Assembly (NCBI RefSeq): GCF_014925385.1
Contig: NZ_JACSDK010000020.1
Coordinates: forward strand, 62,001 to 126,000
Direction: 5' to 3'
Length of the DNA: 64,000 nucleotides
DNA from: Pelagibius marinus
Lineage (GTDB): Bacteria > Pseudomonadota > Alphaproteobacteria > Kiloniellales > Kiloniellaceae
This document shows, piece by piece, positions 1 through 64,000 of the stretch. Each line of letters begins with the position of its first letter. The stretch's first letter is position 1. The position numbers and the translations under genes were made by a program. The notes below the pieces were generated by a model. The model made no database searches. It was given only the letters and a program-made list of their open reading frames with translations, and was not told the DNA's origin.

Positions 1-240
1 GGTTAGCTGATCAATAAAGCAGGTTTCATGTAGGGGGCAGAGCCACAGCCATCAAATAGGGACGTCTCAAATTCGTATCTGTGGCATCTCGGGTAAATGC
101 CTGCAAGAAGCCAATCTTCGCACCATCGGGAGATCCGACAGCGGAATCGAGGTTATCGTTATGACAGGCTTCGCCACCTCAACCTCAATTTTCAGAGACT
201 GCGGCAACGGGTCACTTTGATTGGGCATTTAGGAAACAAT
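1..240 (+). other. edge region without a supported gene; possible receiver-domain fragment
   Basis: No complete gene is visible. In one plus-strand frame ending at the TGA at 218-220, positions 141-176 read GIEVIVMTGFAT, which resembles the beta4-alpha4 part of a response-regulator receiver domain (usual form PVIVMTGxAT). It has no start, no aspartate pocket and no DNA-binding part, so at best it is a decayed fragment. Base composition is AT-richer than the core window. Confidence 0.2.
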
Positions 241-960
241 CTACCGGCTGCGATCTTCCTCATCCGCATTGGGAAAATCCACATGGTAGAACTCATGCTG
301 CTTGGACCATCGACAGAATGCGTCGAGTCCGATGCTGAAGATTATGAATACAAAACCTGCAATAACGGGCGCCCCCATTATTCCAAGAATAGGGATGTTG
401 TCGACCAGTATCGCGCCCATAGTCAGGCCGCCGGAAGCGACAATCGTTTCTGGAGTAATGTTTCTGAGGTCAAGTCCTGCGCGCCTCGTCTGTTCGATTT
501 GCTCCTTAATTTCAGCACGAAGTTTGGGATTTCGACAAATGTATCCCCGACATGATGTGGCCAGGAACCACCACAAACCGCGCTCGCTTTGCGCGGTTGC
601 GACCAACATATAGACGCTATTAATCTCCCCTCCCAGATTCTTGACCACATTGGGATCTACGCGGAGGTGCTCCAATGCCTTGTACTGCCAAGTATTTCTA
701 GCCTTCGCATTCTCAAATTCTGATTCAGGCTTCAGTTTCCATTCCCGATATGCACGGGTTGCCAGGGATTGTTTATCGACAAATTTCCCTCTGGCAAAAG
801 GTTCCTTTAGAGAAACGCCCAGTAAACGCCCGATGCGAAGCAGACGGACATCTTCATCATCGTCTGTCTGGCTGACAATATCTGCGAGAGAAGCGCGATA
901 CTCTTCTTGTGCAAGATTGTTTAATTCGTAAAGAGATCGCTCGAGCTCTTCGACATCCAT
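241..960 (-). CDS. hypothetical protein with C-terminal membrane segments
   Basis: A 239-residue protein that I do not recognise. The first 170 residues are charged and helical-looking (MDVEELERSLYELNNLAQEE at the N-terminus). Residues about 175-215 hold one or two hydrophobic segments (GLTMGAILVDNIPILGIMGAPVIAGFVFIIFSIGLD is split by two charged or polar points), followed by a short polar tail. There is no signal peptide. The gene is clearly AT-richer than the chromosome around it and stands alone with no operon partner, so it is probably a recently acquired accessory gene. The long uninterrupted frame with matching codon structure makes it more likely than the overlapping plus-strand frames. 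Confidence 0.65.
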   Translation of the reverse strand: MDVEELERSLYELNNLAQEEYRASLADIVSQTDDDEDVRLLRIGRLLGVSLKEPFARGKFVDKQSLATRAYREWKLKPESEFENAKARNTWQYKALEHLRVDPNVVKNLGGEINSVYMLVATAQSERGLWWFLATSCRGYICRNPKLRAEIKEQIEQTRRAGLDLRNITPETIVASGGLTMGAILVDNIPILGIMGAPVIAGFVFIIFSIGLDAFCRWSKQHEFYHVDFPNADEEDRSR

Positions 961-1375
961 AGCGACCTCTCAGGTAGTTCGACACCTAAACGCCGCAGAG
1001 AATATCTAACTTGCTCGTGATTCGTTAATCCAGTGCAATTAAGTCTCATCCATCTAGGCTTAACTTCCGATCAGCGCCGTATCTACTGGATTCTCACAGG
1101 CAACTTAGTATGACGCTGACGCGATAAGGAAATTATGTGACGCACGTTATGTAAAGAGTGGCCATAGTTAGTCAGGACTTACTCTCGCGAGCTATGGCGC
1201 TTCTAGTTCGCGCTGCGCAAATATAAAACCACTGCCTCCTTTTAAATCGATCTTGGCGCTTGGCGGCACTATGAGCAGCTGAGATGGTTGTAGCGCTATT
1301 GTGCGCGGCCTTTGCCGCCTCAGATGTCGCAGTTCATACCTCTACAACGCCGCCTGAACCCACCTATCTGAGTTG
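961..1375. other. AT-rich intergenic region, no gene seen
   Basis: About 415 bases between the hypothetical membrane protein and the end of the GRDB-family gene. I see no ORF, tRNA, clear terminator or repeat here. The composition stays AT-rich to about 1300 and then returns to the high-GC chromosome average, which marks the edge of a possible acquired segment. Confidence 0.5.
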
Positions 1376-2338
1376 TTAGTTCATTGAGCGGATCGCCTTC
1401 GCCACCGCCTTTTGTTTGTCGAATTCGGCGCGGCGGCGGGCGATCTCCTCGGGGCCCAGCTTCTCGAGGTTCATGTAGTCCTGCTTCCAGGCGGCGCTCT
1501 CGCTCCAGCGCAGCGGTGACTGGACGGTGGTACGCTCGGCCGGCGCGCCTTCCAGCAGCTTCAAGGCCAGCTCCAGCGTGATGTCCTGGGACGCCGGGTC
1601 GTGCGGCCGACCGGCGGCGTTACCGAGGGGAAAGTCGGAGAAGAGGAAGCGCGGCACGCCGACGTACTCGACGATGTCCTTGGCGCAGCCGAGCACCACC
1701 GTGGCGATGCCCGCCGCCTCCAGCTGATTGGCCGCGAGGCTGACGCTCTGGTGGCAGACCGGGCAGTTGGGCACGAGGATCGCGGCATCGACGCCGTCGC
1801 CCTGACAGCGCGCCACGATCTCCGGGCAGTCGGTGCCGAGGGTCACGCGGTGGCTACGGTTCGTCGGCAGGCCGTGGAAGCGCGGCGCCAGTTCTCCGAT
1901 ACGCCCCTTGGCCGCCGCCCGGCGCAGCGCCGCCAGAGGGAAGTAGCAGCCCTGGTCGCCCTGGGCGTGGTGGTCGCGGTCGACGGCGACGTGGACGTTG
2001 CGCAGGTCGTGGTCCCGGCCCGTGTCGCCGGAATAGACCTCATAGAACTTGGCCGCCGCGTTGTAGGGCGCCCCCGGACCCTGATCGCCCTTGTCCGGCT
2101 GGTAGGGCGCCGCCGTCACGATGAGCCCGACGCGGCATTGGCTGAGCGGCTTGGCAAGCGGCCGGAAGGCCACCTCGGCCAGGTGCGCCCACTCATAAGG
2201 CGCGCCGTAACCCAGCGCCACGTAGTAGTCGCGGATGCGCCGGCGGTAGGGGATCGGCACGTCCCCGGGCGGCGCGAAGCCGAAGCCCTCTCCGCGCCCG
2301 CCCTTTTCGGCGTCTTTGGCTTTGGCATTTTCTCCCAT
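1376..2338 (-). CDS. glycine/sarcosine/betaine reductase selenoprotein B-like (GRDB) family protein
   Basis: About 320 residues. The N-terminal strings RIRDYYVALGYG and APYEWAHL, the following PLAKPLSQCRVGLIVTAAPY and the later CPVCHQS are typical of the GRDB family. Selenoprotein members exist in Gram-positive glycine reductases. This copy uses ordinary cysteines and has no in-frame TGA, so it is one of the proteobacterial homologues whose reaction is unknown. I chose the ATG at 2338 because the family-like sequence begins about 15 residues later; the open frame extends upstream to 2755, but that part overlaps the divergent promoter and looks non-coding. It is divergent from the polyferredoxin at 2607, which suggests a shared redox role and shared control. 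Confidence 0.8.
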   Translation of the reverse strand: MGENAKAKDAEKGGRGEGFGFAPPGDVPIPYRRRIRDYYVALGYGAPYEWAHLAEVAFRPLAKPLSQCRVGLIVTAAPYQPDKGDQGPGAPYNAAAKFYEVYSGDTGRDHDLRNVHVAVDRDHHAQGDQGCYFPLAALRRAAAKGRIGELAPRFHGLPTNRSHRVTLGTDCPEIVARCQGDGVDAAILVPNCPVCHQSVSLAANQLEAAGIATVVLGCAKDIVEYVGVPRFLFSDFPLGNAAGRPHDPASQDITLELALKLLEGAPAERTTVQSPLRWSESAAWKQDYMNLEKLGPEEIARRRAEFDKQKAVAKAIRSMN

Positions 2339-2454
2339 GCCCCATGGTAATCCGAGGTTTCCGTAGAGGTCCACGGCGGCGCACCCCAGGCGCAATCCCC
2401 GCAGGAAAAATAAGGTCGTCTTGACCGGCCCCGGCCCGCTAGTATGCGGGCGAA

Positions 2455-2471
2455 TGGTCATACCAATTGGT
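2455..2471. promoter_or_regulatory. candidate GntR (FadR/FCD-type) operator
   Basis: The sequence TGGTCATACCAATTGGT contains TGGT-cat-ACCA, the form expected for FadR-subfamily GntR regulators (TnGTnnnACnA), overlapped by the perfect palindrome ACCAATTGGT at 2462-2471. It lies in the divergent region between the GRDB gene and the polyferredoxin gene, so one repressor could control both. No GntR gene is in the window. Confidence 0.4.
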
Positions 2472-2606
2472 GCGGAAATCAGGCCAAAAGGCCGCGCCGC
2501 CCCTGGTCGGGCCGCTGAAAGATAATAAATGTGCAGGGAGCGGGCGGGTCCATCGGGCCGGGCTTTCCCGAAAGAACCCTGCACCTGAGGCAACGGAGAG
2601 CAATCC

Positions 2607-4682
2607 ATGGAGATGCGCGGCAAGCGCGTCCTCGTCTGCAACTGCGATTCCACCATGCCGCTGGAAGACGCAAGCCTGACCCGCGCCTGCCAGGCTGTCG
2701 GCGCGGCAGGCAAAGCCGAGATCAACACGCAACTCTGCCGGGCCCAGCTCGGCAATTTTCAGCGCGCCATCCTGGGCCAGCAACCTGTCGTGGTCGCCTG
2801 CACCCAGGAAGCGCCGCTGTTCAGCGAGATCGCCGCGGAAGACAACCCCGAGGCGGAGGTCGACTTCGTCAATATCCGCGAGACCGCCGGCTGGTCGGCC
2901 GAGTCCAAAGCGGCGACGCCGAAGATCGCAGCCCTGCTGGCCGCGGCCATGATCGAGGCCGAGCCGACCCCCATGGTGTCGCTGGCCTCCCAGGGTGTCT
3001 GCCTGGTCTACGGCCGCGATGAGCAGGCCCTCGAGGCGGCCAGGCAACTGGCCGGGCGCCTGGACGTGACGCTGCTGCTCAGCGAGCCCGGCGAGATCAT
3101 TCCACCGCGGGTCATGGACGTGCCGATCTTCAAGGGCTCCATCGTGCAGGCCAAGGGGCACCTCGGCGGCTTCGGCATCACCGTGAACGGCTACGCCCCG
3201 GCAATCCCCTCGGGTCGCGAGAAGCTCGACTTCGACGCGCCGAAGAACAACGCCTTTTCCGAGTGCGACCTGATCCTCGACCTGAGCGGCGGGACGCCGC
3301 TGTTTCCGGCTGCGGAGAAGCGCGACGGCTACCTGCGCCCCGACCCCGGCGACCCGGCGGCGGTGCAGCGCGCGCTCTTCGACATCGCCGACATGGTCGG
3401 CGAATACGACAAGCCGCGCTACGTGAAGTACCGGCCGGAGATCTGCGCCCACTCACGCAGCCGCAAGACCGGCTGCACCCGCTGCCTCGACGTCTGCCCG
3501 ACCGGCGCCATCACTTCGGCCGGCGACACCGTCGACATCGACCCGCTGGTCTGCGCCGGCTGCGGTTCCTGCTCTTCCGTCTGCCCGACCGGCGCAGCAA
3601 CCTACCAGCTGCCGGCCGGCGACAGCCTTTTCGAGCGGCTGCGCGGCCTTTTGAACGCCTATCGCGCCGCCGGCGGCAAGCGCGCGACGCTGCTGCTGCA
3701 CGACGACGGCTACGGCAGCGAGATGATCGGCCTCATGGCGCGCCTTGGCCGCGGCCTGCCGGCCCACGTCATTCCCTTCCCGCTCAACGAGGTGACCCAG
3801 GTCGGCATCGACTTCCTGGCGGCAACCTTCGCCTATGGCGCCGACCAGGTGGTGATCCTCGCCGACCCGAAGAAGCGCGACGAGCGCGCCGGCCTCGCCG
3901 GGCAGATCGGCCTGACCGAGAGCGTGCTCGGCGGCCTCGGCTACGGCGGCGGGCGCCTCCACCTCATCGACGAGATGGATCCCGACGCGGTGGAGGTTGC
4001 GCTCTACGGCCTCGCCGCGCCGAAGACGGCCATCGAGGCCGGCAACTTCCTGCCGGTGGGCGGCAAGCGCAGCCGCGTCTTCCTGGCCCTGCACCACCTG
4101 CACGAGAAGGCGCCGGCGCCGGTCGACACCCTGCCGCTGGCGCCGGGCGCGCCCTTCGGCCGGGTGAAGGTCGACACCGAGGGCTGCACCCTCTGCCTGG
4201 CCTGCGTCTCCGCCTGCCCCGCCTCGGCGCTGCTCGACGACGAGAACCGGCCCTGGCTGGGCTTCCAGGAGGACGCCTGCGTGCAGTGCGGCCTCTGCAA
4301 GGTGACCTGCCCGGAGCAGGTCATCACCTTGGAGCCGCGCCTCAACTTCACCGGCGAGGCCATGAGCGCGGTCACCTTGAACGAGGAAGAACCCTTCGAG
4401 TGCATCCGCTGCGGTAAGCCCTTCGGCGTGCGCAAGTCCATCGAGCGCATCGCCGATCAGCTGGCCGGCAAGCATTCGATGTTCCAGGAGTCCGGACAGA
4501 TCGAGCGTATCAAGATGTGCGAGGACTGCCGCATCAACGCGCAGTTCGAAAGCGCCGACAATCCGTTCCAGGCGGGCGATCGCCCGAAGATCCGCACCAC
4601 CGAGGACTACATCCGCGAACGCGAAGCCGAAGAAGCCGCTGTGAAGGTGAACGGCAAGCCCGGCAACGGGTCGGATGCCTGA
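2607..4682 (+). CDS. 4Fe-4S polyferredoxin-type oxidoreductase subunit
   Basis: A 691-residue cytoplasmic protein with four CxxCxxC...CP ferredoxin motifs in two pairs: near residue 289 (CTRCLDVCP), 316 (CAGCGSCSSVCP), 526 (CTLCLACVSACP) and 558 (CVQCGLCKVTCP). Two more Cys pairs near 598 (CIRCGK) and 637 (CEDCR) look like a metal-binding tail. Similar proteins in alphaproteobacteria often lie near formate dehydrogenase or TorD-type chaperone genes, but none is present here. The ATG at 2607 follows CGGAGAG eight or so bases upstream. It is divergent from the GRDB gene and directly upstream of a TauE/SafE permease. An electron-carrier role is inferred from the clusters; the partner enzyme is not visible. 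Confidence 0.85.
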   Translation: MEMRGKRVLVCNCDSTMPLEDASLTRACQAVGAAGKAEINTQLCRAQLGNFQRAILGQQPVVVACTQEAPLFSEIAAEDNPEAEVDFVNIRETAGWSAESKAATPKIAALLAAAMIEAEPTPMVSLASQGVCLVYGRDEQALEAARQLAGRLDVTLLLSEPGEIIPPRVMDVPIFKGSIVQAKGHLGGFGITVNGYAPAIPSGREKLDFDAPKNNAFSECDLILDLSGGTPLFPAAEKRDGYLRPDPGDPAAVQRALFDIADMVGEYDKPRYVKYRPEICAHSRSRKTGCTRCLDVCPTGAITSAGDTVDIDPLVCAGCGSCSSVCPTGAATYQLPAGDSLFERLRGLLNAYRAAGGKRATLLLHDDGYGSEMIGLMARLGRGLPAHVIPFPLNEVTQVGIDFLAATFAYGADQVVILADPKKRDERAGLAGQIGLTESVLGGLGYGGGRLHLIDEMDPDAVEVALYGLAAPKTAIEAGNFLPVGGKRSRVFLALHHLHEKAPAPVDTLPLAPGAPFGRVKVDTEGCTLCLACVSACPASALLDDENRPWLGFQEDACVQCGLCKVTCPEQVITLEPRLNFTGEAMSAVTLNEEEPFECIRCGKPFGVRKSIERIADQLAGKHSMFQESGQIERIKMCEDCRINAQFESADNPFQAGDRPKIRTTEDYIREREAEEAAVKVNGKPGNGSDA

Positions 4683-4708
4683 CACCACGTCCTGTCGCAG
4701 CGCCGCGG

Positions 4709-5449
4709 GTGGCTGAGCTCGAGGCCGCCTTCAACGGCCTGCACAGCGTGCAGCTCCTGGCGGCCAATCTCATCGTGCTGGGCGCGACGGCGGTGCAGAC
4801 CGCCACCGGCATCGGCTTCGCCCTCATCGCCATTCCGCTGCTGGCCCTGGTTGACCTCGCCTTCGTGCCGGGGCCCAGCGTCTTCGTCGCGCTCTTCCTG
4901 TCGCTCTTCATGACCTCGGCGGGGCGCAGCGTGATCGAGAGGCCGGAACTCACCCGTATCGGCGGCGGCGTGGTGGCCGGCGCGGCGGTCGGTGCGCTGC
5001 TGCTGATCTTCCTCGACCTGGAAAACATGGCGCCGGTCTTCGGCGCCGTCATCCTGGCCGCGGTCGCCATCAGCCTCACCGGCCTGCACCTGCCCTTCAC
5101 CACGCGGAACCTGGTGGGCGTCGGCGCCATCGCCGGGGTCATGGGCGTGCTCTCGGGCATCCACGGCCCGCCGCTGGCCCTGCTCTACCAGCGCAGCGAG
5201 CCGGACAAGGCGCGCGCCATGATCGCCTCGGTCTTCTTCGTCGCCTACATCGCCACCATCGCCGCCCTGGCCAGCGCCGGGCATTTTGGATTGCGGGAGG
5301 TGATCCTCGGGGTGGCGCTGCTGCCGGGCTTCTTCCTCGGCTACCTTCTCGCCATCCGCTTCTTCCGGATCAGCAATCCCGCCGCTTTCCGCAGCGGCGT
5401 CCTCGTCATCGCCGCAGCCAGCGCGGTCGCGTTGATCTTCAAAGGCTAG
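4709..5449 (+). CDS. sulfite exporter TauE/SafE family membrane protein
   Basis: About 246 residues with eight hydrophobic segments and the family-type internal repeat; it includes GATAVQTATGIGFALIAIPLLA near the start (split here by a GIGF turn) and GVLSGIHGPPLALLYQ in the second half. Such proteins move sulfur-containing or organic anions across the inner membrane; the substrate cannot be told from sequence. The open frame reaches back inside the polyferredoxin gene, but the GTG at 4709, 26 bases after that gene's stop, gives the usual family length. It is probably co-transcribed with the polyferredoxin. A second, distant TauE/SafE protein lies at 11147. Confidence 0.8.
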   Translation: MAELEAAFNGLHSVQLLAANLIVLGATAVQTATGIGFALIAIPLLALVDLAFVPGPSVFVALFLSLFMTSAGRSVIERPELTRIGGGVVAGAAVGALLLIFLDLENMAPVFGAVILAAVAISLTGLHLPFTTRNLVGVGAIAGVMGVLSGIHGPPLALLYQRSEPDKARAMIASVFFVAYIATIAALASAGHFGLREVILGVALLPGFFLGYLLAIRFFRISNPAAFRSGVLVIAAASAVALIFKG

Positions 5450-5523
5450 CGCACCGGCTGTCTTCAGCAGGGCTTAACTTCCCCTCGCCTAGACTCGGCC
5501 GGCTGAACTAAGCTGCGGCAACC

Positions 5524-6384
5524 ATGAGCGATCTCGACCCCCGCCTGAACGCCTTTCGCGAAGGCCTGGCCGACGCCCGCCTGAAGGACCAGGTGGCGGC
5601 GCCGCGCTACGTCGAGGGCCGCCCGGCCGGCGTCGCCCGCGGCGTGGTCGATCTGCGCCGCGCCCCCGACGCCGCTTCCGGCCTCGACACCCAGCTTCTC
5701 TTCGGCGAGAGCGTGCGGGTTTTCGACGAGGCCGGCGGCTGGGCCTGGGTGCAGAGCGAGACCGACGGCTACGTCGGCTACCTGGAGAGCGCGGCCCTGG
5801 GCCCGGCGGTCGGAGCGCCGACCCACCGCCTGCGCGCCCTGCGCAGCTTCCTCTATCCCGAGCCGAACCTGAAGGCGCCGGCACTGGACTGCCTTTCCAT
5901 CGCCAGCCCGGTGCAGGTCATCGGCGAGCAGGACAGCTACAGCCAGATCGCCGGCGGCGGCTGGCTCTACAGCAAACACCTGCAGCCGCTCACCGAGACC
6001 AGCCCCGACTTCGTCGCCACGGCGCTTGAGTTTCTCGGCACGCCCTACTTCTGGGGCGGGCGCAGTTCCATCGGCCTCGACTGCTCGACCCTGGTGCAGC
6101 TCTCGCTGGCCTGCGCCGGCATGAACGTGCGCCGCGATTCCTACCAGCAGGCCGGCACGCTGGGCGAGGCCCTCAACGGTCTGCCCGGCGAGGTCACGCT
6201 GGAACGCGGCGACCTCGTCTACTCGCCGGGCCACGTCGCCATCATGCTGGACGCCGGGCACATCGTGCACGCCAACGGCTTCACCATGACGGTGGCCGTC
6301 GAGACGCTGGGCGCACTTGAAAAGCGTGTGCTGGATGAGACCAAGGGCACCGGCTTTACCACCGTGCGGCGGGTCAGCCTCTAA
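5524..6384 (+). CDS. NlpC/P60 cell-wall endopeptidase with SH3 domains
   Basis: A 286-residue cysteine peptidase expected to cleave peptidoglycan stem peptides. Residues about 35-85 and 95-150 form two bacterial SH3-like domains; residues 160-286 are the NlpC/P60 domain. The catalytic Cys is in LDCSTL (about residue 187), the first His in SPGHVAIM (about 237) and a third polar residue in HIVHAN (about 249). There is no obvious signal peptide, as is common for this alphaproteobacterial type, which is often found near leucyl aminopeptidase. The last 99 bases of the gene recur, diverged, at 7409-7507, so the 3' end has been duplicated around the MarR-DUF2000 module. Confidence 0.9.
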   Translation: MSDLDPRLNAFREGLADARLKDQVAAPRYVEGRPAGVARGVVDLRRAPDAASGLDTQLLFGESVRVFDEAGGWAWVQSETDGYVGYLESAALGPAVGAPTHRLRALRSFLYPEPNLKAPALDCLSIASPVQVIGEQDSYSQIAGGGWLYSKHLQPLTETSPDFVATALEFLGTPYFWGGRSSIGLDCSTLVQLSLACAGMNVRRDSYQQAGTLGEALNGLPGEVTLERGDLVYSPGHVAIMLDAGHIVHANGFTMTVAVETLGALEKRVLDETKGTGFTTVRRVSL

Positions 6385-6468
6385 GAGAGCGCGCGGGCCA
6401 CAGCAGAAACCCTCGAGAGAAGCTAGTGTTTCTTGCCGGCAAAACCGGTCGCCAGCGCTGCGCCCTAT

Positions 6469-6513
6469 TACCTTGTATACGAGTTATTTGTATGCTAGTT
6501 ACTTGTATATAAG
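6469..6513 (+). repeat. three tandem 15-bp repeats, candidate MarR operator array
   Basis: Three units, 6469-6483, 6484-6498 and 6499-6513, follow the consensus TTACTTGTATACTAG with TTGTAT at exactly 15-bp intervals (6473, 6488, 6503). The core CTTGTATAC is close to a half of the palindrome CTTGTATACAAG, a form used by MarR-family repressors. The array ends 18 bases before the marR start codon and overlaps the likely promoter, so autoregulation is a natural reading. Confidence 0.6.
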
Positions 6514-6531
6514 GTACATGAAAGCCCCAAG

Positions 6532-6966
6532 ATGGACCGCATCGAGAACTGCATCTCTTTCCAGATCGGCAAGGCGGCGCAGCAGATTTCGCGCCGCGCA
6601 AAGGAGTTGCTTGCTCCCTACGGCGTGACGCCGGTGCAGTACGCCATCCTGAAATGCCTCGACGAGTCGGCGGGGATGAGCGGAGCCGAGTTGGGCGCGC
6701 GTATCGTGCTGGACAGCGCCAGCATCACCGGCGTCATCGACCGGCTGGTCACTCTCGGCCTTGTGGAGCGGCGTCCTGACAGCAACGATCGGCGCGTGCA
6801 GCGGCTCTACCTCACCCCGAAAAGCAAAGCCCAGCAGCTCCGCTTGGACAAGACCATGGGTCAGCTGAACCGCGAGGCCGGGCGGCTCCTCGGCACCTCG
6901 GGCCCTCGCTTCACCCGGCTTCTTCAGAAGCTCGGCGAAAGAAAGAACTGGAGCGCCGATGTTTGA
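6532..6966 (+). CDS. MarR family transcriptional regulator
   Basis: A 144-residue winged-helix regulator. The recognition region reads SGAELGARIVLDSASITGVIDRL followed by the wing RRPDSNDRR, which is the classical MarR pattern (the DxR wing motif is intact). It overlaps the next gene by 8 bases, so the two form one transcription unit. Three 15-bp repeats lie just upstream and are the best candidate for its own operator. No cysteine pair typical of OhrR-type peroxide sensing is seen; the ligand is unknown. The module lies inside a duplicated 3' end of the NlpC/P60 gene, which suggests that it was inserted as a unit. Confidence 0.9.
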   Translation: MDRIENCISFQIGKAAQQISRRAKELLAPYGVTPVQYAILKCLDESAGMSGAELGARIVLDSASITGVIDRLVTLGLVERRPDSNDRRVQRLYLTPKSKAQQLRLDKTMGQLNREAGRLLGTSGPRFTRLLQKLGERKNWSADV

Positions 6967-7366
6967 CACGAAGATCGCGATTGTAGTGCGCGAGGACCTG
7001 GCGACGTGGCAGAAGCTGAACGTGACGGCATTTCTCACCAGCGGCGTCCTCGGGGGCGACGCGACGCTGCTGGGCGAAGCCTACGAGGACGCCGACGACA
7101 ACCGCTACGCGCCGCTCATCATCCAGCCGATGATCATTCTGAGCGCCGATGCCGTCGGCCTGAAGAAGATCCACGATAGGGCCCTGGGGCGGAACGTGCG
7201 GCTGGCACTTTATATCGAGGATATGTTCTCCACAGGGCACGATGCCGCCAACCGAGAAGCGGTAAAACAGTATACCGCAGGCGATCTCAACATCGTCGGC
7301 CTGGCGCTGCGCGATGACAAGAAGACCGTCGACAAGATCACCAAGGGCGCAAAAATGCATGCCTAG
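6959..7366 (+). CDS. DUF2000 family protein
   Basis: A 135-residue protein of the DUF2000 family, which has a fold related to peptidyl-tRNA hydrolase 2 but no proven activity. Features visible are the start FDTKIAIVVREDLATWQKLN, the central PLIIQPMIILSAD and the late LNIVGLALR. MarR-type regulators next to DUF2000 genes are seen elsewhere, and the 8-base overlap with the upstream marR supports translational coupling. The protein is probably the main target of that regulator. The family name is fairly safe; the function is not known. Confidence 0.8.
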   Translation: MFDTKIAIVVREDLATWQKLNVTAFLTSGVLGGDATLLGEAYEDADDNRYAPLIIQPMIILSADAVGLKKIHDRALGRNVRLALYIEDMFSTGHDAANREAVKQYTAGDLNIVGLALRDDKKTVDKITKGAKMHA

Positions 7367-7408
7367 GTCCGGGACCTGCGCCGGCCTCTATCCAATGCTC
7401 ACCAACCA

Positions 7409-7507
7409 ATGATCGTCGCTATCGAGACGCTGGGCGCACTTGAAAAGCGTGTGCTGGAAGAGACCGGCGGCACCGGCTTCACCGGCGTGCGGCGGGTAGA
7501 AGTCTAA
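7409..7507 (+). pseudogene. duplicated 3' end of the NlpC/P60 gene
   Basis: This stretch repeats the last 99 bases of the NlpC/P60 gene (6286-6384), in frame, including the stop codon. Over the last 84 bases 72 are identical. It encodes only about 32 residues (ETLGALEKRVLEETGGTGF within it) and cannot fold as a peptidase. Together with the intact end at 6384 it brackets the MarR-DUF2000 pair as a direct repeat, which points to a recombination or insertion event at the end of the peptidase gene. Confidence 0.75.
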
Positions 7508-7517
7508 GCAACCGCGC

Positions 7518-8867
7518 CTAGCCCACCTCCGGCGGCGGCGCCTTGTCCGCATCCCTGCCGTCGACCTTGCGGCGCAGGTAGTCGATATGGAGGCGCAGCG
7601 TATAGGCGCGGTCGGCAAAACCGGCCGGGACGTGCACCTTCTCGGCCGAACGTTCGATGTCATCGAGTTGCTCTGTCGCCTCGGCGCGGGTGATCGACCG
7701 GTCGTTCAGGCGGTCGTCCAGTGCCTCCAGTTCCTTGTACCAGCGGTTCACCCGCGCGCGCATGCGCCAGCTGTAAACCGGCGGCAGTATCTTGAACAGC
7801 GGGTAGAGCAACGTCAGCAGCGGCAGGATCATGACCCAGAGCCGGTCGATCAGGTTGGCCGCCGAGAAGGGCAGGTAGCGCTGCAGGAACGGCGGACCGC
7901 GCTCATAGAAGCGCCGGGCCGCGGGCGCCAGCGGATAGGTAACGTGGCTCCCCGTCGGGAAAGCGCCCGGCGATTCCAGATAGCCGCCTTGCCGATGCGT
8001 TTCCTGCATTGTCAGAAGCATCAGGTCGACGAGCGCCGGGTGCATCTCGGGCGTGACGACGATCGTCGCCGTCGGCGCGAGAAGAACGAGATCGCGCCCC
8101 GGCCGGTTCTTCGCCAAGTCCAGCGTTCCCATCGGCAGCACGACTTTGGAGAGGTAGGGGTGGCGCCGCACATAGGCATCGGCGCGCTCGAAGCTCATCG
8201 GCGTGACACCCGGCATGGAGAGCAGCGATCCGATCGTTTGCGAGGTCGCGCCGCCGACGAAGATGGCGGCGTCCACCGTACCGTCCTTGAGTGCGTCGAT
8301 TGCCTGGCTGCCGTCGATCTCGACCAGTTCGGAGGTTTCGCCCGTGACCCCGTTGTCCATGAGCAGCGGCAGGGCCACCGCGCGGGTGCCGCTGCCCAGC
8401 GAACCGACCGCGATGCGTTTGCCCAGCAGCCCGGTCAGCCGGCCGGGTGCAGTGGCGCCGCGCACGAAGACCCAGATCGGCTCGAAATAGATGCTGCCGA
8501 GCGACTTCAGTGCCGGATAATCCGCGGGCGTCCCGATGCCGCCTTGCATGAAAGCAACCGGCACCTCGGCCGGCTCGTCGGTGAGCAGGCGCAGGTTGTC
8601 GACCGAACCGGCCGTCTGGCTCAGCTCGAGCTCGAAGCCCTCTTTGCTGAAACGCTCCGCATAGGCCTGGCCGTAGGCGAAATAGGCGCCGTCCTTGTGC
8701 CCGGTCGCCATGACGACCCGGTCCGGCGGCGCCGGGCGGACGAACTGATAGGCGAAGACGAACCCCGCAATGACAATCAGGATCGCCGGCGCCACATAGG
8801 CGATCTGGGTCCAGAGTGTTCGAAAAAATCGACGCATCTTGGCTTGCATCTGGCTGCTGGCAGCCAT
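7518..8867 (-). CDS. TAXI family TRAP-type solute-binding protein, membrane-anchored
   Basis: About 449 residues. One N-terminal transmembrane helix (YVAPAILIVIAGFVFAY) is followed by the TAXI substrate-binding domain (VVMATGHKDGAYFAYGQAYA, GSVDNLRLL, GSGTRAVALPLL, VDAAIFVGG), then a second hydrophobic stretch near residue 345 and a charged C-terminal coil. Free TAXI proteins feed TRAP permeases; this anchored type with a long C-terminal extension is often encoded without a permease, as here, and may act as a sensor or scaffold. I chose the ATG at 8867 because GAGGAG lies 10 bases upstream; the ATGs at 8849 and 8837 are alternatives. Confidence 0.8.
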   Translation of the reverse strand: MAASSQMQAKMRRFFRTLWTQIAYVAPAILIVIAGFVFAYQFVRPAPPDRVVMATGHKDGAYFAYGQAYAERFSKEGFELELSQTAGSVDNLRLLTDEPAEVPVAFMQGGIGTPADYPALKSLGSIYFEPIWVFVRGATAPGRLTGLLGKRIAVGSLGSGTRAVALPLLMDNGVTGETSELVEIDGSQAIDALKDGTVDAAIFVGGATSQTIGSLLSMPGVTPMSFERADAYVRRHPYLSKVVLPMGTLDLAKNRPGRDLVLLAPTATIVVTPEMHPALVDLMLLTMQETHRQGGYLESPGAFPTGSHVTYPLAPAARRFYERGPPFLQRYLPFSAANLIDRLWVMILPLLTLLYPLFKILPPVYSWRMRARVNRWYKELEALDDRLNDRSITRAEATEQLDDIERSAEKVHVPAGFADRAYTLRLHIDYLRRKVDGRDADKAPPPEVG

Positions 8868-9092
8868 GCGCGGTGTACTCCTCGGCAGCCCGGCAAGAGT
8901 GGGATGAGACAGGATAGTCGATTTTTGTGAGGGCGGGGAAGCGCTAGTGGTCCGTTCACAGCCTCTCCGGCCGCGCGGTGACAGCCGCGGCAAGCGCCTT
9001 CGCGGCGGGCGGCCTCGGCGACCTGCGCCAAGCGCCGAAGCGGCTTATCCGGCCTCGACCCCAGGAACTTCCCTGAAGTAGCGGAGGGCGGT

Positions 9093-9407
9093 CTACTGCG
9101 GCGGCGACGGCGGGCCGCTGCCGCCGCCGAACTGGGCCTGGCACAGCGCCTCGGCGCGGCCTTTGAACAGCCCGGCCTGCTGGGCGTTAATGGTGCCCTC
9201 GGCCAGCAAGTTGTCGATGTCCTTGGCCCGCTCGGCAAAGCACAGCGCCACCGGGTCGTTGGGGTCGGCCGCCGCCTGCTCCGGCGGGAAGAGATCGTCC
9301 CGGTGCATGAAGGCCAGCGCCGCGGCCATCAGCAGCGCCACGCCCAAGGCACAGAGCCGGGCGGCCGGGCGGTCCAGAAATGAGACCTCTCGAGGCGAGT
9401 CCGTCAT
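9093..9407 (-). CDS. small single-pass membrane protein, unknown
   Basis: A 104-residue protein that I cannot assign. Residues about 15-34 form one transmembrane helix (LCALGVALLMAAALAFM) and the remainder is a periplasmic-looking tail with two cysteines (ALCFAERAK and EALCQAQF) that may form a disulfide. The tail ends in a Gly/Pro-rich stretch. It is divergent from moaA. The long matched frame, codon use like the neighbours and plausible topology support a real gene. Confidence 0.6.
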   Translation of the reverse strand: MTDSPREVSFLDRPAARLCALGVALLMAAALAFMHRDDLFPPEQAAADPNDPVALCFAERAKDIDNLLAEGTINAQQAGLFKGRAEALCQAQFGGGSGPPSPPQ

Positions 9408-9474
9408 GAGGTGAAAGGCTAGTGCGCGCCCGGCCCGGCGGCAACAGGAGAAAACCGCGCCTTAGCGCCGCAAG

Positions 9475-9527
9475 ACCCCGGAAACCCTGGGGTTTTTGAC
9501 GTCATAGCCCCCAGAAAAGATGGGGGC
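9475..9527 (+). promoter_or_regulatory. two hairpins in the moaA upstream region
   Basis: ACCCC at 9475-9479 pairs with GGGGT at 9489-9493 and is followed by a T run (9493-9497), a terminator-like shape on the plus strand. A second perfect hairpin follows: GCCCCC at 9507-9512 with GGGGGC at 9522-9527. Both lie between the divergent small membrane protein and moaA, so a moaA leader with attenuation is possible. I cannot match it to the known Moco RNA motif. Confidence 0.3.
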
Positions 9528-9637
9528 GAAATGGGCCGGGGCTGTTTCTATACTGGCTGGGATCCTATATAGCTAGATGGCAAGAACGGACGGCCCGCAA
9601 AGTACCAAGGGGCCGAAGATGGGTTGGGAGACTCCTG

Positions 9638-10636
9638 ATGGCCGAGATTGTCGATCCCTACGGCAGGGCGATCACCTACCTGCGCGTTTCGGTGACGGAC
9701 CGCTGCGACTTCCGCTGCAACTACTGCATGGCGGAGGACATGACCTTTTTGCCGAAGGCGGAGATCCTTACCCTGGAAGAGCTGGACCGCGTCTGCAGCG
9801 CCTTCGTGCGCCAGGGCGTGAAGAAGCTGCGCATGACCGGCGGCGAGCCGCTGGTGCGTCGCGACATCATGAAGCTTTTCCACTCCCTCTCCCGCCACCT
9901 GGACAGCGGCGCCCTGGAAGAGCTGACGCTCACCACCAACGGCAGCCAGCTCGCCCGCTTCGCCCATGAACTGGCGGACTGCGGCGTCAGGCGCGTGAAC
10001 GTCTCGCTCGACACCCTCGATCCAGACAAGTTCCACGCCATCACCCGCTGGGGCAAGCTGGACAAGGTCATGGCCGGCCTGGACGCCGCCAAGGCCGCGG
10101 GCCTGGCGATCAAGATCAACGCCGTGGCGCTGAAGGGCGTGAACGACGACGAGGTCGACCGCCTGGTTCAATGGTGCGGCGACGAAGGTTTCGACCTGAC
10201 CTTCATCGAGGTCATGCCCATGGGCGACATCGGCGAGCAGCGCATCGATCAGTACTGGCCGCTTTCCATGCTGCGTGCACAGCTGGCCGAGAAGTGGACG
10301 CTGGACGAGATCGACTACCGCACCGGCGGTCCGGCGCGCTACCTGCGCGTGAAGGAGACCGGCGGGCGCCTGGGCTTCATCACGCCGATGACCCACAACT
10401 TCTGTGAAAGCTGCAACCGCGTGCGCCTCACCTGCACCGGCACCCTCTACATGTGCCTGGGCCAGGAGGATGCCGCCGACCTGCGCGAGCCCCTGCGCAT
10501 GGCCGAGAACGATGCCCCGCTGGAGCAGGCGATCATGGAGGCCATCGGCCGCAAGCCCAAGGGCCACGATTTCATCATCGACCGCCGCCGCAAGCAGCCG
10601 GCCGTCTCGCGCCACATGAGCGTCACCGGCGGCTAA
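9638..10636 (+). CDS. moaA: GTP 3',8-cyclase MoaA
   Basis: A 332-residue radical SAM enzyme that starts molybdenum cofactor synthesis by converting GTP to 3',8-cH2GTP, which MoaC then turns into cPMP. The radical SAM cluster is in RCDFRCNYC (Cys 23, 27, 30), followed by the GGEP motif in [12 protein letters not shown]. The second cluster ligands are in [12 protein letters not shown] near residues 255-272. The protein ends in the double glycine SVTGG, the conserved MoaA tail that enters the active site. Length is normal. No other moa gene is nearby. The leader upstream holds two hairpins. Confidence 0.97.
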
Positions 10637-10648
10637 ACGGTCTCTTTC

Positions 10649-11098
10649 CTAAAGAATTAGCTTGAAGCCCTCGTGGGTCGCCTCGAAGCCGAGGGACTCG
10701 TAGAAGCGGTGGCTGTCCTTGCGGGTCTTGTTCATGGTCAGCTGCACCAGCCCGCAGCCGCGCCGCCGGCATTCCGCGATCGCCCAATCGATCATGACAT
10801 GGCCGAGGCCCTGCCCGCGGCGTGACGCGGCGATGCGCACACTTTCGATCTGGCCGCGCCACATACCCTTCAGCGACAGGCCGGGAATGAAGCTGAGCTG
10901 CAGGCAGCCGGCCACCTCGCCGCCGTCGTCGACCACCGCCAGGAACTGGTTGGGGTCGGCGTCGATGGCCGCGAAGGCCTCGGCATAGCAGGGGTCGCCG
11001 GGTGCCTCGCGGGCCTTGCCCAGCGCGTCGTCGGCCAAGAGCGCGGCGATCGCCGGAACATCCTCTGCAGTGGCGCGGCGAATCGTGGGCTTGGTCAT
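10649..11098 (-). CDS. GNAT family N-acetyltransferase
   Basis: A 149-residue acetyltransferase. Residues 3-20 (TIRRATAEDVPAIAALLADD) form the opening strand and helix; the acetyl-CoA loop is in AASRRGQGLGHVMIDWAI (R/Q-x-x-G-x-G/A form), and the C-terminal FYESLGFEATHEGF is the standard last motif. The acceptor is unknown. It is convergent with moaA, ending 12 bases from it, and precedes a TauE/SafE gene on the same strand. I see no operon signal. Confidence 0.85.
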   Translation of the reverse strand: MTKPTIRRATAEDVPAIAALLADDALGKAREAPGDPCYAEAFAAIDADPNQFLAVVDDGGEVAGCLQLSFIPGLSLKGMWRGQIESVRIAASRRGQGLGHVMIDWAIAECRRRGCGLVQLTMNKTRKDSHRFYESLGFEATHEGFKLIL

Positions 11099-11146
11099 GC
11101 AGGCTTCAATAGCCGAAGAAGCGGCGCAAGGCGATCCCCTATCCGG

Positions 11147-11908
11147 TCACGCGAGCCTTTCCCACAGCGGCAGGGCGCCCAGCGCCGCCAGGCCGCAGAG
11201 GCCGAGCGCGACCTTGCGGTAGAAGCCCTCGCTGGCATGGGGGAACAGTTTCGCCCCCACGGCGATGGCCAGCACGTAGACCGGCAGCAACACCAGCGCT
11301 TGCCGCAGCACCGCCAGGGTCAGCAGGCCGTTCAGCCACAGTGTGAGACCGGCCACCACGCCCAAGAGGCCGAAGATCGCGTAGATGTTGTCGCGCACCT
11401 GCGCCGCGCCGGCCTGGCCGCCCAGCCAGAACAACACCAGCGGCGGCCCCGAGAGGCTGGCGGCGCCGCCCGTCACCCCCGCGACCGCGCCCACCGCCGC
11501 CGTGCCGAGGAAAGGCAGCCGCCGTTGCAGCCGCCAGCCGGCGGCCAGCGCCAGAACGGCCGCCAGGATCGACAGGGAGATCACCCAGCGCATGACCAGC
11601 GGATCGGCGGCGACCAGCAGCGCCACCCCCAGGGGAATGGTCAGCGTGGCGCCCAGCATGAGCGGCAGGATCTCCGCCCAGGTACAGCGCCGGAAGGCGC
11701 GGAGCGTGATGGGCAGGGTGGCGAAGCTGTCGACCAGGAAGAGCAGCGGCACGGCGACCGTCGGGGCTTCCAGCATGCCGGCCAGGGGGACGAAGATCAT
11801 CGCCGCGCCGAAGCCGGAGAAGCCGCGCACCAGACCCGCCAGGACCGCCGCCCCGGCCAGCCACAAGAAATGTCCCTCAAGCAGCCAGCTCCACAGCGCC
11901 TGTCCCAT
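11147..11908 (-). CDS. sulfite exporter TauE/SafE family membrane protein
   Basis: A 253-residue inner-membrane permease with about eight hydrophobic helices. Family-type strings include GLVRGFSGFGAAMIFVPLAG near the N-terminus and GVTGGAASLSGPPLVLFWL in the middle, where the GPP turn is conserved. The ATG at 11908 gives the normal length; the open frame continues to 12637 but that part overlaps the divergent LysR gene and is a shadow. Divergence from that LysR gene, with two inverted repeats between them, suggests that the regulator controls this exporter. The substrate is unknown. Confidence 0.85.
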   Translation of the reverse strand: MGQALWSWLLEGHFLWLAGAAVLAGLVRGFSGFGAAMIFVPLAGMLEAPTVAVPLLFLVDSFATLPITLRAFRRCTWAEILPLMLGATLTIPLGVALLVAADPLVMRWVISLSILAAVLALAAGWRLQRRLPFLGTAAVGAVAGVTGGAASLSGPPLVLFWLGGQAGAAQVRDNIYAIFGLLGVVAGLTLWLNGLLTLAVLRQALVLLPVYVLAIAVGAKLFPHASEGFYRKVALGLCGLAALGALPLWERLA

Positions 11909-11977
11909 GCTTCTCCGCCTTTTTCCAAAGATCCGCCGCCGCACCGCCTTCTGGCGCGGGACGCCCGGCTGTGATAC

Positions 11978-11995
11978 TCCTGCGGATATGCAGGA
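11978..11995. promoter_or_regulatory. inverted repeat, candidate LysR site
   Basis: TCCTGC-ggatat-GCAGGA is a perfect 6-bp inverted repeat in the divergent region between the TauE/SafE gene and the LysR gene. Its position about 70 bases upstream of the permease start fits an activator or recognition site for the divergent LysR protein. Confidence 0.45.
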
Positions 11996-12020
11996 ACAAT
12001 CGAAACAACTGCAGTTTCTC

Positions 12021-12036
12021 GCTGCAATCTTGCAGC
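12021..12036. promoter_or_regulatory. inverted repeat over the lysR ribosome-binding region
   Basis: GCTGCA-atct-TGCAGC is a perfect inverted repeat that ends one base before the ATG of the LysR gene at 12038. Protein bound here, or the hairpin formed in the mRNA, would block translation or transcription of the regulator gene, so self-repression is likely. Its GC/TGCAG core is related to the upstream repeat at 11978. Confidence 0.4.
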
Positions 12037-12037
12037 C

Positions 12038-12910
12038 ATGAGCGCGGCGCTGAACTGGGCCGATCTGCGGGTGGTGCTGGCGCTGGCACGCGGCGGCAGC
12101 CTCTCGGCGGCGGCGCAGAACCTGGGCATCGACCAGACCACCGTCAGCCGCCGCCTGGGCGCCGTGGAAGCGGCCTTGCAGGGGCGCCTCTTCCTGCGCG
12201 AGCGGGGCCGCCTCACCCTCACCGCGCTCGGCGAGACGGCGCGCGGCGAGGCCGAGCGCATGGAGGCTTCGGCCCTGGCCCTGGAAGCCGCCGCCGGCGA
12301 AGCGGGCGAGGCGGTCGCCGGGCGCGTGCGTATCACCGCGGTGCCGATCCTGGTGAATCAGCTCATCGTGCCGCGCGTGCCGGCGCTGCTGCAGCGCCAT
12401 CCGGCGCTGGCCATCGACGCCAATGCCGACTCGCGCAACCTCAGCCTCAGCCGGCGCGAGACCGACGTCGCCCTGCGCTTCGCCCGGCCGGAGAGCGGCA
12501 GCGGCCTGTGCCGCAAGATCGGCGCCCTCGCCTTTTCGATCTACGCCGCCCGGGGGACGGACGCGGCGGCGCAGCCCTGGGTCACCTACGAGGAGCGCTT
12601 CCTGCACTATCCGCAGGCACGCTGGGTAGCCGACCACGTCTCGCCGGAGGATCTATCGCGGCTGCGCATCAACGATGCCGAGGGGCTGGTGCAGGCGGTG
12701 CGCTCGGGCCTCGGCCGCGGCGTGCTGCCTGACTTCATGGCCGCCCGCGATCCGGCCCTGCAGCGGGTATCGGTAACCCCGGTGCTGCACCGCGACCTCT
12801 GGCTGCTGGTGCACCCGGACCTGCGCAAGCTGCCACGGGTGGCGGCGGTCCTAGAGTGGCTCGCCGCCTTGCCCGGCCAGCTGCGCGCGGAGGCGCAGCG
12901 CGCGTCCTGA
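12038..12910 (+). CDS. LysR family transcriptional regulator
   Basis: A 290-residue LysR protein. The winged helix-turn-helix occupies residues 5-65 (DLRVVLALARGGSLSAAAQN, then QTTVSRRLGAVEAAL), and the effector-binding domain follows from about residue 90. This subtype, which starts with the form xNWxDLRxxLALARxGSL, regulates itself and a divergent gene. That gene here is the TauE/SafE exporter at 11147-11908, 129 bases away. The effector is unknown. Confidence 0.9.
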   Translation: MSAALNWADLRVVLALARGGSLSAAAQNLGIDQTTVSRRLGAVEAALQGRLFLRERGRLTLTALGETARGEAERMEASALALEAAAGEAGEAVAGRVRITAVPILVNQLIVPRVPALLQRHPALAIDANADSRNLSLSRRETDVALRFARPESGSGLCRKIGALAFSIYAARGTDAAAQPWVTYEERFLHYPQARWVADHVSPEDLSRLRINDAEGLVQAVRSGLGRGVLPDFMAARDPALQRVSVTPVLHRDLWLLVHPDLRKLPRVAAVLEWLAALPGQLRAEAQRAS

Positions 12911-12927
12911 CGCCTGGGGCGCGACGG

Positions 12928-13416
12928 CTATTGGATTTCGATCTGGTGGGCGAACTCGCGCCCGTTGGAGATGGTGATCTGCGTGAAGCCCAGCATCTTT
13001 GCCAAGTCGAAGAAGGTGAAGTAGTCCTCCACACCCAGCTGCGCGAAGACCGGCAACAGGCGTGCCACCGCGGTCAGTTGCGCGAAGATCGCGCGGGCGC
13101 GGTAGATGGTGTCGATGCGTCCGTCCTCCAGCGCCACGATGATCAGCTTCTCGGCGTCAGAGCCCTTGGCGAAGATCGCCGCCTGCGGCGGATAGGGCGC
13201 CTTGTTCTGCTCATTGGTGATACCCGTGACGAAGGCGATGCGCGACTTGCGGGACGCCTCCGGGTTGGTGAGGGCGCGCGCCTTGTAGACCTCCGAAGAG
13301 GTCAGCTTCGGATAGTAGAAGCCTTCATGGCGGTCCTCCGCCAGAGCCGGAGCCGCCAGGCTCAGAACGACGGCCGCCGCCAGTGCCGGCAGTGCCCCGC
13401 GAAACCAATTTCCCAT
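12928..13416 (-). CDS. exported protein of unknown function
   Basis: A 162-residue protein with a clear signal peptide (GALPALAAAVVLSLAAPALA, cleavage after ALA). The mature part contains GFYYPKLTSSEVYKARAL, IAFVTGITNEQN and YFTFFDLAKMLGFTQITI. I do not recognise the family, though the IAFVTGITNEQN and LAKMLGF strings look conserved enough to suggest one. The ATG at 13416 is preceded by GGGAGG at good spacing, which decides the start over the ATG at 13437. It is convergent with the LysR gene and divergent from nadK. Confidence 0.75.
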   Translation of the reverse strand: MGNWFRGALPALAAAVVLSLAAPALAEDRHEGFYYPKLTSSEVYKARALTNPEASRKSRIAFVTGITNEQNKAPYPPQAAIFAKGSDAEKLIIVALEDGRIDTIYRARAIFAQLTAVARLLPVFAQLGVEDYFTFFDLAKMLGFTQITISNGREFAHQIEIQ

Positions 13417-13678
13417 ACCAACCTCCCCGTCACCCAATCACCAGGTCACCCTGTACGGGACCGGTCCCTGCCAGCCCGGACCGCAGCCTGCGGCAGGCCT
13501 CCGCATTTGGCAAGGCGCTTGGTCCCGCCCCGCCGGGCTTGGCCGCCTCTGGCGCCGGGCGGCGAGAACGCTATACTCGCCGCGCGGCCCGGGTACCCCG
13601 AGTCGCGCCGAGTTCCGTTGATTGGCCGTGGCCTGCAGGGCGGGCCGGGAAAGAACAGGACCAAGGGCCCGCAGCGCC

Positions 13679-14446
13679 ATGAGCCGTCGAAGTTTCGCGC
13701 TGGTCGCCAGCGATACACCGGAAGCCGCCGAGGCCAAGGCGCGCCTGGAAGCGCGCTACGACACCGCCGACGTGGAGACGGCGGAGGTGATCGTCGCCCT
13801 GGGCGGCGACGGCTTCATGCTGGAGACCCTGCACCGCTTCATGGAGCGGGACGTGCCGATCTACGGCATGAACTGCGGGACCATCGGCTTCCTGATGAAC
13901 AAGTTCGACGAGGCGAGACTGGCCGACCGCGTCGCCGCGGCCCAGCCGGCCACCCTGCATCCCTTGCGCATGCGCGCCGACACGGTGGACGGCAAGACCA
14001 GTGAAGCCCTGGCCATCAACGAGGTCTCGCTGCTGCGCGAAAGCCGCCAGGCCGCCAAGATCGGCATCTCCATCGACGGCGTGAAGCGCATGGAGGAGCT
14101 GGTCTGCGACGGCGTCCTGCTGGCGACACCAGCAGGCAGCACCGCCTACAACCTCTCCGCCCACGGCCCCATCGTGCCGATCGGCGCACAGCTGCTGGCG
14201 CTGACCCCGATCAGCGTGTTCCGGCCGCGCCGCTGGCGCGGCGCCCTGCTGCCGGCCCGCGCCGAGGTGATCTTCGAGGTCCACGAGGCCGCCAAGCGGC
14301 CGGTCAGCGCCACCGCCGACTTCACCGAGGTCCGCGACGTGGTGCGCGTCGCCGTGCGCGAGGACCAGAGCGTCGACCTCAACCTGCTGTTCGATCCCGA
14401 GCACAATCTCGAGGAACGGATCATCAAGGAACAGTTCCAGCCCTAG
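13679..14446 (+). CDS. nadK: NAD kinase
   Basis: A 255-residue cytoplasmic enzyme that phosphorylates NAD to NADP. The GGDG motif is at residues 42-45 (VALGGDGFM), followed by [10 protein letters not shown] and the NE/D-binding region [11 protein letters not shown]. The Gly-rich nucleotide motif [16 protein letters not shown] is complete. The short alphaproteobacterial form is seen, with no N-terminal regulatory extension. I chose the ATG at 13679 because the family begins with [10 protein letters not shown]; the frame upstream to 13622 is not conserved-looking. Confidence 0.95.
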
Positions 14447-14579
14447 GCGTTGCCCACGACCCTCGTACTTACTCTCCTTACGCAGAAAGAAAAACTGAGC
14501 AGCAATTTTACCTTACACTGCAATGTTTGGTGGAGGCCAGGAGTGCAGTTTACGTGATTGCCTTGAACAGGAGGGAGGT

Positions 14580-14993
14580 ATGCCTGAAACAAAATCTGAG
14601 AAACTCGAGCTCTTTCGCATTCATACTATGCTTCTTAATTCAGAACGGACGACAATCTGGCAAAGATTCAATGCGTTCCTTGTTGCGAATACTGTGGCCT
14701 TGGCATTTCTCGAGGGCCACCCTCTATTGTTGCCAATTGCCGGATTGGTTCTAAGCGGAGGCTGGCTTGTCATTCATCTCGCCGGCTACAAGCTTTTTCG
14801 AGATCAATTGAGCACTATGTCAACCAAGTTCCAGTTTGACCCCATGCCGGGGTCTCCTTGGTATGGGCAGTCAGATGTCCCAAAGCCGTTAATTGATTGG
14901 ATACTTTGCGTTTCCACCGCCTTAATTTTGGGATTTATGGCCGCATATATCTATTTGCTGATCGGCGCTCTCTGCGTATCTCAACGAGTTTAA
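14580..14993 (+). CDS. small two-helix membrane protein, probably acquired
   Basis: A 137-residue protein with a soluble helical N-terminus (KSEKLELFRIHTMLLNSERT), two close transmembrane helices at about residues 36-75 and a third at about 107-130. The start is fixed by AGGAGG five bases before the ATG. GC content and codon use are clearly lower than in nadK and the genes that follow. This N-terminal pattern resembles small RipA-like membrane proteins found in accessory and defence islands, but I cannot name it with certainty. Confidence 0.7.
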   Translation: MPETKSEKLELFRIHTMLLNSERTTIWQRFNAFLVANTVALAFLEGHPLLLPIAGLVLSGGWLVIHLAGYKLFRDQLSTMSTKFQFDPMPGSPWYGQSDVPKPLIDWILCVSTALILGFMAAYIYLLIGALCVSQRV

Positions 14994-15167
14994 TAATGGA
15001 AACGCCTGACTCTCCGACAACAAGGAACAGCTCCGGTCCTAGAGTCTTTCACGACAAGAAAATGGCGGCCCGACGCGCCCGGGAGCTTCGGGGGGCGAAG
15101 CTTCCGGGGCGGCGGCACCGCCGAGGGAAGGTTACTTCGGTGTGGAAGAGAGGCCCTGAGAGCGGCC

Positions 15168-15416
15168 TCAGATACGGCGCGACCACACGGCCTTGCTGGC
15201 CATGCCCTCGGCCTCGCCGCGGGTCAGGCCGATGTCGCGCAGCTGGTGGTCGCCCATCTTGCGCAGGCGGGCGCGCTCCTCGGCCTGATACTGCCAGGAA
15301 ACCATGGCGTCGAAGAGGACCACCGGCGCCCGCAACAGGGCGCCGGCAAAGCCCCCGGTGAGCTCCGACGCGCCCGGCAGGGCCGGCTGCGTCTTGCGAT
15401 AAGCTGTGCGTTGCAT
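15168..15416 (-). CDS. DUF1127 domain-containing small basic protein
   Basis: An 82-residue protein whose C-terminal half (RARLRKMGDHQLRDIGLTRGEAE) is the DUF1127 domain. DUF1127 proteins are small, Arg-rich and widespread in alphaproteobacteria; some bind RNA and affect phosphate or carbon metabolism. The ATG at 15416 has AAGGAA upstream and excludes the non-conserved extension to 15512. It is divergent from a GcvA-like regulator 156 bases away, an arrangement that suggests regulation by it. Confidence 0.85.
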   Translation of the reverse strand: MQRTAYRKTQPALPGASELTGGFAGALLRAPVVLFDAMVSWQYQAEERARLRKMGDHQLRDIGLTRGEAEGMASKAVWSRRI

Positions 15417-15572
15417 GTCAGTGTTCCTTATGTGACAGCACCGTGACGGGGTGCCGTGATCGCTGAGTATTTCCGGTTTCGAGCAATGTCTTACGCTGAT
15501 AGATATTGCCAATTGCTGAATCGGACAAACGATGATATTTCATGTTTCGGATAAGATTTTCTAATTAGAGAA

Positions 15573-16502
15573 ATGGCCCGGAAACTACCGCCTTTGAACG
15601 CCCTGCGCGCCTTTGAGGCCGCGGCGCGCCACCTCTCCTTCACCAAGGCCGCCGGTGAGCTGCACGTCACCCAGGCGGCCATCAGCCACCAGCTTAAGAC
15701 CCTGGAGGAGCACCTCGGCCTGCCCCTCTTCCGCCGCCTCAACCGGCGCCTGGTGCTGACCGAGGCCGGGCAGCGTTACCTGCCGGTGCTGCGCGAGGCT
15801 TTCGACGCCATTGCCGAGGGCACCCGGCGCCTGCACCTGGACGAGGACAGCGGCCCCCTCCACATCAGCGTCGTGCCCTCCTTCGCCGCCAAGTGGCTGC
15901 TGCCGCGCATGTCGCGCTTCCGCGAGCGCCATCCCGACATCGACGTCATGGTCTCGGCGAACAGCAACCTGGTCGACTTCGCCGAAGGCACCTTCGAGAT
16001 GGGAATCCGCTACGGCCCGGGGGACTATCCGGGCCTGCGCAGCGACCTGCTGCTCGGCGACGAGGTCTTCCCGGTCTGCAGCCCCAAGCTGCTCAACGGC
16101 CCGCACCCGCTGAAGTCGCCCAGCGACCTGCGCCACCACACGCTGCTGCACGACGAAGTCTCACGTCACGACGAGAGCCCGGACTGGCGCAGCTGGCTGC
16201 AGGCGGCGGGGATTGAAGGGATCGATTGGCGCCGCGGCCCCGGCTTCAGCGATTCCTCCATGGTGATCGAGGCCGCCGCCGCCGGCCAGGGCGTCGCCCT
16301 GGGGCACCGCTGGCTGGCCGCCGCGGACCTGGAGAGCGGGCGCATCGTCATGCCCTTCGGGCCGGTGATCCCCTCCAAGTTCGTCTACTACGTGGTCTCG
16401 CCGCCGGCGCTCGCCGAGCGGCGCCGGGTGCGCCTGTTCCGCGAGTGGCTGATGGAGGAAGCCGAGAGGACTGGCGCCGATCCGGTCCCTCTGTCATCAT
16501 AG
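15573..16502 (+). CDS. GcvA-like LysR family transcriptional regulator
   Basis: A 309-residue regulator. The N-terminus RKLPPLNALRAFEAAARHLS and SFTKAAGELHVTQAAISHQ match the GcvA subgroup closely, and the effector domain contains MGIRYGPGDYPGL, also typical. GcvA controls the glycine cleavage system in enterobacteria; alphaproteobacteria carry many paralogues with other targets, so the exact role here is open. It is divergent from the DUF1127 gene. The AT-rich gap 15417-15572 presumably holds both promoters. It is followed 67 bases later by argE. Confidence 0.9.
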   Translation: MARKLPPLNALRAFEAAARHLSFTKAAGELHVTQAAISHQLKTLEEHLGLPLFRRLNRRLVLTEAGQRYLPVLREAFDAIAEGTRRLHLDEDSGPLHISVVPSFAAKWLLPRMSRFRERHPDIDVMVSANSNLVDFAEGTFEMGIRYGPGDYPGLRSDLLLGDEVFPVCSPKLLNGPHPLKSPSDLRHHTLLHDEVSRHDESPDWRSWLQAAGIEGIDWRRGPGFSDSSMVIEAAAAGQGVALGHRWLAAADLESGRIVMPFGPVIPSKFVYYVVSPPALAERRRVRLFREWLMEEAERTGADPVPLSS

Positions 16503-16569
16503 GATCAGCTCTGCGTTCACCAGAGTTCCTCCCGGGCCCGAGGGCCCAAAGCCTGGAGTTACCTTTAGC

Positions 16570-17757
16570 GTGTCTGATCCCCTGAAAGCCGATAGCCCGG
16601 CCATCAGGCCCGAAACCCGTGCCATGATCGACAGGCTCATCGCCTTCGATACCACGAGCCGCAACTCCAACCTGGAGCTGATCCACTACGTGCGCGACTA
16701 TCTGGCGGACCTGGGGGTCACGGCCAACCTGGTGCACGACGCCGAAGGGGGGAAAGCCAACCTCTACGCCACCCTGGGGCCGACGGACCGGCCGGGCATC
16801 GCGCTCTCCGGCCACACCGACGTGGTGCCCATCGACAACCAGGACTGGACCCGCGACCCCTGGCAGGTCAGCGAGCACGACGGCCGCCTGTTCGGCCGCG
16901 GCACCTGCGACATGAAGTCCTTCATCGCCGTGGCGCTGGCCCATGCGCCGCGCTTCCTGGAGGCCGGTCTGCAGACGCCGGTCCATCTCTGTTTCTCCTA
17001 CGACGAGGAGGTCGGCTGCAAGGGCGTGCCCAGCCTGCTGGACTTCCTGGCGGGCCAGCCGGTCAAGCCGGCCATGTGCGTGGTGGGCGAGCCGACGGAC
17101 ATGAAGGTCGTCACCGGCCACAAGGGCAAGCGCTCGGTCTGCTGCCACGTGCGCGGCAAGGAGGCCCACTCCTCCCTCGCCCCCTACGGCGTCAACGCGG
17201 TCAACGCCGCCGCCCGGGTCGTCGGCCATCTGGCCGACATGGCAGCGCGCAAGGCTGAGGAAGGTCCCTTCGACCCGGACTTTGACGTGCCCTACACCAC
17301 CGTCCACACCGGCACCATCGAGGGCGGCACCCAGCTCAACATCGTGCCCGGTCATTGCCGCTTCGAGTTCGAGTTCCGCTACCTGCCGCAGGACGACCCC
17401 GACGCGCTGCTGGGCGAGGTGAAGCGCTTCGCCGAGGAATCCGTTGCCCCGGCGATGCGGGAAATCGACCCCGCCACGGGGTTTTCCTGGGAGGAACTCT
17501 CCAGCTTCCCGGGCCTCGACCTGGCGCCGGGCGCCGAAGTGGTCGAGCTGGCCAAGGCGCTCTCCGGCGGCAACGACACCGGCAAGGTCGCCTTCGGCAC
17601 CGAGGCGGGGCTCTTCGACCAGCGCGGCATCCCGACGGTGGTCTGCGGCCCCGGGTCCATCGACCAGGCGCACAAGCCGGACGAGTTCGTCACCCTGGAG
17701 CAGGTGGCCCTCTGCGAGCGTTTCATGGACCGCCTGGAGGAACGCCTGCGTGGTTGA
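16570..17757 (+). CDS. argE: acetylornithine deacetylase
   Basis: A 395-residue M20-family metallohydrolase that removes the acetyl group from N-acetylornithine in arginine synthesis. Metal ligands and catalytic residues are visible: His 82 (SGHTDVV), Asp 114 (GTCDMK), Glu 146-147 (YDEEVGC). The dimerisation domain includes KEAHSSLAPYGVNAVN and the C-terminal GPGSIDQAHKPDEF carries the last ligand histidine. The start is a GTG at 16570. The downstream HAD gene overlaps its end by 8 bases, so they are one operon. Alphaproteobacteria mostly make ornithine with ArgJ, so a catabolic or broader deacylase role is possible. Confidence 0.9.
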   Translation: MSDPLKADSPAIRPETRAMIDRLIAFDTTSRNSNLELIHYVRDYLADLGVTANLVHDAEGGKANLYATLGPTDRPGIALSGHTDVVPIDNQDWTRDPWQVSEHDGRLFGRGTCDMKSFIAVALAHAPRFLEAGLQTPVHLCFSYDEEVGCKGVPSLLDFLAGQPVKPAMCVVGEPTDMKVVTGHKGKRSVCCHVRGKEAHSSLAPYGVNAVNAAARVVGHLADMAARKAEEGPFDPDFDVPYTTVHTGTIEGGTQLNIVPGHCRFEFEFRYLPQDDPDALLGEVKRFAEESVAPAMREIDPATGFSWEELSSFPGLDLAPGAEVVELAKALSGGNDTGKVAFGTEAGLFDQRGIPTVVCGPGSIDQAHKPDEFVTLEQVALCERFMDRLEERLRG

Positions 17758-18409
17758 GCGCGCCGCCGGAGACAACGTCGCGCGTCAGCCCGTGGAGGCT
17801 GTCGTCTTCGATGTCGGCGGCGTGCTGATCGACTGGGACCCGAGACACCTCTACCGCAAGCTTTTCGACGACGCCGCGGCGATGGAGCACTTCCTGTCGG
17901 AGGTCTGCTCGCAGAGCTGGAACGAGCAGGCCGACGCGGGCCGCCCGACGGCGGAGATCACCGAAGAGCTGTGCCGCGATCATCCGGACAAGCGCCCGCT
18001 GATCGAGAGCTACTACGCGCGCTTCGACGAGATGATCGACGGCGCCTACGACGACAGCATCGCCATCGTCGAGCGTCTGCATCGCCAGGACGTGCCGCTG
18101 TTCGTGCTGTCCAACTTCTCGGCCGAGACCTTTCCCCTCGCCCGCCGCCGCTTCCCCGTCTTCGACCGCTTCTCCGGGCTCGTCATCTCCGGCGAGGAAG
18201 GCATGAAGAAGCCCGACCGCCGCATCTACGAGCTGCTGATCGAGCGCTTCGGGCTGGCACCGGCGCGCACCCTTTTCATCGACGATCGCGCCGACAACAC
18301 CCAGGCGGCGCGCGCGGCCGGCTGGCAGGCGCTGCGTTTCACCTCCGCCGGGCAGCTGGCCCGCGACCTGGAGGCCGTCGGCCTGCTCGAACCCCGCCCC
18401 GTTCACTGA
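17750..18409 (+). CDS. HAD family phosphatase
   Basis: A 219-residue haloacid dehalogenase-fold hydrolase. Motif I is FDVGGVLIDWD (nucleophile Asp with general acid Asp replaced by the GG-V form used by YihX-like enzymes), motif II is FVLSNFS, motif III is KKPDRRIY and motif IV is LFIDDRADN. All four are intact, so a sugar- or nucleotide-phosphate phosphatase is likely. The GTG at 17750 overlaps the argE end and has GGAGG upstream. It is in a run with argE, a deacylase-like gene and an AbrB-like permease. Confidence 0.85.
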   Translation: MVERAAGDNVARQPVEAVVFDVGGVLIDWDPRHLYRKLFDDAAAMEHFLSEVCSQSWNEQADAGRPTAEITEELCRDHPDKRPLIESYYARFDEMIDGAYDDSIAIVERLHRQDVPLFVLSNFSAETFPLARRRFPVFDRFSGLVISGEEGMKKPDRRIYELLIERFGLAPARTLFIDDRADNTQAARAAGWQALRFTSAGQLARDLEAVGLLEPRPVH

Positions 18410-18422
18410 CCCGAAGCGCCTC

Positions 18423-19385
18423 ATGGATAACCTGCTGTCGCCCGCCCTCGAACTGACGCCACCGGACATCTCCGCCTGGCGCCGCGGCAACGGCAGCCCC
18501 ACCCTCGATTATGTCCACAGTTTCGATTCCGGCGTCGCCGGCCCCCACGTGGTGGTGAGCGCTCTGGTGCACGGCAACGAGCTCTGCGGCGCCATCGCCC
18601 TCGACCGCCTGCTCAGCGCCGGGCTGCGGCCGGAAGCCGGTCGTCTTTCCTACGTCTTCGTGAACGTCGCCGCCTACGAGCGCTTCACGGCGGCGGCGCC
18701 CCATGCCAGCCGCTTCCTGGACGAGGACTTCAACCGCCTCTGGGCGCCGGAGATCCTGAAAGGGAAACGCCGCTCCCGTGAGCTCGAGCGCGCCCGTGCC
18801 CTGCGCCCTCTCTTCGACTCCGCCGACTTCCTGCTCGACATCCATTCCATGAGCACCACGACCGAGCCGCTGATCATGGCCGGCCCCGCCGACAAGGGAC
18901 TGGCGCTGGCGCGCCGACTAGGGCGCCCGGCCACCATCGTGCGCGACGGCGGACACGCCGCCGGGCCGCGGCTGCGCGACTACGCGGGCTTCATCGATCC
19001 GGCCTCGCCGCGCAACGCCCTGCTCATCGAATGCGGCCAGCACTTCGCCCTGGAAAGCGCAACCGTCGCTTTCGAGACCGCCCTGCGCTTCCTCGCCGCC
19101 GTCGGCAGCCTTTCGCCAGCCACGGTCGCCGGCTACGGCGTCGACTGCGCCCCAGCGCCCCAGCGAGTCATCGAAGTGACCGAGCGCATCACCGCGGCCG
19201 GCAACGACTTCGCCTTCGCGCGGCCCTTCCGCGGCATGGACGTGCTGGCCGAGGCCGGCACGGTAATCGCCCGCGATGGCGGCAAGCCGGTAGTCACGCC
19301 CTACGACGACTGTGTACTGATCATGCCGGTGGCCCATCCCCAGGCCGGCGCCACCGCGGTCCGCCTGGGCCGGGAGGTCGGCTGA
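18423..19385 (+). CDS. succinylglutamate desuccinylase/aspartoacylase family protein
   Basis: A 320-residue zinc amidohydrolase of the AstE/AspA group. The zinc ligands are visible as His 50 and Glu 53 (ALVHGNELCG) and His 141 (LLDIHSMS). The C-terminal part has the beta-barrel sequence FRGMDVLAEAGTVIARDGGKP. Substrates of the family are N-acyl amino acids. Its place in one operon after the ArgE-like deacetylase and HAD phosphatase suggests handling of an acylated amino-acid compound. The stop overlaps the next ATG (TGATG), which implies coupling. Confidence 0.85.
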   Translation: MDNLLSPALELTPPDISAWRRGNGSPTLDYVHSFDSGVAGPHVVVSALVHGNELCGAIALDRLLSAGLRPEAGRLSYVFVNVAAYERFTAAAPHASRFLDEDFNRLWAPEILKGKRRSRELERARALRPLFDSADFLLDIHSMSTTTEPLIMAGPADKGLALARRLGRPATIVRDGGHAAGPRLRDYAGFIDPASPRNALLIECGQHFALESATVAFETALRFLAAVGSLSPATVAGYGVDCAPAPQRVIEVTERITAAGNDFAFARPFRGMDVLAEAGTVIARDGGKPVVTPYDDCVLIMPVAHPQAGATAVRLGREVG

Positions 19386-20500
19386 TGGCGGAACAGAGGC
19401 AACCACGCAAGTCGCCGGTGCGGAGCTGGCCGCCGCTGCACAAGATTCTGCTGGCCCTGGCCATCGGCGCCACCGGCGGCTGGCTGGCCAACCACTTCCA
19501 GGTGCCGCTGGCCTGGATGCTGGGCGCCATGCTCAGCACCACTGTCGCCGCCATGGTCGGCCTGCCGGTCGCGCTGCCCGTGGTCTTCCGCCTGGCCATG
19601 ATGGCGGTCCTGGGGGTCATGCTGGGCAGCGGTTTCGCGCCGGAGATCCTGGACCGGCTGGGCGACTGGACCGTCTCCCTCATCGGCCTTGCCGTCTACA
19701 CCCTGCTGGCCACCGGCGTGGTGGCGGTCTTCCTGCGCAAGGTCGCCGGCTACGACCCGATCACCGCCTATTTCTCGGCGGCGCCGGGCGGCCTCTCGGA
19801 GATGGTGCTGGTCGGCGCCGCGAACGGCGGCGACGAAAGGGTGATCTCCCTCACCCATACCTCGCGCATCCTGCTGGTGGTGCTGGCCCTGCCCTTCCTC
19901 ATGCAGATCATCTTCGGCTACACCCCGGGCCCGCGGCCGAGCGGCGGCATCCCGCTGGTCGAGGCCCGTCTCTTCGACATGCTGGTGCTGACCTTCTGCG
20001 GCATCGCCGGCTTCGTCCTGGCCCGGCTGGCGCGCCTGCCGGCCGCCGCCATCCTCGGCCCCATGCTGCTCTCCGCCGTCTTTCACATGAGCGGCCTGAC
20101 CGAGGCCAAGCCGCCGACCGAGTTGGTCGCCGCCGCCCAGGTGGTGGTCGGCACCACCATCGGCTGCCGCTTCGCCGGCGTCAGCATGAAGCTGGTCAGC
20201 CGCACCATCCTTGCCTCCATCGGCAGTACGGTCATCCTGGTCGCCGGCGGCCTGCTCTTCGCCGTGCTGCTGCACCCCCTGACTGGTCTGCCGACCATCG
20301 GCATCTTCCTGGCCTATGCCCCGGGCGGCGTCGCGGAAATGAGCCTCATCGCCCTGGCCCTGTCGATCGACGCGGCGCTGGTGGCAACCCACCACATCGT
20401 GCGGATTTTCTTCATCGTGGTCTGCACGCCGCTGGTCTTCCGTCTTCTGCCGGCGCACCTGGTCGGCCGCCGCAGCGTGCCCGCCCCCGGCGAGGATTGA
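19385..20500 (+). CDS. AbrB family (PF05145-type) membrane protein
   Basis: A 371-residue inner-membrane protein with about ten helices in two repeated halves. Each half has the family signature: WMLGAMLSTT then GLSEMVLVGAANGGDERVIS in the first, and ILGPMLLSAVFHMSGL then GGVAEMSLIAL in the second. Related proteins are annotated as ammonia monooxygenase or AbrB-like regulators but are transporters by structure; this one is unrelated to the small DNA-binding AbrB. It overlaps the deacylase stop by one base, so it is probably the permease of that operon. The substrate is unknown. Confidence 0.85.
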   Translation: MAEQRQPRKSPVRSWPPLHKILLALAIGATGGWLANHFQVPLAWMLGAMLSTTVAAMVGLPVALPVVFRLAMMAVLGVMLGSGFAPEILDRLGDWTVSLIGLAVYTLLATGVVAVFLRKVAGYDPITAYFSAAPGGLSEMVLVGAANGGDERVISLTHTSRILLVVLALPFLMQIIFGYTPGPRPSGGIPLVEARLFDMLVLTFCGIAGFVLARLARLPAAAILGPMLLSAVFHMSGLTEAKPPTELVAAAQVVVGTTIGCRFAGVSMKLVSRTILASIGSTVILVAGGLLFAVLLHPLTGLPTIGIFLAYAPGGVAEMSLIALALSIDAALVATHHIVRIFFIVVCTPLVFRLLPAHLVGRRSVPAPGED

Positions 20501-20624
20501 AGACGGCCTCTCCGACCGGCCCGATCATCGCCCGTTTCTTGACACACTGCTGTCACCCGCGACCCGGCAGGTTTACGTCGCAGCGCCGTAGACAGAGGGC
20601 GCTGGACAGTAGTAGGGGCCTGTC

Positions 20625-20831
20625 ATGTCCGACCGCCTTGCGGCCATTCTCCTGGCGCTGCTTCTCGTGGCGCCGCTGTGCTTCTTCCTCGACCTCGAGA
20701 TCTTCGATACGGCCGAAACGCAGGCACGCGACGCGCGCCTGCCGCGCCTTTCCATGGAAGAGATAAAGCGTCACGCGGAGGGTCTGCAAAGCGGGCTCGA
20801 CCACGAGGCCGGGACCCTGGCCGCCAAATGA
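20625..20831 (+). CDS. small membrane-anchored protein, unknown
   Basis: A 68-residue protein with one N-terminal transmembrane helix (LAAILLALLLVAPLCFFL) and a short charged tail (SMEEIKRHAEGLQSG). It could be an uncleaved membrane anchor. It is convergent with the CorA/ZntB gene, whose stop lies just two bases beyond. A competing minus-strand frame exists but has no sensible topology. No family is recognised. Confidence 0.5.
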   Translation: MSDRLAAILLALLLVAPLCFFLDLEIFDTAETQARDARLPRLSMEEIKRHAEGLQSGLDHEAGTLAAK

Positions 20832-20832
20832 G

Positions 20833-21813
20833 CTAGAGCCACTTCAGCCGGCGTAGCAACCAGATCTCCAAGCCTGCCAGAACCGCCAGCAGCACACAGA
20901 CCGCCACGAAGGCCCAGGACGAATCGACGCCCGGCATGCCGCCGACGTTGATGCCCAGCAGCCCGGTGACGAAGCCGAGCGGCAGGAAGACCGCGGCGAT
21001 CACCGACAGGATGTACATACCGCGGTTCATCTCGTCGGAAATGTGGTTCGCCAGCTGGTCGTGGACAACGGAGGCGCGCTCGCGCCCGGCATCCAGGTCC
21101 TCGACATAGCGGGTGATGCGGTCGGCGCTCTCGCGCAGCAGGTGACGCTCGCGCTGGTCCAGCCAGGGCGCGGCCTCCTGTTCGCCCGCCAGGCGCTGCA
21201 GCGCCTCGCGCTGCGGGGCGAAGTAGCGGCGCAGCAGGATGGCCTGGCGGCGCACGGTCGCCAGGCGTTCGCGCATCTCCGGGCTGTAGCTCTCCAGCAC
21301 CTCGTCCTCCAGCGCGTCGATGCGGTCGTCGATCTCGGCGATGACCGGCTCCATCCGCGCCGCCAGACGGTCTGCCAGGAGGGCCAGGAACTCGCCGACG
21401 TTCTTGGGGCCACGGCCATGGTCCAGCAGTTCGTCGATGTCGCTCACCGCCAGCAGGCGGCGCAGCCAGACGGTGAGAAGCTGGCGGCCGTCAGTCCAGA
21501 TGCGGATCGATACCATGTCCTCCGGGTCGGAATCCGGGTTCAGGTTGACCCCGCGCAGGATGAGCAGCAGGCCGCCTTCCAGCGACGTGCAGCGCGGCCG
21601 CGTCTCCTCGGCGGTCAGCGCCTGGCGGACCAGCAGCGGTATGCCGCGCTCCTGGGCCAGCCAGCGCTCGGCCGAAGCGGAGGTGCGCTGCAGGTGTGCC
21701 CAGCAGACCTCGTCGGTGACGTGATCGTATTCGCTGGCCGATTCGCGCCGGGCGCCGCCCTGGCCGTCGAAGACACTGATGAAGCTCCAGTCTTCACTTG
21801 TGCGGTCGCTCAT
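20833..21813 (-). CDS. CorA/ZntB family divalent metal transporter
   Basis: A 326-residue inner-membrane transporter. The long soluble N-terminal domain (to about residue 265) is followed by two transmembrane helices separated by GLLGINVGGMPG, where GIN replaces the GMN of Mg-specific CorA and is typical of the ZntB branch. ZntB moves zinc, probably together with protons. The ATG at 21813 follows GGGAGG at good spacing, deciding against the longer frame to 21849. It is divergent from a TerC-family gene 113 bases away. Confidence 0.9.
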   Translation of the reverse strand: MSDRTSEDWSFISVFDGQGGARRESASEYDHVTDEVCWAHLQRTSASAERWLAQERGIPLLVRQALTAEETRPRCTSLEGGLLLILRGVNLNPDSDPEDMVSIRIWTDGRQLLTVWLRRLLAVSDIDELLDHGRGPKNVGEFLALLADRLAARMEPVIAEIDDRIDALEDEVLESYSPEMRERLATVRRQAILLRRYFAPQREALQRLAGEQEAAPWLDQRERHLLRESADRITRYVEDLDAGRERASVVHDQLANHISDEMNRGMYILSVIAAVFLPLGFVTGLLGINVGGMPGVDSSWAFVAVCVLLAVLAGLEIWLLRRLKWL

Positions 21814-21926
21814 GCCGCCTCCCTTGCAGTTCCGCCCTCGGCGAACCACTTCTCGCCGAGAAAAACCTTCCTTCCACCCGGCCGGCTGCTACCATCCCCG
21901 CCGCTTCGAACGATGGAGCCCCTTGA

Positions 21927-22661
21927 ATGCCCGAATGGCTTGCCGATCCCAATATCTGGGCCAGTCTGCTGACCCTGACCTTCCTGGAGATCGTCCTCGG
22001 CATCGACAACATCATCTTCCTGTCGATCATAACCGAAAGGGTGGCCGAGCACCGCCGCTTGTTGGCCCAGCGCCTGGGCCTCGCTCTGGCGCTCTTCGGA
22101 CGCGTCGGCCTGCTGGCCGGGCTGGTCTGGCTGACCAAGCTGACCACGCCGATCTTCGAGGTCTTCGACCTGGTGGTCTCCTGGCGCGACATCATCCTCA
22201 TGGGCGGCGGCCTCTTCCTCTTGGCCAAGGCGACCTCGGAGATCCACCACTCCGTCGAAGGCGGCGCCGGCGAAGCCGCCGGGGGCGGCAAGGCCACGTC
22301 TTTCGCCATGGCCATCGCCCAGATCCTCGCCATCGACCTGGTCTTTTCGCTCGATTCGGTGATCACCGCCGTCGGCATGACCGACCGCCTGCCGATCATG
22401 GTCGCCGCCGTGGTCACCGCCATCGCCGTCATGATGTTCGCCGCGACCCCCATCAGCGGCTTCATTCGCCGCCACCCCACCACCAAGATGCTGGCCCTGG
22501 CCTTCCTGCTGCTGATCGGCGTCGCCCTGGTGGCCGACGCCCTGCACTTCCACGTGCCGCGCGGCTACCTCTACTTCGCCATCGCCTTCTCGCTGATGGT
22601 CGAGCTGCTGAACCTCGCCGCCTCCAAGCGGCGCGGCAAGGCGGAGGAAGGCGCGGACTAG
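21927..22661 (+). CDS. TerC family membrane protein
   Basis: A 244-residue protein with seven to eight transmembrane helices. The family signatures are complete: [17 protein letters not shown] in helix 1-2 and AIDLVFSLDSVITAVGM in the second half, each with the acidic membrane residues (GIDN and SLDS) thought to bind metal. TerC/Alx proteins export manganese or support metal loading of exoenzymes. Divergent from CorA/ZntB, which makes a small metal-handling pair. The start ATG at 21927 is the natural one for the family. Confidence 0.9.
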   Translation: MPEWLADPNIWASLLTLTFLEIVLGIDNIIFLSIITERVAEHRRLLAQRLGLALALFGRVGLLAGLVWLTKLTTPIFEVFDLVVSWRDIILMGGGLFLLAKATSEIHHSVEGGAGEAAGGGKATSFAMAIAQILAIDLVFSLDSVITAVGMTDRLPIMVAAVVTAIAVMMFAATPISGFIRRHPTTKMLALAFLLLIGVALVADALHFHVPRGYLYFAIAFSLMVELLNLAASKRRGKAEEGAD

Positions 22662-22672
22662 GGGAGCTTCAG

Positions 22673-23473
22673 CTATGAGAACTTCGCCGTGATGCCGCCG
22701 TCGACCAGCAGCCCGGTACCGGTGATGTACTTGGCCTCGTCGGAGGCGAGGAACAGCGCGGCATGGGCGACGTCCCAGGCGTCGCCCATCTTCCCGGTCG
22801 GGCACTGGGCGTCGCGCTTGCGGATCATCTCGTCGATGTCGCCCTGGGCGTAGGCCTCCTTCAAGGGCTCGACGATCATTGGCGTGTTCATGAGCCCCGG
22901 CAGGACGGCGTTGGCGCGGATGCCCTGCCTGGCGTACTGCAGCGCCACCGAGCGGGTGAAGGGCAGCACCGCGCCCTTGCTGGTCGAGTAGGAGATATAG
23001 GGCACGCCGGTGTCGCGGATGCCGGCGATGGAGGCGATGTTGACGATGGCGCCACCGCCCTGGCGCTGCATCACCGGCAGCACGTGCTTGCAGGTGAGGA
23101 ACATGGACTTGAGGTTCACGTCGATGACCCGGTCCCAGCTTTCCTCGCTGGCCTCCACCGGGCCGCCGACTTCCAGGATGCCGACGTTGTTGTCCAGCAC
23201 GTCGATGCGGCCGAAGACCTCCAGGCAGCGCGCCACCATGGCCTCGACATCGCCCGCCTCGGCAACGTCGGCGCGGCAGGCTTCCGCCGTTGCGCCCTCG
23301 CCGCGGATGATGCCGACGGTTTCCTCCGCCGCGGCCAGGTTGATGTCGACGCAGAAGACGTTGGCGCCTTCCCGCGCGAAGAGCACCGCCGTCGCCTTGC
23401 CGTTGCCCCAGCCCGGCCCGGAGGACCCCGCGCCCACCACCATCGCCACCTTGCCCTCGAGACGTCCCGCCAT
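22673..23473 (-). CDS. SDR family oxidoreductase
   Basis: A 266-residue short-chain dehydrogenase. The catalytic triad is present: Ser in NIASIAG, Tyr and Lys in YISYSTSKGA. The cofactor loop is unusual, VVGAGSSGPGWGNGKA in place of TGxxxGIG, and the NNAG motif reads DNNVGI. Asp in FCVDINL after beta-strand 2 favours NAD over NADP. The loop variant is known in a subgroup of proteobacterial SDRs and is not by itself disabling. The substrate is unknown. The gene is convergent with terC. Confidence 0.9.
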   Translation of the reverse strand: MAGRLEGKVAMVVGAGSSGPGWGNGKATAVLFAREGANVFCVDINLAAAEETVGIIRGEGATAEACRADVAEAGDVEAMVARCLEVFGRIDVLDNNVGILEVGGPVEASEESWDRVIDVNLKSMFLTCKHVLPVMQRQGGGAIVNIASIAGIRDTGVPYISYSTSKGAVLPFTRSVALQYARQGIRANAVLPGLMNTPMIVEPLKEAYAQGDIDEMIRKRDAQCPTGKMGDAWDVAHAALFLASDEAKYITGTGLLVDGGITAKFS

Positions 23474-23945
23474 GACTTCCCATCTCCCTGCTTTGCCGCT
23501 TAGCCTTCTTCATAGAAGAAGACGGCGTCACTTAGAAGCCGGGATCGGGAAGGGCGATATCGTGGGAATCAGCCCGCGGGGCCGGAAAGCTGCCCCGCGG
23601 ACCGCACCCAGGGGTGGAAAAGGCTGCGGTCCGCGGGACGAATGACGGACTGGGTGGAGGGGTGGGAGAGCCCTATCAGCCCGTCATCTTTGGATCACAT
23701 CCAGGGGATCAGCCCTGAATGCGGTAGTAGGTGCAGCGGTCGCTGGCGACTACCAAGGCAAGGAACGCGTCCTTGCGATTCGTCGTTGCCTCCTGAAGAC
23801 AGGATCGAAAACGGCAGATGCCGCCTGTACCCCTGTCTGTCGCGCCGGGCCCAGGATCGGTTCAAACAAACTTCGCCTCGCGGCGCGCCGGCCGGCCTGC
23901 CCCCGGCGGCTCCCCTCCAGGCTCCCGCTTCAGATTCTGCCCAAG
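23474..23945. other. gene-poor region with an orphan promoter-like element
   Basis: About 470 bases between the SDR start and the globin stop. It contains one copy of the two-part element described for the 26-37 kb array (23839-23865). Downstream of it on the minus strand there is an AGGAGG near 23782-23787 but no ATG, GTG or TTG at a usable distance; the frame after it would end in DRCTYYRIQG. I do not call a gene. A small transcript or decayed gene is possible. Confidence 0.5.
23839..23865 (-). promoter_or_regulatory. sixth copy of the tTGAACC-N16-CGACNNA element
   Basis: On the minus strand TTTGAACC (end at 23859-23865) is followed after exactly 16 bases by CGACAGA. It matches the element found before each of the five paralogous secreted-protein genes. 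It would drive transcription toward the SDR gene, whose start is about 365 bases away. No convincing ORF begins close to it. Confidence 0.4.
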
Positions 23946-24383
23946 TCATGGCAGCCTGACGGGAATGCTGTGGGTATAGGAACTCCGGATCATCACATCC
24001 GCGATGTCGTCGTAGGCCTTGCCCCAGGCCGCCCGGACCGCCGGCGTGTAGTCGTCTTCCAACACCTCCGCCAGCATCTGCTGCAGGGCCTCGCCCACCG
24101 GCGGGTAGTGTTCCGGGCGCACGCCGTAGGCCACGTGGCGCAGCGCCAGATCCTCCAGGACCGGCAACAGGCTCTCGAAATTTTGGAGTTCGGCGACGAT
24201 GAGGCCCAGCTTGCTGATGAATTGGGCGCCCTGCAGTTCCATATCGTTGAGAAAGAGCTCGCGTGTCTGGGGAGCGATTTCGAAGAGATGCGCGTAGAAG
24301 CGGTCCGCCGCCTCCTGGCCGTTCTCGGTCACCTTCCGAAAACCCTGCTGAATCAGCTCCCTTTCCTCACTGCTCAAGGCCAT
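23946..24383 (-). CDS. single-domain globin (bacterial globin-like protein)
   Basis: A 145-residue globin without a reductase domain. The proximal (F8) histidine is in DLALRHVAYGV and the distal region around the E helix is QGAQFISKLGLIV after LFLNDMEL; the N-terminal helix reads ERELIQQGFRKVTENGQEAA. This pattern is that of single-domain flavohaemoglobin-related globins that bind O2 or NO. The ATG at 24383 is chosen because globin helix A starts there. It is divergent from a LysR-type regulator, and the 31-bp repeat lies between them. Confidence 0.85.
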   Translation of the reverse strand: MALSSEERELIQQGFRKVTENGQEAADRFYAHLFEIAPQTRELFLNDMELQGAQFISKLGLIVAELQNFESLLPVLEDLALRHVAYGVRPEHYPPVGEALQQMLAEVLEDDYTPAVRAAWGKAYDDIADVMIRSSYTHSIPVRLP

Positions 24384-24480
24384 TTGCGGCGTCTCTCCCG
24401 GGCTGCAATCACTGGGCCGCCATGGCAATTCATAGCTCGCCACAGCGTCATGAAAGAGATACAGAGACAACCTGCGGACT

Positions 24481-24511
24481 TGAACCCGCGAAACCGCACA
24501 AGGAAAATGCA
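24481..24511. repeat. 31-bp dispersed repeat, copy A
   Basis: This 31-base sequence begins TGAACCCG and contains GAAACCGCACAAGG followed by AAAATGCA. Copy B at 37350-37380 differs at one base. Copy C at 34812-34842 differs at five. It lies in the divergent region between the globin and LysR genes, about 98 bases upstream of the globin start. Confidence 0.7.
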
Positions 24512-24538
24512 ACTGCGCATGTTCCTCGGAGGCCGCAG

Positions 24539-25393
24539 ATGGACTGGGATAACCTGAAGGTGGCACTGGCCATCAGCCGCATGGGATCGCTGACCCAGGC
24601 GGCTCAGTCCTTGGGAATCGACCAGTCCACCGCCGGGCGGCGGCTTTCGGCGCTGGAGGCGGATCTGGGGGTCATCCTCTTCGTGCGCTCGAAGACCGGC
24701 TTCGCCCTGACCGACGCCGGCGAGGCGGCGATTGCGCGGGCCGTCGAGGTGGAGCGCAGCATCGACCGCCTGAAGGACGCGGTGACCCCGGACGAGGAAG
24801 GGCCGGTCGGCATCGTGCGCCTGCTGGGCAACGCCTGGACGCTGGACCGCCTGGCGAGCACCGTCATGGCACCCTTCCTGGCGGCCAACCCGCACCTCGA
24901 TCTGCGCATCATGACCCTGACCCCGCGCACGCGTACCCGCGGCGAGGCCACCCTGTCGCTGTGGTTCGAGGTCGAGCCCAAGGAGAGCGAGTTCGCCATC
25001 AAGCTGGGCGAGGTGCCCTACGCGGTCTACTACGCGCGCGACAAGAACCCGGACGAACTGGGCTGGGTAGCCTTCCACGACGAGGACGCCATGCGGCCCT
25101 CCATCGCCCGCGCCCACAAGAAGCTGCGCAGCCGCGGCGAAAAGGTCCGCGTGACCTCCACCGACGCCGGCATCATGCTCTCCGCCGTGCGCGAAGGCGT
25201 CGGCAAGAGCCTGCTGCCCATGTGCCTGGCGGCCGACGACGAAAAGCTGGTGCGCGTCCAGGAGGGCGAGCCCGACTTCGTGCGCAGCCTGCACCTGCAC
25301 GCCCACCCCGACACCGTGGAGCAGCAGCGCATCCAGGCCACCATCCGCTGGCTGCGCGAGAACTTCAAGGCCGCCTTCCAACCCCCCTTATGA
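24539..25393 (+). CDS. LysR family transcriptional regulator
   Basis: A 284-residue LysR-type regulator of the same subtype as the one at 12038: DNLKVALAISRMGSLTQAAQ then IDQSTAGRRLSALEADLG form the helix-turn-helix at residues 3-60. The effector domain is divergent but has the expected length. GGAGG six bases before the ATG at 24539 fixes the start. The divergent neighbour is the globin, its probable target. The 31-bp repeat in between may include its site. Confidence 0.85.
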   Translation: MDWDNLKVALAISRMGSLTQAAQSLGIDQSTAGRRLSALEADLGVILFVRSKTGFALTDAGEAAIARAVEVERSIDRLKDAVTPDEEGPVGIVRLLGNAWTLDRLASTVMAPFLAANPHLDLRIMTLTPRTRTRGEATLSLWFEVEPKESEFAIKLGEVPYAVYYARDKNPDELGWVAFHDEDAMRPSIARAHKKLRSRGEKVRVTSTDAGIMLSAVREGVGKSLLPMCLAADDEKLVRVQEGEPDFVRSLHLHAHPDTVEQQRIQATIRWLRENFKAAFQPPL

Positions 25394-25494
25394 GGGGCTC
25401 CCGCAGCGCCCCGTCCTCGCCTTGACCTAGCCCCGGCCTTGCTTCCCGGGGGCGGCTTGGGGCACAAGGAAGGCCTGCCTGTCCCCAGGTTCAA

Positions 25495-25581
25495 GCCCGC
25501 TTGATGGAATTGGTAGACATACGAGACTTAAAATCTCGGGGCCGCAAGGCCGTGCCGGTTCGAGTCCGGCAGCGGGCACCA
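25495..25581 (+). tRNA. tRNA-Leu (UAA)
   Basis: An 87-base tRNA with encoded CCA. The acceptor arms GCCCGCT (25495-25501) and AGCGGGC (25571-25577) pair fully. The anticodon stem CGAGA/TCTCG encloses the loop CTTAAAA with anticodon TAA. A long variable arm (GGGGCCGCAAGGCCGT region) marks class II, and the T-loop GGTTCGAGTCC is standard. It reads UUA and, with wobble, UUG codons. Confidence 0.97.
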
Positions 25582-25695
25582 ATGATAGTCATAGCCCCCG
25601 CCGACACACGCGAAAGGCGCAATTTCGCGGCTTCGGGAATAAAACCGCAGGTTTCGTGTTATGCTGAAACGGGGTCTTGTCGCAAAGGAACAAAG

Positions 25696-25926
25696 ATGAA
25701 GAAGATTACAACAGCTGGCCTTCTCCTGGGCTCCCTGCTCCTGCTGAGCGGCTGTGCCTACGCGGTCGGCGGCGCTCTGGGCGCCGGCGGCACGGCCACA
25801 GGCTACGAAGTTCACCTCGACAACGAGCGCGACCGGGTCGAGAAGCTGTACAAGGACGGCAAGATCGACAAGCGGGAGTACGACATCCGCGTCGACCAGA
25901 TCAAGCGCGACTCCGCCATCCAGTAG
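25696..25926 (+). CDS. small outer-membrane-type lipoprotein
   Basis: A 76-residue lipoprotein. The signal is KKITTAGLLLGSLLLLSGCA, with the lipobox LSGC. The mature part has a Gly-rich stretch (VGGALGAGGTATG) and then a short charged helix (EVHLDNERDRVEKLYKDGKI, then DKREYDIRVDQIKRD) that resembles a SHOCT-like oligomerisation helix. It follows the tRNA-Leu gene by 114 bases and has AAGGAA upstream of the ATG. The function is unknown; a structural envelope role is likely. Confidence 0.85.
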   Translation: MKKITTAGLLLGSLLLLSGCAYAVGGALGAGGTATGYEVHLDNERDRVEKLYKDGKIDKREYDIRVDQIKRDSAIQ

Positions 25927-26003
25927 ACCGGTCTTCCCTCACGGGGAATGGCCCCGGCCCCGGCAGGGCTCCCCTGCCGGCCGGCGCGCTGCCTTCGCCT
26001 GCC

Positions 26004-26369
26004 CTACGGCTTGGGCCTGGCGGCGAAGAGGATCACGTGGGCGGTGACCAGGCAGGCTAGCAGGCTGCCGCCCATGATCGGCAGGTAGATGATGGCGTGC
26101 CAGAGGTCGTTGAAGTCGACGAGGAACAGCAGGGCGACGACCACGACGGCGGCCAGCAGGACCTGCAGCCAGACCGCCCCGTAGCTCGGCTTCAGGGCCG
26201 AGACCAGCCAGCCGTAGGTGGCCAGCGTCGTCACCAGCAACACGGCGATGGCGCCGAAAGTCGCGTAAAAGCCGGAGTGGTAGGGCGAGCCGGGGATCAG
26301 CCCGAACAGAGCACCGGCCAGCAGGTGCAGGGGCACGATCACGTAGCCGGCGTAGCTGGGCAGGGTCAT
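26004..26369 (-). CDS. four-helix membrane protein downstream of the paralogue array
   Basis: A 121-residue integral membrane protein with four hydrophobic helices (VIVPLHLLAGALFGLI, FGAIAVLLVTTLATYGWLV, LQVLLAAVVVVALLFLV, IIYLPIMGGSLLACLVTAHV). I do not recognise the family. It starts 46 bases after the stop of array gene 1, on the same strand, with GGAGAAGG before its ATG and no terminator between, so it is probably transcribed with gene 1. It is the only membrane protein linked to the array and may be a partner of the secreted proteins. Confidence 0.7.
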   Translation of the reverse strand: MTLPSYAGYVIVPLHLLAGALFGLIPGSPYHSGFYATFGAIAVLLVTTLATYGWLVSALKPSYGAVWLQVLLAAVVVVALLFLVDFNDLWHAIIYLPIMGGSLLACLVTAHVILFAARPKP

Positions 26370-26415
26370 CTCACCTTCTCCTTTCCACTGTCTCCTGGCG
26401 GCAACGCGGCGCCCG

Positions 26416-27936
26416 TCACTCGGGTGCGCGGGGCTGGAGACGCCGCGGTGCGGCCGGCTGCGGTTGCGGCGCCTGCGGCGGCAGCCCCCGGGTCCTGGGC
26501 GGGGTGGCCCCCGCCCCCGCCCGGCGCCGCTCGACGGTCAGGCCGCCCGGCGCCGGCTGCACAGAGGGGTTCACCGTCGGCGTGCTGCATCCGAGAACGA
26601 AGGGATGCTGCGGCACCGAGGCGATGATCCTGCCGTGCTGGTCGGTCACCTTCAGGCCAAACTGGCGCGACTGCGTCAAGGGCATGTTGGCCTGGGCCGG
26701 CGCGGGAACGGAGTTCCACCGCAACGGCGCATCCGCCCCCTGCAGCACCTTCTGGCCCGGCGTGATGCTGAAGTCGTACCGCTGCGAGAAGAAGGCGGTG
26801 CCGAAGAACATCATCTCGCCGCTGGCGTTGCCGAGCCCTTCCAGCACGGCGATCAGCTTCACCGTCTCGGGACAGATGCGGCCGTGCGCCATCACCTTGC
26901 CCTGCGGTACCGCCTTCAGCGTGACCTCGAGCGGCCGGTCCGTGGCCAGGCTCTGCGGGCCGCCTTCCGTGCACTCCATGGTGTATTCGGCCCACTCCGA
27001 GCGGAAGTTGTGGCTGACGCCGACCATGCGCACGAAACCGGTTTCGGCCCATTCGGTGTTGGCGATGTTGTACCAGTGGCTGAAGGTCGCGGTCTTCGAC
27101 TCGCCGGTATTCACCGTCCACAGCTGGCTCTGCTTGCCCTGCTGGTTCTTGTAGCGGAACGAGACCTCCGCGTTCTTCTGATCGGTGGTGATCCAGCCGT
27201 CCAGGCGGATCTTGCAGACCCCGGTGATGCCGTACTGCTCGTAGATCGACAGCCCCTTGTTCACGACCTTCGACGGCGGCGCGGCCAGGGTGGTGCTGGC
27301 CTGCGGGATCGCCGCGCCGGGCCACTTCTTGCAGACCACTTCGATCTTCTTCACTTCGTCCCAGGGAGTGGCTCCGACAAAAATGCTGTTGCTGCCGGGA
27401 CCGGTGTTGTTGACGTCGAGGTTGCTCACCACCCCCAGCTCGAGCTTCCGGTCCTGGCCAAAGATCGCGGTATCGGGGAGACCCTGGGCGCGCAAGTGGT
27501 CCGCCAGCGCGTTGCACTGCGTCCGCACGAAAGCCCCCCAGGCGTATTCCGGCAGCTCCAGCCGCTCGGTGCGGTTGACGCTGTTCGGCCGGTCGTACCA
27601 GGGATAGGACTTGGACTTGCCGAAGCTCTGGAACCACATCCGGCCGCCGTCCTCTCTGGCAAGGCCGAGAAAGGCATTCCAGGACTTCACCCCGCCGACG
27701 AGACCGGTATCGACTTCCACATGCACATCGGCCACCAGGTTGGCGAGTGGATTGGTGCGGTGATAACTGCTGCCGTTGCTCGCGACCTCGATGCGCGGCG
27801 GGCTCAGATAGGTCACCTCCGAGCCAAAGGAGTCGGCCCGCGCCGGGCCGGCCGGCAGCGCGCCGGACAGGCCGGCGACAAGCACGGCGGGGATAGGGGA
27901 AAGCAGGAAACGGGTCGTTTGCGGCATCGCTCTCAT
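26416..27936 (-). CDS. secreted modular protein, array gene 1 (modules A-B-C, Pro/Arg tail)
   Basis: About 506 residues, no known family. A signal peptide ends near ALPAGPARA. Module A (to about residue 200) has ASNGSSYHR, the helix CNALADHLRAQG and ends in EVVCKK. Module B includes GVCKIRLDGWITT, KTATFSHW and ends WAEYTMEC. Module C begins with RICPETVKL and ends at FVLGC. A 60-residue Pro/Arg/Gln-rich tail replaces the E module of genes 3-5. Paired cysteines at module ends suggest disulfides in the periplasm. The ATG at 27936 has AGGGA upstream; ATGs at 27963 and 27927 are alternatives. Preceded by the array promoter element at 27987-28013. Confidence 0.85.
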   Translation of the reverse strand: MRAMPQTTRFLLSPIPAVLVAGLSGALPAGPARADSFGSEVTYLSPPRIEVASNGSSYHRTNPLANLVADVHVEVDTGLVGGVKSWNAFLGLAREDGGRMWFQSFGKSKSYPWYDRPNSVNRTERLELPEYAWGAFVRTQCNALADHLRAQGLPDTAIFGQDRKLELGVVSNLDVNNTGPGSNSIFVGATPWDEVKKIEVVCKKWPGAAIPQASTTLAAPPSKVVNKGLSIYEQYGITGVCKIRLDGWITTDQKNAEVSFRYKNQQGKQSQLWTVNTGESKTATFSHWYNIANTEWAETGFVRMVGVSHNFRSEWAEYTMECTEGGPQSLATDRPLEVTLKAVPQGKVMAHGRICPETVKLIAVLEGLGNASGEMMFFGTAFFSQRYDFSITPGQKVLQGADAPLRWNSVPAPAQANMPLTQSRQFGLKVTDQHGRIIASVPQHPFVLGCSTPTVNPSVQPAPGGLTVERRRAGAGATPPRTRGLPPQAPQPQPAAPRRLQPRAPE

Positions 27937-27986
27937 GGTCCCTGGTTCGGAGACGACGGGCATCCTAGGGGTATTCTATCCTATGG

Positions 27987-28013
27987 GTCGTGCCGCTGCC
28001 CCAAATGGTTCAA
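27987..28013 (-). promoter_or_regulatory. array promoter element of gene 1
   Basis: On the minus strand TTGAACC, 16 bases, then CGACCCA. The downstream half is about 51 bases before the chosen start of gene 1. It shares both halves and the spacing with the elements of genes 2 to 5. The shape, a GAAC-containing -35 and a short -10 at about 16 bases, is that of an ECF sigma factor promoter. Confidence 0.6.
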
Positions 28014-28035
28014 CCGGGCCGACAGCGCCCTGGCC

Positions 28036-28072
28036 AAAAAAATGTGGGGGAGCGGCGCTGCCACTCCCCCAC
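28036..28072 (-). terminator. rho-independent terminator after the E-module remnant
   Basis: GTGGGGGAG (28044-28052) pairs perfectly with CTCCCCCAC (28064-28072); on the minus strand the hairpin is followed by ATTTTTTT (28036-28043). It lies just after the stop of the E-module remnant (28109-28111), where a terminator for the original longer gene 2 would be expected. Confidence 0.8.
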
Positions 28073-28108
28073 GATCGGCCGGGCGCGGCGTTGCCGCCCT
28101 CCCGCTTC

Positions 28109-28318
28109 CTATTTCAGCGCCCCCGGAATGATGATCATTTGGGTGCTCGGCGGCTGCTGCGGCTGCGCTTGCGGCTGCTGGCTGCCGGTCGTCTTCGCCC
28201 CTCCAACTTGGAATTTGAGTTTCGCGCAGAGGGGTTCCGGTTGTTCATATGTCTGCGGGCGGCAGACACAAAGGAGCCGGTAACGGCTGCCGGTGAGGGC
28301 TGCCAGCGGGTGCTTGGA
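28109..28318 (-). pseudogene. orphan 3' remnant of an array gene (E module and tail)
   Basis: On the minus strand an open frame ending at the TAG 28109-28111 encodes a clear relative of the end of gene 4: LAALTGSRYRLLCVC, then CAKLKFQVGGAKTTG, a Gln/Pro linker, and QMIIIPGALK at the end. There is no start codon or ribosome-binding site, and the first half of the E module is missing. It sits directly downstream of gene 2, which lacks an E module, so it is most simply the severed end of gene 2 after an internal deletion or rearrangement. Confidence 0.75.
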
Positions 28319-28322
28319 AGCA

Positions 28323-28359
28323 GGCGGGCGGCCGCAATCACCGTCTGTGGCCGCCCGCC
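28323..28359. terminator. GC-rich hairpin after gene 2
   Basis: GGCGGGCGGCC (28323-28333) and GGCCGCCCGCC (28349-28359) form a perfect 11-bp stem ten bases after the gene 2 stop. No T run follows. Nearly the same hairpin is found after gene 5 (34902-34937) and after the pirin gene (37433-37469), so it is a recurring cassette. Confidence 0.5.
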
Positions 28360-28368
28360 CCGATTCCG

Positions 28369-29970
28369 CTAGTTGCGCCGCAGCCGCCGCAGGCGCTGCG
28401 GCCTGGTCGATTCCGGGGCTTCAGGCGTCATCAGCTGCGGCAGCGCCCGCAGCCGCGGGACCGCCGTCGCGCCGGACTGCTGCGCATCACGGGTGCCGGT
28501 CGTCATCCCACCGGGGCGGGCCTGTACGGCCGGCAGCGTCGCGGCTCCCGAATGCTGCGGGCCCAGCGACTCCCCTTTCAGCCCGCCGATGCCCGACTGC
28601 ATCCGCTGGTTCACCGCCGGCAGCTTGCATTGGATGAAATGCGGCTGCTTGGGCAGCATGGCGATAACAGCTCCGTCCTCATTCGTCGCGTTGAAGCCGA
28701 ACTCGCGCACCTGGCCGAACAGCGCATTGGGAACCGGCGGCGCCGGAACATCGGACCAGTCCAGTTCGGCCTCGGCGCCGATCAAGGCCTTTTCACCATG
28801 GCCGACGCTGTAGTCGCGTAAGGGCGAGACGTAGCCCGGACCGAAGAACAGGGCCTGGCCCGTGGCATCGCCCTGCCCCCAGACCACGCCGACCAACTTC
28901 ACCGTCTCGGGGCAGATGCGACCCTGCACCATGACCTCGCCGTGCGGTACAACGGACATGGTCAGCTTCGGCGGAAGGTTGGCGGCGATACCGCCGGGGC
29001 CGCCTTCTACGCAGTCCAGGTCGTAGTCGACCCAATCGCTCTGGAAGCCGTCTCCGACGATGCGCACCTGGCCCTGGGGATGGTTCGGCACGTCCTCCCA
29101 GCGACTGAAAGTCGCCGTCTTCGAGTCACCGGTGTTGACCGTCTTGACCGGGCTCTTCTTTCCTTCGTCGTTCTCAAACTGGATGTCGACATCCGCGTTC
29201 TTCAGGTCGGTCGTCACCCAGCCGTCGAGGCGGATCTTGCAGGCGCCGTTCACGGTCGCCTTCTCCACGATGGAGAGACCGAGATTGACCACCTCGGGCT
29301 GCTGTACCGTTAAGGCACCGGCCGTCTGGGGAACGGTGGGTGACCACTTCTGGCAGACCACCTCCACCTCTTCAAGAAATGGCGGCAGTAATTGCTGAAG
29401 CTCATGACCAAGCTGAAAAAGCCCTTCAGCTTCATTGGGGCCGGACGCCTCGACCTCCAGCCTTGCTTCGAGATCGTAGCTGATGGTTTGGTTCTGCCCG
29501 AAAATCTGTGCATCGGTCTGTCCATCGGCGCGGAATTCGTCCGCCAGCCGGTTGCAGCTGTCGATCACCGCAAGCTGCCAGGCGGACTGCGGCACAGCGA
29601 GCTGCACAGTACGGTCGACGGACTTAATGTGTTCGGACCAGGGATAGCTCTTGTGGTGCGCGAAGTTGGAAAATTCCAGGACGGCGCCGTTCTCGCGCCG
29701 CATGCTAAGCCAAGTCTTCCATTCCTTGATCTCGCCCGAAAGTTCGGCATCGGCCTCAACACGGACGTCGGCGATGAGACTGCTGGGTGCCGGCACCTGG
29801 GTGTATTCGGAGCCGTTGGAAAGCACGACGATCTGCTTGGTGACGAGGTTCGTGATCGTAGCTTTTTTCCAGTCAGCCTGGGCGGCGCCGGGCAGCAGCA
29901 CTGCGGCGGCCAGCGCAGCGGTCGCCAGCGACGGGCGCAAAGACGGAAATCGACGGTTCTGTGGCAACAT
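28369..29970 (-). CDS. secreted modular protein, array gene 2 (modules A-B-C, truncated)
   Basis: A 533-residue exported protein of the same unnamed family. The signal peptide ends at LLPGAAQA. Module A contains LSNGSEYTQVPA, CNRLADEFRADG and ends EVVCQK. Module B contains GACKIRLDGWVTT, KTATFSRW and ends DYDLDC. Module C begins RICPETVKLVGVV and ends HFIQC. The last 75 residues are a low-complexity tail ending in an Arg-rich string (RLRRLRRN). It is closest to gene 1. The ATG at 29970 is fixed by AGGAG eight bases upstream. An E-module remnant lies just past its stop, so this gene has probably lost its natural C-terminus. Confidence 0.88.
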   Translation of the reverse strand: MLPQNRRFPSLRPSLATAALAAAVLLPGAAQADWKKATITNLVTKQIVVLSNGSEYTQVPAPSSLIADVRVEADAELSGEIKEWKTWLSMRRENGAVLEFSNFAHHKSYPWSEHIKSVDRTVQLAVPQSAWQLAVIDSCNRLADEFRADGQTDAQIFGQNQTISYDLEARLEVEASGPNEAEGLFQLGHELQQLLPPFLEEVEVVCQKWSPTVPQTAGALTVQQPEVVNLGLSIVEKATVNGACKIRLDGWVTTDLKNADVDIQFENDEGKKSPVKTVNTGDSKTATFSRWEDVPNHPQGQVRIVGDGFQSDWVDYDLDCVEGGPGGIAANLPPKLTMSVVPHGEVMVQGRICPETVKLVGVVWGQGDATGQALFFGPGYVSPLRDYSVGHGEKALIGAEAELDWSDVPAPPVPNALFGQVREFGFNATNEDGAVIAMLPKQPHFIQCKLPAVNQRMQSGIGGLKGESLGPQHSGAATLPAVQARPGGMTTGTRDAQQSGATAVPRLRALPQLMTPEAPESTRPQRLRRLRRN

Positions 29971-30025
29971 GGTGATTCTCCTGGTTCGATGTTTCAGGGG
30001 GGTCTCATCCACTCATGCTCCGTTT

Positions 30026-30052
30026 GTCGCCGGCTCCAAACCTGAGGTTCAC
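30026..30052 (-). promoter_or_regulatory. array promoter element of gene 2
   Basis: On the minus strand GTGAACC, 16 bases, then CGACAAA, about 56 bases before the gene 2 start. Only the first base of the upstream half differs from the TTGAACC of the other copies. Confidence 0.6.
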
Positions 30053-30292
30053 TCCGGTGCCCCGGTTATCTCTACAAAAGTGTGGTGGCCGAGCGCGGCA
30101 CTCCCCGATGTCCGCATACCGGTACCTCCTATACTGGTTCAATACTGGGCCCGTAACGTCGGCGGATACGCCGGCCAGCTGGAGCCGGCCGGCAACAGCG
30201 GCGCGCGGAAATCGGCACGCAAGGAAGGAAAAGCGGCTACGGGGACCTGCGCCGCACCACAAGGCTCGACAGTCCTCTCTCCGCTGCCGCAG

Positions 30293-30334
30293 AAAAAGTG
30301 GGAGGGGCGGCCGCCTGGCGACCACCCCCTTTTT
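30293..30334. terminator. bidirectional terminator after gene 3
   Basis: An A run (30293-30297), then GTGGGAGGGGCGG, a short loop, and a mostly complementary CC-rich arm (30321-30329) with a T run to 30334. On the minus strand this terminates gene 3 about 40 to 80 bases after its stop. Confidence 0.7.
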
Positions 30335-30374
30335 GCAGTCTCGGCCTGCGGTCTCACCGCCCGCCGCCGCACCC

Positions 30375-32540
30375 CTAGTTCATCGCACCGGGCACGACGA
30401 TCACCGCCGTCGCCGGCTTGGACGGAGCCTTCTCCTGCTGCCTGGCCGCGACCAGCGGAATGCGGAAGTCGGAGGTCTCGCAGGCCGCCGGCCCCTGCCC
30501 CAGCGGGCAGACCCGAAGCCGCCAAGCGCGGGCGCCGGTCAGGGCGGCCAGGGGGAAGCCGGCGTTCTTACCCTTCATCTGCTTGGGCAGCTGCGCCGAG
30601 TTGACCTGCGTGGCCTTGCCGCCGGCCTTGCGGAAGAAGGTCAGCTTGTAGGTCTGCATCGGCTTGCCGCCCGACAGGCGGATCTCGCCGTCGCGGATCC
30701 GGCCCTTGGGCGCCAGGATGGCCAGGTCCGGGCGGATGGCCAGCTGGCCCACAGCCGCCGGGGCATCCTGCTGCGCGGCCAGCGGGTCCTTCTGTTCGGG
30801 TGCGAGTTCACCCTGGCCGCCGGCAACGGCCCGGTTTACCACGATCTTCTGACAGACAAATTTCTCGGCCTGCTCGACCGTCTTCACCAAATGGCCGTGC
30901 TGATTAAAGAACTTCAGGGTGAAGAGCATCGTCTGCTTCTTCTGGCCCGCCGCATTCCAGACGAGGCTATGCTCGCCGTCGTAGTTGTGACCCCAGTTGG
31001 CCTCCAGCTCGACATCGTGCTCGGCCACCTGCGAGGCGCCGGCATAGAGGATGGCCTTGCCCGTCAGGGGCTGGTCGTCGCTCGTGACTTGGCCGTGCAG
31101 ACGCGCCTTCTCCGGGCAGACCCAGCCGGGCAGCTTCTTCTGGCCTTGGGTCGTGATCGACAGGGCCACCGACTTGGGCAGGATGTCGTTGCTCGCCAGC
31201 TCGTTGATGGCGTTGCCGCCGGCGACCTGAGGCTTTCTGCACAGGAAGCTCGTGCGCTCCTCGATCTGGTCAACGGTATCGCCGGCGAGGTTGAGGACGA
31301 CCATGCGGTAGAGAACGCTCTGCTTGACGGCATTGTTGCCTTCCCAGGACAGCGAGTGTTCACCTTGCACAACGATGTGGTTACCGTCCTCAGCCTGGAA
31401 CTGCTCCAAGACCTTGGGCTTGCCGTCGACCGAAATCGCCACGACGCCCTTTACCTTGCCTCGCCCTTTCATCACACCCGCGAACTTCACCGTGGTGGGG
31501 CAAATGCGGTTGTTCTTCACAACGCCTCCGGGCATTGCGTAGGCTTCCAGGGCCACGGCCTTGGGCGGCAGCACCGTTGCTATATCCTGCAGCGGCTCAC
31601 TGCAATCCGCCTGAAACTCGGCCCAGTTCGACATGAGGGCATGGCTTGTGCCGATCATCCGGACCTTGCCGGACTGCTGACTGCCCTTGGCCAAGGGAAA
31701 CGCATGCAGGAAGTTCACAAAGCCGCTGCCGTCCGTTGTGACCGTCTTGATATCGCTCTGCTCACCCTTGAGGCTGTGATAACGGAACTTCACCTGGGTG
31801 TTGGGATTCTGCGTCACGATCGTACCCGAAAGCTGCAGCTCGCAGGCGCCGGTCAAGTTGTTGGTTTCTGCCGTGTGAGCAACGAGCACGGCATCCTTGA
31901 TCGCAGTCGTCACAGGATCCAGGCTGGCGTCGCGCTTGCAGGTGATGCCGATTGTGTAGGGGGCGTTCACCAGCTGTGGCGACGGCTCTATGCTGCCGAG
32001 GCCTGAAAGATCGGCTTCGACCTGGCCCCCGAGCCCGATGGCAAGAGTGCGGTCCTTATCGAATATCTCGCTGTTCTTCTTACCCTCGCCGCGCAGCTTG
32101 TCGGCGTGATTGTTGCACGCCGCAACCATGAAGTCGGCATAGTGCTGGCGCGGAATCATGAAATCGAAGGTTTCAGTGACCGACTTCGGCCCTGGCGCCT
32201 CGTAGCTTCTTGATATTCCGCTATCCTTGAAATGGTCCCAAGACACTGACAGTGGACCGATGATGTATCCCAGCCTCGGGAAAGCCTCGAAGCTCTTGAC
32301 CCTGCCGCTGATCCCGCCGTCGAGCTCGATCTTGATTGTACCGGTGATATGCTGGCTGGCATTGGTGACCTGGGTGTATTGGCTGCCGTTGCTCTCGACG
32401 GTAATCACCGGAGCATTGCTCGACAGGAGTTGGGCCCGGGCGATATCGGCGGAGGCGGGCCCCGACATCAGTGAGGCCGCCAAAACACCCGCAGCAAAAA
32501 TGCCCCGTCTGACGGCGGCGCTGCTACAAGAACTGGCCAT
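30375..32540 (-). CDS. secreted modular protein, array gene 3 (modules A-B-C-D-E, mosaic)
   Basis: A 721-residue exported protein with all five modules. A signal peptide ends near SGPASA. Module A: ESNGSQYTQVTNASQ, CNNHADKLRGEGKKNSEIF, ends ITCKRD. Module B ends FQADC. Module C: RICPTTVKFAGVMKGRG, GEHSLSWEG, ends FLCRKP. Module D: LPGWVCPEKARLHGQV, ELEANWGHNYD, FNQHGHLVKTVE, ends FVCQK. Module E: LAILAPKGRIRDGEIRLSGG then two Cys in RVCPLGQGPAACE, and the terminal VIVVPGAMN. Modules A-B resemble gene 4, while D-E resemble gene 5, so it is a mosaic. The ATG at 32540 has AGGAAG upstream; the longer frame begins with a TTG. Confidence 0.88.
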   Translation of the reverse strand: MASSCSSAAVRRGIFAAGVLAASLMSGPASADIARAQLLSSNAPVITVESNGSQYTQVTNASQHITGTIKIELDGGISGRVKSFEAFPRLGYIIGPLSVSWDHFKDSGISRSYEAPGPKSVTETFDFMIPRQHYADFMVAACNNHADKLRGEGKKNSEIFDKDRTLAIGLGGQVEADLSGLGSIEPSPQLVNAPYTIGITCKRDASLDPVTTAIKDAVLVAHTAETNNLTGACELQLSGTIVTQNPNTQVKFRYHSLKGEQSDIKTVTTDGSGFVNFLHAFPLAKGSQQSGKVRMIGTSHALMSNWAEFQADCSEPLQDIATVLPPKAVALEAYAMPGGVVKNNRICPTTVKFAGVMKGRGKVKGVVAISVDGKPKVLEQFQAEDGNHIVVQGEHSLSWEGNNAVKQSVLYRMVVLNLAGDTVDQIEERTSFLCRKPQVAGGNAINELASNDILPKSVALSITTQGQKKLPGWVCPEKARLHGQVTSDDQPLTGKAILYAGASQVAEHDVELEANWGHNYDGEHSLVWNAAGQKKQTMLFTLKFFNQHGHLVKTVEQAEKFVCQKIVVNRAVAGGQGELAPEQKDPLAAQQDAPAAVGQLAIRPDLAILAPKGRIRDGEIRLSGGKPMQTYKLTFFRKAGGKATQVNSAQLPKQMKGKNAGFPLAALTGARAWRLRVCPLGQGPAACETSDFRIPLVAARQQEKAPSKPATAVIVVPGAMN

Positions 32541-32605
32541 GGTTCGCTTCCTATTGATCAATCACTTGGGGGTGGATGGCGACTGCGGGAGGCATTCAAC
32601 TGTTA

Positions 32606-32631
32606 GTCGTTCCGAGGGAAAAGCGGTTCAA
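32606..32631 (-). promoter_or_regulatory. array promoter element of gene 3
   Basis: On the minus strand TTTGAACC, 15 bases, then CGACTAA, about 66 bases before the gene 3 start. The spacer is one base shorter than in the other five copies, a variation tolerated by many sigma factors. Confidence 0.6.
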
Positions 32632-32812
32632 AGGGGTATCTGGTTCTTCTGACTCTCGCCCGATATGAGGACCCGATCAGCTTCCTGGCGGACGAGAACC
32701 AAGCAAGGAAGAGCGGCGGGAAGAGCGGCCGCCTTCGCCGCCGGCTCTCCCCCGCTGAAGCGGGAGGCGCCGCCGCGGCTGGCCCCTTCGTGCCTGCTAA
32801 CGACCAGGGGTT

Positions 32813-34672
32813 TCAGTTTGGGTTGTCCACACCCGGGATGATGAACACTTTGGTGCTCGGCGGCTGCTGCGGCTTCGTCTGCGGCTGCGGCTGCGGCTGC
32901 TGGGTGCCGGTCGTCTTCGCCCCTCCGATTTCAAACTTGGACTTCGCGCAGAAGCGGTTCGGTTGTCCGGCGGGCTCCTTGCGGCAGACGTAAAGGAGCC
33001 AGCGACGGCTGCCGGCGAGGGCCGCCAGCGGGAAGCTCGCCTGCGAGCCCGTCATCCGCCTGGGAAGCTGGGGCGACTTCTCTTCCTGGTATTGGTTCGG
33101 GGCCACGCCGCGCATGAACGTCAGCACGTAGGTATCCCCCGGCTTGGCGCCCGAGAGGCGGATCTGGCCTCGGCGGGTCCGGCCCTTGGGTGCCAGGATG
33201 GCCAGGTTCGGGTGGATCGCCAAGTCGCCCACAGCCACCTGGGCGTTCTGCTGCGCGGCCTGCGGGCTCTGGCCCCACTGCTGGTTGCCGGTCGTCAAAC
33301 CGCCGGGACCACCCTGGACGGCGCCGGTGACTTGCGGCTTCCTGCACTCGAAGTTCACCGACTTCTCCATGGTCTCCAGGATCTTGGCGCCCCCGGCATC
33401 GACGATATCCATGCGGTAGTCGACGCTCTGTTTTCCGGTCTGGTTGCCCTCCCAGGACAGCGCGTGCTCGCCCTGGACGACGATGTCCTTGCCGTCTTTG
33501 GCCTGGAACTGCTCCTGCACCTTGAGCTTGCCGTCGGCGCGGATGATCACGAAGCCGGAGGCTTCGCCACGGCCCTTGAGCACACCCCAGACCTTCGCCT
33601 TGGCCGGGCAGTTGCGTCCGTCGTGCACGACGTTGTCGGCGGTGGCATAGGCCTCAACGGACACGGCCTTGGGCGGCAGAACCGTCTTGATGTCGTCGAC
33701 CTGCTCGCTGCAGTCGGACTCGAAGGTCGCCCAGTTGGAAAAGAAGGGATGGCTTTGGCCGACCATGCGGATCTTGCCGCTCTTGTGCTTGGCGCTGATC
33801 GGGAACTTGTGCTTGAAGGTGGTGTTGGCTTCACCGGACGTGGTGACCGTCTTGAGGTCGCTGACGTTACCCTTGTCGTCGACATAGACGAACCTCACCT
33901 CGGTGTTCGGGTCCCTGGTGATGACCGAGCCGTTGAGCTCCAACTCGCAGGTGCCGCGGAGATCCTTCGGCCCCGCCTTGGCCTGCATGTAGGCCCCTTC
34001 GACCTGCGGCGCTGCGACCGGGTCGAGCGCGTCATCGCGCTTGCAGGTGACGCTGAGGGTGTAGAGCGGACCGATCGCGACCGGCGGCGGGTTGACCCGC
34101 TCCGGACCGGTCAACTCCGCATCGACGGTGCCCTCGACGGCAAAGGCGACGGTGCGGTTCTTGGAGAAGATCTCGCTGTTCTTCTTGCCCTGGCTGCGCA
34201 GCTTGTCGGCGTGGATGTTGCAGACCGCAACCACTAAGTCAGCGTATTCCTGACGCTTGATCTCGAAATTGAAGCTCTCGGTGACCGACTTCGGCCGCGG
34301 CACCGAGTAGCTCTTCGAGTAGCCGCTGTCCTTGAAGTGCTCCCAGGACTTGGCCAAGTTTGTACCCTTGAGCGGGCCGAGCATCGGCCAGGCCTCGAAG
34401 CTCTTGACCCGTCCCGTCACCTCAGCGTCGATCTTGACCTGGATCTCGCCGATGATGCTCTGGCTGGAATTGGTAACGTGGGTGTATTCGCTGCCGTTGT
34501 TCTCGACGATGATCGTCGGCACGTTGGTCGACACGACATCCGCCGACTCGGTATCGGCAAGCGCCGGCCAGGCCGTGCAAACCGCGCCCAGAGCGCCGGC
34601 GAAGACAGCAGCCTTAGCAAAATAAGAACGGTTTTGGCGGCAGCGCGCTGCGCTGAGAAGGTCACCAGACAT
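32813..34672 (-). CDS. secreted modular protein, array gene 4 (modules A-B-C-E)
   Basis: A 619-residue exported protein. A signal peptide ends near TAWPALA. Module A: ENNGSEYTHVTNSSQ, CNIHADKLRSQGKKNSEIF, ends VTCKRD. Module B: GTCELELNGSVIT, ends FESDC. Module C: RNCPAKAKVWGVLKGRG, GEHALSWEGN, ends FECRKP. Module D is absent. Module E: LAILAPKGRTRRGQIRLSG, FPLAALAGSRRWLLYVC and FCAKSKFEIGG. A Gln/Pro/Lys linker leads to VFIIPGVDNPN at the end. The ATG at 34672 has AGGAA eight bases upstream. It lies between the two D-containing paralogues, so D was lost here or gained in the flanking copies. Confidence 0.88.
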   Translation of the reverse strand: MSGDLLSAARCRQNRSYFAKAAVFAGALGAVCTAWPALADTESADVVSTNVPTIIVENNGSEYTHVTNSSQSIIGEIQVKIDAEVTGRVKSFEAWPMLGPLKGTNLAKSWEHFKDSGYSKSYSVPRPKSVTESFNFEIKRQEYADLVVAVCNIHADKLRSQGKKNSEIFSKNRTVAFAVEGTVDAELTGPERVNPPPVAIGPLYTLSVTCKRDDALDPVAAPQVEGAYMQAKAGPKDLRGTCELELNGSVITRDPNTEVRFVYVDDKGNVSDLKTVTTSGEANTTFKHKFPISAKHKSGKIRMVGQSHPFFSNWATFESDCSEQVDDIKTVLPPKAVSVEAYATADNVVHDGRNCPAKAKVWGVLKGRGEASGFVIIRADGKLKVQEQFQAKDGKDIVVQGEHALSWEGNQTGKQSVDYRMDIVDAGGAKILETMEKSVNFECRKPQVTGAVQGGPGGLTTGNQQWGQSPQAAQQNAQVAVGDLAIHPNLAILAPKGRTRRGQIRLSGAKPGDTYVLTFMRGVAPNQYQEEKSPQLPRRMTGSQASFPLAALAGSRRWLLYVCRKEPAGQPNRFCAKSKFEIGGAKTTGTQQPQPQPQTKPQQPPSTKVFIIPGVDNPN

Positions 34673-34735
34673 GGCACGGTTCCTGTTCTTGCAGAATGAA
34701 TGGACCCGGCCGCAAAGCCGGGGCGTCAGGCTTTA

Positions 34736-34762
34736 GTCGGGGAGCGCGCCACCGGGGTTCAA
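34736..34762 (-). promoter_or_regulatory. array promoter element of gene 4
   Basis: On the minus strand TTTTGAACC, 16 bases, then CGACTAA, about 64 bases before the gene 4 start. Confidence 0.6.
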
Positions 34763-34811
34763 AACGACAGGGTGAATTCCGCAAGGGAACTACGCCCAAT
34801 GGCTGCCAGAA

Positions 34812-34842
34812 TGAAGCCGTGAAACCGCACAAGCACGATGCA
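34812..34842. repeat. 31-bp dispersed repeat, copy C
   Basis: It matches copy A (24481) at 26 of 31 bases, with GAAACCGCACAAG fully conserved. It lies about 140 bases upstream of gene 4 and 50 bases upstream of its promoter element. The flanking CCGCA...TGCGG forms an inverted repeat. Confidence 0.6.
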
Positions 34843-34901
34843 GCTTTGCGGGGGAATAGGGGATCAGGAATTAACCAATTGATATATATGGGAGATGGGA
34901 G

Positions 34902-34937
34902 CGCGGCGGGCGGCCGCAGTTGCCGCCGCCCGCCGCG
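34902..34937. terminator. GC-rich hairpin after gene 5
   Basis: CGCGGCGGGCGGC (34902-34914) and GCCGCCCGCCGCG (34925-34937) form a perfect 13-bp stem seven bases after the gene 5 stop. There is no T run, so termination strength is uncertain. It is the same cassette as at 28323 and 37433. Confidence 0.5.
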
Positions 34938-34943
34938 GTACCC

Positions 34944-37172
34944 CTAGTTTGCGATGCCGGGGATGACGACCACCGCGGCCGCCGGGTTGGAGGGCGCCTT
35001 GTCCTGCTTGGCGCCGGCCAGCGGGATGCGGAAGTCGGAGGTCTTGCAGGCCGCCGGCCCCTGCCCCAGCGGGCAGACCCGAAGCTGCCAGGCGCGCCCG
35101 CCGGTCAGGGCGGCCAGCGGGAAGCTGGCGTTCATGCCCTTCATCTGCTTGGGCAGCTGGGCGGCGCTGACCTGGGTGGTCTTGCCGCCGGACTTGCGGA
35201 AGAAGGTCAGCTTGTAGGTCTGCGTCGGCTTGCCGCCGGACAGGCGGATCTCGCCTTTGCGCACCCGGCCCTTCGGCGCCATGATCGACAGCGGCAGGGC
35301 CTGCGGCTGGACCAGCATGCCGGTCGCGGTCTGCTGCGAGGCCTGGCCCGGCTGCGTGGTGCCGATCTCGCCGCCGCCGGCAGCGAGACCCGACGTCGAG
35401 ACCTTCTCGCAGGCGAAGTTCTCCGTCTTCTCCACGGTCTTCACCAGGTGGCCGTGCTGGTTGATGAACTTCAGGGTGAAGTTCATGGTCTGCTCGGTCT
35501 TCGCCGTGTTCCAGGAGAACTCGTGCTCGGCGTCGTAGTTGTGGCCCCAGTTGGCCTCCAGCTCGACGTCGTGCTCGGCGAGGAGGGAGCCGCTGGCGTA
35601 GAGCACGGCCGTGCCCGTCAAGGGCTGGTCGTCGCTCGTCACGTTGCCGTGCAGACGCACTCTCTCCGGGCAGATCCATCCGGGCAGCTTCTTCTGGCCC
35701 AGGGTGGACAGCGACAGGGTAACGGACTTCGGCAGGTTGTCGTTGCTGGCAATGCCGCCCGGCGCGTTGTCGAACTGGGCGTTTACCTCCGGCTCCTTGC
35801 ACTCGAAGTTAGCCGCGGCCTCGATGTGATCGACCAGATCGCCGACCGCGTTGGTGACGTTCATGCGGTAGGGCACGTTCTGCTGGCCGGTCTGATTGCC
35901 CTCCCAGGACAGCGTGTGCTCGCCCTGGATGACGATCTGCTGGCCGTCTTCGGCCTCGTACTGCTTCAGCACCTTCAGCTTGTTGTCGGCAAAGATCGCG
36001 ACGGCGCCGGAGGCGTCACCACGCCCCTGAAGGATACCCCAGATCTTCACCGTGGTCGGGCAGACGCGGCCGCGGTACAGGATCGTGTCGGCGGTGGCGA
36101 TGCCTTCCAGGTGCGTCGCCTTGGGCGGCAGAACAGCCGCAAGGTCCTGTGCCGACGAGCCGCAATCAACCTCGTAGTCCCGCCAGGGGGAGCTGAAATT
36201 CTCTCCGACGCCGATGATGCGGACCTGCCCGCTCTTCGTGCCGCCGGCAGGCAGAGAATAGTCGAAGGCGTACTGCCCGAAACCATTGCTGTCGGTGATA
36301 ACCGACTTCACGTCACTTTTCTGGCCGTCGTTGCTTTCGAAACGGAACTTGACGTGGTCTTCCGGCTCCACCGTTTCGAGGCCTACCTGCAGGTTCATCG
36401 AACAGGCACCACTCAGGCTGTCATGCCCCTTGACGATGAGATTGGCCGCCTTCACGTGCGGCACATTGCGCGTCGGCCCATTGTCGACGGTCGGCAGACG
36501 TGCCGGCCCGGGTTCGCGCTTACAGATCACCGTTACCTTGTGCATAAAACTCCAGCCCCCACCCCCAAGAGCTGCCGTACGATTCTGGCCGGGGCCGGTT
36601 ATGTCGTACTCCAAGGCAGGAAAGAATCCGATCTCCAGCGGACGATCCTGAGAGAAGATCTCCTGATTTGACATGCCACCCTTGCGCAGGTCGGCGGCCT
36701 GGTTTTCGCAGTAAGTCACCAGATGGCTGCCATAGGCGGGAGCGGGAATGCCGAGGGCCACGACTTCTTCAATCGATTTCGGACGGTCCCCCAATGGGAA
36801 AGCTTTCGAGAAGCCAAACCCAGGAAACGCGACCCAGTCCGATCCTTCAGCGCGGAACTTCAGCCACACTTTGTAGCTCTTGACTCTGCCTAAGGTCTCA
36901 GCATCCAGGCTCACAGTCGCGTCGGCCCCAATGAACTGCGTATGGCTTGCCGGCTGCGTATAGTGCTCGCCGTCGCTCTGGATCTCGATGGTCTTCGGCA
37001 ACAAGTTGCTCAGAGTAACGCCTGCTTGATCCGCCATGGCGGTTCCCGTAGCCAGACAGCCGGCAAGAGTCGTCGCGGCTGCGAAGCCGCGCCTGAAGGA
37101 CCGGCGAGCGAAAAGCCGCTCAAAGCCATGGTTCTGGCAGCCCGCAGGGCCGCAGACTTCTAAGTAAGACAT
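34944..37172 (-). CDS. secreted modular protein, array gene 5 (modules A-B-C-D-E)
   Basis: A 742-residue exported protein, the longest of the array, with a long signal region ending near GTAMA. Module A: IQSDGEHYTQPASHTQ, CENQAADLRKGGMSNQEIF, ends VICKRE. Module B: GACSMNLQVGLET, ends YEVDC. Module C: RVCPTTVKIWGILQGRG, GEHTLSWEGN, ends FECKEP. Module D: LPGWICPERVRLHGNV, ELEANWGHNYD, INQHGHLVKTVE, ends FACEK. Module E: IMAPKGRVRKGEIRLSGG, RVCPLGQGPAACK, and the terminal VVVIPGIAN. D and E are almost identical to those of gene 3. GAGGA eight bases before the ATG at 37172 fixes the start; the frame to 37187 begins with TTG. Confidence 0.88.
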   Translation of the reverse strand: MSYLEVCGPAGCQNHGFERLFARRSFRRGFAAATTLAGCLATGTAMADQAGVTLSNLLPKTIEIQSDGEHYTQPASHTQFIGADATVSLDAETLGRVKSYKVWLKFRAEGSDWVAFPGFGFSKAFPLGDRPKSIEEVVALGIPAPAYGSHLVTYCENQAADLRKGGMSNQEIFSQDRPLEIGFFPALEYDITGPGQNRTAALGGGGWSFMHKVTVICKREPGPARLPTVDNGPTRNVPHVKAANLIVKGHDSLSGACSMNLQVGLETVEPEDHVKFRFESNDGQKSDVKSVITDSNGFGQYAFDYSLPAGGTKSGQVRIIGVGENFSSPWRDYEVDCGSSAQDLAAVLPPKATHLEGIATADTILYRGRVCPTTVKIWGILQGRGDASGAVAIFADNKLKVLKQYEAEDGQQIVIQGEHTLSWEGNQTGQQNVPYRMNVTNAVGDLVDHIEAAANFECKEPEVNAQFDNAPGGIASNDNLPKSVTLSLSTLGQKKLPGWICPERVRLHGNVTSDDQPLTGTAVLYASGSLLAEHDVELEANWGHNYDAEHEFSWNTAKTEQTMNFTLKFINQHGHLVKTVEKTENFACEKVSTSGLAAGGGEIGTTQPGQASQQTATGMLVQPQALPLSIMAPKGRVRKGEIRLSGGKPTQTYKLTFFRKSGGKTTQVSAAQLPKQMKGMNASFPLAALTGGRAWQLRVCPLGQGPAACKTSDFRIPLAGAKQDKAPSNPAAAVVVIPGIAN

Positions 37173-37234
37173 TTTCGGTTTCCTCAAATAAACAGGATGG
37201 GGCCCAGCCGCCCGGCCTCGCCCTTCCCCCTTGG

Positions 37235-37261
37235 GTCGCCAGCTTGCGGAATAAGGTTCAA
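37235..37261 (-). promoter_or_regulatory. array promoter element of gene 5
   Basis: On the minus strand TTTTTGAACC, 16 bases, then CGACCCA, about 63 bases before the gene 5 start. It is the outermost element of the array. Confidence 0.6.
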
Positions 37262-37349
37262 AAAGGCGATGCGCCGATGCGAAACCAAATGCGGGTCAAG
37301 GCCCCTTCGTCTTCAACAAGCGCGGGAATACAGGCAAACCGCACCACAC

Positions 37350-37380
37350 TGAACCCGAGAAACCGCACAAGGAAAATGCA
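37350..37380. repeat. 31-bp dispersed repeat, copy B
   Basis: It is identical to copy A at 24481-24511 except for one base (position 9). It lies about 178 bases upstream of gene 5 and is followed by GCATTGCGGG, so CCGCA and TGCGG flank it as an inverted repeat. Confidence 0.7.
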
Positions 37381-37432
37381 GCATTGCGGGCTTTAGGGAC
37401 CAATCGGCCAAAAACCAAAGAAACTCGAGTGA

Positions 37433-37469
37433 GACGGGCGGCCGTAGTCGCCGCCTCCGGCCGCCCGTC
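37433..37469. terminator. GC-rich hairpin after the pirin gene
   Basis: GACGGGCGGCCG (37433-37444) and CGGCCGCCCGTC (37458-37469) form a perfect 12-bp stem. It belongs to the same hairpin type as those after array genes 2 and 5 and may end transcription coming from the pirin gene on the minus strand. Confidence 0.45.
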
Positions 37470-37625
37470 AGCGGAGCGGCACGGAGGAAACGCGCGCCGC
37501 TCCACAAGTGCCACCGGCGTCGCGTTGCGGGCCGATGACGTCTTTATGTCGCGGCGCCCCAACCCCGGGTTCAATACCCAAGTGATTTTTCTTGTCGCTG
37601 TCCGGCGCGGCGCGCCGAGGCCTTC

Positions 37626-38504
37626 TCAGTCTTCCGGCAGGGGCATGACGTCGTCGTCGCCGGGCACCGGCGCGAAGCGCCCTTCCCGCCAGTCCGCCTT
37701 GGCCTGCTCGATCAGCGCCGGATCGGAGGCGACGAAGTTCCACCAGATATGGCGCTTGCCCTCCAGCGGGGCGCCGCCCAGCAGCATGAGCCGGCTGGCC
37801 GGCCCGGCGGTGAGCGCTACCGCCGCCCCTTCCTTCAGGACCGCCATGGTGGCGGGGCCAAAGTCGGCGCCGCCCAGGGTGACGCCGCCGCTGACCACGT
37901 AGACCGCGCGCTCGGCATGGTCGTCCGGCAGTTCCAGCCGCGCCCCGGCGTCCAGCTCGGCGTGCAGATAGAAGAGGTCGGAGAAGGCCGGCACCGGCGA
38001 GACCTCGCCGTAGGCGCGCCCGGCCAGCAGGCGCAGCCGGCTGCCGGCCCCTTCGATGAGCGGCAGGTCCTCCAGCGGGTGGTGGGAAAAGTCCGGCGCT
38101 CCCTGTTCCTCGGCCAACGGCAGGGCGACCCAGGACTGCATGCCGTGCAGCCGCGTCTCCCGCTCCCGCTCGATCTCGCCGCTGCGCTCCGAATGGACGA
38201 TGCCGCGCCCGGCGGTCATGAGGTTCACCGCGCCGGGGCGTATTTCCTGCATATTGCCCAGGCTGTCGCGATGCAGGATCTCGCCGTCGAAGAGGTAGGT
38301 GACGGTGGCCAGGCCGATGTGCGGATGGGGGCGCACGTCGATGCCCTCGCCCGGCGGCAATGCCGTGGGGCCGAACTCGTCGAGGAAGATGAAGGGCCCC
38401 ACCATGCGGCGCTTGGCGAAGGGCAGGATGCGCTTCACGCCGAAGCCGCCGAGATCGCGCGCGCGCGGTTCGATCAGAAGTTCGACAGGACTATTCTCGC
38501 TCAT
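37626..38504 (-). CDS. pirin family protein
   Basis: A 292-residue double beta-barrel (cupin) protein. Iron-binding histidines are visible in VRPHPHIGLATVTYLF and in GRGIVHSE, with a Glu in TRLHGMQSWVALP; this is the standard pirin set. Pirins act as quercetin dioxygenases or as redox-sensitive regulators of protein partners, and the exact activity cannot be told here. The length is normal. It precedes the array on the same strand but is separated by a hairpin and 450 bases, so co-transcription is unlikely. Confidence 0.92.
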   Translation of the reverse strand: MSENSPVELLIEPRARDLGGFGVKRILPFAKRRMVGPFIFLDEFGPTALPPGEGIDVRPHPHIGLATVTYLFDGEILHRDSLGNMQEIRPGAVNLMTAGRGIVHSERSGEIERERETRLHGMQSWVALPLAEEQGAPDFSHHPLEDLPLIEGAGSRLRLLAGRAYGEVSPVPAFSDLFYLHAELDAGARLELPDDHAERAVYVVSGGVTLGGADFGPATMAVLKEGAAVALTAGPASRLMLLGGAPLEGKRHIWWNFVASDPALIEQAKADWREGRFAPVPGDDDVMPLPED

Positions 38505-38534
38505 GGTCGCCCTCCATGCTTTTCCGCGGCGGGC

Positions 38535-38867
38535 TCAACGCGTGGTCTTCAGTAGCCAGGCCTCCCGCAGGGCGAAGGCCGCCGGCACCACCGCCAGGGT
38601 CATCAGCAGCCAGCCGGACCGCAGCGCGCCCAGATGACGCTCGATGATCGAGGTGGCGTAGAACTCGTCGATCACCGGCCGGCCCCAGCTCTCGTAGGAC
38701 AGGGCCGCCACGCCCCAGACGCCCAGGCAGGCGGCACTGGCGGCCAGCGCGGCCAGGCGGATGAGGGAGCGGGCCAAGTCGGCGCTGCCCATGGCCAAGA
38801 CATAGACCGTCATCGCCGTAAAGAACAGAAGGGGCAGCAGCTCCAGGGGTCCGATGTCCGCGCTCAC
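38535..38867 (-). CDS. small integral membrane protein, unknown
   Basis: A 110-residue protein with about three hydrophobic helices (LELLPLLFFTAMTVYVLA, IRLAALAASAACLGVWGVAAL, SGWLLMTLAVVPAAFAL) and a central polar loop (SYESWGRPVIDEFY). No family is recognised. It lies between cinA and the pirin gene on the same strand, 30 bases from the latter. Confidence 0.6.
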   Translation of the reverse strand: MSADIGPLELLPLLFFTAMTVYVLAMGSADLARSLIRLAALAASAACLGVWGVAALSYESWGRPVIDEFYATSIIERHLGALRSGWLLMTLAVVPAAFALREAWLLKTTR

Positions 38868-38906
38868 GGCCGCCGCTCCGGAACACGCGCCCGGCCCGGC
38901 ACGCGC

Positions 38907-39722
38907 TCAGGCGCGCTGCTGGGACGCCGATGCATTTCCGGGGGCCTCCTCCCAAACTCCCTCGACGCCGAGGCTCAGGAGCATGGCGTCCAGCGCCGCG
39001 GCGGCCGCGGCAAGTTCGCTCTCCTCGGTCGAGCGCAGCACCAGGCGGGTCCCGAAGACGCCGTCACGGTTGAAGGGGTAGCTGCCGATCTCGACGTCGG
39101 GGTGGCTGTCCTGCACGGCGGCAAGGCCGTCGGAGACGAAGCTCTCGCCCAGTTCCACCTTCACCGTGCGCGAGCGCAGCGGCTTGCCGCCCACCAGGCT
39201 GTGTTTCAGGCTGTTGAACATGGCCTGCATCACGGCGGGGATGCCGGCCATGACAAAGACGTTCTCCACCCGAAAGCCGGGCGCCTTGCTCACCGGGTTC
39301 TCGATCAAGCTCGCGCCCTCGGGCGTGCGCGCCATGCGCAGCCGCGCCTCGGTCAGCTGCCCCGGCGGATAGTGCGCTTCCAGGATGGCGCGGGCCTCGG
39401 GATTGACGATGAGCGGCAGGCCGAAAGCCTTGGCCACGCAGTCGGCGGTGATGTCGTCGTGGGTCGGCCCGATGCCCCCGGTGGTGAAGACGTAGTCGAA
39501 ACGCCCGCGCACCTGGTTCAGGGTGTCGATGATCACGGTCTCGACATCGGGGATGACCCGCACCTCCATCAGGCGGACGCCAAGCTCGTTCAACCCCTGG
39601 CCGATGTAGGCGAGGTTCTTGTCCTGGGTCCGCCCGGAGAGGATCTCGTTGCCGATGATGAGCAGGCAGGCCGTGACCGCCCTTCCCGCTTTGGGCTCCC
39701 CCGGCGCGGCCTTAGGGGACAT
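38907..39722 (-). CDS. cinA: competence/damage-inducible protein A (MoaB/Mog domain)
   Basis: A 271-residue protein consisting of the N-terminal CinA/MoCF domain. LLIIGNEILSGRTQDKN opens the domain, and FTTGGIGPTHDDITADCVAK is the family signature. A middle region with KAPGFRVENVFVMAGIPAVM follows. The C-terminal nicotinamide-nucleotide amidase domain of full-length CinA is absent, as is common in alphaproteobacteria where PncC is separate. The role may be ADP-ribose pyrophosphatase or a molybdopterin-like binding activity. Confidence 0.88.
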   Translation of the reverse strand: MSPKAAPGEPKAGRAVTACLLIIGNEILSGRTQDKNLAYIGQGLNELGVRLMEVRVIPDVETVIIDTLNQVRGRFDYVFTTGGIGPTHDDITADCVAKAFGLPLIVNPEARAILEAHYPPGQLTEARLRMARTPEGASLIENPVSKAPGFRVENVFVMAGIPAVMQAMFNSLKHSLVGGKPLRSRTVKVELGESFVSDGLAAVQDSHPDVEIGSYPFNRDGVFGTRLVLRSTEESELAAAAAALDAMLLSLGVEGVWEEAPGNASASQQRA

Positions 39723-39727
39723 GAGCG

Positions 39728-40267
39728 TCAGAATTCCAGGCGCGGCAGCACGGTGTCGGCCCGCGCGTAGCCCTTGGATTCCATGCAGGAGGACATCAGC
39801 GAGGCGCGCCGGTTGCGCAGGTCGAACTCGTCGACCCGCTGCTGCAGCGGCGCATAGCGCGAGTCGTTCGACAGCGTGCCGATGCCCGCGTTGCGGTCGT
39901 CGAGGTACTGCGCGTCACGGCGCGTCTGGCCCAGGGCGTAGCGGTAGCAATCCTCGACGTCGGCGCGGTAGGCCTCTTCGTCCTTAGGCGACTGCACGGC
40001 CCAGGTGGTCCCGTCCGGCCCTTCGATGACCACCGGCTCGCCCCCCGACGGGGTCTTGTTCGCGGTCTCCGGCAGCGGCTCGCCCGGCGCCGGCTGCACG
40101 CCGGGGCTCGAGGGCTGGTCCGGATCGGGCGGCGGCAAGGCCGTACCGCTCTGCGCCGCCGGGCTCGCGGACCCGCCGGAACCGCCGGTTTCCGCCGCGC
40201 AGGCCGCCAGCAGCAGGCCCGCCGCGGCAACGACGGAGATGGTCTTCAAACAGGGGTACACAAACAT
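39728..40267 (-). CDS. lipoprotein of unknown function
   Basis: A 179-residue lipoprotein. The signal peptide ISVVAAAGLLLAACAAE contains the lipobox LAAC. A Ser/Gly/Pro-rich linker (residues 27-70) leads to a small charged domain with two cysteines (DCYRYALGQTRRDAQYLDDR and LMSSCMESKGY), probably joined by a disulfide. The ATG at 40267 follows AAGGAA. It is divergent from sfsA, with 150 bases between. The family is not recognised. Confidence 0.75.
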   Translation of the reverse strand: MFVYPCLKTISVVAAAGLLLAACAAETGGSGGSASPAAQSGTALPPPDPDQPSSPGVQPAPGEPLPETANKTPSGGEPVVIEGPDGTTWAVQSPKDEEAYRADVEDCYRYALGQTRRDAQYLDDRNAGIGTLSNDSRYAPLQQRVDEFDLRNRRASLMSSCMESKGYARADTVLPRLEF

Positions 40268-40417
40268 AGGGCAATTCCTTGGGAGAGCAGCCGTCGCAGA
40301 GCGCTGGAACAAGGTTAATGCATTGCAGACTGGCGTTCCCGACGTCAAGTTGCAAGCTTATGGCGACTCGGCCGGCCGGGCCGCCGCCCTTTCAAGACCC
40401 GGAAATAGCTTCCTTCC

Positions 40418-41131
40418 ATGCAGTTTCCAGATCCCCTGATCCGCGGCCGCCTGCAGCGGCGCTACAAACGCTTTCTCTCCGACGTCACCCTCGACGACGG
40501 CAGCGAGGTGGTGGCCCACTGCGCCAACCCCGGCTCCATGCTGGGCCTGGCCGAGCCGGGCGCGCCGGTCTGGCTCTCGCCTTCGCGCAACCCGGCGCGC
40601 AAGCTGAAGTACTCCTGGGAGCTGGTAGAGGTACCAAGCGACGGCGGTTCGGCCTTGGTCGGCATCAACACCGGCCGCGCCAACGCCCTGGTCGCCGAGG
40701 GGCTGGAGGCCGGCAAGGTGCCGGAACTCGCCGGCTACGCCGAACGCCGCGCCGAGGTCCGCTACGGCGCCAACAGCCGCGTCGACTTCCTGCTGGAGGC
40801 CCCCGAGCGTCCCGCCTGCTATGTCGAGGTCAAGAGCGTGACCCTGAAGCGCCAGCCGGGCCTGGCCGAGTTCCCCGATGCGGTGACCGCCCGCGGCACC
40901 AAGCACCTGGGCGAATTGGCGGAGATGGTCCGCCAGGGCCAGCGGGCGGTACTGTTCTTCCTGGCCCAGCGCGGCGACTGCGACCGGGTGGCCCCGGCCG
41001 CGGATATCGACCCGGCCTACGCCGAGGCCCTGGACCGGGCCCTGGCCGCTGGGGTTGAAATCCTATGTTATCAATGCAACCTGTCTCCTGCGGGCATCAC
41101 ATTGGACGAACGCCTGCCGCTGGCGCTATAA
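40418..41131 (+). CDS. sfsA: SfsA family DNA/RNA nuclease-like protein
   Basis: A 237-residue protein of the sugar fermentation stimulation family. Conserved strings are FPDPLIRGRLQRRYKRFLSD, VVAHCANPGSMLGL (CPNTG-like loop), YVEVKSVTL (with the PD-(D/E)xK-like ExK) and FPDAVTARGTKHLGEL. A nuclease fold is supported by the ExK motif; the physiological role is unclear. sfsA and map are neighbours in many alphaproteobacteria, which agrees with the order here. It is divergent from the lipoprotein gene. Confidence 0.93.
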   Translation: MQFPDPLIRGRLQRRYKRFLSDVTLDDGSEVVAHCANPGSMLGLAEPGAPVWLSPSRNPARKLKYSWELVEVPSDGGSALVGINTGRANALVAEGLEAGKVPELAGYAERRAEVRYGANSRVDFLLEAPERPACYVEVKSVTLKRQPGLAEFPDAVTARGTKHLGELAEMVRQGQRAVLFFLAQRGDCDRVAPAADIDPAYAEALDRALAAGVEILCYQCNLSPAGITLDERLPLAL

Positions 41132-41241
41132 GCAGGCAAGTTCACAACGCTTGCCGCAGCGATGTGGCGCGGTGCGCCGCCTGGAAATCCGGGCTAGAGT
41201 GCCTAAATAGTACGGCAGCGAAGGGCAGAGGGCCGAAGGTA

Positions 41242-42066
41242 ATGAAGCAAGGTTACAGTGCAGAGCGCGTTAGCCCCTCCGAGGGCGGTTACGTCATCCA
41301 CGACGAAGCCGGTTTCGAAGGTATGCGCCGCGCCGGGCGCCTGGCGGCCGAGACGCTGGATATGATCACCCCGGAAGTGAAGCCGGGCGTGACCACGGAA
41401 TATCTGAACAAGCTGTGCCACGACTACATCGTGGCCGCCGAGGCCGTTCCCGCCCCGCTGAACTACCGCGGCTTCCCGAAGTCGGTCTGCACCTCGGTGA
41501 ACCATGTCGTCTGCCACGGCATCCCCAGCGAGGACAAGCGCCTGGAGAACGGCGACATCATCAACATCGACGTCACCGTCATCGTCGACGGCTGGCACGG
41601 CGACACCAGTCGTATGTTCTTCGTCGGCGAGCCCAAGATCAAGGCGCGCCGCCTGGTCGAGGTGACCTACGAGTCCATGATGCGCGGCATCGAGGTGGTG
41701 AAGCCCGGCGCCACCCTGGGCGACATCGGCCACGCCATCCAGTCCTTCGCCGAGAAGCAGCGCTTCTCCGTGGTCACCGATTTCTGCGGCCACGGCCTGG
41801 GCCAGGTCTTCCACGACGCGCCCAGCGTGCTGCACTACGGACGCGCGGGCACCGGGGTGCCGCTGCGCGAGGGCATGTTCTTCACCATCGAGCCGATGAT
41901 CAACGCCGGTCGCCCGGAAGTGAAGATCCTGCAGGACGGCTGGACCGCGGTGACCCGCGACATGAAGCTTTCGGCCCAGTTCGAGCACTCGATCGGCGTC
42001 ACCGCCACGGGCTACGAGATCTTCACCCTCTCCCCCAAAGGCTGGCATCAGCCGCCCTATACCTGA
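41242..42066 (+). CDS. map: type I methionine aminopeptidase
   Basis: A 274-residue cytosolic enzyme that removes the initiator methionine. The five metal ligands are visible: Asp in NIDVTVIVDGWHGDTSRMF (split here by V-I), His in FCGHGLGQ, Glu in FTIEPMINA and Glu in QFEHSIGVT. The substrate His is in CHGIPSEDK. The ATG at 41242 with GAAGG upstream starts the normal-length protein; an open frame upstream to 41065 overlaps sfsA and is not used. Confidence 0.96.
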   Translation: MKQGYSAERVSPSEGGYVIHDEAGFEGMRRAGRLAAETLDMITPEVKPGVTTEYLNKLCHDYIVAAEAVPAPLNYRGFPKSVCTSVNHVVCHGIPSEDKRLENGDIINIDVTVIVDGWHGDTSRMFFVGEPKIKARRLVEVTYESMMRGIEVVKPGATLGDIGHAIQSFAEKQRFSVVTDFCGHGLGQVFHDAPSVLHYGRAGTGVPLREGMFFTIEPMINAGRPEVKILQDGWTAVTRDMKLSAQFEHSIGVTATGYEIFTLSPKGWHQPPYT

Positions 42067-42110
42067 GCGCAGGAGCCTGCAGTCGGGTGCAGCTGAAGGA
42101 CGCTGGCCGG

Positions 42111-42401
42111 TCAGCCGGCCAGGAAGTCCGCCGCGATCCGCATGTCCCGCAGGGGGCGGACCACGTCGATGGATTTCTTGTAGAGGGGATGCGCCTTGTA
42201 GGCGGCTAGCTGGGCCTCGTCCTCGAACTCTCCGTAGACGATGAAGTCCGGCCCGCCCGGGCTGACGTGGTCACTGCCGAAGTTGCGGCCGATCTCAAGG
42301 TGGCGGCTGTCCGGGATCTCCAGCAGCAGCTTCAGCCCCTCGTAGATCGTTTCCCGGTCTTCGGGGTTCTTGGCGGTGAAGAAAACGATGTGACGGATCA
42401 T
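42111..42401 (-). CDS. Dabb family (stress-responsive alpha/beta-barrel) protein
   Basis: A 96-residue protein with the dimeric alpha/beta-barrel fold: IRHIVFFTAKNPEDRETIYE at the start, DFIVYGEFEDEAQLAAYKAH with the conserved F and H, and a C-terminal IAADF strand. Family members range from stress proteins to small cyclases and decarboxylases, so the reaction cannot be named. The ATG at 42401 gives the usual size. Confidence 0.85.
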   Translation of the reverse strand: MIRHIVFFTAKNPEDRETIYEGLKLLLEIPDSRHLEIGRNFGSDHVSPGGPDFIVYGEFEDEAQLAAYKAHPLYKKSIDVVRPLRDMRIAADFLAG

Positions 42402-42602
42402 CTGTGGGCGCCTGCCGGGACTCTGTTTGCAGCGGAATCGGCCGCCAGTCTGGCAAGCGCGCATCACCCGGTCAAACGGCTCCCCCGCCGGCCCTTTGTT
42501 TGCCCTCTCCCCTTGAGGGAGCGGGAGGGTGAGGGGGGCGGCGCAGCCGGCTGCGCGAAGCAGCCCGACAGCGGCACCACAGCCCCCTCACCCGGCTTTG
42601 TC
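42402..42602. other. intergenic region with CCCTC/GAGGG palindromic sequence
   Basis: The stretch around 42505-42540 has CCCTCTCCCC-ttgagggag-CGGGAGGG, a type of small GC-rich palindromic intergenic sequence common in proteobacterial genomes, and a matching CCCCTCACCC near 42585. It may act as a terminator between the convergent map and protease genes. No gene is seen. Confidence 0.4.
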
Positions 42603-43622
42603 TCAGGCGATCTCGACCCGCAGCAGCGAGCGCACGTGCTGGATCTGGTTGAGGATCGTCACCTGCGGCGAACCGGCGAACAGCAGCCCGACGGCGAAGT
42701 TGTCGCGGTCGGCCACCAGCGATCCGGAGTCACCGCCCGCCGACATCGGCGTGGTGAGGATCTGGTCGCGGAAGCGGGCCACCTTGCCGCCGCCGTAGTT
42801 CACGTCGACGGTGGTGTTCACCGCGGTGATGCGTCCCGTCGTGTAGTTGGTGGTGCGTCCGGTCTTTTGCAGCACCGTACCCACCTGCACCTGCGCGCGG
42901 GGGCGCCAGCCGCGCAGATGGCCAACCCAGTGAATCTCCCGCTTCAGGTCATGGAACTGGCCTTCGGCCACCGCCGCGTCGATCAGGTTGCGGTGCAGGG
43001 GCCGCGGTACCGGCGGATCGAAGGTGATGGGAATGAAGCGGCTGAGCGCCGCGATGCGGTCACTCGGGTCGACGCCGCCGTCGAAGGGGCCCGGCTGCAG
43101 GATGGCATCGCCCGGGGTGGCGTTGTTGGAGTTGGCCAGCACGTGGTTGTTGGACAGGATGTAGTAGTGCTGCGGCATGCCCACTGGATTGCCGGGCGTG
43201 CCCACCATGTCGTATACACAGGTGCCGATGGTCCCCGCCGTGATGTTGCGGTGGCCGACGCTGTAGCCGCCGGAGGCCGGGCGTGCGCGCCGGGCCAGCA
43301 GCTCGATGCTGACTTCGATGGGTTCCGCCTGGCCGGCGAAGGGTTCGCCGATGGCCAGCACGTCGGTCTGCATCTCGCCGATCTTCTTGGGGATCATGTC
43401 GTTGGGGCCGAGTTCCTCCTTGTCGACCTTCTGCGAGACCAGCGCCAGCAGGGCCGGCTTGCCGGTCGGCTCGCCGTTGCTCCACTTCACGCCGTAGCCC
43501 ATGCCGACGACGTTAGCCGGCGTCTTCTCGGGCTTGAGGAACTCTTCGACCTTGGCAGCACTGGCTTTCTGGACCTTCTGAGCTTCCTCAGGGTCCAGCA
43601 TCATCTTCTGTACTTCCATCAT
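42603..43622 (-). CDS. trypsin-like serine protease with propeptide-like N-terminus
   Basis: About 339 residues without a signal peptide. The first 110 residues form a propeptide-like domain (NVVGMGYGVKWSNGE, ALLALVSQKVDKEELG). The protease domain follows: His 160 in ILSNNHVLANS, Asp 215 in LIDAAVAE and Ser 299 in GGDSGSLV give a full triad in the right order. It may process a cytoplasmic target or itself. The start is uncertain among clustered ATGs; that at 43622 has GGGAG eight bases upstream. The next gene upstream, 43708-43962, encodes a separate copy of the N-terminal domain. Confidence 0.8.
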   Translation of the reverse strand: MMEVQKMMLDPEEAQKVQKASAAKVEEFLKPEKTPANVVGMGYGVKWSNGEPTGKPALLALVSQKVDKEELGPNDMIPKKIGEMQTDVLAIGEPFAGQAEPIEVSIELLARRARPASGGYSVGHRNITAGTIGTCVYDMVGTPGNPVGMPQHYYILSNNHVLANSNNATPGDAILQPGPFDGGVDPSDRIAALSRFIPITFDPPVPRPLHRNLIDAAVAEGQFHDLKREIHWVGHLRGWRPRAQVQVGTVLQKTGRTTNYTTGRITAVNTTVDVNYGGGKVARFRDQILTTPMSAGGDSGSLVADRDNFAVGLLFAGSPQVTILNQIQHVRSLLRVEIA

Positions 43623-43707
43623 GATCATTTCTCCCGGATGGGCACGGCTCTGCCGTCCCGGCACTCGCACAGCCCCGCACGCGGCGGCGGTCGAGTGAGG
43701 CCGGGGC

Positions 43708-43962
43708 CTACTGCGCCGTGATTTCGCCGATTTCCTCGACGTCGAGCGGACAGCCCTCCAGCTCCCTCGGCAGGACCTGGTCTTGCTGCAACTCGGATTC
43801 CGGAACCTTCTTGGAGACCATGACCTTGATCACCGGCCGGCCCGCACGCTTGCCGATCGCAACGGCATTGACGTTGGGATAAGCGAGCAGGGCGTCTTCG
43901 TGTTTTCTCAGCACGGCTTCGATATCCACGCGCATCTCCTCCGCTGTCTTGGCCGGGCCCAA
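43708..43962 (-). CDS. free-standing copy of the protease N-terminal domain
   Basis: An 84-residue protein (NVNAVAIGKRAGRPVIKVMV, then SKKVPESELQQDQVLPREL) that resembles residues about 45-110 of the protease encoded next on the same strand (VVGMGYGVK..., VSQKVDKEELGPNDMIPKKI). It could act as an inhibitor, chaperone or substrate-recognition partner of that protease. The start is uncertain: a TTG at 43962, or the ATG at 43935 that has GGAGGAG directly before it. The domain similarity is my own visual reading. Confidence 0.6.
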   Translation of the reverse strand: MGPAKTAEEMRVDIEAVLRKHEDALLAYPNVNAVAIGKRAGRPVIKVMVSKKVPESELQQDQVLPRELEGCPLDVEEIGEITAQ

Positions 43963-44540
43963 CCCGTACCCGGTCGTCGTGGCAGGCTATCATGGCCGGT
44001 GATCGGCCGTCGTGAAGGTCCCGCCTCCGGCTCGACGCCAAAGGGGTGAGGCTGTTCATGGCCGCGCTACTGCGCGTCGCTTCATTGTCGTGGAAGGGGC
44101 CGCGGGGGGCGGCTCCCGCCTACCTGCTGCTCGCTACCTGCTGTTCCGTTACTCCTGCAAGATCGAAGGCGCCGCCAATTCGTGACGGTCTTCGATCAGG
44201 CATCGTCGTCCGGAGGTCCTTGCGCTCTGCGCGACGCCGCGCAAACCGGCGAGGTCAAGCTCATGCGTTTGTGGCGACCGTGGTGGACGACTGACAAAAC
44301 GCTCTTTGCGGTCATAAGCAGTTGAGCCGACGCTACGCCCACGCCGAAAGCTTGTCCATCGGTCGCCAGTTGAAAAGCTGGGCTAAATCGGGGTGTGTGC
44401 CGGGCACAATGGGATAGTTGCGGCGGGAAGATCGCGGCACGGCAATTGGCCACTGCGCCACTCGCGCCAAAGGCCGGTCGCGGCGCCCGGGAGGCGCTTG
44501 CAATCGGGAGCGCCGTTCAGTGAAACGACGCCGCCGCAGT
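43963..44540. other. gene-poor region, nothing confident
   Basis: Almost 580 bases. Short frames exist on both strands but none has family-like sequence, a good ribosome-binding site and codon use together. Composition is lower in GC than the genes on either side around 44060-44420, so decayed sequence is possible. I see no tRNA, repeat or strong terminator. Confidence 0.4.
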
Positions 44541-44756
44541 TCAGCCGACTTCGAGGCCCCGCACCGCGTGCTCGGCCGCGATCTCGGGCCGCAGGCCCTT
44601 CTCGTGCGCCGCACGCCAGTTGTAGTTGGTGGCCGTCAGCTCGTAGCCGAGGATCGCCAGTTCGCACTCCGCCCAACTCATCCAATCGTTAAAGGCATCG
44701 GTCGGCGTAGTGGGGGCGGCGCGTACCGGAAAGGCGATCACATTGGCATCGGACAT
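44541..44756 (-). CDS. small conserved-looking hypothetical protein
   Basis: A 71-residue soluble protein: ANVIAFPVRAAPTTPTDAFN, then DWMSWAECELAILGYELTAT and NWRAAHEKGLRPEIAAEHAV. The VIAFP start and the aromatic helix suggest a small folded protein, but no family is recognised. AAGGGA six bases before the ATG supports it. It is divergent from radC. Confidence 0.6.
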   Translation of the reverse strand: MSDANVIAFPVRAAPTTPTDAFNDWMSWAECELAILGYELTATNYNWRAAHEKGLRPEIAAEHAVRGLEVG

Positions 44757-44949
44757 GGCGAATCCCTTGATGGCGTAGACCTTGACGAAGTTACCAGGGC
44801 GACTCTCAACAGACCAATTATAGCGGCCGAGATGGTTAACAAATTACTATCCCTGGGACCTCCTGATCCTCCGGTTGAAGGACTCGGCGTCCTGATCTCT
44901 AATTACGACGCAGAGGATTCCGGCGGCGGCGAGAGGCGGCAGGCGACAG

Positions 44950-45642
44950 GTGAGCGAGCAAGGCAGCGGCAAGCCCCACTATCACGGCCATCGCGAGCGC
45001 CTGCGTGAGCGCCTGCTGACGCGCGGCGGCGACAGCCTCTCCGACTACGAGATCCTGGAGTTCCTGCTGTTCAGCGCCAAGCCGCGCGGCGACACCAAGC
45101 CGCTGGCCAAGGCCCTGCTGGCGCAGTTCGGCACCTTGTCGCGGGTACTGACGGCGGAGGCCGAGGCGCTGGCGCGGGTGCCGGGCATGGGCCGCGCCTC
45201 GATCGCCGCCCTGAAGATCGTGCCCCAAGCCGCCGAGCGCCTGGCCCGCGAGGAGGCCATGAGCGGCGACGTCATCTCCTCCTGGGACAAGCTGCTGGCC
45301 TACTGCCGCCTGACCATGGCCCACCAGCCGGTCGAGCAGTTCCGCCTGCTGTTCCTCGACAAGCGCAACCGCCTCATCGCCGACGAGGTGCAGCAGCAGG
45401 GCACCATCGACCACACGCCGGTCTACACCCGCGAGGTGGTGAAGCGGGCCCTGGAGCTGGGCGCGGCCGCCCTCATCCTGGTGCACAACCACCCCTCGGG
45501 CGAGGCCGAGCCCTCGGCCGCCGACATCGCCATGACCGAGCAGCTGGTCAGCGCCTCGGAGAAGCTGGGCATCGTCATCCACGACCACCTGGTCATCGGC
45601 CGCGCCGGCCACGCCAGCTTCCGGGCGCTGGGGCTGCTGTAG
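44950..45642 (+). CDS. radC: RadC family JAB-domain protein
   Basis: A 230-residue protein. The N-terminal helix-hairpin-helix region contains RERLLTRGGDSLSDYEILEF and LARVPGMGRASIAALK. The JAMM metalloprotease-like zinc motif is complete: a Glu upstream in QQQGTIDHTPVYTREV and HNHPSGEAEPS followed by Asp in ADIAMT. Despite the name, a direct role in DNA repair is doubtful for the family. The start is a GTG at 44950. It lies upstream of purB with no overlap. Confidence 0.92.
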   Translation: MSEQGSGKPHYHGHRERLRERLLTRGGDSLSDYEILEFLLFSAKPRGDTKPLAKALLAQFGTLSRVLTAEAEALARVPGMGRASIAALKIVPQAAERLAREEAMSGDVISSWDKLLAYCRLTMAHQPVEQFRLLFLDKRNRLIADEVQQQGTIDHTPVYTREVVKRALELGAAALILVHNHPSGEAEPSAADIAMTEQLVSASEKLGIVIHDHLVIGRAGHASFRALGLL

Positions 45643-45774
45643 GAGCACCTGAAAGGCCCGATTTCCGGGCCAATTCCGTGGGGTTTTGAGGGTGCCGGCG
45701 GCGTTGCCGCCACGGCCCTCCGCCGCTATAACAGGGCCTTTCCCGGCCCCACCTCACTTCAGGAAGTTTTTCGC

Positions 45775-47094
45775 ATGATCCCGCGCTACAGCCGCCCCGA
45801 AATGACCGCCATCTGGGAGCCGGAGAACAAGTTCCGCATCTGGTTCGAGATCGAGGCCCATGCCTGCGACGCCCAGGCCGAGCTGGGGGTCATCCCCAAG
45901 GAGGCCGCCAAGGCGGTGTGGGAGCGCGGCGCCTTCGAGGTGGCGCGCATCGACGAGATCGAGCGCGAGACCAAGCACGACGTCATCGCCTTCCTGACCA
46001 ACCTAGCCGAGCACGTCGGCGAGGAAGCCCGCTTCGTGCACCAGGGCATGACCTCCTCCGACGTGCTGGACACCTGCCTGGCCGTGCAACTCACCCAGGC
46101 CAGCGACCTCCTGCTGGCCGACATCGACCGGGTGCTGGCGGCGCTGAAGACCCGCGCCTTCGAATTCAAGGACGCGGTCTGCCTGGGGCGCAGCCACGGC
46201 ATCCATGCCGAGCCCACCACCTTCGGCGTGAAGCTGGCCGGCCACTACGCTGCCTTCTCGCGCTGCCGGTCGCGGCTGGAGGCGGCGCGCGCGGAGATCG
46301 CCACCTGCGCCATCTCCGGCGCCGTCGGCACCTTCGCCAACATCGATCCCTTCGTGGAGGAATACGTCGCCAAGAAGCTGGGCCTGACGCCGGAGCCGGT
46401 CTCGACCCAGGTCATCCCGCGCGACCGCCACGCCGCCTTCTTCGCGGCGCTGGGCATTGTCGCCTCCTCCATCGAGAACCTGGCCACCGAGATCCGCCAC
46501 CTGCAGCGCACCGAGGTGCGCGAGGCCGAGGAATACTTCGCACCCGGCCAGAAGGGCTCCTCGGCCATGCCGCACAAGCGCAACCCTGTCCTGACCGAGA
46601 ACCTGACGGGCCTGGCCCGCGTGGTGCGCGCCGCCGTGGTGCCGGCCCTGGAGAACGTGACCCTGTGGCACGAGCGCGACATCTCCCACTCCTCGGTGGA
46701 GCGCATGTTCGGCCCCGACGCCACGGTGACCCTGGACTTCGCCCTCAACCGCCTGGCCGGCGTCATCGAGAAGCTGCTGGTCTACCCGGAGACCATGCAG
46801 AAGAACCTCGACCAGCTGGGCGGCCTGGTGCATTCCCAGCGCGTGCTGCTGGCGCTGACCCAGGCCGGCATCAGCCGCGAGGACGCCTACCGCCTGGTCC
46901 AGCGCAACGCCATGAAGGTCTGGGGCGGCGAAGGCGACTTCCTGGAGCTCCTGAAGGCCGATCCGGAGATCGCCGGCAAGATCGCCGAGGACAAGCTCGC
47001 CGCCTGCTTCGACCCGAGCTACCACACCAAGCACGTGGACACGATCTTCGCCCGCGTCTTCGGCAAGGACGCAGCGGCCAAGGCGGTGGCTTGA
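45775..47094 (+). CDS. purB: adenylosuccinate lyase
   Basis: A 439-residue homotetrameric enzyme that releases fumarate from SAICAR and from adenylosuccinate. The fumarase/aspartase-superfamily signature GSSAMPHKRNP carries the flexible catalytic loop; the base-region GMTSSDVLDTC and the histidine in GRSHGIHAEPT are also present. The length is standard. It opens the purine gene block of this window, followed by the zeta inhibitor gene, purC and purS-purQ-purL. The start ATG at 45775 is the family start (PRYSRPEM). Confidence 0.97.
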   Translation: MIPRYSRPEMTAIWEPENKFRIWFEIEAHACDAQAELGVIPKEAAKAVWERGAFEVARIDEIERETKHDVIAFLTNLAEHVGEEARFVHQGMTSSDVLDTCLAVQLTQASDLLLADIDRVLAALKTRAFEFKDAVCLGRSHGIHAEPTTFGVKLAGHYAAFSRCRSRLEAARAEIATCAISGAVGTFANIDPFVEEYVAKKLGLTPEPVSTQVIPRDRHAAFFAALGIVASSIENLATEIRHLQRTEVREAEEYFAPGQKGSSAMPHKRNPVLTENLTGLARVVRAAVVPALENVTLWHERDISHSSVERMFGPDATVTLDFALNRLAGVIEKLLVYPETMQKNLDQLGGLVHSQRVLLALTQAGISREDAYRLVQRNAMKVWGGEGDFLELLKADPEIAGKIAEDKLAACFDPSYHTKHVDTIFARVFGKDAAAKAVA

Positions 47095-47110
47095 TCTGGG
47101 AAGCGGCCCG

Positions 47111-47229
47111 GGCCTCGCCCTTCGAGACGGCGGCCTAGAAACACCAAAAAGGGGCCGCCTCCTCAGGATGAGGCCCTCTTCCCTATCCTCATCCTGAGGA
47201 GCGCGCGATGCGCGCGTCTCGAAGGATGA
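47111..47229. repeat. pair of inverted alphaproteobacterial intergenic palindromic repeats
   Basis: Two neighbouring units in opposite orientation share CCTTCGAGACG and CCTCAGGATGAGG. The second (47186-47229) runs TCCTCATCCTGAGGAGCGCG, then an inner GCGCGCGATGCGCGCG, then TCTCGAAGGATGA. This family of small repeats is abundant in alphaproteobacterial genomes downstream of genes and can form long hairpins. Here it follows purB. Confidence 0.7.
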
Positions 47230-47256
47230 ATGGAACCGGTTGGGCCCAGGCAAAGC

Positions 47257-47294
47257 AAAACGGGCCGCCCCCAAGGGGCGGCCCGCTGCTTTTA
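47257..47294. terminator. bidirectional rho-independent terminator
   Basis: CGGGCCGCCCC (47261-47271) pairs perfectly with GGGGCGGCCCG (47275-47285). AAAA precedes and CTGCTTTT follows, so it can end both purB (plus) and the zeta gene (minus). Confidence 0.85.
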
Positions 47295-47314
47295 ATCCGG
47301 CGTGCCGGAGACGC

Positions 47315-47638
47315 TTATTCTGTCATGATCTGCTGCTTGGCCTCGGTCAGCAGCTCGTCCATGCGGTGGCGCAGGCGGTGCTCGCTGAAGTCGACGCCCT
47401 TGGCCTCGATGTCGGCCATGACCTTGCGCACCACGTCGTCAATGCCCGGCTCGTCAAGGTCGGAGGCGACGACATCCTTGGCGTAGCTCTCCACCGCTTC
47501 GCCTTCCAGGCCGAAGAGCTCCCGCGCAACCCACTGGCCCAGCAGCTTGTTGCGCCGGACCTCGGTGCGGAACTGCAGGTCCTGGTCGTGCTTGTACTTG
47601 TCCTCGAAAGCCTTTTCGCGTTCGTTGAATGTCGACAT
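47315..47638 (-). CDS. ATP synthase zeta (inhibitor) subunit, DUF1476 family
   Basis: A 107-residue soluble helical protein: NEREKAFEDKYKHDQDLQFR at the N-terminus is the inhibitory segment, and ARRNKLLGxWxAxxxG-type sequence (VRRNKLLGQWVARELFGLEG) follows. In Paracoccus and relatives the zeta subunit blocks ATP hydrolysis by F1. The position between purB and purC is a common alphaproteobacterial arrangement. Length and sequence are standard. Confidence 0.92.
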   Translation of the reverse strand: MSTFNEREKAFEDKYKHDQDLQFRTEVRRNKLLGQWVARELFGLEGEAVESYAKDVVASDLDEPGIDDVVRKVMADIEAKGVDFSEHRLRHRMDELLTEAKQQIMTE

Positions 47639-47875
47639 CGGTCGATAGGTCTCCTGAGGTGGCCCCCTTTGTAGCCCCGGGAACGCCTCCCGGGGAACGG
47701 CGTAGCCGACCCTTCACATAGCGGTTATGCTCGGCTGCCTGCGGCAGTAGCGGTTCAACAAGGGGGTTATAGCGTCCTTCGCGGCTGCGATAAACCTCTG
47801 CCTTGGGGGTTTCTGTGGGTTTCCCTGCCCCGAGCGTCCATCAACCGTCCCTCTGAGCGATCCCCCCCCCGAGAT

Positions 47876-48670
47876 ATGTGCACCCTCGTCATCCTGCGCC
47901 GCCCCTGGCATCCCTGGCCCCTGCTGTTGGCGGCCAACCGCGACGAAATGGTCGACCGGCCCTGGGCGGCCCCCGGCCGGCACTGGCCGGACCGCCCGGA
48001 GGTGGTCGCCGGGCTGGACCGCACCGCCGGCGGCTCCTGGCTGGGCCTCAACGATCACGGCGTGGTGGCCGCCATCCTCAACCGGCGCTCCTCCCTCGGC
48101 CCCGCCCCGGGCAAGCGCAGCCGCGGCGAGCTGGTGCTGGAGGCCCTGGACCACGCCGACGCCGTCCAGGCCGCCGAGGCCCTGGCCGAGCTGAACCCCG
48201 CCGCCTACCGCAGCTTCAACATGGTGGTCGCCGACAACCGCGACGCCTACTGGCTGCGCAACCTGGGCACGCCGGAGGCCAGGGTCATCGAGCTGCGCCC
48301 CCTGCCCGAGGGCCTGTCCATGCTTACCGCCTACGACCTCAACGACCGCGCGAGCCCGCGCATCGCCCGTCATCTGCCGGCCTTTGAGGCGGCCGCCGCG
48401 CCCGACCCGGAGGCGGTGGGCTCCCCGGGCGGCGACTGGACCGCCTGGCAGGAAATCCTGGCCCGCGGCGAGGCCGGCTCCGAGGCCGCCATGACGGTCG
48501 AGCGGGGCGGATTCCAGACCGTCTCCTCCTCGCTGCTCGCCCTCCCGGCGGCCGCGCCGGCGCCCGGCAAGCTCCCCGTCCGGCCGGTCTGGCTCTTCGC
48601 GCCCGGGCGCCCCGACCGCCACGGCTACGCCCCCCTGGACGGCCTGGCGGCGCCTGCCGGGGACTCTTGA
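47876..48670 (+). CDS. NRDE family (TANGO2-like) protein
   Basis: A 264-residue protein starting MCTLVIL with the family's Cys 2, an N-terminal nucleophile-type position once Met is removed. The name-giving NRDE motif is at residues 23-26 (LLAANRDEMVDRP), followed by GGSWLGLND and FNMVVADNRDAYWLRN. TANGO2/HRG-9 homologues have been linked to haem or lipid trafficking; bacterial roles are unknown. It is divergent from the zeta gene, and purC follows about 240 bases after its stop. Confidence 0.88.
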   Translation: MCTLVILRRPWHPWPLLLAANRDEMVDRPWAAPGRHWPDRPEVVAGLDRTAGGSWLGLNDHGVVAAILNRRSSLGPAPGKRSRGELVLEALDHADAVQAAEALAELNPAAYRSFNMVVADNRDAYWLRNLGTPEARVIELRPLPEGLSMLTAYDLNDRASPRIARHLPAFEAAAAPDPEAVGSPGGDWTAWQEILARGEAGSEAAMTVERGGFQTVSSSLLALPAAAPAPGKLPVRPVWLFAPGRPDRHGYAPLDGLAAPAGDS

Positions 48671-48906
48671 AATTTCATATATTACAGTATGTTATGACAA
48701 TTCTTGAGGGGACGGCGGGCGTCATTGTTTTGCCCCCCTTCTCCTGCTATATGACGTAGACCCAAAGCCTTCGGGGGCCGCAATCCGCCCAGAGCTGCAG
48801 GGAAAAGAACGCGCAGGCGATCGACCGAAAACTGCGTGATGGGAAATAAATCCCACCCCAGATGCACGCCGCCCCACCCGGGCGGCCTCACTTTCAGGTG
48901 CAAGAG

Positions 48907-49668
48907 ATGCGACGCAGACAGATCTACGAAGGAAAGGCCAAGGTCCTCTTCGAAGGGCCGGAGCCGGGCACGCTCGTCCAGTACTTCAAGGACGACGCCA
49001 CCGCCTTCAACAACCAGAAGAAGGGTGTGATCACCGGCAAGGGCGTGCTCAACAACCGCATCTCGGAATACCTGATGACGCGGCTGGAGAGCATCGGCGT
49101 GCCGACCCACTTCGTGCGCCGGCTCAACATGCGCGAGCAGTTGGTGCGTGAGGTCGAGATCATTCCCCTCGAGATCGTGGTGCGCAACGTCGCCGCCGGC
49201 TCCATGGTCAAGCGCCTGGGACTGGAGGAAGGCGCGCCGCTGCCGCGCTCCATCGTCGAGTACTACTACAAGAACGACGAGCTGGGCGATCCCATGGTCT
49301 CCGAAGAGCACGTGACCGCCTTCGGCTGGGCCAACACCCAGGACCTCGACGAGATGCTGCAGTACGCCCTGCGCATCAACGACTTCCTCTGCGGCCTTTT
49401 CCTCGGTGTGGGCCTGCGCCTGGTCGACTTCAAGCTGGAGTTCGGCCGCCTGTGGGAAGACGAGGAAATGCGCATCGTCCTGGCCGACGAGATCAGCCCG
49501 GACTCCTGCCGCCTGTGGGACGTCGCCACCAATGAGAAGCTGGACAAGGACCGCTTCCGCCGCGACATGGGCGGTGTCGAGGAGGCCTACCAGGAGGTCG
49601 CCCGCCGTCTCGGCGTGCTGCCGGAGGCCGGCCCCGTCGACATGAAGGGCCCCCGCCTCCTTCAGTAG
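48907..49668 (+). CDS. purC: phosphoribosylaminoimidazole-succinocarboxamide synthase
   Basis: A 253-residue SAICAR synthetase. Key strings are [47 protein letters not shown] and [10 protein letters not shown], with the ATP/CAIR-site sequence [14 protein letters not shown] intact. It joins aspartate to CAIR in purine synthesis. The ATG at 48907 fits the family start ([11 protein letters not shown]); the upstream frame to 48862 has no ribosome-binding site. In many alphaproteobacteria purS and purQ follow at once; here about 4 kb of other genes intervene. Confidence 0.97.
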
Positions 49669-49811
49669 GGTCATTTGCCAAATGGCTGTGCTGCGGTAAG
49701 CAGGCAGGGCGGCGGCCGAAATGGCGGCCTTCTTCTTCGCACTACGCGTGACTGCTGGAACTGCGGTAGAATAGCCGGCGTTGAGGTTGCCAATCTGACC
49801 AGGAGAATTCG

Positions 49812-50393
49812 ATGCCCTTCCGCTTTCCGGTGATTCGCGTTTCGGCGTTTCTGGCCGTCCTGGCGGTCATCGCCACCGCCGCCTTCACGACCACACCTGC
49901 AGGCGCTCAGGAAGAGCACACGGCAGCCACGATCGAGAGGGACTCGCGCGAGGCCCTGGCGCTGCTCAAGAAGAACTCCGCCCCTGCCGACAAGATCGCC
50001 GAGGATGCCGCCGGCATCCTGGTGTTCCCGAAAATCCTGAAGGGCGGCCTGATCATCGGCGGCCAGTACGGCGAGGGCGCCCTGTTCCAGAATGACACGG
50101 TCAAGCAGTACTACAGCACCGCCGCCGCCTCCTTCGGCCTGCAGGCCGGCCTGACGACCTTCGGTTATGCCGTCTTTTTCATGAACGAGAAAAGCCTCAG
50201 CTATCTCGACAACAGTGACGGCTGGGAAATCGGTACCGCCCCGAACGTGGTGGTCGTCGAGTCCGGCGCTGCGGCCTCGCTGACCACGACCTCGGGCCGG
50301 AAGGACATCTACGTCTTCTTCTTCGACCAGAAGGGCCTGATGGCGGGTCTGACCATCGAAGGCACCAAGATCACCGAGATCAACCCGGACTGA
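49812..50393 (+). CDS. SYLF-domain lipid-binding protein, exported (copy 1)
   Basis: A 193-residue protein with a signal peptide (VLAVIATAAFTTTPAGAQ). The mature part is a SYLF/Ysc84 domain: AGILVFPKILKGGLIIGGQY, GEGALFQNDTVKQYYSTAAA, SFGLQAGLTTFGYAVFFMNE. The domain binds phosphoinositides in eukaryotes; in bacteria it is a periplasmic protein of unclear role. A paralogue follows 96 bases downstream. GAATTC and AGGAGAA precede the ATG. Confidence 0.92.
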   Translation: MPFRFPVIRVSAFLAVLAVIATAAFTTTPAGAQEEHTAATIERDSREALALLKKNSAPADKIAEDAAGILVFPKILKGGLIIGGQYGEGALFQNDTVKQYYSTAAASFGLQAGLTTFGYAVFFMNEKSLSYLDNSDGWEIGTAPNVVVVESGAAASLTTTSGRKDIYVFFFDQKGLMAGLTIEGTKITEINPD

Positions 50394-50489
50394 GCCGTCC
50401 GGCCGCACCACTTTCCTTCTTCACAGTGCCTTCCGGCACACTGTAGAGTTGCAACCTCACTCGCAACCGGTGCCTCGGAGGAGTGATCA

Positions 50490-51044
50490 ATGTTCATCCG
50501 CGTGCTGACCGCCCTGGCCTTCTGTGCCGCCATTGCGACTGTCGGCCAAACTACATCCGCGCAGGCCGAAGACGCCGCCACGATCGAAAGCAAATCCCGC
50601 GCGGCCTTGCAGTCCTTGGTGAAAAAATCCGAAGACGCCGCGCTTTTGAAGAAGGACACCCTTGGCATCCTCGTGTTCCCGGAGGTCCTGAAAGGCGGCC
50701 TGATCGTTGGCGGCCTTTATGGCGAAGGGGCGCTCTTGAAAAGCGACAAGGCGACGGGCTACTACGAAACCGTCGCCGCCTCCATCGGGTTGCAGGCCGG
50801 CATTCAGAAGTTCGGCTACGCCGTCTTCTTCATGAACGAGAAGGCGATGGGCTACCTGGACGAAAGCGAAGGCTGGGAGATCGGCTCGGCGCCCTCGCTG
50901 GTGGTGGTCGACAAGGGCATCGCGGGCAAGTTCACCACGACCTCGGCCAGGGAAAGCATCTACGTGTTCTACTTTGACCAGAAGGGCCTGATGGGCGGCC
51001 TCGGGATCGAAGGCACGAAGATCTCCAAGATAACCCCCGAATAG
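50490..51044 (+). CDS. SYLF-domain lipid-binding protein, exported (copy 2)
   Basis: A 184-residue paralogue of the preceding gene, with signal peptide (LTALAFCAAIATVGQTTSAQ, cleavage after AQA). The SYLF domain reads GILVFPEVLKGGLIVGGLYG and SIGLQAGIQKFGYAVFFMNE. The two copies share most of the core but differ in the N-terminal 60 residues, so the duplication is old. CGGAGGAG stands before the ATG at 50490. The next gene starts five bases after its stop, which suggests an operon. Confidence 0.92.
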   Translation: MFIRVLTALAFCAAIATVGQTTSAQAEDAATIESKSRAALQSLVKKSEDAALLKKDTLGILVFPEVLKGGLIVGGLYGEGALLKSDKATGYYETVAASIGLQAGIQKFGYAVFFMNEKAMGYLDESEGWEIGSAPSLVVVDKGIAGKFTTTSARESIYVFYFDQKGLMGGLGIEGTKISKITPE

Positions 51045-51049
51045 GCAGG

Positions 51050-51523
51050 ATGGGACCGCACGATACGGCGGGCGTGATCGCGCCGCCGCCTGTCATCTAT
51101 CTCGCCGGCCTGGCCCTAGGCCTCGGCGCCGACCGGCTGCTGGACCTGCCGACATTGCCGGAGCGCGACGCCAGTGGCGGGCTGTGGCTGGGCCTGACCT
51201 TCGGCGGCTGCGGCCTGCTGCTGATCCTCTGGGCCGGGGGGCGCTTCATCGGCGCCGGCACGCCGCTGCCGCCGCACCGCCCGACCACCGCCCTGGTGAC
51301 CGAAGGGCCCTACCGCCGCAGCCGCAACCCCATCTACCTGGGCATGGCGCTGATCTATCTGGGCGTGGTCTGCGCCACCGCCAGCCTGGGCGTTCTGCTG
51401 TTCTTCCCGCTGGTCATCCTGGTCATGGAGTTCGGCGTCATCCGCCGCGAGGAACGCTACCTGGAGCGCAAGTTCGGCCGCGACTACCTGGACTACAAGG
51501 CCCGCGTCAGGCGCTGGCTTTAG
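51050..51523 (+). CDS. isoprenylcysteine carboxyl methyltransferase (ICMT) family protein
   Basis: A 157-residue integral membrane protein with four to five helices. The SAM-binding end of the family is present: GPYRRSRNPIYLGMALIYLG and REERYLERKFGRDYLDYKAR with the conserved RxxRNPxY and EExxL patterns. Bacterial members methylate small membrane substrates or are of unknown substrate. It starts five bases after the SYLF copy 2 stop. Its end overlaps the convergent DMT gene by 17 bases. Confidence 0.88.
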   Translation: MGPHDTAGVIAPPPVIYLAGLALGLGADRLLDLPTLPERDASGGLWLGLTFGGCGLLLILWAGGRFIGAGTPLPPHRPTTALVTEGPYRRSRNPIYLGMALIYLGVVCATASLGVLLFFPLVILVMEFGVIRREERYLERKFGRDYLDYKARVRRWL

Positions 51524-52418
51524 CGCTCTGCGGGCGCGCGCTGCGGCGCGCGAAGGCGACGATCAGCCCCGCCACCACGGCGGCGAGGCCGGCCAGCGTC
51601 AGCCAGCCCAGCTGCTCGTCCAGGAAAGCGCTGCCCAGCGCCGCCGCGGTCACCGGCCCCAGCGACAGGAAGACCGTGACCTGGGTCGGCGGCAGGCGGC
51701 CCAGGGCCCAGAGCCAGCAGAAGAAAGCGCCGCCGCTGGACAGGCCGATGAAGATGACGGCGGCCCAGGGGCCGGGGCCGAGGCGTGGGATACTGTCCAG
51801 CGCGCCTTCGGGCAGCGCCAGGAAGACCAGGAAGAAGACCGAGGCGAGCATGGCCAGGGTGCTGACCGGCAGCGTGGGGTAGCGCTCGAGGTAAGGCCGG
51901 TAGAGTACCGAGCAGACGGCGCCGGTCAGCGCCGCGCCCAGCACCGCGGCGATGCCCAGCCACTCGCCCTGCCCTGCCCGCGAAATCGCGAGCTTGTCGA
52001 GTACCGCCAGGCCGACGCCGGCGAAGGAGATCGCCACGCCCGCGGTCTTGGCGAGAGTCAGGCGCTCACGCCCCAGGGCGGCGGCCAGCAGCATGGTCAT
52101 CAGCGGGAAGGTGGCGAAGAGCAGCACCGCGCGCGCCGAGGAGATGTAGAGCAGGCCGAAGTTCAGCAGGAAGACGAGGACGCCGAACTGTCCGATGCCC
52201 AGGGCGGCCACCGCGGCCAGATCCGCCCGGCGAAAACGCACCCGCGGCGCCGACCACAGGAAGGGCAGCAGGCAGGCCGCGCCGATGGCGTAGCGCAGCA
52301 TGGCCAGCGTGGCCGGACCGACCTCCGCGACCACCGCGCGCGAGGCGACGGTGGCGGCGCCGACCTGCAGGCCGACGGCCGCGGCGGCCAGAATCGCGGG
52401 CCAGGCGCGACCGCTCAT
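51507..52418 (-). CDS. DMT/EamA family transporter
   Basis: A 303-residue ten-helix transporter with two EamA halves: LRYAIGAACLLPFLW and LLYISSARAVLLFATFPLMT in the first, IGLSSGGAFFCWLWALGRL and LGPVTAAALGSAFLDEQLGW in the second (P-x-x-A/T-x-x-L-x-G-x-x-x-x-x-E pattern). Such proteins export metabolites or amino acids. It overlaps the MarR-GNAT gene start region slightly on the same strand (that gene ends at 52435), so they are probably one unit. Confidence 0.9.
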   Translation of the reverse strand: MSGRAWPAILAAAAVGLQVGAATVASRAVVAEVGPATLAMLRYAIGAACLLPFLWSAPRVRFRRADLAAVAALGIGQFGVLVFLLNFGLLYISSARAVLLFATFPLMTMLLAAALGRERLTLAKTAGVAISFAGVGLAVLDKLAISRAGQGEWLGIAAVLGAALTGAVCSVLYRPYLERYPTLPVSTLAMLASVFFLVFLALPEGALDSIPRLGPGPWAAVIFIGLSSGGAFFCWLWALGRLPPTQVTVFLSLGPVTAAALGSAFLDEQLGWLTLAGLAAVVAGLIVAFARRSARPQSAKASA

Positions 52419-52434
52419 CGGCGGGGGCTCCCGG

Positions 52435-53361
52435 TCACCGCAGGTCCAGCTCCCAGTACTGGCCGACCAGATCCTGGCCGAAGCTGTGGTGCTTCTCCTC
52501 CTTCACCAGCTTGAAGCCGGCGGCCTCGTAGATGCGCCGCGCAGCGACCAGGACGTCGTTGGTCCAGAGGGTCAGGGTCCTGTAGCCGCGCCGGCGGGCG
52601 AAGCGGATGGCCTCGTCCACCATGCGCGCGCCGATGCCCAGGCCGCGCGCCTTGGGCTCCACGTAGACCAGGCGCAGCTTCGCGACCTTGTCCGACTGGC
52701 GGACGACGAAGGTCGAGCCCACCACCTCGCCTTCCATCTCGGCGATCCAGCAGTGCTCGCCCTTGGCATCGAAGTTGTCGAGAAAGTCGGCGGCGATGCG
52801 CGCGACCAGCGCCTCGAAGGTTTCGTCCCAGCCCCACTCCTCGCTGTAGAGCACCGCGTGGCGGTGGACGATCCAGCCCATGTCGCCGGGCCGGTGCGGG
52901 CGCAGGATGTAGGGCACCTTGCGGGGCGTCTTTGCGTTGAGGCGGGCCTGGATGCGCTCCATGGCCTCCACCACCTCGCCCTGCTCGGCCTCGCTGAGGC
53001 GCTCCAGCTTGGCCGCCGTCTCGGCGCGGGAGCGGGCGTTGAGTTCGGCGAAAGCCGCCTCGCCCGCCTCGGTCAGGGATAAGAGGCTGGCGCGGCCGTC
53101 GTTCTCGGAGGGGCGGCGCGCGATCAGGCCCTGCTTCTCGAAGCCCTTGAGGATGCGACTCAGGTAGCCGCTGTCGAGGTTGAGTTCCCCGGCCAGTTCC
53201 GCCGCGGTCGCCGTCTCGTGGTGGGCCAGCTCGTAAATGACCCGCGCCTCGGTCAGGGAAAAGGCGCTGTTCAGCAGGCGGCGGTGCAGCACGCCGGCAT
53301 AGAGGGTGTAGAAGCGCGTGAAGCGGCGGACGGCGTCCACTCGGGCGGCAAGAGAAGACAT
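52435..53361 (-). CDS. bifunctional MarR regulator / GNAT acetyltransferase
   Basis: A 308-residue fusion. Residues 1-140 are a MarR winged helix (AELAGELNLDSGYLSRILKG, then RRPSENDGRASLLSLT). Residues 150-308 are a GNAT domain (ILRPHRPGDMGWIVHRHAVL, EPKARGLGIGARMVDEAI, RRIYEAAGFKLVKEE). Fusions of this kind are widespread; the two halves may link detection and acetylation of a small molecule, and the DMT exporter downstream could move it. A perfect palindrome TGACTAAGTCA lies 67 bases upstream. The GNAT acetyl-CoA loop is intact. Confidence 0.92.
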   Translation of the reverse strand: MSSLAARVDAVRRFTRFYTLYAGVLHRRLLNSAFSLTEARVIYELAHHETATAAELAGELNLDSGYLSRILKGFEKQGLIARRPSENDGRASLLSLTEAGEAAFAELNARSRAETAAKLERLSEAEQGEVVEAMERIQARLNAKTPRKVPYILRPHRPGDMGWIVHRHAVLYSEEWGWDETFEALVARIAADFLDNFDAKGEHCWIAEMEGEVVGSTFVVRQSDKVAKLRLVYVEPKARGLGIGARMVDEAIRFARRRGYRTLTLWTNDVLVAARRIYEAAGFKLVKEEKHHSFGQDLVGQYWELDLR

Positions 53362-53428
53362 CGCTGCGGCCCCTCCTTTTCGGCAAATTCACAAAGCCAT
53401 TTTGTATGATTATTTCAATCAATATATA

Positions 53429-53439
53429 TGACTAAGTCA
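53429..53439. promoter_or_regulatory. palindrome upstream of the MarR-GNAT gene
   Basis: TGAC-taa-GTCA is a perfect 11-bp palindrome in an AT-rich stretch (53400-53440) between the MarR-GNAT gene and purS. The AT-rich part is the only likely promoter region here, so the site may be the MarR operator. Confidence 0.35.
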
Positions 53440-53616
53440 ACTATTTTCGCGACCGGGGCGGGTGCCTGCGCAGCCGCCGCAAGCGCCCGCCGGAGGGCGG
53501 CTTTTCCACCGGTATGCGAGCGGTCTTCCCGGTTGTCTTGCCGGGCCGGCGCGGCTAATGTCCGGCCAACTTTCACCCCCGCGAGTCGCAGCGTCTCGCC
53601 CATGAAGGCCCCCCCG

Positions 53617-53859
53617 ATGAAAGCACGTGTTCATGTCACCCTGAAAAACGGTGTTCTGGACCCCCAGGGCAAGGCCATCGAGCATGCCCTCTCCTCCCTC
53701 GGCTTCGACGGCGTCAACGACGTCCGCCAGGGCAAGGTCATCGAGTTCTCCCTCAGCGAGAGCGACCCGGCCAAGGCCCGCGCCGAGGTCGAAGCCATGT
53801 GCGAGAAGCTGCTCGCCAATACAGTGATCGAAAACTACGACATCGAGCTCAACGCTTGA
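53617..53859 (+). CDS. purS: phosphoribosylformylglycinamidine synthase subunit PurS
   Basis: An 80-residue structural subunit that bridges PurL and Pur[21 protein letters not shown] and [18 protein letters not shown] are the family's core, and the end ENYDIEL is standard. The ATG at 53617 has GAAGG upstream; an in-frame ATG at 53602 is less well placed. It opens the purS-purQ-purL operon. Confidence 0.95.
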
Positions 53860-53908
53860 TGCGCCAGAGGCCGAGGTTCACGGGCCCGATAATCTTGGGA
53901 GTGCGCGC

Positions 53909-54594
53909 ATGAAAGCCGCGGTCATCGTGTTTCCGGGATCCAACTGCGACCGCGACGTGCAGGTCGCCCTCAGACAATCAATGGGCAGCGAGCCGCTGAT
54001 GGTCTGGCACAAGGACAGCGACTTCGACAAAGTCGACCTTATCGTCCTGCCCGGCGGTTTCTCCTACGGCGACTACCTGCGCTGCGGCGCCATGGCCGCC
54101 AACTCTCCGGTGATGAAGGAAGTCGTGGCCCGCGCCCAAAAAGGCGTGGCGGTGCTGGGCATCTGCAACGGTTTCCAGATGCTGACCGAGACCGGCCTGG
54201 TGCCCGGCGTGCTGATGCGCAACGCCGACCTGCGCTTCGTCTGCCGCGACGTGACCATCAAGGTGGAGACCAGCCAGAGCCTCTTCACCGCCAAGTACGA
54301 GCAGGGCGAGGCGATCCGCATTCCCGTCGCCCATCACGACGGCAACTACTACGCCGACGACGACACCCTCTCGGCCCTGGAAGACCGCGGCCAGATCGCC
54401 TTCCGCTACTGCGACCAGGAGGGCAAGCTCTCCGAGGCGGCGAACCCCAACGGCTCCCAGCGCAACATCGCCGGGGTCTACAACGAGACCAAGACGGTGC
54501 TGGGCCTCATGCCGCACCCAGAGCGCCTGGCCGACCCCAAGCTGGGCGGCACCGACGGGCGCGCCCTCTTCGACGGTCTGGTGGAGGCGCTGTC

Positions 54595-54598
<4 letters not shown>
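53909..54598 (+). CDS. purQ: phosphoribosylformylglycinamidine synthase subunit PurQ (glutaminase)
   Basis: A 229-residue class I glutamine amidotransferase. The nucleophile Cys is in [11 protein letters not shown], and the His-Glu pair in LMPHPERL. The opening [20 protein letters not shown] is typical. It passes ammonia to PurL. GTGA at its end is shared with the purL start. Confidence 0.97.
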
Positions 54599-56811
<2,213 letters not shown>

Positions 56812-56890
56812 GCGCGGCCCGGCCGCGGCTGACAAGAATGCGAGGGCCCCTGGCGGGCCCCGGAACGGACGAGAGATTGGGATCGACAGC

Positions 56891-57130
56891 ATGCCGATGA
56901 ACCCCGGCGATATCGAAGGCATGATCAAGGCGGCGATGCCGGACGCCCAGGTGGAGATCACCGACCTGCGCGGCGACGGCGACCACTATGCGGCCTACAT
57001 CGTGTCCGAGGCCTTTCGCGGCAAGACCCGGGTGCAGCAACACCAGATGGTCTACGAGGCCCTGCAGGGCCGCATGGGCAACGAGCTTCATGCCTTGATG
57101 GTGCAGACCTCGGTGCCGCCTGAGGCATAG
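56891..57130 (+). CDS. BolA family protein
   Basis: A 79-residue BolA-type protein. DIEGMIKAAMPDAQVEITDL leads to GDGDHYAAYIVSEAF, and the C-terminal HQMVYEALQGRMGNELHAL holds the conserved helix and the His ligand for a shared [2Fe-2S] cluster. BolA proteins pair with monothiol glutaredoxins to move or sense Fe-S clusters; the next gene is one, so the pair is functionally linked. Confidence 0.93.
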   Translation: MPMNPGDIEGMIKAAMPDAQVEITDLRGDGDHYAAYIVSEAFRGKTRVQQHQMVYEALQGRMGNELHALMVQTSVPPEA

Positions 57131-57212
57131 AACCAAGGATCAACGGCGGCCCTCTGGGGGGCCGTGCGGCGAAGCGACTGGCGCGCCGTATAATGGGAAA
57201 GGAGTTAAGGTT

Positions 57213-57551
57213 ATGGACGAAACCGTAGCCGCGCGGATCAAGCAGGAGATCGACGACAACCAGGTCGTGCTGTTCATGAAGGGCACGCCGGTGTTTCCGC
57301 AGTGCGGCTTCTCGGCCGCCGTGGTGCAGATCCTCTCGCACCTCAACGTGAAGTTCAAAGGCGTCGACGTGCTGCAGGACCCGGGCATCCGCCAGGGCAT
57401 CAAGGACTTCTCCAACTGGCCGACCATCCCTCAACTCTACGTGAAGGGCGAGTTCGTCGGCGGCTGCGACATCATCCGCGAGATGTTCCAGAACGGCGAG
57501 CTGCAGGACTTCCTGCAGACCAACGGCATCGAGGCCAAGCCGGCCGCCTGA
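57213..57551 (+). CDS. grxD: Grx4-type monothiol glutaredoxin
   Basis: A 112-residue monothiol glutaredoxin. The cluster- and glutathione-binding motif is FPQCGFSAAVVQIL with the CGFS site at about residue 30; FSNWPTIPQLYVKGEFVGGC carries the TVP-like cis-Pro and the GG-C/D glutathione site. With BolA it forms [2Fe-2S]-bridged heterodimers. Its terminator is interrupted by the IS element described below. Confidence 0.97.
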   Translation: MDETVAARIKQEIDDNQVVLFMKGTPVFPQCGFSAAVVQILSHLNVKFKGVDVLQDPGIRQGIKDFSNWPTIPQLYVKGEFVGGCDIIREMFQNGELQDFLQTNGIEAKPAA

Positions 57552-57580
57552 CCGGCGCCGCACCGGACCGACACGAAAAG

Positions 57581-57615
57581 GGCCGCTTCCCGGAAGGGAG
57601 GCGGCCTTTTCTTTT
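57581..57615 (+). terminator. grxD terminator, target of the IS insertion
   Basis: GGCCGCTTCCC (57581-57591) pairs with GGGAGGCGGCC (57596-57606), one G-T pair, and is followed by TTTTCTTTT. The last eight of these bases (57608-57615) are the target duplicated by the IS element, so the T tract is complete on the left side. Confidence 0.85.
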
Positions 57616-57752
57616 CGGGCTTATCACTGAAAAGAAGGTGCCCTTGAATAGTTCAGATAATTCAATCGCTTGATTATCGGGCATTGTAGATATTTTTAAC
57701 GGCCTAAAAACGACTTCCGAACCAATATCTTGTAGTAGGAGGCCGTTCCAAC

Positions 57753-58901
57753 ATGACAGATTCCAAGGGTGCAGCCCGCCGGCGCCGATCAAAGCCCGGC
57801 GCGGGAAAGGCTTCGCGAGATTCCCTGCGGATGCTCCGCCAGCAGCTTCCCGATGAAGCCGCATGCCGGCGGTTTCTCGAAGAGGCCCTTTGGCCGGACG
57901 GCAGGATCTGCCCACACTGCGGCGGCCTGAGATCCTGGCCACTCCGCGGCAAGAGTGCGCGGCCTGGCCTCTACGAGTGCGCCGAATGTCACCGGCAGTT
58001 CACGGTCACCACGAAGACCCCGCTGCACGCGACGAAGTTGCCTCTGACGGTTTGGATCGAGGCCTTCTGGCTGATGCTGTGGTCGAGCAAGGGCCTCTCC
58101 TCGGTTGTTCTCGGTCGCTGGCTCGGCCTGCCCCAGAAGACGGCCTGGAAGATCATGCATGCCTGCCGCGAGCTGATGCACAGGCATCAGCAGATGGCCA
58201 AGGCATTGACCGGCGTCGTCGAGATCGACGACAAGTACGTCGGCGGCGCGCCGCGCTACCAGAAAAACGTCAAGCACAAGAGGGGACACGGCACCAACAA
58301 GCCCCAGGTCGTCATCGCGGCGAACCGGGAGGGCTTCGTTCGAGCGTCTCACGTTGTCGGCGATAGTGCAAAGCACGTCGGCCCGTTCATGCATCGCTAC
58401 ATCGATGAAAACGCCGACATTATGAGCGACGGCGCGAGTGTCTACCGGAAGCTCGGTGAGCACTATCGTTCACACCAATCGGTCAACCATGGAAAGAAGG
58501 AGTTCGTCCGAGGCGAGGTGCACAACAACACCAGTGAATCCTTCGGCGCCTACCTGGAGCGGGTGTTCATAGGCGTCTATCATCGCCTGAGCAGGAAGCA
58601 CCTTCACCGCTATCTCAGCGAAGCCGGCTTCCGGTGGAATGCCAAGCAGGAGATCTGTGGCGAGGAAGGCGATCCTCTGGGACTGTATGAGCGCATTCCA
58701 CCTCTTAGCCAGGTACGCATACTGTTTGGCCATGCCCAGGGCTGCGAACTGCGCAGCACCTTGCGAGGTGGGATTCGCTCTCCGGACGAACCGGAACCAG
58801 GGCCGAAGAAGTGGTCGGCCCGCCTGGCCTGGGCGAGACGCCAGGGACCAGAAGTTCTTGAACAGGTACTGGCAGAACGCACCCCGGCTTCCCTGTTCTG
58901 A
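57753..58901 (+). CDS. IS1595 family transposase
   Basis: A 382-residue transposase. An N-terminal zinc ribbon (CPHCGG, then CAECHRQF at about residues 55-85) precedes the ISXO2-like DDE domain. Catalytic positions are Asp in VEIDDKYVGG, Asp in IMSDGASVY and the third acidic/amide region in EVHNNTSESFGAYLERVF. A 60-residue C-terminal extension (SPDEPEPGPKKWSARLAWAR in it) is not part of the catalytic domain. The frame is intact from ATG to stop. Confidence 0.92.
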   Translation: MTDSKGAARRRRSKPGAGKASRDSLRMLRQQLPDEAACRRFLEEALWPDGRICPHCGGLRSWPLRGKSARPGLYECAECHRQFTVTTKTPLHATKLPLTVWIEAFWLMLWSSKGLSSVVLGRWLGLPQKTAWKIMHACRELMHRHQQMAKALTGVVEIDDKYVGGAPRYQKNVKHKRGHGTNKPQVVIAANREGFVRASHVVGDSAKHVGPFMHRYIDENADIMSDGASVYRKLGEHYRSHQSVNHGKKEFVRGEVHNNTSESFGAYLERVFIGVYHRLSRKHLHRYLSEAGFRWNAKQEICGEEGDPLGLYERIPPLSQVRILFGHAQGCELRSTLRGGIRSPDEPEPGPKKWSARLAWARRQGPEVLEQVLAERTPASLF

Positions 58902-59127
58902 CCCACCTTTCCACTACCCCACGAGATCAGATAGAGCGTTTCCGCCTCACGGGGCCCGGTTTTCCTGTCGGACCTATATTCCGGCCCAGGTAGCCTGCCC
59001 TCTGGGCATCCTGATCGATTTTGGGGTTACGCAGGAGCAATCGACAGGGCATCATTGCGCTGTGGAGAGTCGAAGCCAGCTGGCAGGGAGGCTGACGATC
59101 ACTTCCGCTCACGATTATGCCCGGCGC

Positions 59128-59655
59128 ATGGGACTGCTGCGGGACTACCAGGCGCTGCGCTGGTGGGTCATTCCGCTTCTGTTCGCCAGCTTCCTGGTGA
59201 TCAACTACGTCGCCTTCAAGGGTTTCGAGTCTGCCTGGCTGGCGCTGTCTCCTAACCCAGGCCTCTCCTTTCTCCACTATATCGTCCCCGGCGCGCGGGA
59301 GACCTTCGATGCCTTTGCCGCCTGCGGGCATCCGGAGCTCGGTTCGTTCTATGCCTGGCTGCTGGTCTTCAATGTCTTCGCCGTCCTGCCTGGAGACTGG
59401 CTGCTACTGCAGGCGGCAGCCCGAATGATGCCCCTGTTCAAGACCAAGAGGTTGACGAGAGAGGCAATCATCAAGCGGAACTTCACCTCGATGTTCCTGT
59501 CGCTCGGTCTCCTGGGAACGCTCTTCATCTACGACGTCGAGACTTTCGACTGCAGATTTGCAGGCGTGAAGGACATGGGCGAGATGCTTATGCCCTCAAT
59601 AGCGGCTGCCATCCTAGTTCTTGTTGCCACGCCAGCGTCACGAAATGGCTATTAG
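59128..59655 (+). CDS. passenger membrane protein of the IS1595 element
   Basis: About 175 residues with three to four transmembrane helices (WWVIPLLFASFLVINYVAF, FYAWLLVFNVFAVLPGDWLLL, FTSMFLSLGLLGTLFIYDV, MPSIAAAILVLVATP). It lies wholly inside the element, between transposase and right end. I do not recognise the family. IS1595 elements with passenger genes are known, but the function of this one is open. The ATG at 59128 follows weak ribosome-binding sequence; a GTG near 59061 would lengthen it. Confidence 0.65.
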   Translation: MGLLRDYQALRWWVIPLLFASFLVINYVAFKGFESAWLALSPNPGLSFLHYIVPGARETFDAFAACGHPELGSFYAWLLVFNVFAVLPGDWLLLQAAARMMPLFKTKRLTREAIIKRNFTSMFLSLGLLGTLFIYDVETFDCRFAGVKDMGEMLMPSIAAAILVLVATPASRNGY

Positions 59656-59808
59656 CGGTTGGGCGGCGGGATGCGGAGTAAGTTCCGACCCGGCCTTTTT
59701 TTGATGGCCGGTCAAAACGCTACATGTAGTTGGTCAACCCTTGTCCGAAGCGGGCCCTTACCTTTGTTTCAGTGATAAGCCCGTTTCTTTTTGGCCCCGC
59801 GCCCAGGC

Positions 59809-60225
59809 TCAGGCGGACTTGCGCGCCCTGCGCGGGGCCGGGGCGTTCTTGGCGGTGAAGCGGTGGCCCTCGACCAGCTTCAGCAGGTCGAGCGAGCTGA
59901 GGATGCCGACGACGCGCTTCTCGTGGGTCACCACCACGTGGTGTATGCGGTGTTTGCGCATCATGCGCGCCGCCGCGCTGACGTCGTTGTAGGCCGGCAC
60001 GCAATGGACATTCGTGGTCATGATCCGCTTGACCGGCGTCTCGCCCTTCAGCTTGCGCGCGACATCCGCCGTGGTGACGATGCCCGCGGCCTCGCCCTCC
60101 GGCCCCACGATCGGCACCGCGTGGATGCGGTTGCGCTCCATGAGGCCGCGCAGATGGTCGATGCTATGGTGCGGCTGGGCGGAGATCACCCGCTTGGCCA
60201 TAAGGTCGGCGATCTTGATGTTCAC
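59809..60225 (-). CDS. CBS-domain pair protein
   Basis: A 138-residue protein made of two CBS motifs (IKIADLMAKRVISAQPHHSI to LMERNRIHAVPIVG, and PVKRIMTTNVHCVPAYNDVS to MRKHRIHHVVVTHEKRVVG), followed by a basic tail. CBS pairs bind adenosine nucleotides and regulate partners; none is fused here. The start is a GTG at 60225 with GGGAGG seven bases upstream, which excludes the longer frame. Confidence 0.9.
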   Translation of the reverse strand: MNIKIADLMAKRVISAQPHHSIDHLRGLMERNRIHAVPIVGPEGEAAGIVTTADVARKLKGETPVKRIMTTNVHCVPAYNDVSAAARMMRKHRIHHVVVTHEKRVVGILSSLDLLKLVEGHRFTAKNAPAPRRARKSA

Positions 60226-60376
60226 GGCTGGGCCTCCCCTCTGCTGTCGGCTAATTGGGCCATCTTCGCCCGCGAGCATCGCCAGCCCCTTGCGCCAGGT
60301 CAATTGCGCCGAAGGTCCGCCCGAGGCGTCTGATCCGGACGAGCGAGAGCCGAATTACCGTCTGCGCAGCCGCGCT

Positions 60377-60724
60377 TTACCAGCGCCACCAGCCGAGCTC
60401 GAGCCCGAGGGCGAGGAGTGCGAAGGCGCCGACCGCCACGGCGAGGGCGGGCCACTCCTCCCTGCGCAAGGGCTTGGTCGCCTTCAGCTCCGCCTCGAAG
60501 TGAGGATCGGCGATGGCCTTGGCTCTGTGCAGTTGGTAGAGGGCGCCCAGACGGTGGATCTTGCGCGCCGTCCAGGGCAGAGCGCCCCAGGCCGCCGGGT
60601 GGTTCTCCTGCACCCAGGCAATGAGCCGCGCCGCGCGCCGGCTGCGCCTGATCTCCATGACGAAGAGGTAGATCACCGCCGCCGCCGCGGTGAGGATGAG
60701 GACCTTGATCGCGGGGCTGGTCAT
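60377..60724 (-). CDS. two-helix membrane protein, unknown
   Basis: A 115-residue protein with an N-terminal helix (VLILTAAAAVIYLFVMEI) and a C-terminal helix (ALAVAVGAFALLALGLELGW) joined by a basic, His-containing loop (RRSRRAARLIAWVQENHPAA, WTARKIHRLGALYQLHRAKA). No family is recognised. It is divergent from the LysR gene at 60984. Confidence 0.65.
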   Translation of the reverse strand: MTSPAIKVLILTAAAAVIYLFVMEIRRSRRAARLIAWVQENHPAAWGALPWTARKIHRLGALYQLHRAKAIADPHFEAELKATKPLRREEWPALAVAVGAFALLALGLELGWWRW

Positions 60725-60853
60725 GGTCCGGCGGCGGTCCGCGCCGCTGTACTCTCTGGCATGGCCACTCCTTCATCTGGGCTTCGCCCTGCGCCGCCGC
60801 CGACGCCCGCGATGCGGCTTCTTAAAGTCGTATCTTAAGATGAGCTAAGGGTG

Positions 60854-60865
60854 ACAACTAGTTGT
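60854..60865. promoter_or_regulatory. palindrome upstream of LysR
   Basis: ACAACTAGTTGT is a perfect 12-bp palindrome in an AT-rich region between the membrane protein and the LysR gene, about 120 bases before the LysR start. It is a candidate operator. Confidence 0.35.
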
Positions 60866-60983
60866 TATTGCTTGATTAAATACCTACACTTAAAGCAATG
60901 CTCTTGAAGCGAAATCTGCACAGCGGCGCCCCGGGCGGCTTTCTGCTTTGGCATGATCTCATCTTCTACATTAAGTTTCCGGC

Positions 60984-61895
60984 ATGAAGATTTCCGAGAT
61001 CCGGGCCTTCCTGGCGGTGGCCGAGGCGGGCTCCATGCACGGCGCCGCGGCGCGGCTGAACCTCACCCAGCCGGCGGTGTCGCGCCTTATCCAGCGCCTT
61101 GAGGCCGAACTCGACGCCGTCCTCTTCGACCGCACCAGCAAGCCGCCGACCCTGACCCCCGCCGGCCGCCAGGCCCTGGCCCACGGGCGCCGCGTCCTGC
61201 AGGCGCTGAACGACCTCTCGGGCAGCGTCGCCGAGGGCGCCGCGCCGCACGGCAGGTTCCGCCTGGGGGTGTCGCTGGGGCTGTCGCAGCTGGTGCTGAA
61301 CGAGCCGCTCGATGCGCTGCGCCGCGACTTCCCCGCCCTGGTCTTCGAGGTCAGCAGCGACTGGAGCGGCGATCTGGTGAAGGATGTCGAGAGCAACGCC
61401 ATGAACGCCGCCGTGGTGCTGTCGTCGAACACCACGGAGCCGGCCTCCGCCGCGCCGATCCGCAAGGTGGGCCACGACCGGCTGCTGGTGGTGGCCGCCA
61501 AGGACTCGCCCCTGCCGGCGCGGGCCTCGCTGACCGAGCTGGCGCCGGAAGGCTGGGTGGTGCATCCCGAAGGCTGCAGCTACCGCACCGCCGTCAGGCG
61601 CGCCCTGGAGCGGGCCGGCGCCCCCTTCAACGTGGCCGTCGAGGCCTTCGACCAGGAACTGCTGCTCTCCCTCTGCGCCCGCGGCAACGGCCTGGGGCTG
61701 GTGCCGACCTGCCTGCTGCGGCACAGCGCCTACCGCGACCGCCTGCGCGCCATCGAGGTGCCCGAACTCGACTACCGTCTGGCGGTGTGGATCGCCCGCG
61801 GCCGCTATATCGGCTCGCTGGCGCCGGTGGTGGATGACCTGGAGGCCGCCATTCAGGACATGCTGGCCGCCTCTGAACATTCCGAACTGGCATAA
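60984..61895 (+). CDS. LysR family transcriptional regulator
   Basis: A 303-residue regulator. The helix-turn-helix is MKISEIRAFLAVAEAGSMHG to LTQPAVSRLIQRLEAELDA (residues 1-60). The effector domain includes GVSLGLSQLVLNEPLDALR and PVARR-like polar segments further on. The effector is unknown. The MFS transporter gene follows on the same strand after a perfect inverted repeat, so it is the likely target. Confidence 0.9.
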   Translation: MKISEIRAFLAVAEAGSMHGAAARLNLTQPAVSRLIQRLEAELDAVLFDRTSKPPTLTPAGRQALAHGRRVLQALNDLSGSVAEGAAPHGRFRLGVSLGLSQLVLNEPLDALRRDFPALVFEVSSDWSGDLVKDVESNAMNAAVVLSSNTTEPASAAPIRKVGHDRLLVVAAKDSPLPARASLTELAPEGWVVHPEGCSYRTAVRRALERAGAPFNVAVEAFDQELLLSLCARGNGLGLVPTCLLRHSAYRDRLRAIEVPELDYRLAVWIARGRYIGSLAPVVDDLEAAIQDMLAASEHSELA

Positions 61896-61899
61896 TAAA

Positions 61900-61916
61900 A
61901 ATTCATAAATTGAATT
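61900..61916. promoter_or_regulatory. inverted repeat between LysR and MFS genes
   Basis: AATTCA-taaat-TGAATT is a perfect inverted repeat four bases after the LysR stop and about 100 bases before the MFS start. It is a good candidate for the site through which the LysR protein acts on the transporter. Confidence 0.45.
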
Positions 61917-62017
61917 AGCGGAATGATCTGATCGCCCTTAGATTGTTCTCAGCGGGGCGCTGCGCGCCTCTCCACTTCATCTCGCAGCCCCTTGTGCCCC
62001 CTCGGAGCCCTGTCCTT

Positions 62018-63256
62018 ATGTCCTCTGCCGCCGACCCCCTTGCGCCGCGGCCCGCCTTGCCCGGCTGGCGCACCCCGGCCGTCATCATCACCGCCGGCTG
62101 CCTGCTGGCCCTGCTGTCCTTCGGCATCCGCGCCAGTTTCGGGCTCTTCCTCGCGCCCATGTCCGGCGACTTCGGCTGGGGACGTGAGGTTTTCGCCATC
62201 GCCATCGCCGTGCAGAACCTGCTGTGGGGCGTCTGCCAGCCGGTGGCCGGCGCGGTGGCCGACCGCTACGGCAGCGGGCGGGTGCTCGCCGGAGGGGGCC
62301 TGCTCTATGCCGCCGGCCTCTTTGTCATGGCCGGCGCCTCGACACCCGGGTTGCTGATGATGTCCACGGGCCTGATGGTCGGCGTCGGCATCTCCGGCGC
62401 CTCCTTCGCCATCGTGCTGGCCGCCTTCACCCGGCTGATGCCGGAGGACAGGCGCTCCTGGGCCTTGGGCCTGGGCACCGCCGCGGGCTCGGCCGGGCAG
62501 TTCTTCGTGGTGCCCCTGGGCCAGGCCTTCATCAGCGCCTACGGCTGGTCCACGGCGCTGACGCTCTTCGGCTTCCTGGCCCTGGTCATGGTGCCCCTGG
62601 GGGCGACGCTGGCCGGGCGGCGCCCGGAGAGCCACGGCGCCCTGCAGCAATCGAGCGCCGGCGCCCTGGCGGAAGCCTTCAGGCACCCGAGCTACGTCCT
62701 CCTGACCCTCGGGTTCTTCGTCTGCGGCTTCCACGTTTCCTTCATCCAGACCCACCTGCCGCCCTACATCACCGACCTGGGCCTGGACTCCGGCCTGGCC
62801 GCCTGGGCGCTGGCCATCGTCGGCGGGGCCAATATTGTCGGCGCCTATACCTCCGGGATGCTGGGCGGGCGCTACAGCAAGAAGTACCTGCTCTCCGGGC
62901 TCTACCTGGCCCGCTCGGCGGTCATCGCCGTCTTCGTCCTGCTGCCGGCCAGCGAGGCCGGCGTGCTGATCTTCGCCGGCGCCATGGGCCTCTTGTGGCT
63001 GTCGACCATCCCGCTGACCTCCGGCCTGGTGGCCCAGTTCTTCGGCACCCGGCACATGGCCATGCTGTTCGGCATCGTCTTCTTCAGCCACCAGATCGGC
63101 GCCTTCCTGGGCGTCTGGCTGGGCGGCTACTTCTTCGACGTGACCGGCTCCTACGACGTGGTGTGGTGGGGCAGCGTGGCGCTCGGCCTGCTGGCCGCCG
63201 CCCTGCACTGGCCGATCCGCGAGGCGCCGGTGGCCCGCTTGGCAGCGGCGCAATAG
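62018..63256 (+). CDS. MFS transporter
   Basis: A 412-residue twelve-helix transporter. The A-motif-like loop is GAVADRYGSGRVLAGG between helices 2 and 3, and the second half contains SGMLGGRYSKKYLLSG. The sequence FGIRASFGLFLAPMSGDFGW resembles the monocarboxylate/oxalate-formate group, so a carboxylate substrate is possible. The ATG at 62018 gives the normal N-terminus; the upstream frame to 61943 is not family-like. The LysR gene lies directly upstream. Confidence 0.9.
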   Translation: MSSAADPLAPRPALPGWRTPAVIITAGCLLALLSFGIRASFGLFLAPMSGDFGWGREVFAIAIAVQNLLWGVCQPVAGAVADRYGSGRVLAGGGLLYAAGLFVMAGASTPGLLMMSTGLMVGVGISGASFAIVLAAFTRLMPEDRRSWALGLGTAAGSAGQFFVVPLGQAFISAYGWSTALTLFGFLALVMVPLGATLAGRRPESHGALQQSSAGALAEAFRHPSYVLLTLGFFVCGFHVSFIQTHLPPYITDLGLDSGLAAWALAIVGGANIVGAYTSGMLGGRYSKKYLLSGLYLARSAVIAVFVLLPASEAGVLIFAGAMGLLWLSTIPLTSGLVAQFFGTRHMAMLFGIVFFSHQIGAFLGVWLGGYFFDVTGSYDVVWWGSVALGLLAAALHWPIREAPVARLAAAQ

Positions 63257-63384
63257 CCGGCCGGCCGCCGCGCCCGCACAGCCTCATGCGCCGTCTCAGC
63301 GTGAAGACATAATTATCGCAAATTCAATAACTTGGACGAGAATGCGAAAGTAATTTCGAGGATGAGGATATAGCGGCGCCCTGG

Positions 63385-63759
63385 CTAGTCCGCCGCTTCC
63401 ACGGTGATGGCCGCGCCGTCACGCACCGCCGCCAGAGCGGTCACGTCATCCAGAGCATCGGCCCAGATGTTGGCCGGCGAGGCCAGGCGGATCTCATCAC
63501 CTCGGGAGACCGGCGTCGGCCCGAAGCCGATGGCGATGGCGTCGCCGTCGGTCCAGAAAGCGATCTCCCCCGCCTCCACCACCGCCTTGGCGTCGGGCTC
63601 GCGCGGCAGGCTGACGGGAGTGTCGAAGTAGACTTCGTCGCCCCAGGTCCGCGCGGTCGAGCGGATGGGCAGCGCCTCCAGGATCGCCGCCGCGGTGGGC
63701 GTGTCCCGGGTCTCCACCTCGATGGCGACGCTGCCGGCGGTGATACGTAGCTTGGCCAT
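63385..63759 (-). CDS. cyclophilin-like fold protein
   Basis: A 124-residue protein of the small cyclophilin-like (TM1367-type) family: TPTAAAILEALPIRSTARTW, then GDEVYFDTP, FWTDGDAIAIGFGPTPVSRG and DEIRLASPANIW. The fold is like cyclophilin but the proline isomerase residues are missing, so the role is unknown. The ATG at 63759 is chosen because the family begins there; GAGGAGG lies upstream. It is downstream of the MFS gene in convergent orientation. Confidence 0.88.
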   Translation of the reverse strand: MAKLRITAGSVAIEVETRDTPTAAAILEALPIRSTARTWGDEVYFDTPVSLPREPDAKAVVEAGEIAFWTDGDAIAIGFGPTPVSRGDEIRLASPANIWADALDDVTALAAVRDGAAITVEAAD

Positions 63760-63871
63760 GTCCCGCAGTTCCTCCTCTGTCACGCCTTGGCTTTGTTGGG
63801 GCCTTGGGACCATCCTGGCCGGCGCTTTAGTTGTTAGGGGCGCATTCTACCGCAGGCTTCTGATCGGCAAA

Positions 63872-63911
63872 AGAAAAGGGCCGGCGCGATCTTCACGATC
63901 GCGGCCGGCCC
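63872..63911 (-). terminator. rpsD terminator
   Basis: GGGCCGGC with GCGATC (63878-63890) pairs with GATCGC and GGCCGGCCC (63897-63911) with one bulge. On the minus strand it is followed by CTTTTC. It lies about 25 bases after the rpsD stop. Confidence 0.85.
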
Positions 63912-63933
63912 TCTTTCGGGTCTGTCCCGCGGC

Positions 63934-64000
63934 TTAGCGCGAGTAGAACTCGATGACCAGGTTCGGTTCCATGGAAACCGGGTAGGGCACGTCGGCCAGC
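63934..64000 (-). CDS. rpsD: 30S ribosomal protein S4 (partial, C-terminal end)
   Basis: The last 21 codons and stop of rpsD. The readable end is LADVPYPVSMEPNLVIEFYS plus R, the almost invariant S4 C-terminus. The rest lies beyond the window. S4 binds 16S rRNA and starts small-subunit assembly. Confidence 0.93.
   Translation of the reverse strand, partial: LADVPYPVSMEPNLVIEFYSR

Follow-up and report, generated by a model that had tools for sequence, protein, structure and literature searches.

We identified an array of five genes in a 64,000-nucleotide stretch of Pelagibius marinus DNA (the window). The most likely reading is that it arose by family-specific expansion, codes for exported multi-Ig-like proteins with exchangeable tips and is among the targets of a single ECF sigma regulon. 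The gene and module structure of the array is well supported by computation, as are a promoter motif and its coupling to a conserved ECF-sigma gene cluster. What was an anonymous array can thereby be treated as a defined and testable regulon: it has a promoter sequence, a sigma factor and a signalling protease are candidates for its control, and its exported targets can be listed. This regulon spans several families of the class.

The array consists of five adjacent ORFs on the minus strand (26416..37187) that encode modular, exported-type products of 515-747 amino acids. These are the five consecutive minus-strand genes for exported proteins described in an earlier note on this DNA; the lengths given there (506 to 742 residues) are compatible with downstream starts in the first and last ORF. 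The modules are ordered as signal peptide, A, B and C(n), with or without E. The products of g1 (26416..27963, 515 aa) and g2 (28369..30012, 547 aa) consist of signal peptide-A-B-C and a tail which is Pro/Arg-rich in g1 and Arg-rich in g2. The product of g4 (32813..34672, 619 aa) is organized as signal peptide-A-B-C-E, and those of g3 (30375..32561, 728 aa) and g5 (34944..37187, 747 aa) as signal peptide-A-B-C-C(D)-E. The signal peptide claimed for each protein was recognized by eye in all five as a basic, hydrophobic start followed by an AxA|D-type cleavage site. The proteins are also paralogues, as proposed, with 27-51% identity to the 747-aa protein and the same modules found in each by profile search. 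The array is bordered upstream by a pirin-family gene (37626..38504, minus strand), conserved in same-genus genomes, and downstream by a conserved gene for a 121-aa membrane-like protein (26004..26369, minus strand). Translation of the gap between g2 and g1 revealed a 5'-truncated E-module relic with a g4-like C-terminal tail (28109..28312, minus strand, ends counted by eye), a footprint of array rearrangement. A scan of a collection of genome contigs found two loci. A further copy in the present genome, the sixth, lies outside the array.

The motifs described for the A module (NGSxYT, CNxxADxLRxxG, IF and a closing VxCK) are present in the alignment. The modules A to E of the earlier note are indeed shared, but C and D are one family; because their profiles cross-match, we count four module families and not five. 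The cysteines noted before correspond to two alignment columns per module family, either invariant or conserved to at least 90%, in A (49 sequences), B (36), C/D (48) and E (34), so that one cysteine pair is kept per module. Modules B to D are predicted to form Ig-like sandwiches. The A module was modelled separately because matches to B-D prevailed in the fold search with the whole protein, and gave a confident model of a sandwich with a helix, for which fold matches were weak. Together, the conserved cysteine columns in A, B, C/D and E and the predicted folds of A-D agree with the proposal of exported, probably disulfide-containing beta-sandwich repeats. Comparison of the B and C profiles is at most suggestive of homology (E 0.0017, probability 15), and no homology of E to C was seen by profile comparison.

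Used as queries against Pfam, NCBIfam, PHROGs and PADLOC, the five proteins returned sub-threshold noise only, as did g5 against PDB sequences and the module profiles against the PDB. None of the modules A, B, C and E is represented in the libraries searched, and the absence of a credible Pfam or NCBIfam match for any of the five agrees with the view that no characterised family is involved. Homologues of the same architecture do exist in related genomes.

As had been suggested, each array gene has its own promoter element. TGAACC-N15/16-CGAC is found 39-89 nt upstream of all five genes on the minus strand: before g1 (27987..28012, TGAACC-N16-CGAC), g2 (30026..30051), g3 (32606..32630, the N15 variant), g4 (34736..34761) and g5 (37235..37260), with a second, distal promoter-like site before g5 (37548..37573). 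Among 67 distinct A-domain genes, 44 carry the motif within 350 nt upstream of A (43 in the N16 form and one in the N15 form); at the same genes, other spacers from 8 to 23 and the reversed pattern gave no match. An A six bases past the C of CGAC, which was not imposed by the search, is present at 42 of 43 sites, and the motif was refined to TTGAACC-N16-CGACYNA. Genes behind intergenic sites look exported more often than background ORFs (18/23 vs 30/151), in a comparison whose P-values ignore shared ancestry and which relies on a home-made signal-peptide heuristic that misses at least the sixth copy, where a signal peptide is visible by eye. Some of these exported genes encode CARDB or B-like modules.

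The motif is coupled to a conserved cluster of genes for a beta-barrel, an Ig-like protein, an ECF sigma factor and usually an anti-sigma factor and a subtilase. Sigma regions 2 and 4 were detected in the ECF protein, and its best NCBIfam model scores far below its cut-off. In 18 of 21 clusters the ECF gene has an anti-sigma gene as its neighbour; the anti-sigma factor is a predicted one-pass membrane protein (strong hydrophobic segment in 19/19) with an outer domain that weakly resembles a subtilase prodomain. The subtilase matches PF00082 (E 9e-38 and 2e-33), and of the motifs for its presumed catalytic residues GTS is present in 20/20 sequences, HGT in 15/20 and the Asp pattern, as we worded it, in 15/20. 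The beta-barrel, predicted to reside in the outer membrane, ends in Tyr or Phe in 19 of 21 cases, and a search of its profile against the PDB found no relative.

Among 58 relatives, the cluster marker is present in 15/15 family-positive genomes vs 6/43 others. The refined motif was found in 21/21 marker genomes (2-21 sites each, 178 in total) vs 3/37 others (one site each), with P-values that ignore shared ancestry, and for A-family genes this test is partly circular because the refined motif was derived from A-family sites of those genomes. The family is absent from six marker genomes (G009, G014, G018, G019, G021 and G030), which still have 3-9 sites each; in five of these six, one site lies inside the barrel gene. 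Many clusters have a site of this kind within the 3' end of that gene; these sites overlap a conserved peptide (LNxxxGxGDT) and were not counted as promoters. In a draw of 385 genomes from the class, the contrast was weaker, with the refined motif in 8/8 marker genomes (1-14 sites) vs 53/377 others (1-3 sites). Within one genus, nine refined sites occur in the genome with the cluster and none in either of two without it, and in four genomes an A-family gene lies within 3.4 kb of the cluster. A genome-wide count of the loose motif (TGAACC-N16-CGAC) was rejected as a test: it matches in 326/385 class genomes, and some genomes lacking the cluster have nearly as many loose sites as this genome. 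Coding frames probably explain these widespread matches, since 42 of the 71 loose sites read in this genome fall inside putative coding ORFs (gene calls by a GC3 rule covered 71 of 77 sites; the other six, in or beside the array, were taken directly from the window sequence), and the backwards-pattern control does not correct for this effect.

These patterns make the array very probably the output of one ECF-sigma regulon, and a single envelope-signalling switch appears to turn on all five genes jointly. We infer that the ECF sigma factor of the cluster reads the motif. That the motif is instead the operator of another regulator, with the ECF cluster merely a co-regulated target, seems improbable. 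The tie between motif and ECF consists of co-occurrence and position, and a promoter-like site also precedes the second Ig gene of the cluster, as such a reading would have it; however, the motif is sigma-promoter-like in that it lacks symmetry and consists of two short blocks kept 16 nt apart, and of the 15 sigma-region-2 genes of the genome the one in the cluster is alone in having a loose-motif site within 3 kb (coordinates compared by eye). Limited literature searches, which included passages of PMC8999054 and PMC7406223, found no description of such a regulon.

The sequences also provide good support for exchange of A-B as a cassette between related species. In two orthologues of the sister species G006 and G001, the DNA is 92-93% identical before and after A-B and shows no match across A-B. 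Similarly, g5 and the pirin-adjacent gene of G004 are 76-88% identical in C-E and at paralogue level in A (31%) and B (42%), and g3 and g5 share 85% identity in E and only 32% in A; g1 and its true orthologue in the sister genome G004 are 82, 92 and 85% identical in A, B and C. Among 16 pairs with at least 75% identity in E, which are not independent, A is below 45% identical in eight, two of which lie within one genome. Because A-B cassettes are exchanged, the envelope function may depend on variants, as the earlier note had considered; its further suggestions of dosage dependence, a stress coat or toxin-like competition gained no support. Ordinary paralogous expansion by drift, in which copies and mosaics would result from tandem duplication with unequal crossing-over and tip diversity would have no selected role, is an unlikely account. 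The E-module relic between g2 and g1 and the tandem order do point to unequal recombination, but the G006/G001 swap, with no match between such similar flanks, requires that a divergent allele was substituted, which crossing-over between recent copies would not achieve, and at four-fold sites the swapped A modules are close to the level of unrelated ones (30-48% vs a mean of 37%). Since the tip is replaced while promoter, signal peptide and stalk stay, selection probably acts on tip variation. Such tips could be self/non-self labels or phage-decoy receptors in inter-bacterial or phage-driven recognition, with the ECF system as trigger. Tip replacement by unrelated alleles with unchanged flanks, as seen between the sister species, is a pattern that frequency-dependent selection would be expected to leave, and the copy number varies; nevertheless we consider this reading improbable too, as the proteins have no PADLOC match and no toxin domain in the Pfam/NCBIfam libraries searched, and no family member was found in viral contigs or plasmids.

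A stronger competitor, though still one we doubt, places the proteins permanently in the periplasm, where they would be envelope-stress chaperones or else baits or inhibitors of proteases, produced in response to damage sensed by the subtilase-anti-sigma pair. It would be in line with the lack of a membrane anchor or lipobox seen by eye in the array proteins, with the subtilase and the weakly prodomain-like sensor domain in the cluster, and with the best Foldseek matches of the whole-g5 model, which include the multi-Ig chains complement C3 and alpha-2-macroglobulin (TM about 0.1). On the other hand, tip exchange on a conserved stalk fits exposed recognition more than housekeeping chaperones, and copy number at one locus ranges from 1 to 6 within one genus. 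We favour surface or matrix proteins. In the proposed mechanism, the ECF sigma factor, encoded beside the subtilase, the predicted outer-membrane beta-barrel and Ig-like exported proteins, would be held by the anti-sigma factor until a presumed signal, in which the subtilase may act, releases it. It would then read the TTGAACC-N16-CGACYNA promoters before each array gene and those of other exported CARDB or B-module proteins. After Sec export, the products would form a disulfide in each module and serve as rods, with A-B as the tip at the N-terminus and C/E as the stalk. They would sit on the cell surface or in the matrix and mediate adhesion or recognition of a putative ligand. The tip would be swapped as a cassette between lineages and the promoter, signal peptide and stalk retained. 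More tentatively, a protease-gated ECF switch, with an anti-sigma factor that bears a subtilase-prodomain-like sensor domain, could control a whole secretome of Ig/CARDB-module proteins, whose N-terminal cassettes, replaced between lineages, would constitute a lineage-specific surface-recognition repertoire. The array offers a clear natural example of domain cassettes being exchanged between sister species while the scaffold stays constant, a signature sought in recognition systems.

Among the closest known systems are the CARDB domain proteins (PF07705). The earlier statement that the modules are shared with nothing recognizable should be qualified. The five array proteins have no CARDB match at the Pfam gathering cut-off (three carry E and two carry neither), but in relatives CARDB takes the place of E: five of the ten A-module proteins scanned, all five from G001/G006, end in CARDB above the cut-off. 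The sixth copy of this genome is organized as A-B-C-CARDB, likewise with a CARDB score above the cut-off, and stand-alone CARDB proteins of this genome sit behind the promoter motif. Unlike GH2-type Ig-like sandwich domains, the array proteins have no match to a glycosidase domain in the libraries searched, and the comparison with RbmA, a biofilm scaffold of Vibrio cholerae, is by fold alone. According to a passage of PMC8999054, ECF54 has a subtilase reported in its neighbourhood, as found here, and is described as controlled without an anti-sigma factor, whereas an anti-sigma gene accompanies the ECF gene in most clusters here, which sets them outside that definition. With sigma regions 2 and 4, an anti-sigma factor that contains a hydrophobic segment and a two-block motif with a 16-nt spacer, the cluster resembles the ECF/membrane anti-sigma systems.

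We read the array as part of an ECF-controlled secretome with exchanged tips (the N-terminal A-B portion), a regulatory and evolutionary statement that is the best supported. On the minus strand of the window, the five adjoining genes from g5 (34944-37187) through g1 (26416-27963) all encode products predicted to be exported, and none gave a credible match in Pfam, NCBIfam, PHROGs or PADLOC. Iterated module profiles resolved a signal peptide followed by modules A-B-C in g1 and g2, A-B-C-E in g4 and A-B-C-C-E in g3 and g5. Modules C and D, which the earlier note had listed as separate kinds, fall into one family with these profiles. Each module carries one pair of cysteine columns that is invariant or at least 90% conserved in the module alignments. 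The C-termini of g3, g4 and g5 carry a conserved tail of the form V-[FIV]-[IV]-x-P-G, in which many E-type members terminate and which is a possible sorting tag. The longest architectures in relatives are A-B-C-C-E-C-C-E (1114 and 1126 aa), and CARDB (PF07705) is the C-terminal module in some other A-family relatives.

Six A-family genes are present in this genome. Among the 58 genomes compared (this one and relatives), the family occurs in 15, all within its own taxonomic family and including all eight of the genus. A contig scan turned up two loci: one in a Kiloniellaceae MAG (L032), a named representative of the genus, and one in a Silicimonas MAG (L033) that carries a shortened A-B form. 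Across the class, the A profile matched 6 of 385 genomes, four of them strongly (including this genome) and two, G317 and G393, weakly and distantly. G001 and G006 have a second tandem array (L050 2439-6794 and L049 10545-15303, respectively) whose genes combine an A module with B-like modules; five of the six genes also have a C-terminal CARDB.

At the genus level the array is bordered by a pirin gene on one side and a gene for a small membrane-like protein on the other; both flanking genes were identified in G000, G001, G002, G004, G005, G006 and G007, in G003 the pirin gene. At this locus there are one copy (G005), two (G003, G004), five (G000, G007) or six (G002), or four plus one A-only gene (G001, G006). 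Translation of the gap between g2 and g1 revealed a truncated E-module relic with its tail. One array gene of G010 is interrupted by a TAG stop (L038 3047-4795).

Against its positional counterpart in G004, g5 shows 86, 76 and 88% identity in C, D and E, but only 31% in A and 42% in B, whereas the similarity of g1 to its G004 partner extends over all modules (82, 92 and 85%). Among 39 genes having both A and E inside the stretches compared, 16 pairs share at least 75% identity in E; A is below 45% in eight of these (six between genomes, two within one) and at least 65% in seven. In the eight low-A pairs, identity at the four-fold degenerate sites of A is 30-48%, close to the 37% average of unrelated pairs, and the divergence of A therefore looks like replacement rather than fast protein change. 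The cleanest swap is between G006 and G001: the 5' flank, which spans 400 nt upstream and the first 102 or so codons and so reaches into the signal peptide, has 92.2% DNA identity over 706 nt, the A and B region of about 930 nt gives no DNA match, and 92.9% identity resumes over 1,990 columns, reaching near the gene end. Tip exchange and protein architecture make recognition or adhesion, at the surface or in a matrix, the likeliest putative function of the array proteins.

Every array gene is preceded by a promoter-like site, TGAACC-N16-CGAC (N15 for g3), which starts 39, 49, 69, 73 or 89 nt upstream of the ORF. Eight such sites lie on the array strand of the 64-kb window and none on the opposite strand. 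In the 350 nt that precede the A module, 43 of 67 distinct A-domain genes have the N16 form and one the N15 form; with spacers of 8-14 and 17-23 or the reversed pattern the same genes gave none, and with a spacer of 24 three. An A six bases past the C of CGAC, which was not imposed by the search, is present in 42 of the 43 sites, and 14 of the remaining 23 genes have an N16 site with one mismatch. Several sites in the second array of G001 and G006 read CGAACC instead of TGAACC. An additional site with the refined A (23839-23864, minus strand) is followed after 366 nt by an SDR gene (22673-23473), and directly behind this site no gene for an exported product was noticed.

Outside the array, 71 sites of the loose (unrefined) motif were read in this genome, 42 within putative coding ORFs, 23 just before an ORF and 6 unclear. 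By a simple rule, 18 of the 23 following ORFs start with a signal peptide, compared to 30 of 151 other ORFs taken from a portion of the stretches read (P = 6.6e-8), and the refined A occurs in 18 of the 23 sites versus 5 of the 42 in coding ORFs. One of the 23 ORFs resembles a release-factor gene, and its site is probably a coding coincidence. Products behind sites include CARDB proteins (four over the cut-off, one under), proteins with B-like modules by eye (L088, L091, L116, L125) and an exported bacterial LCCL protein (L119 2598-3443; E 6e-37). A 1263-aa protein with RTX-like glycine-rich repeats (L143 428-4216) has a site 129 nt upstream, and at L125 2598-4671 a tandem pair of exported proteins stands behind sites, with B then following an apparent, very divergent A module.

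Only one of the 15 sigma-region-2 genes of this genome has such sites less than 3 kb away. Its cluster encodes a beta-barrel (698 aa), two Ig-like proteins, the ECF sigma factor (184 aa), an anti-sigma (221 aa) and a subtilase (567 aa). The cluster marker, an Ig profile match, was found in 21 of the 58 genomes, comprising all 15 A-family genomes and six without the family. Each of these 21 has 2-21 sites of the refined motif TTGAACC-N16-CGACYNA (178 in total), whereas the 37 genomes without the marker sum to three and the backwards motif gave six over all 58. G030 has the cluster and nine refined sites; its congeners G023 and G037 have neither. Across the class, the marker occurs in 8 of 385 genomes, including the three other strong A-family genomes and excluding G317 and G393. 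Because refined sites are few in some of the eight (13, 4, 14, 4, 1, 3, 2 and 1) and 53 of the 377 genomes without the marker have 1-3, the coupling is weaker in the class when genomes are taken one by one.

The Silicimonas cluster has the identical order with one Ig-like gene, followed by an A-B gene that has a separate site in front of it, and the Silicimonas ECF protein is 50% identical to that of this genome. By eye, an apparent iron-type ABC transporter comes after that A-B gene (L033 11281-14320). The barrel-Ig-ECF order recurs in 19 of 20 further stretches, the other (L213) being a contig end with an Ig and a partial barrel gene. Anti-sigma and subtilase are directly next in 16 of the 19; both are elsewhere on the stretch in G010, the subtilase is elsewhere in G013, and neither was seen on the G017 stretch. 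In L033, G373, G020 and G017 the cluster has an A-family gene no more than 3.4 kb away. All 19 anti-sigma proteins have a strong hydrophobic segment and a GPxALGxY-like outer motif. Judged from gene order and weak similarity, the subtilase and a prodomain-like domain of the anti-sigma might gate the sigma factor, this outer domain resembling the fervidolysin prodomain family below the cut-off (E 0.003 here and 0.062 in Silicimonas).
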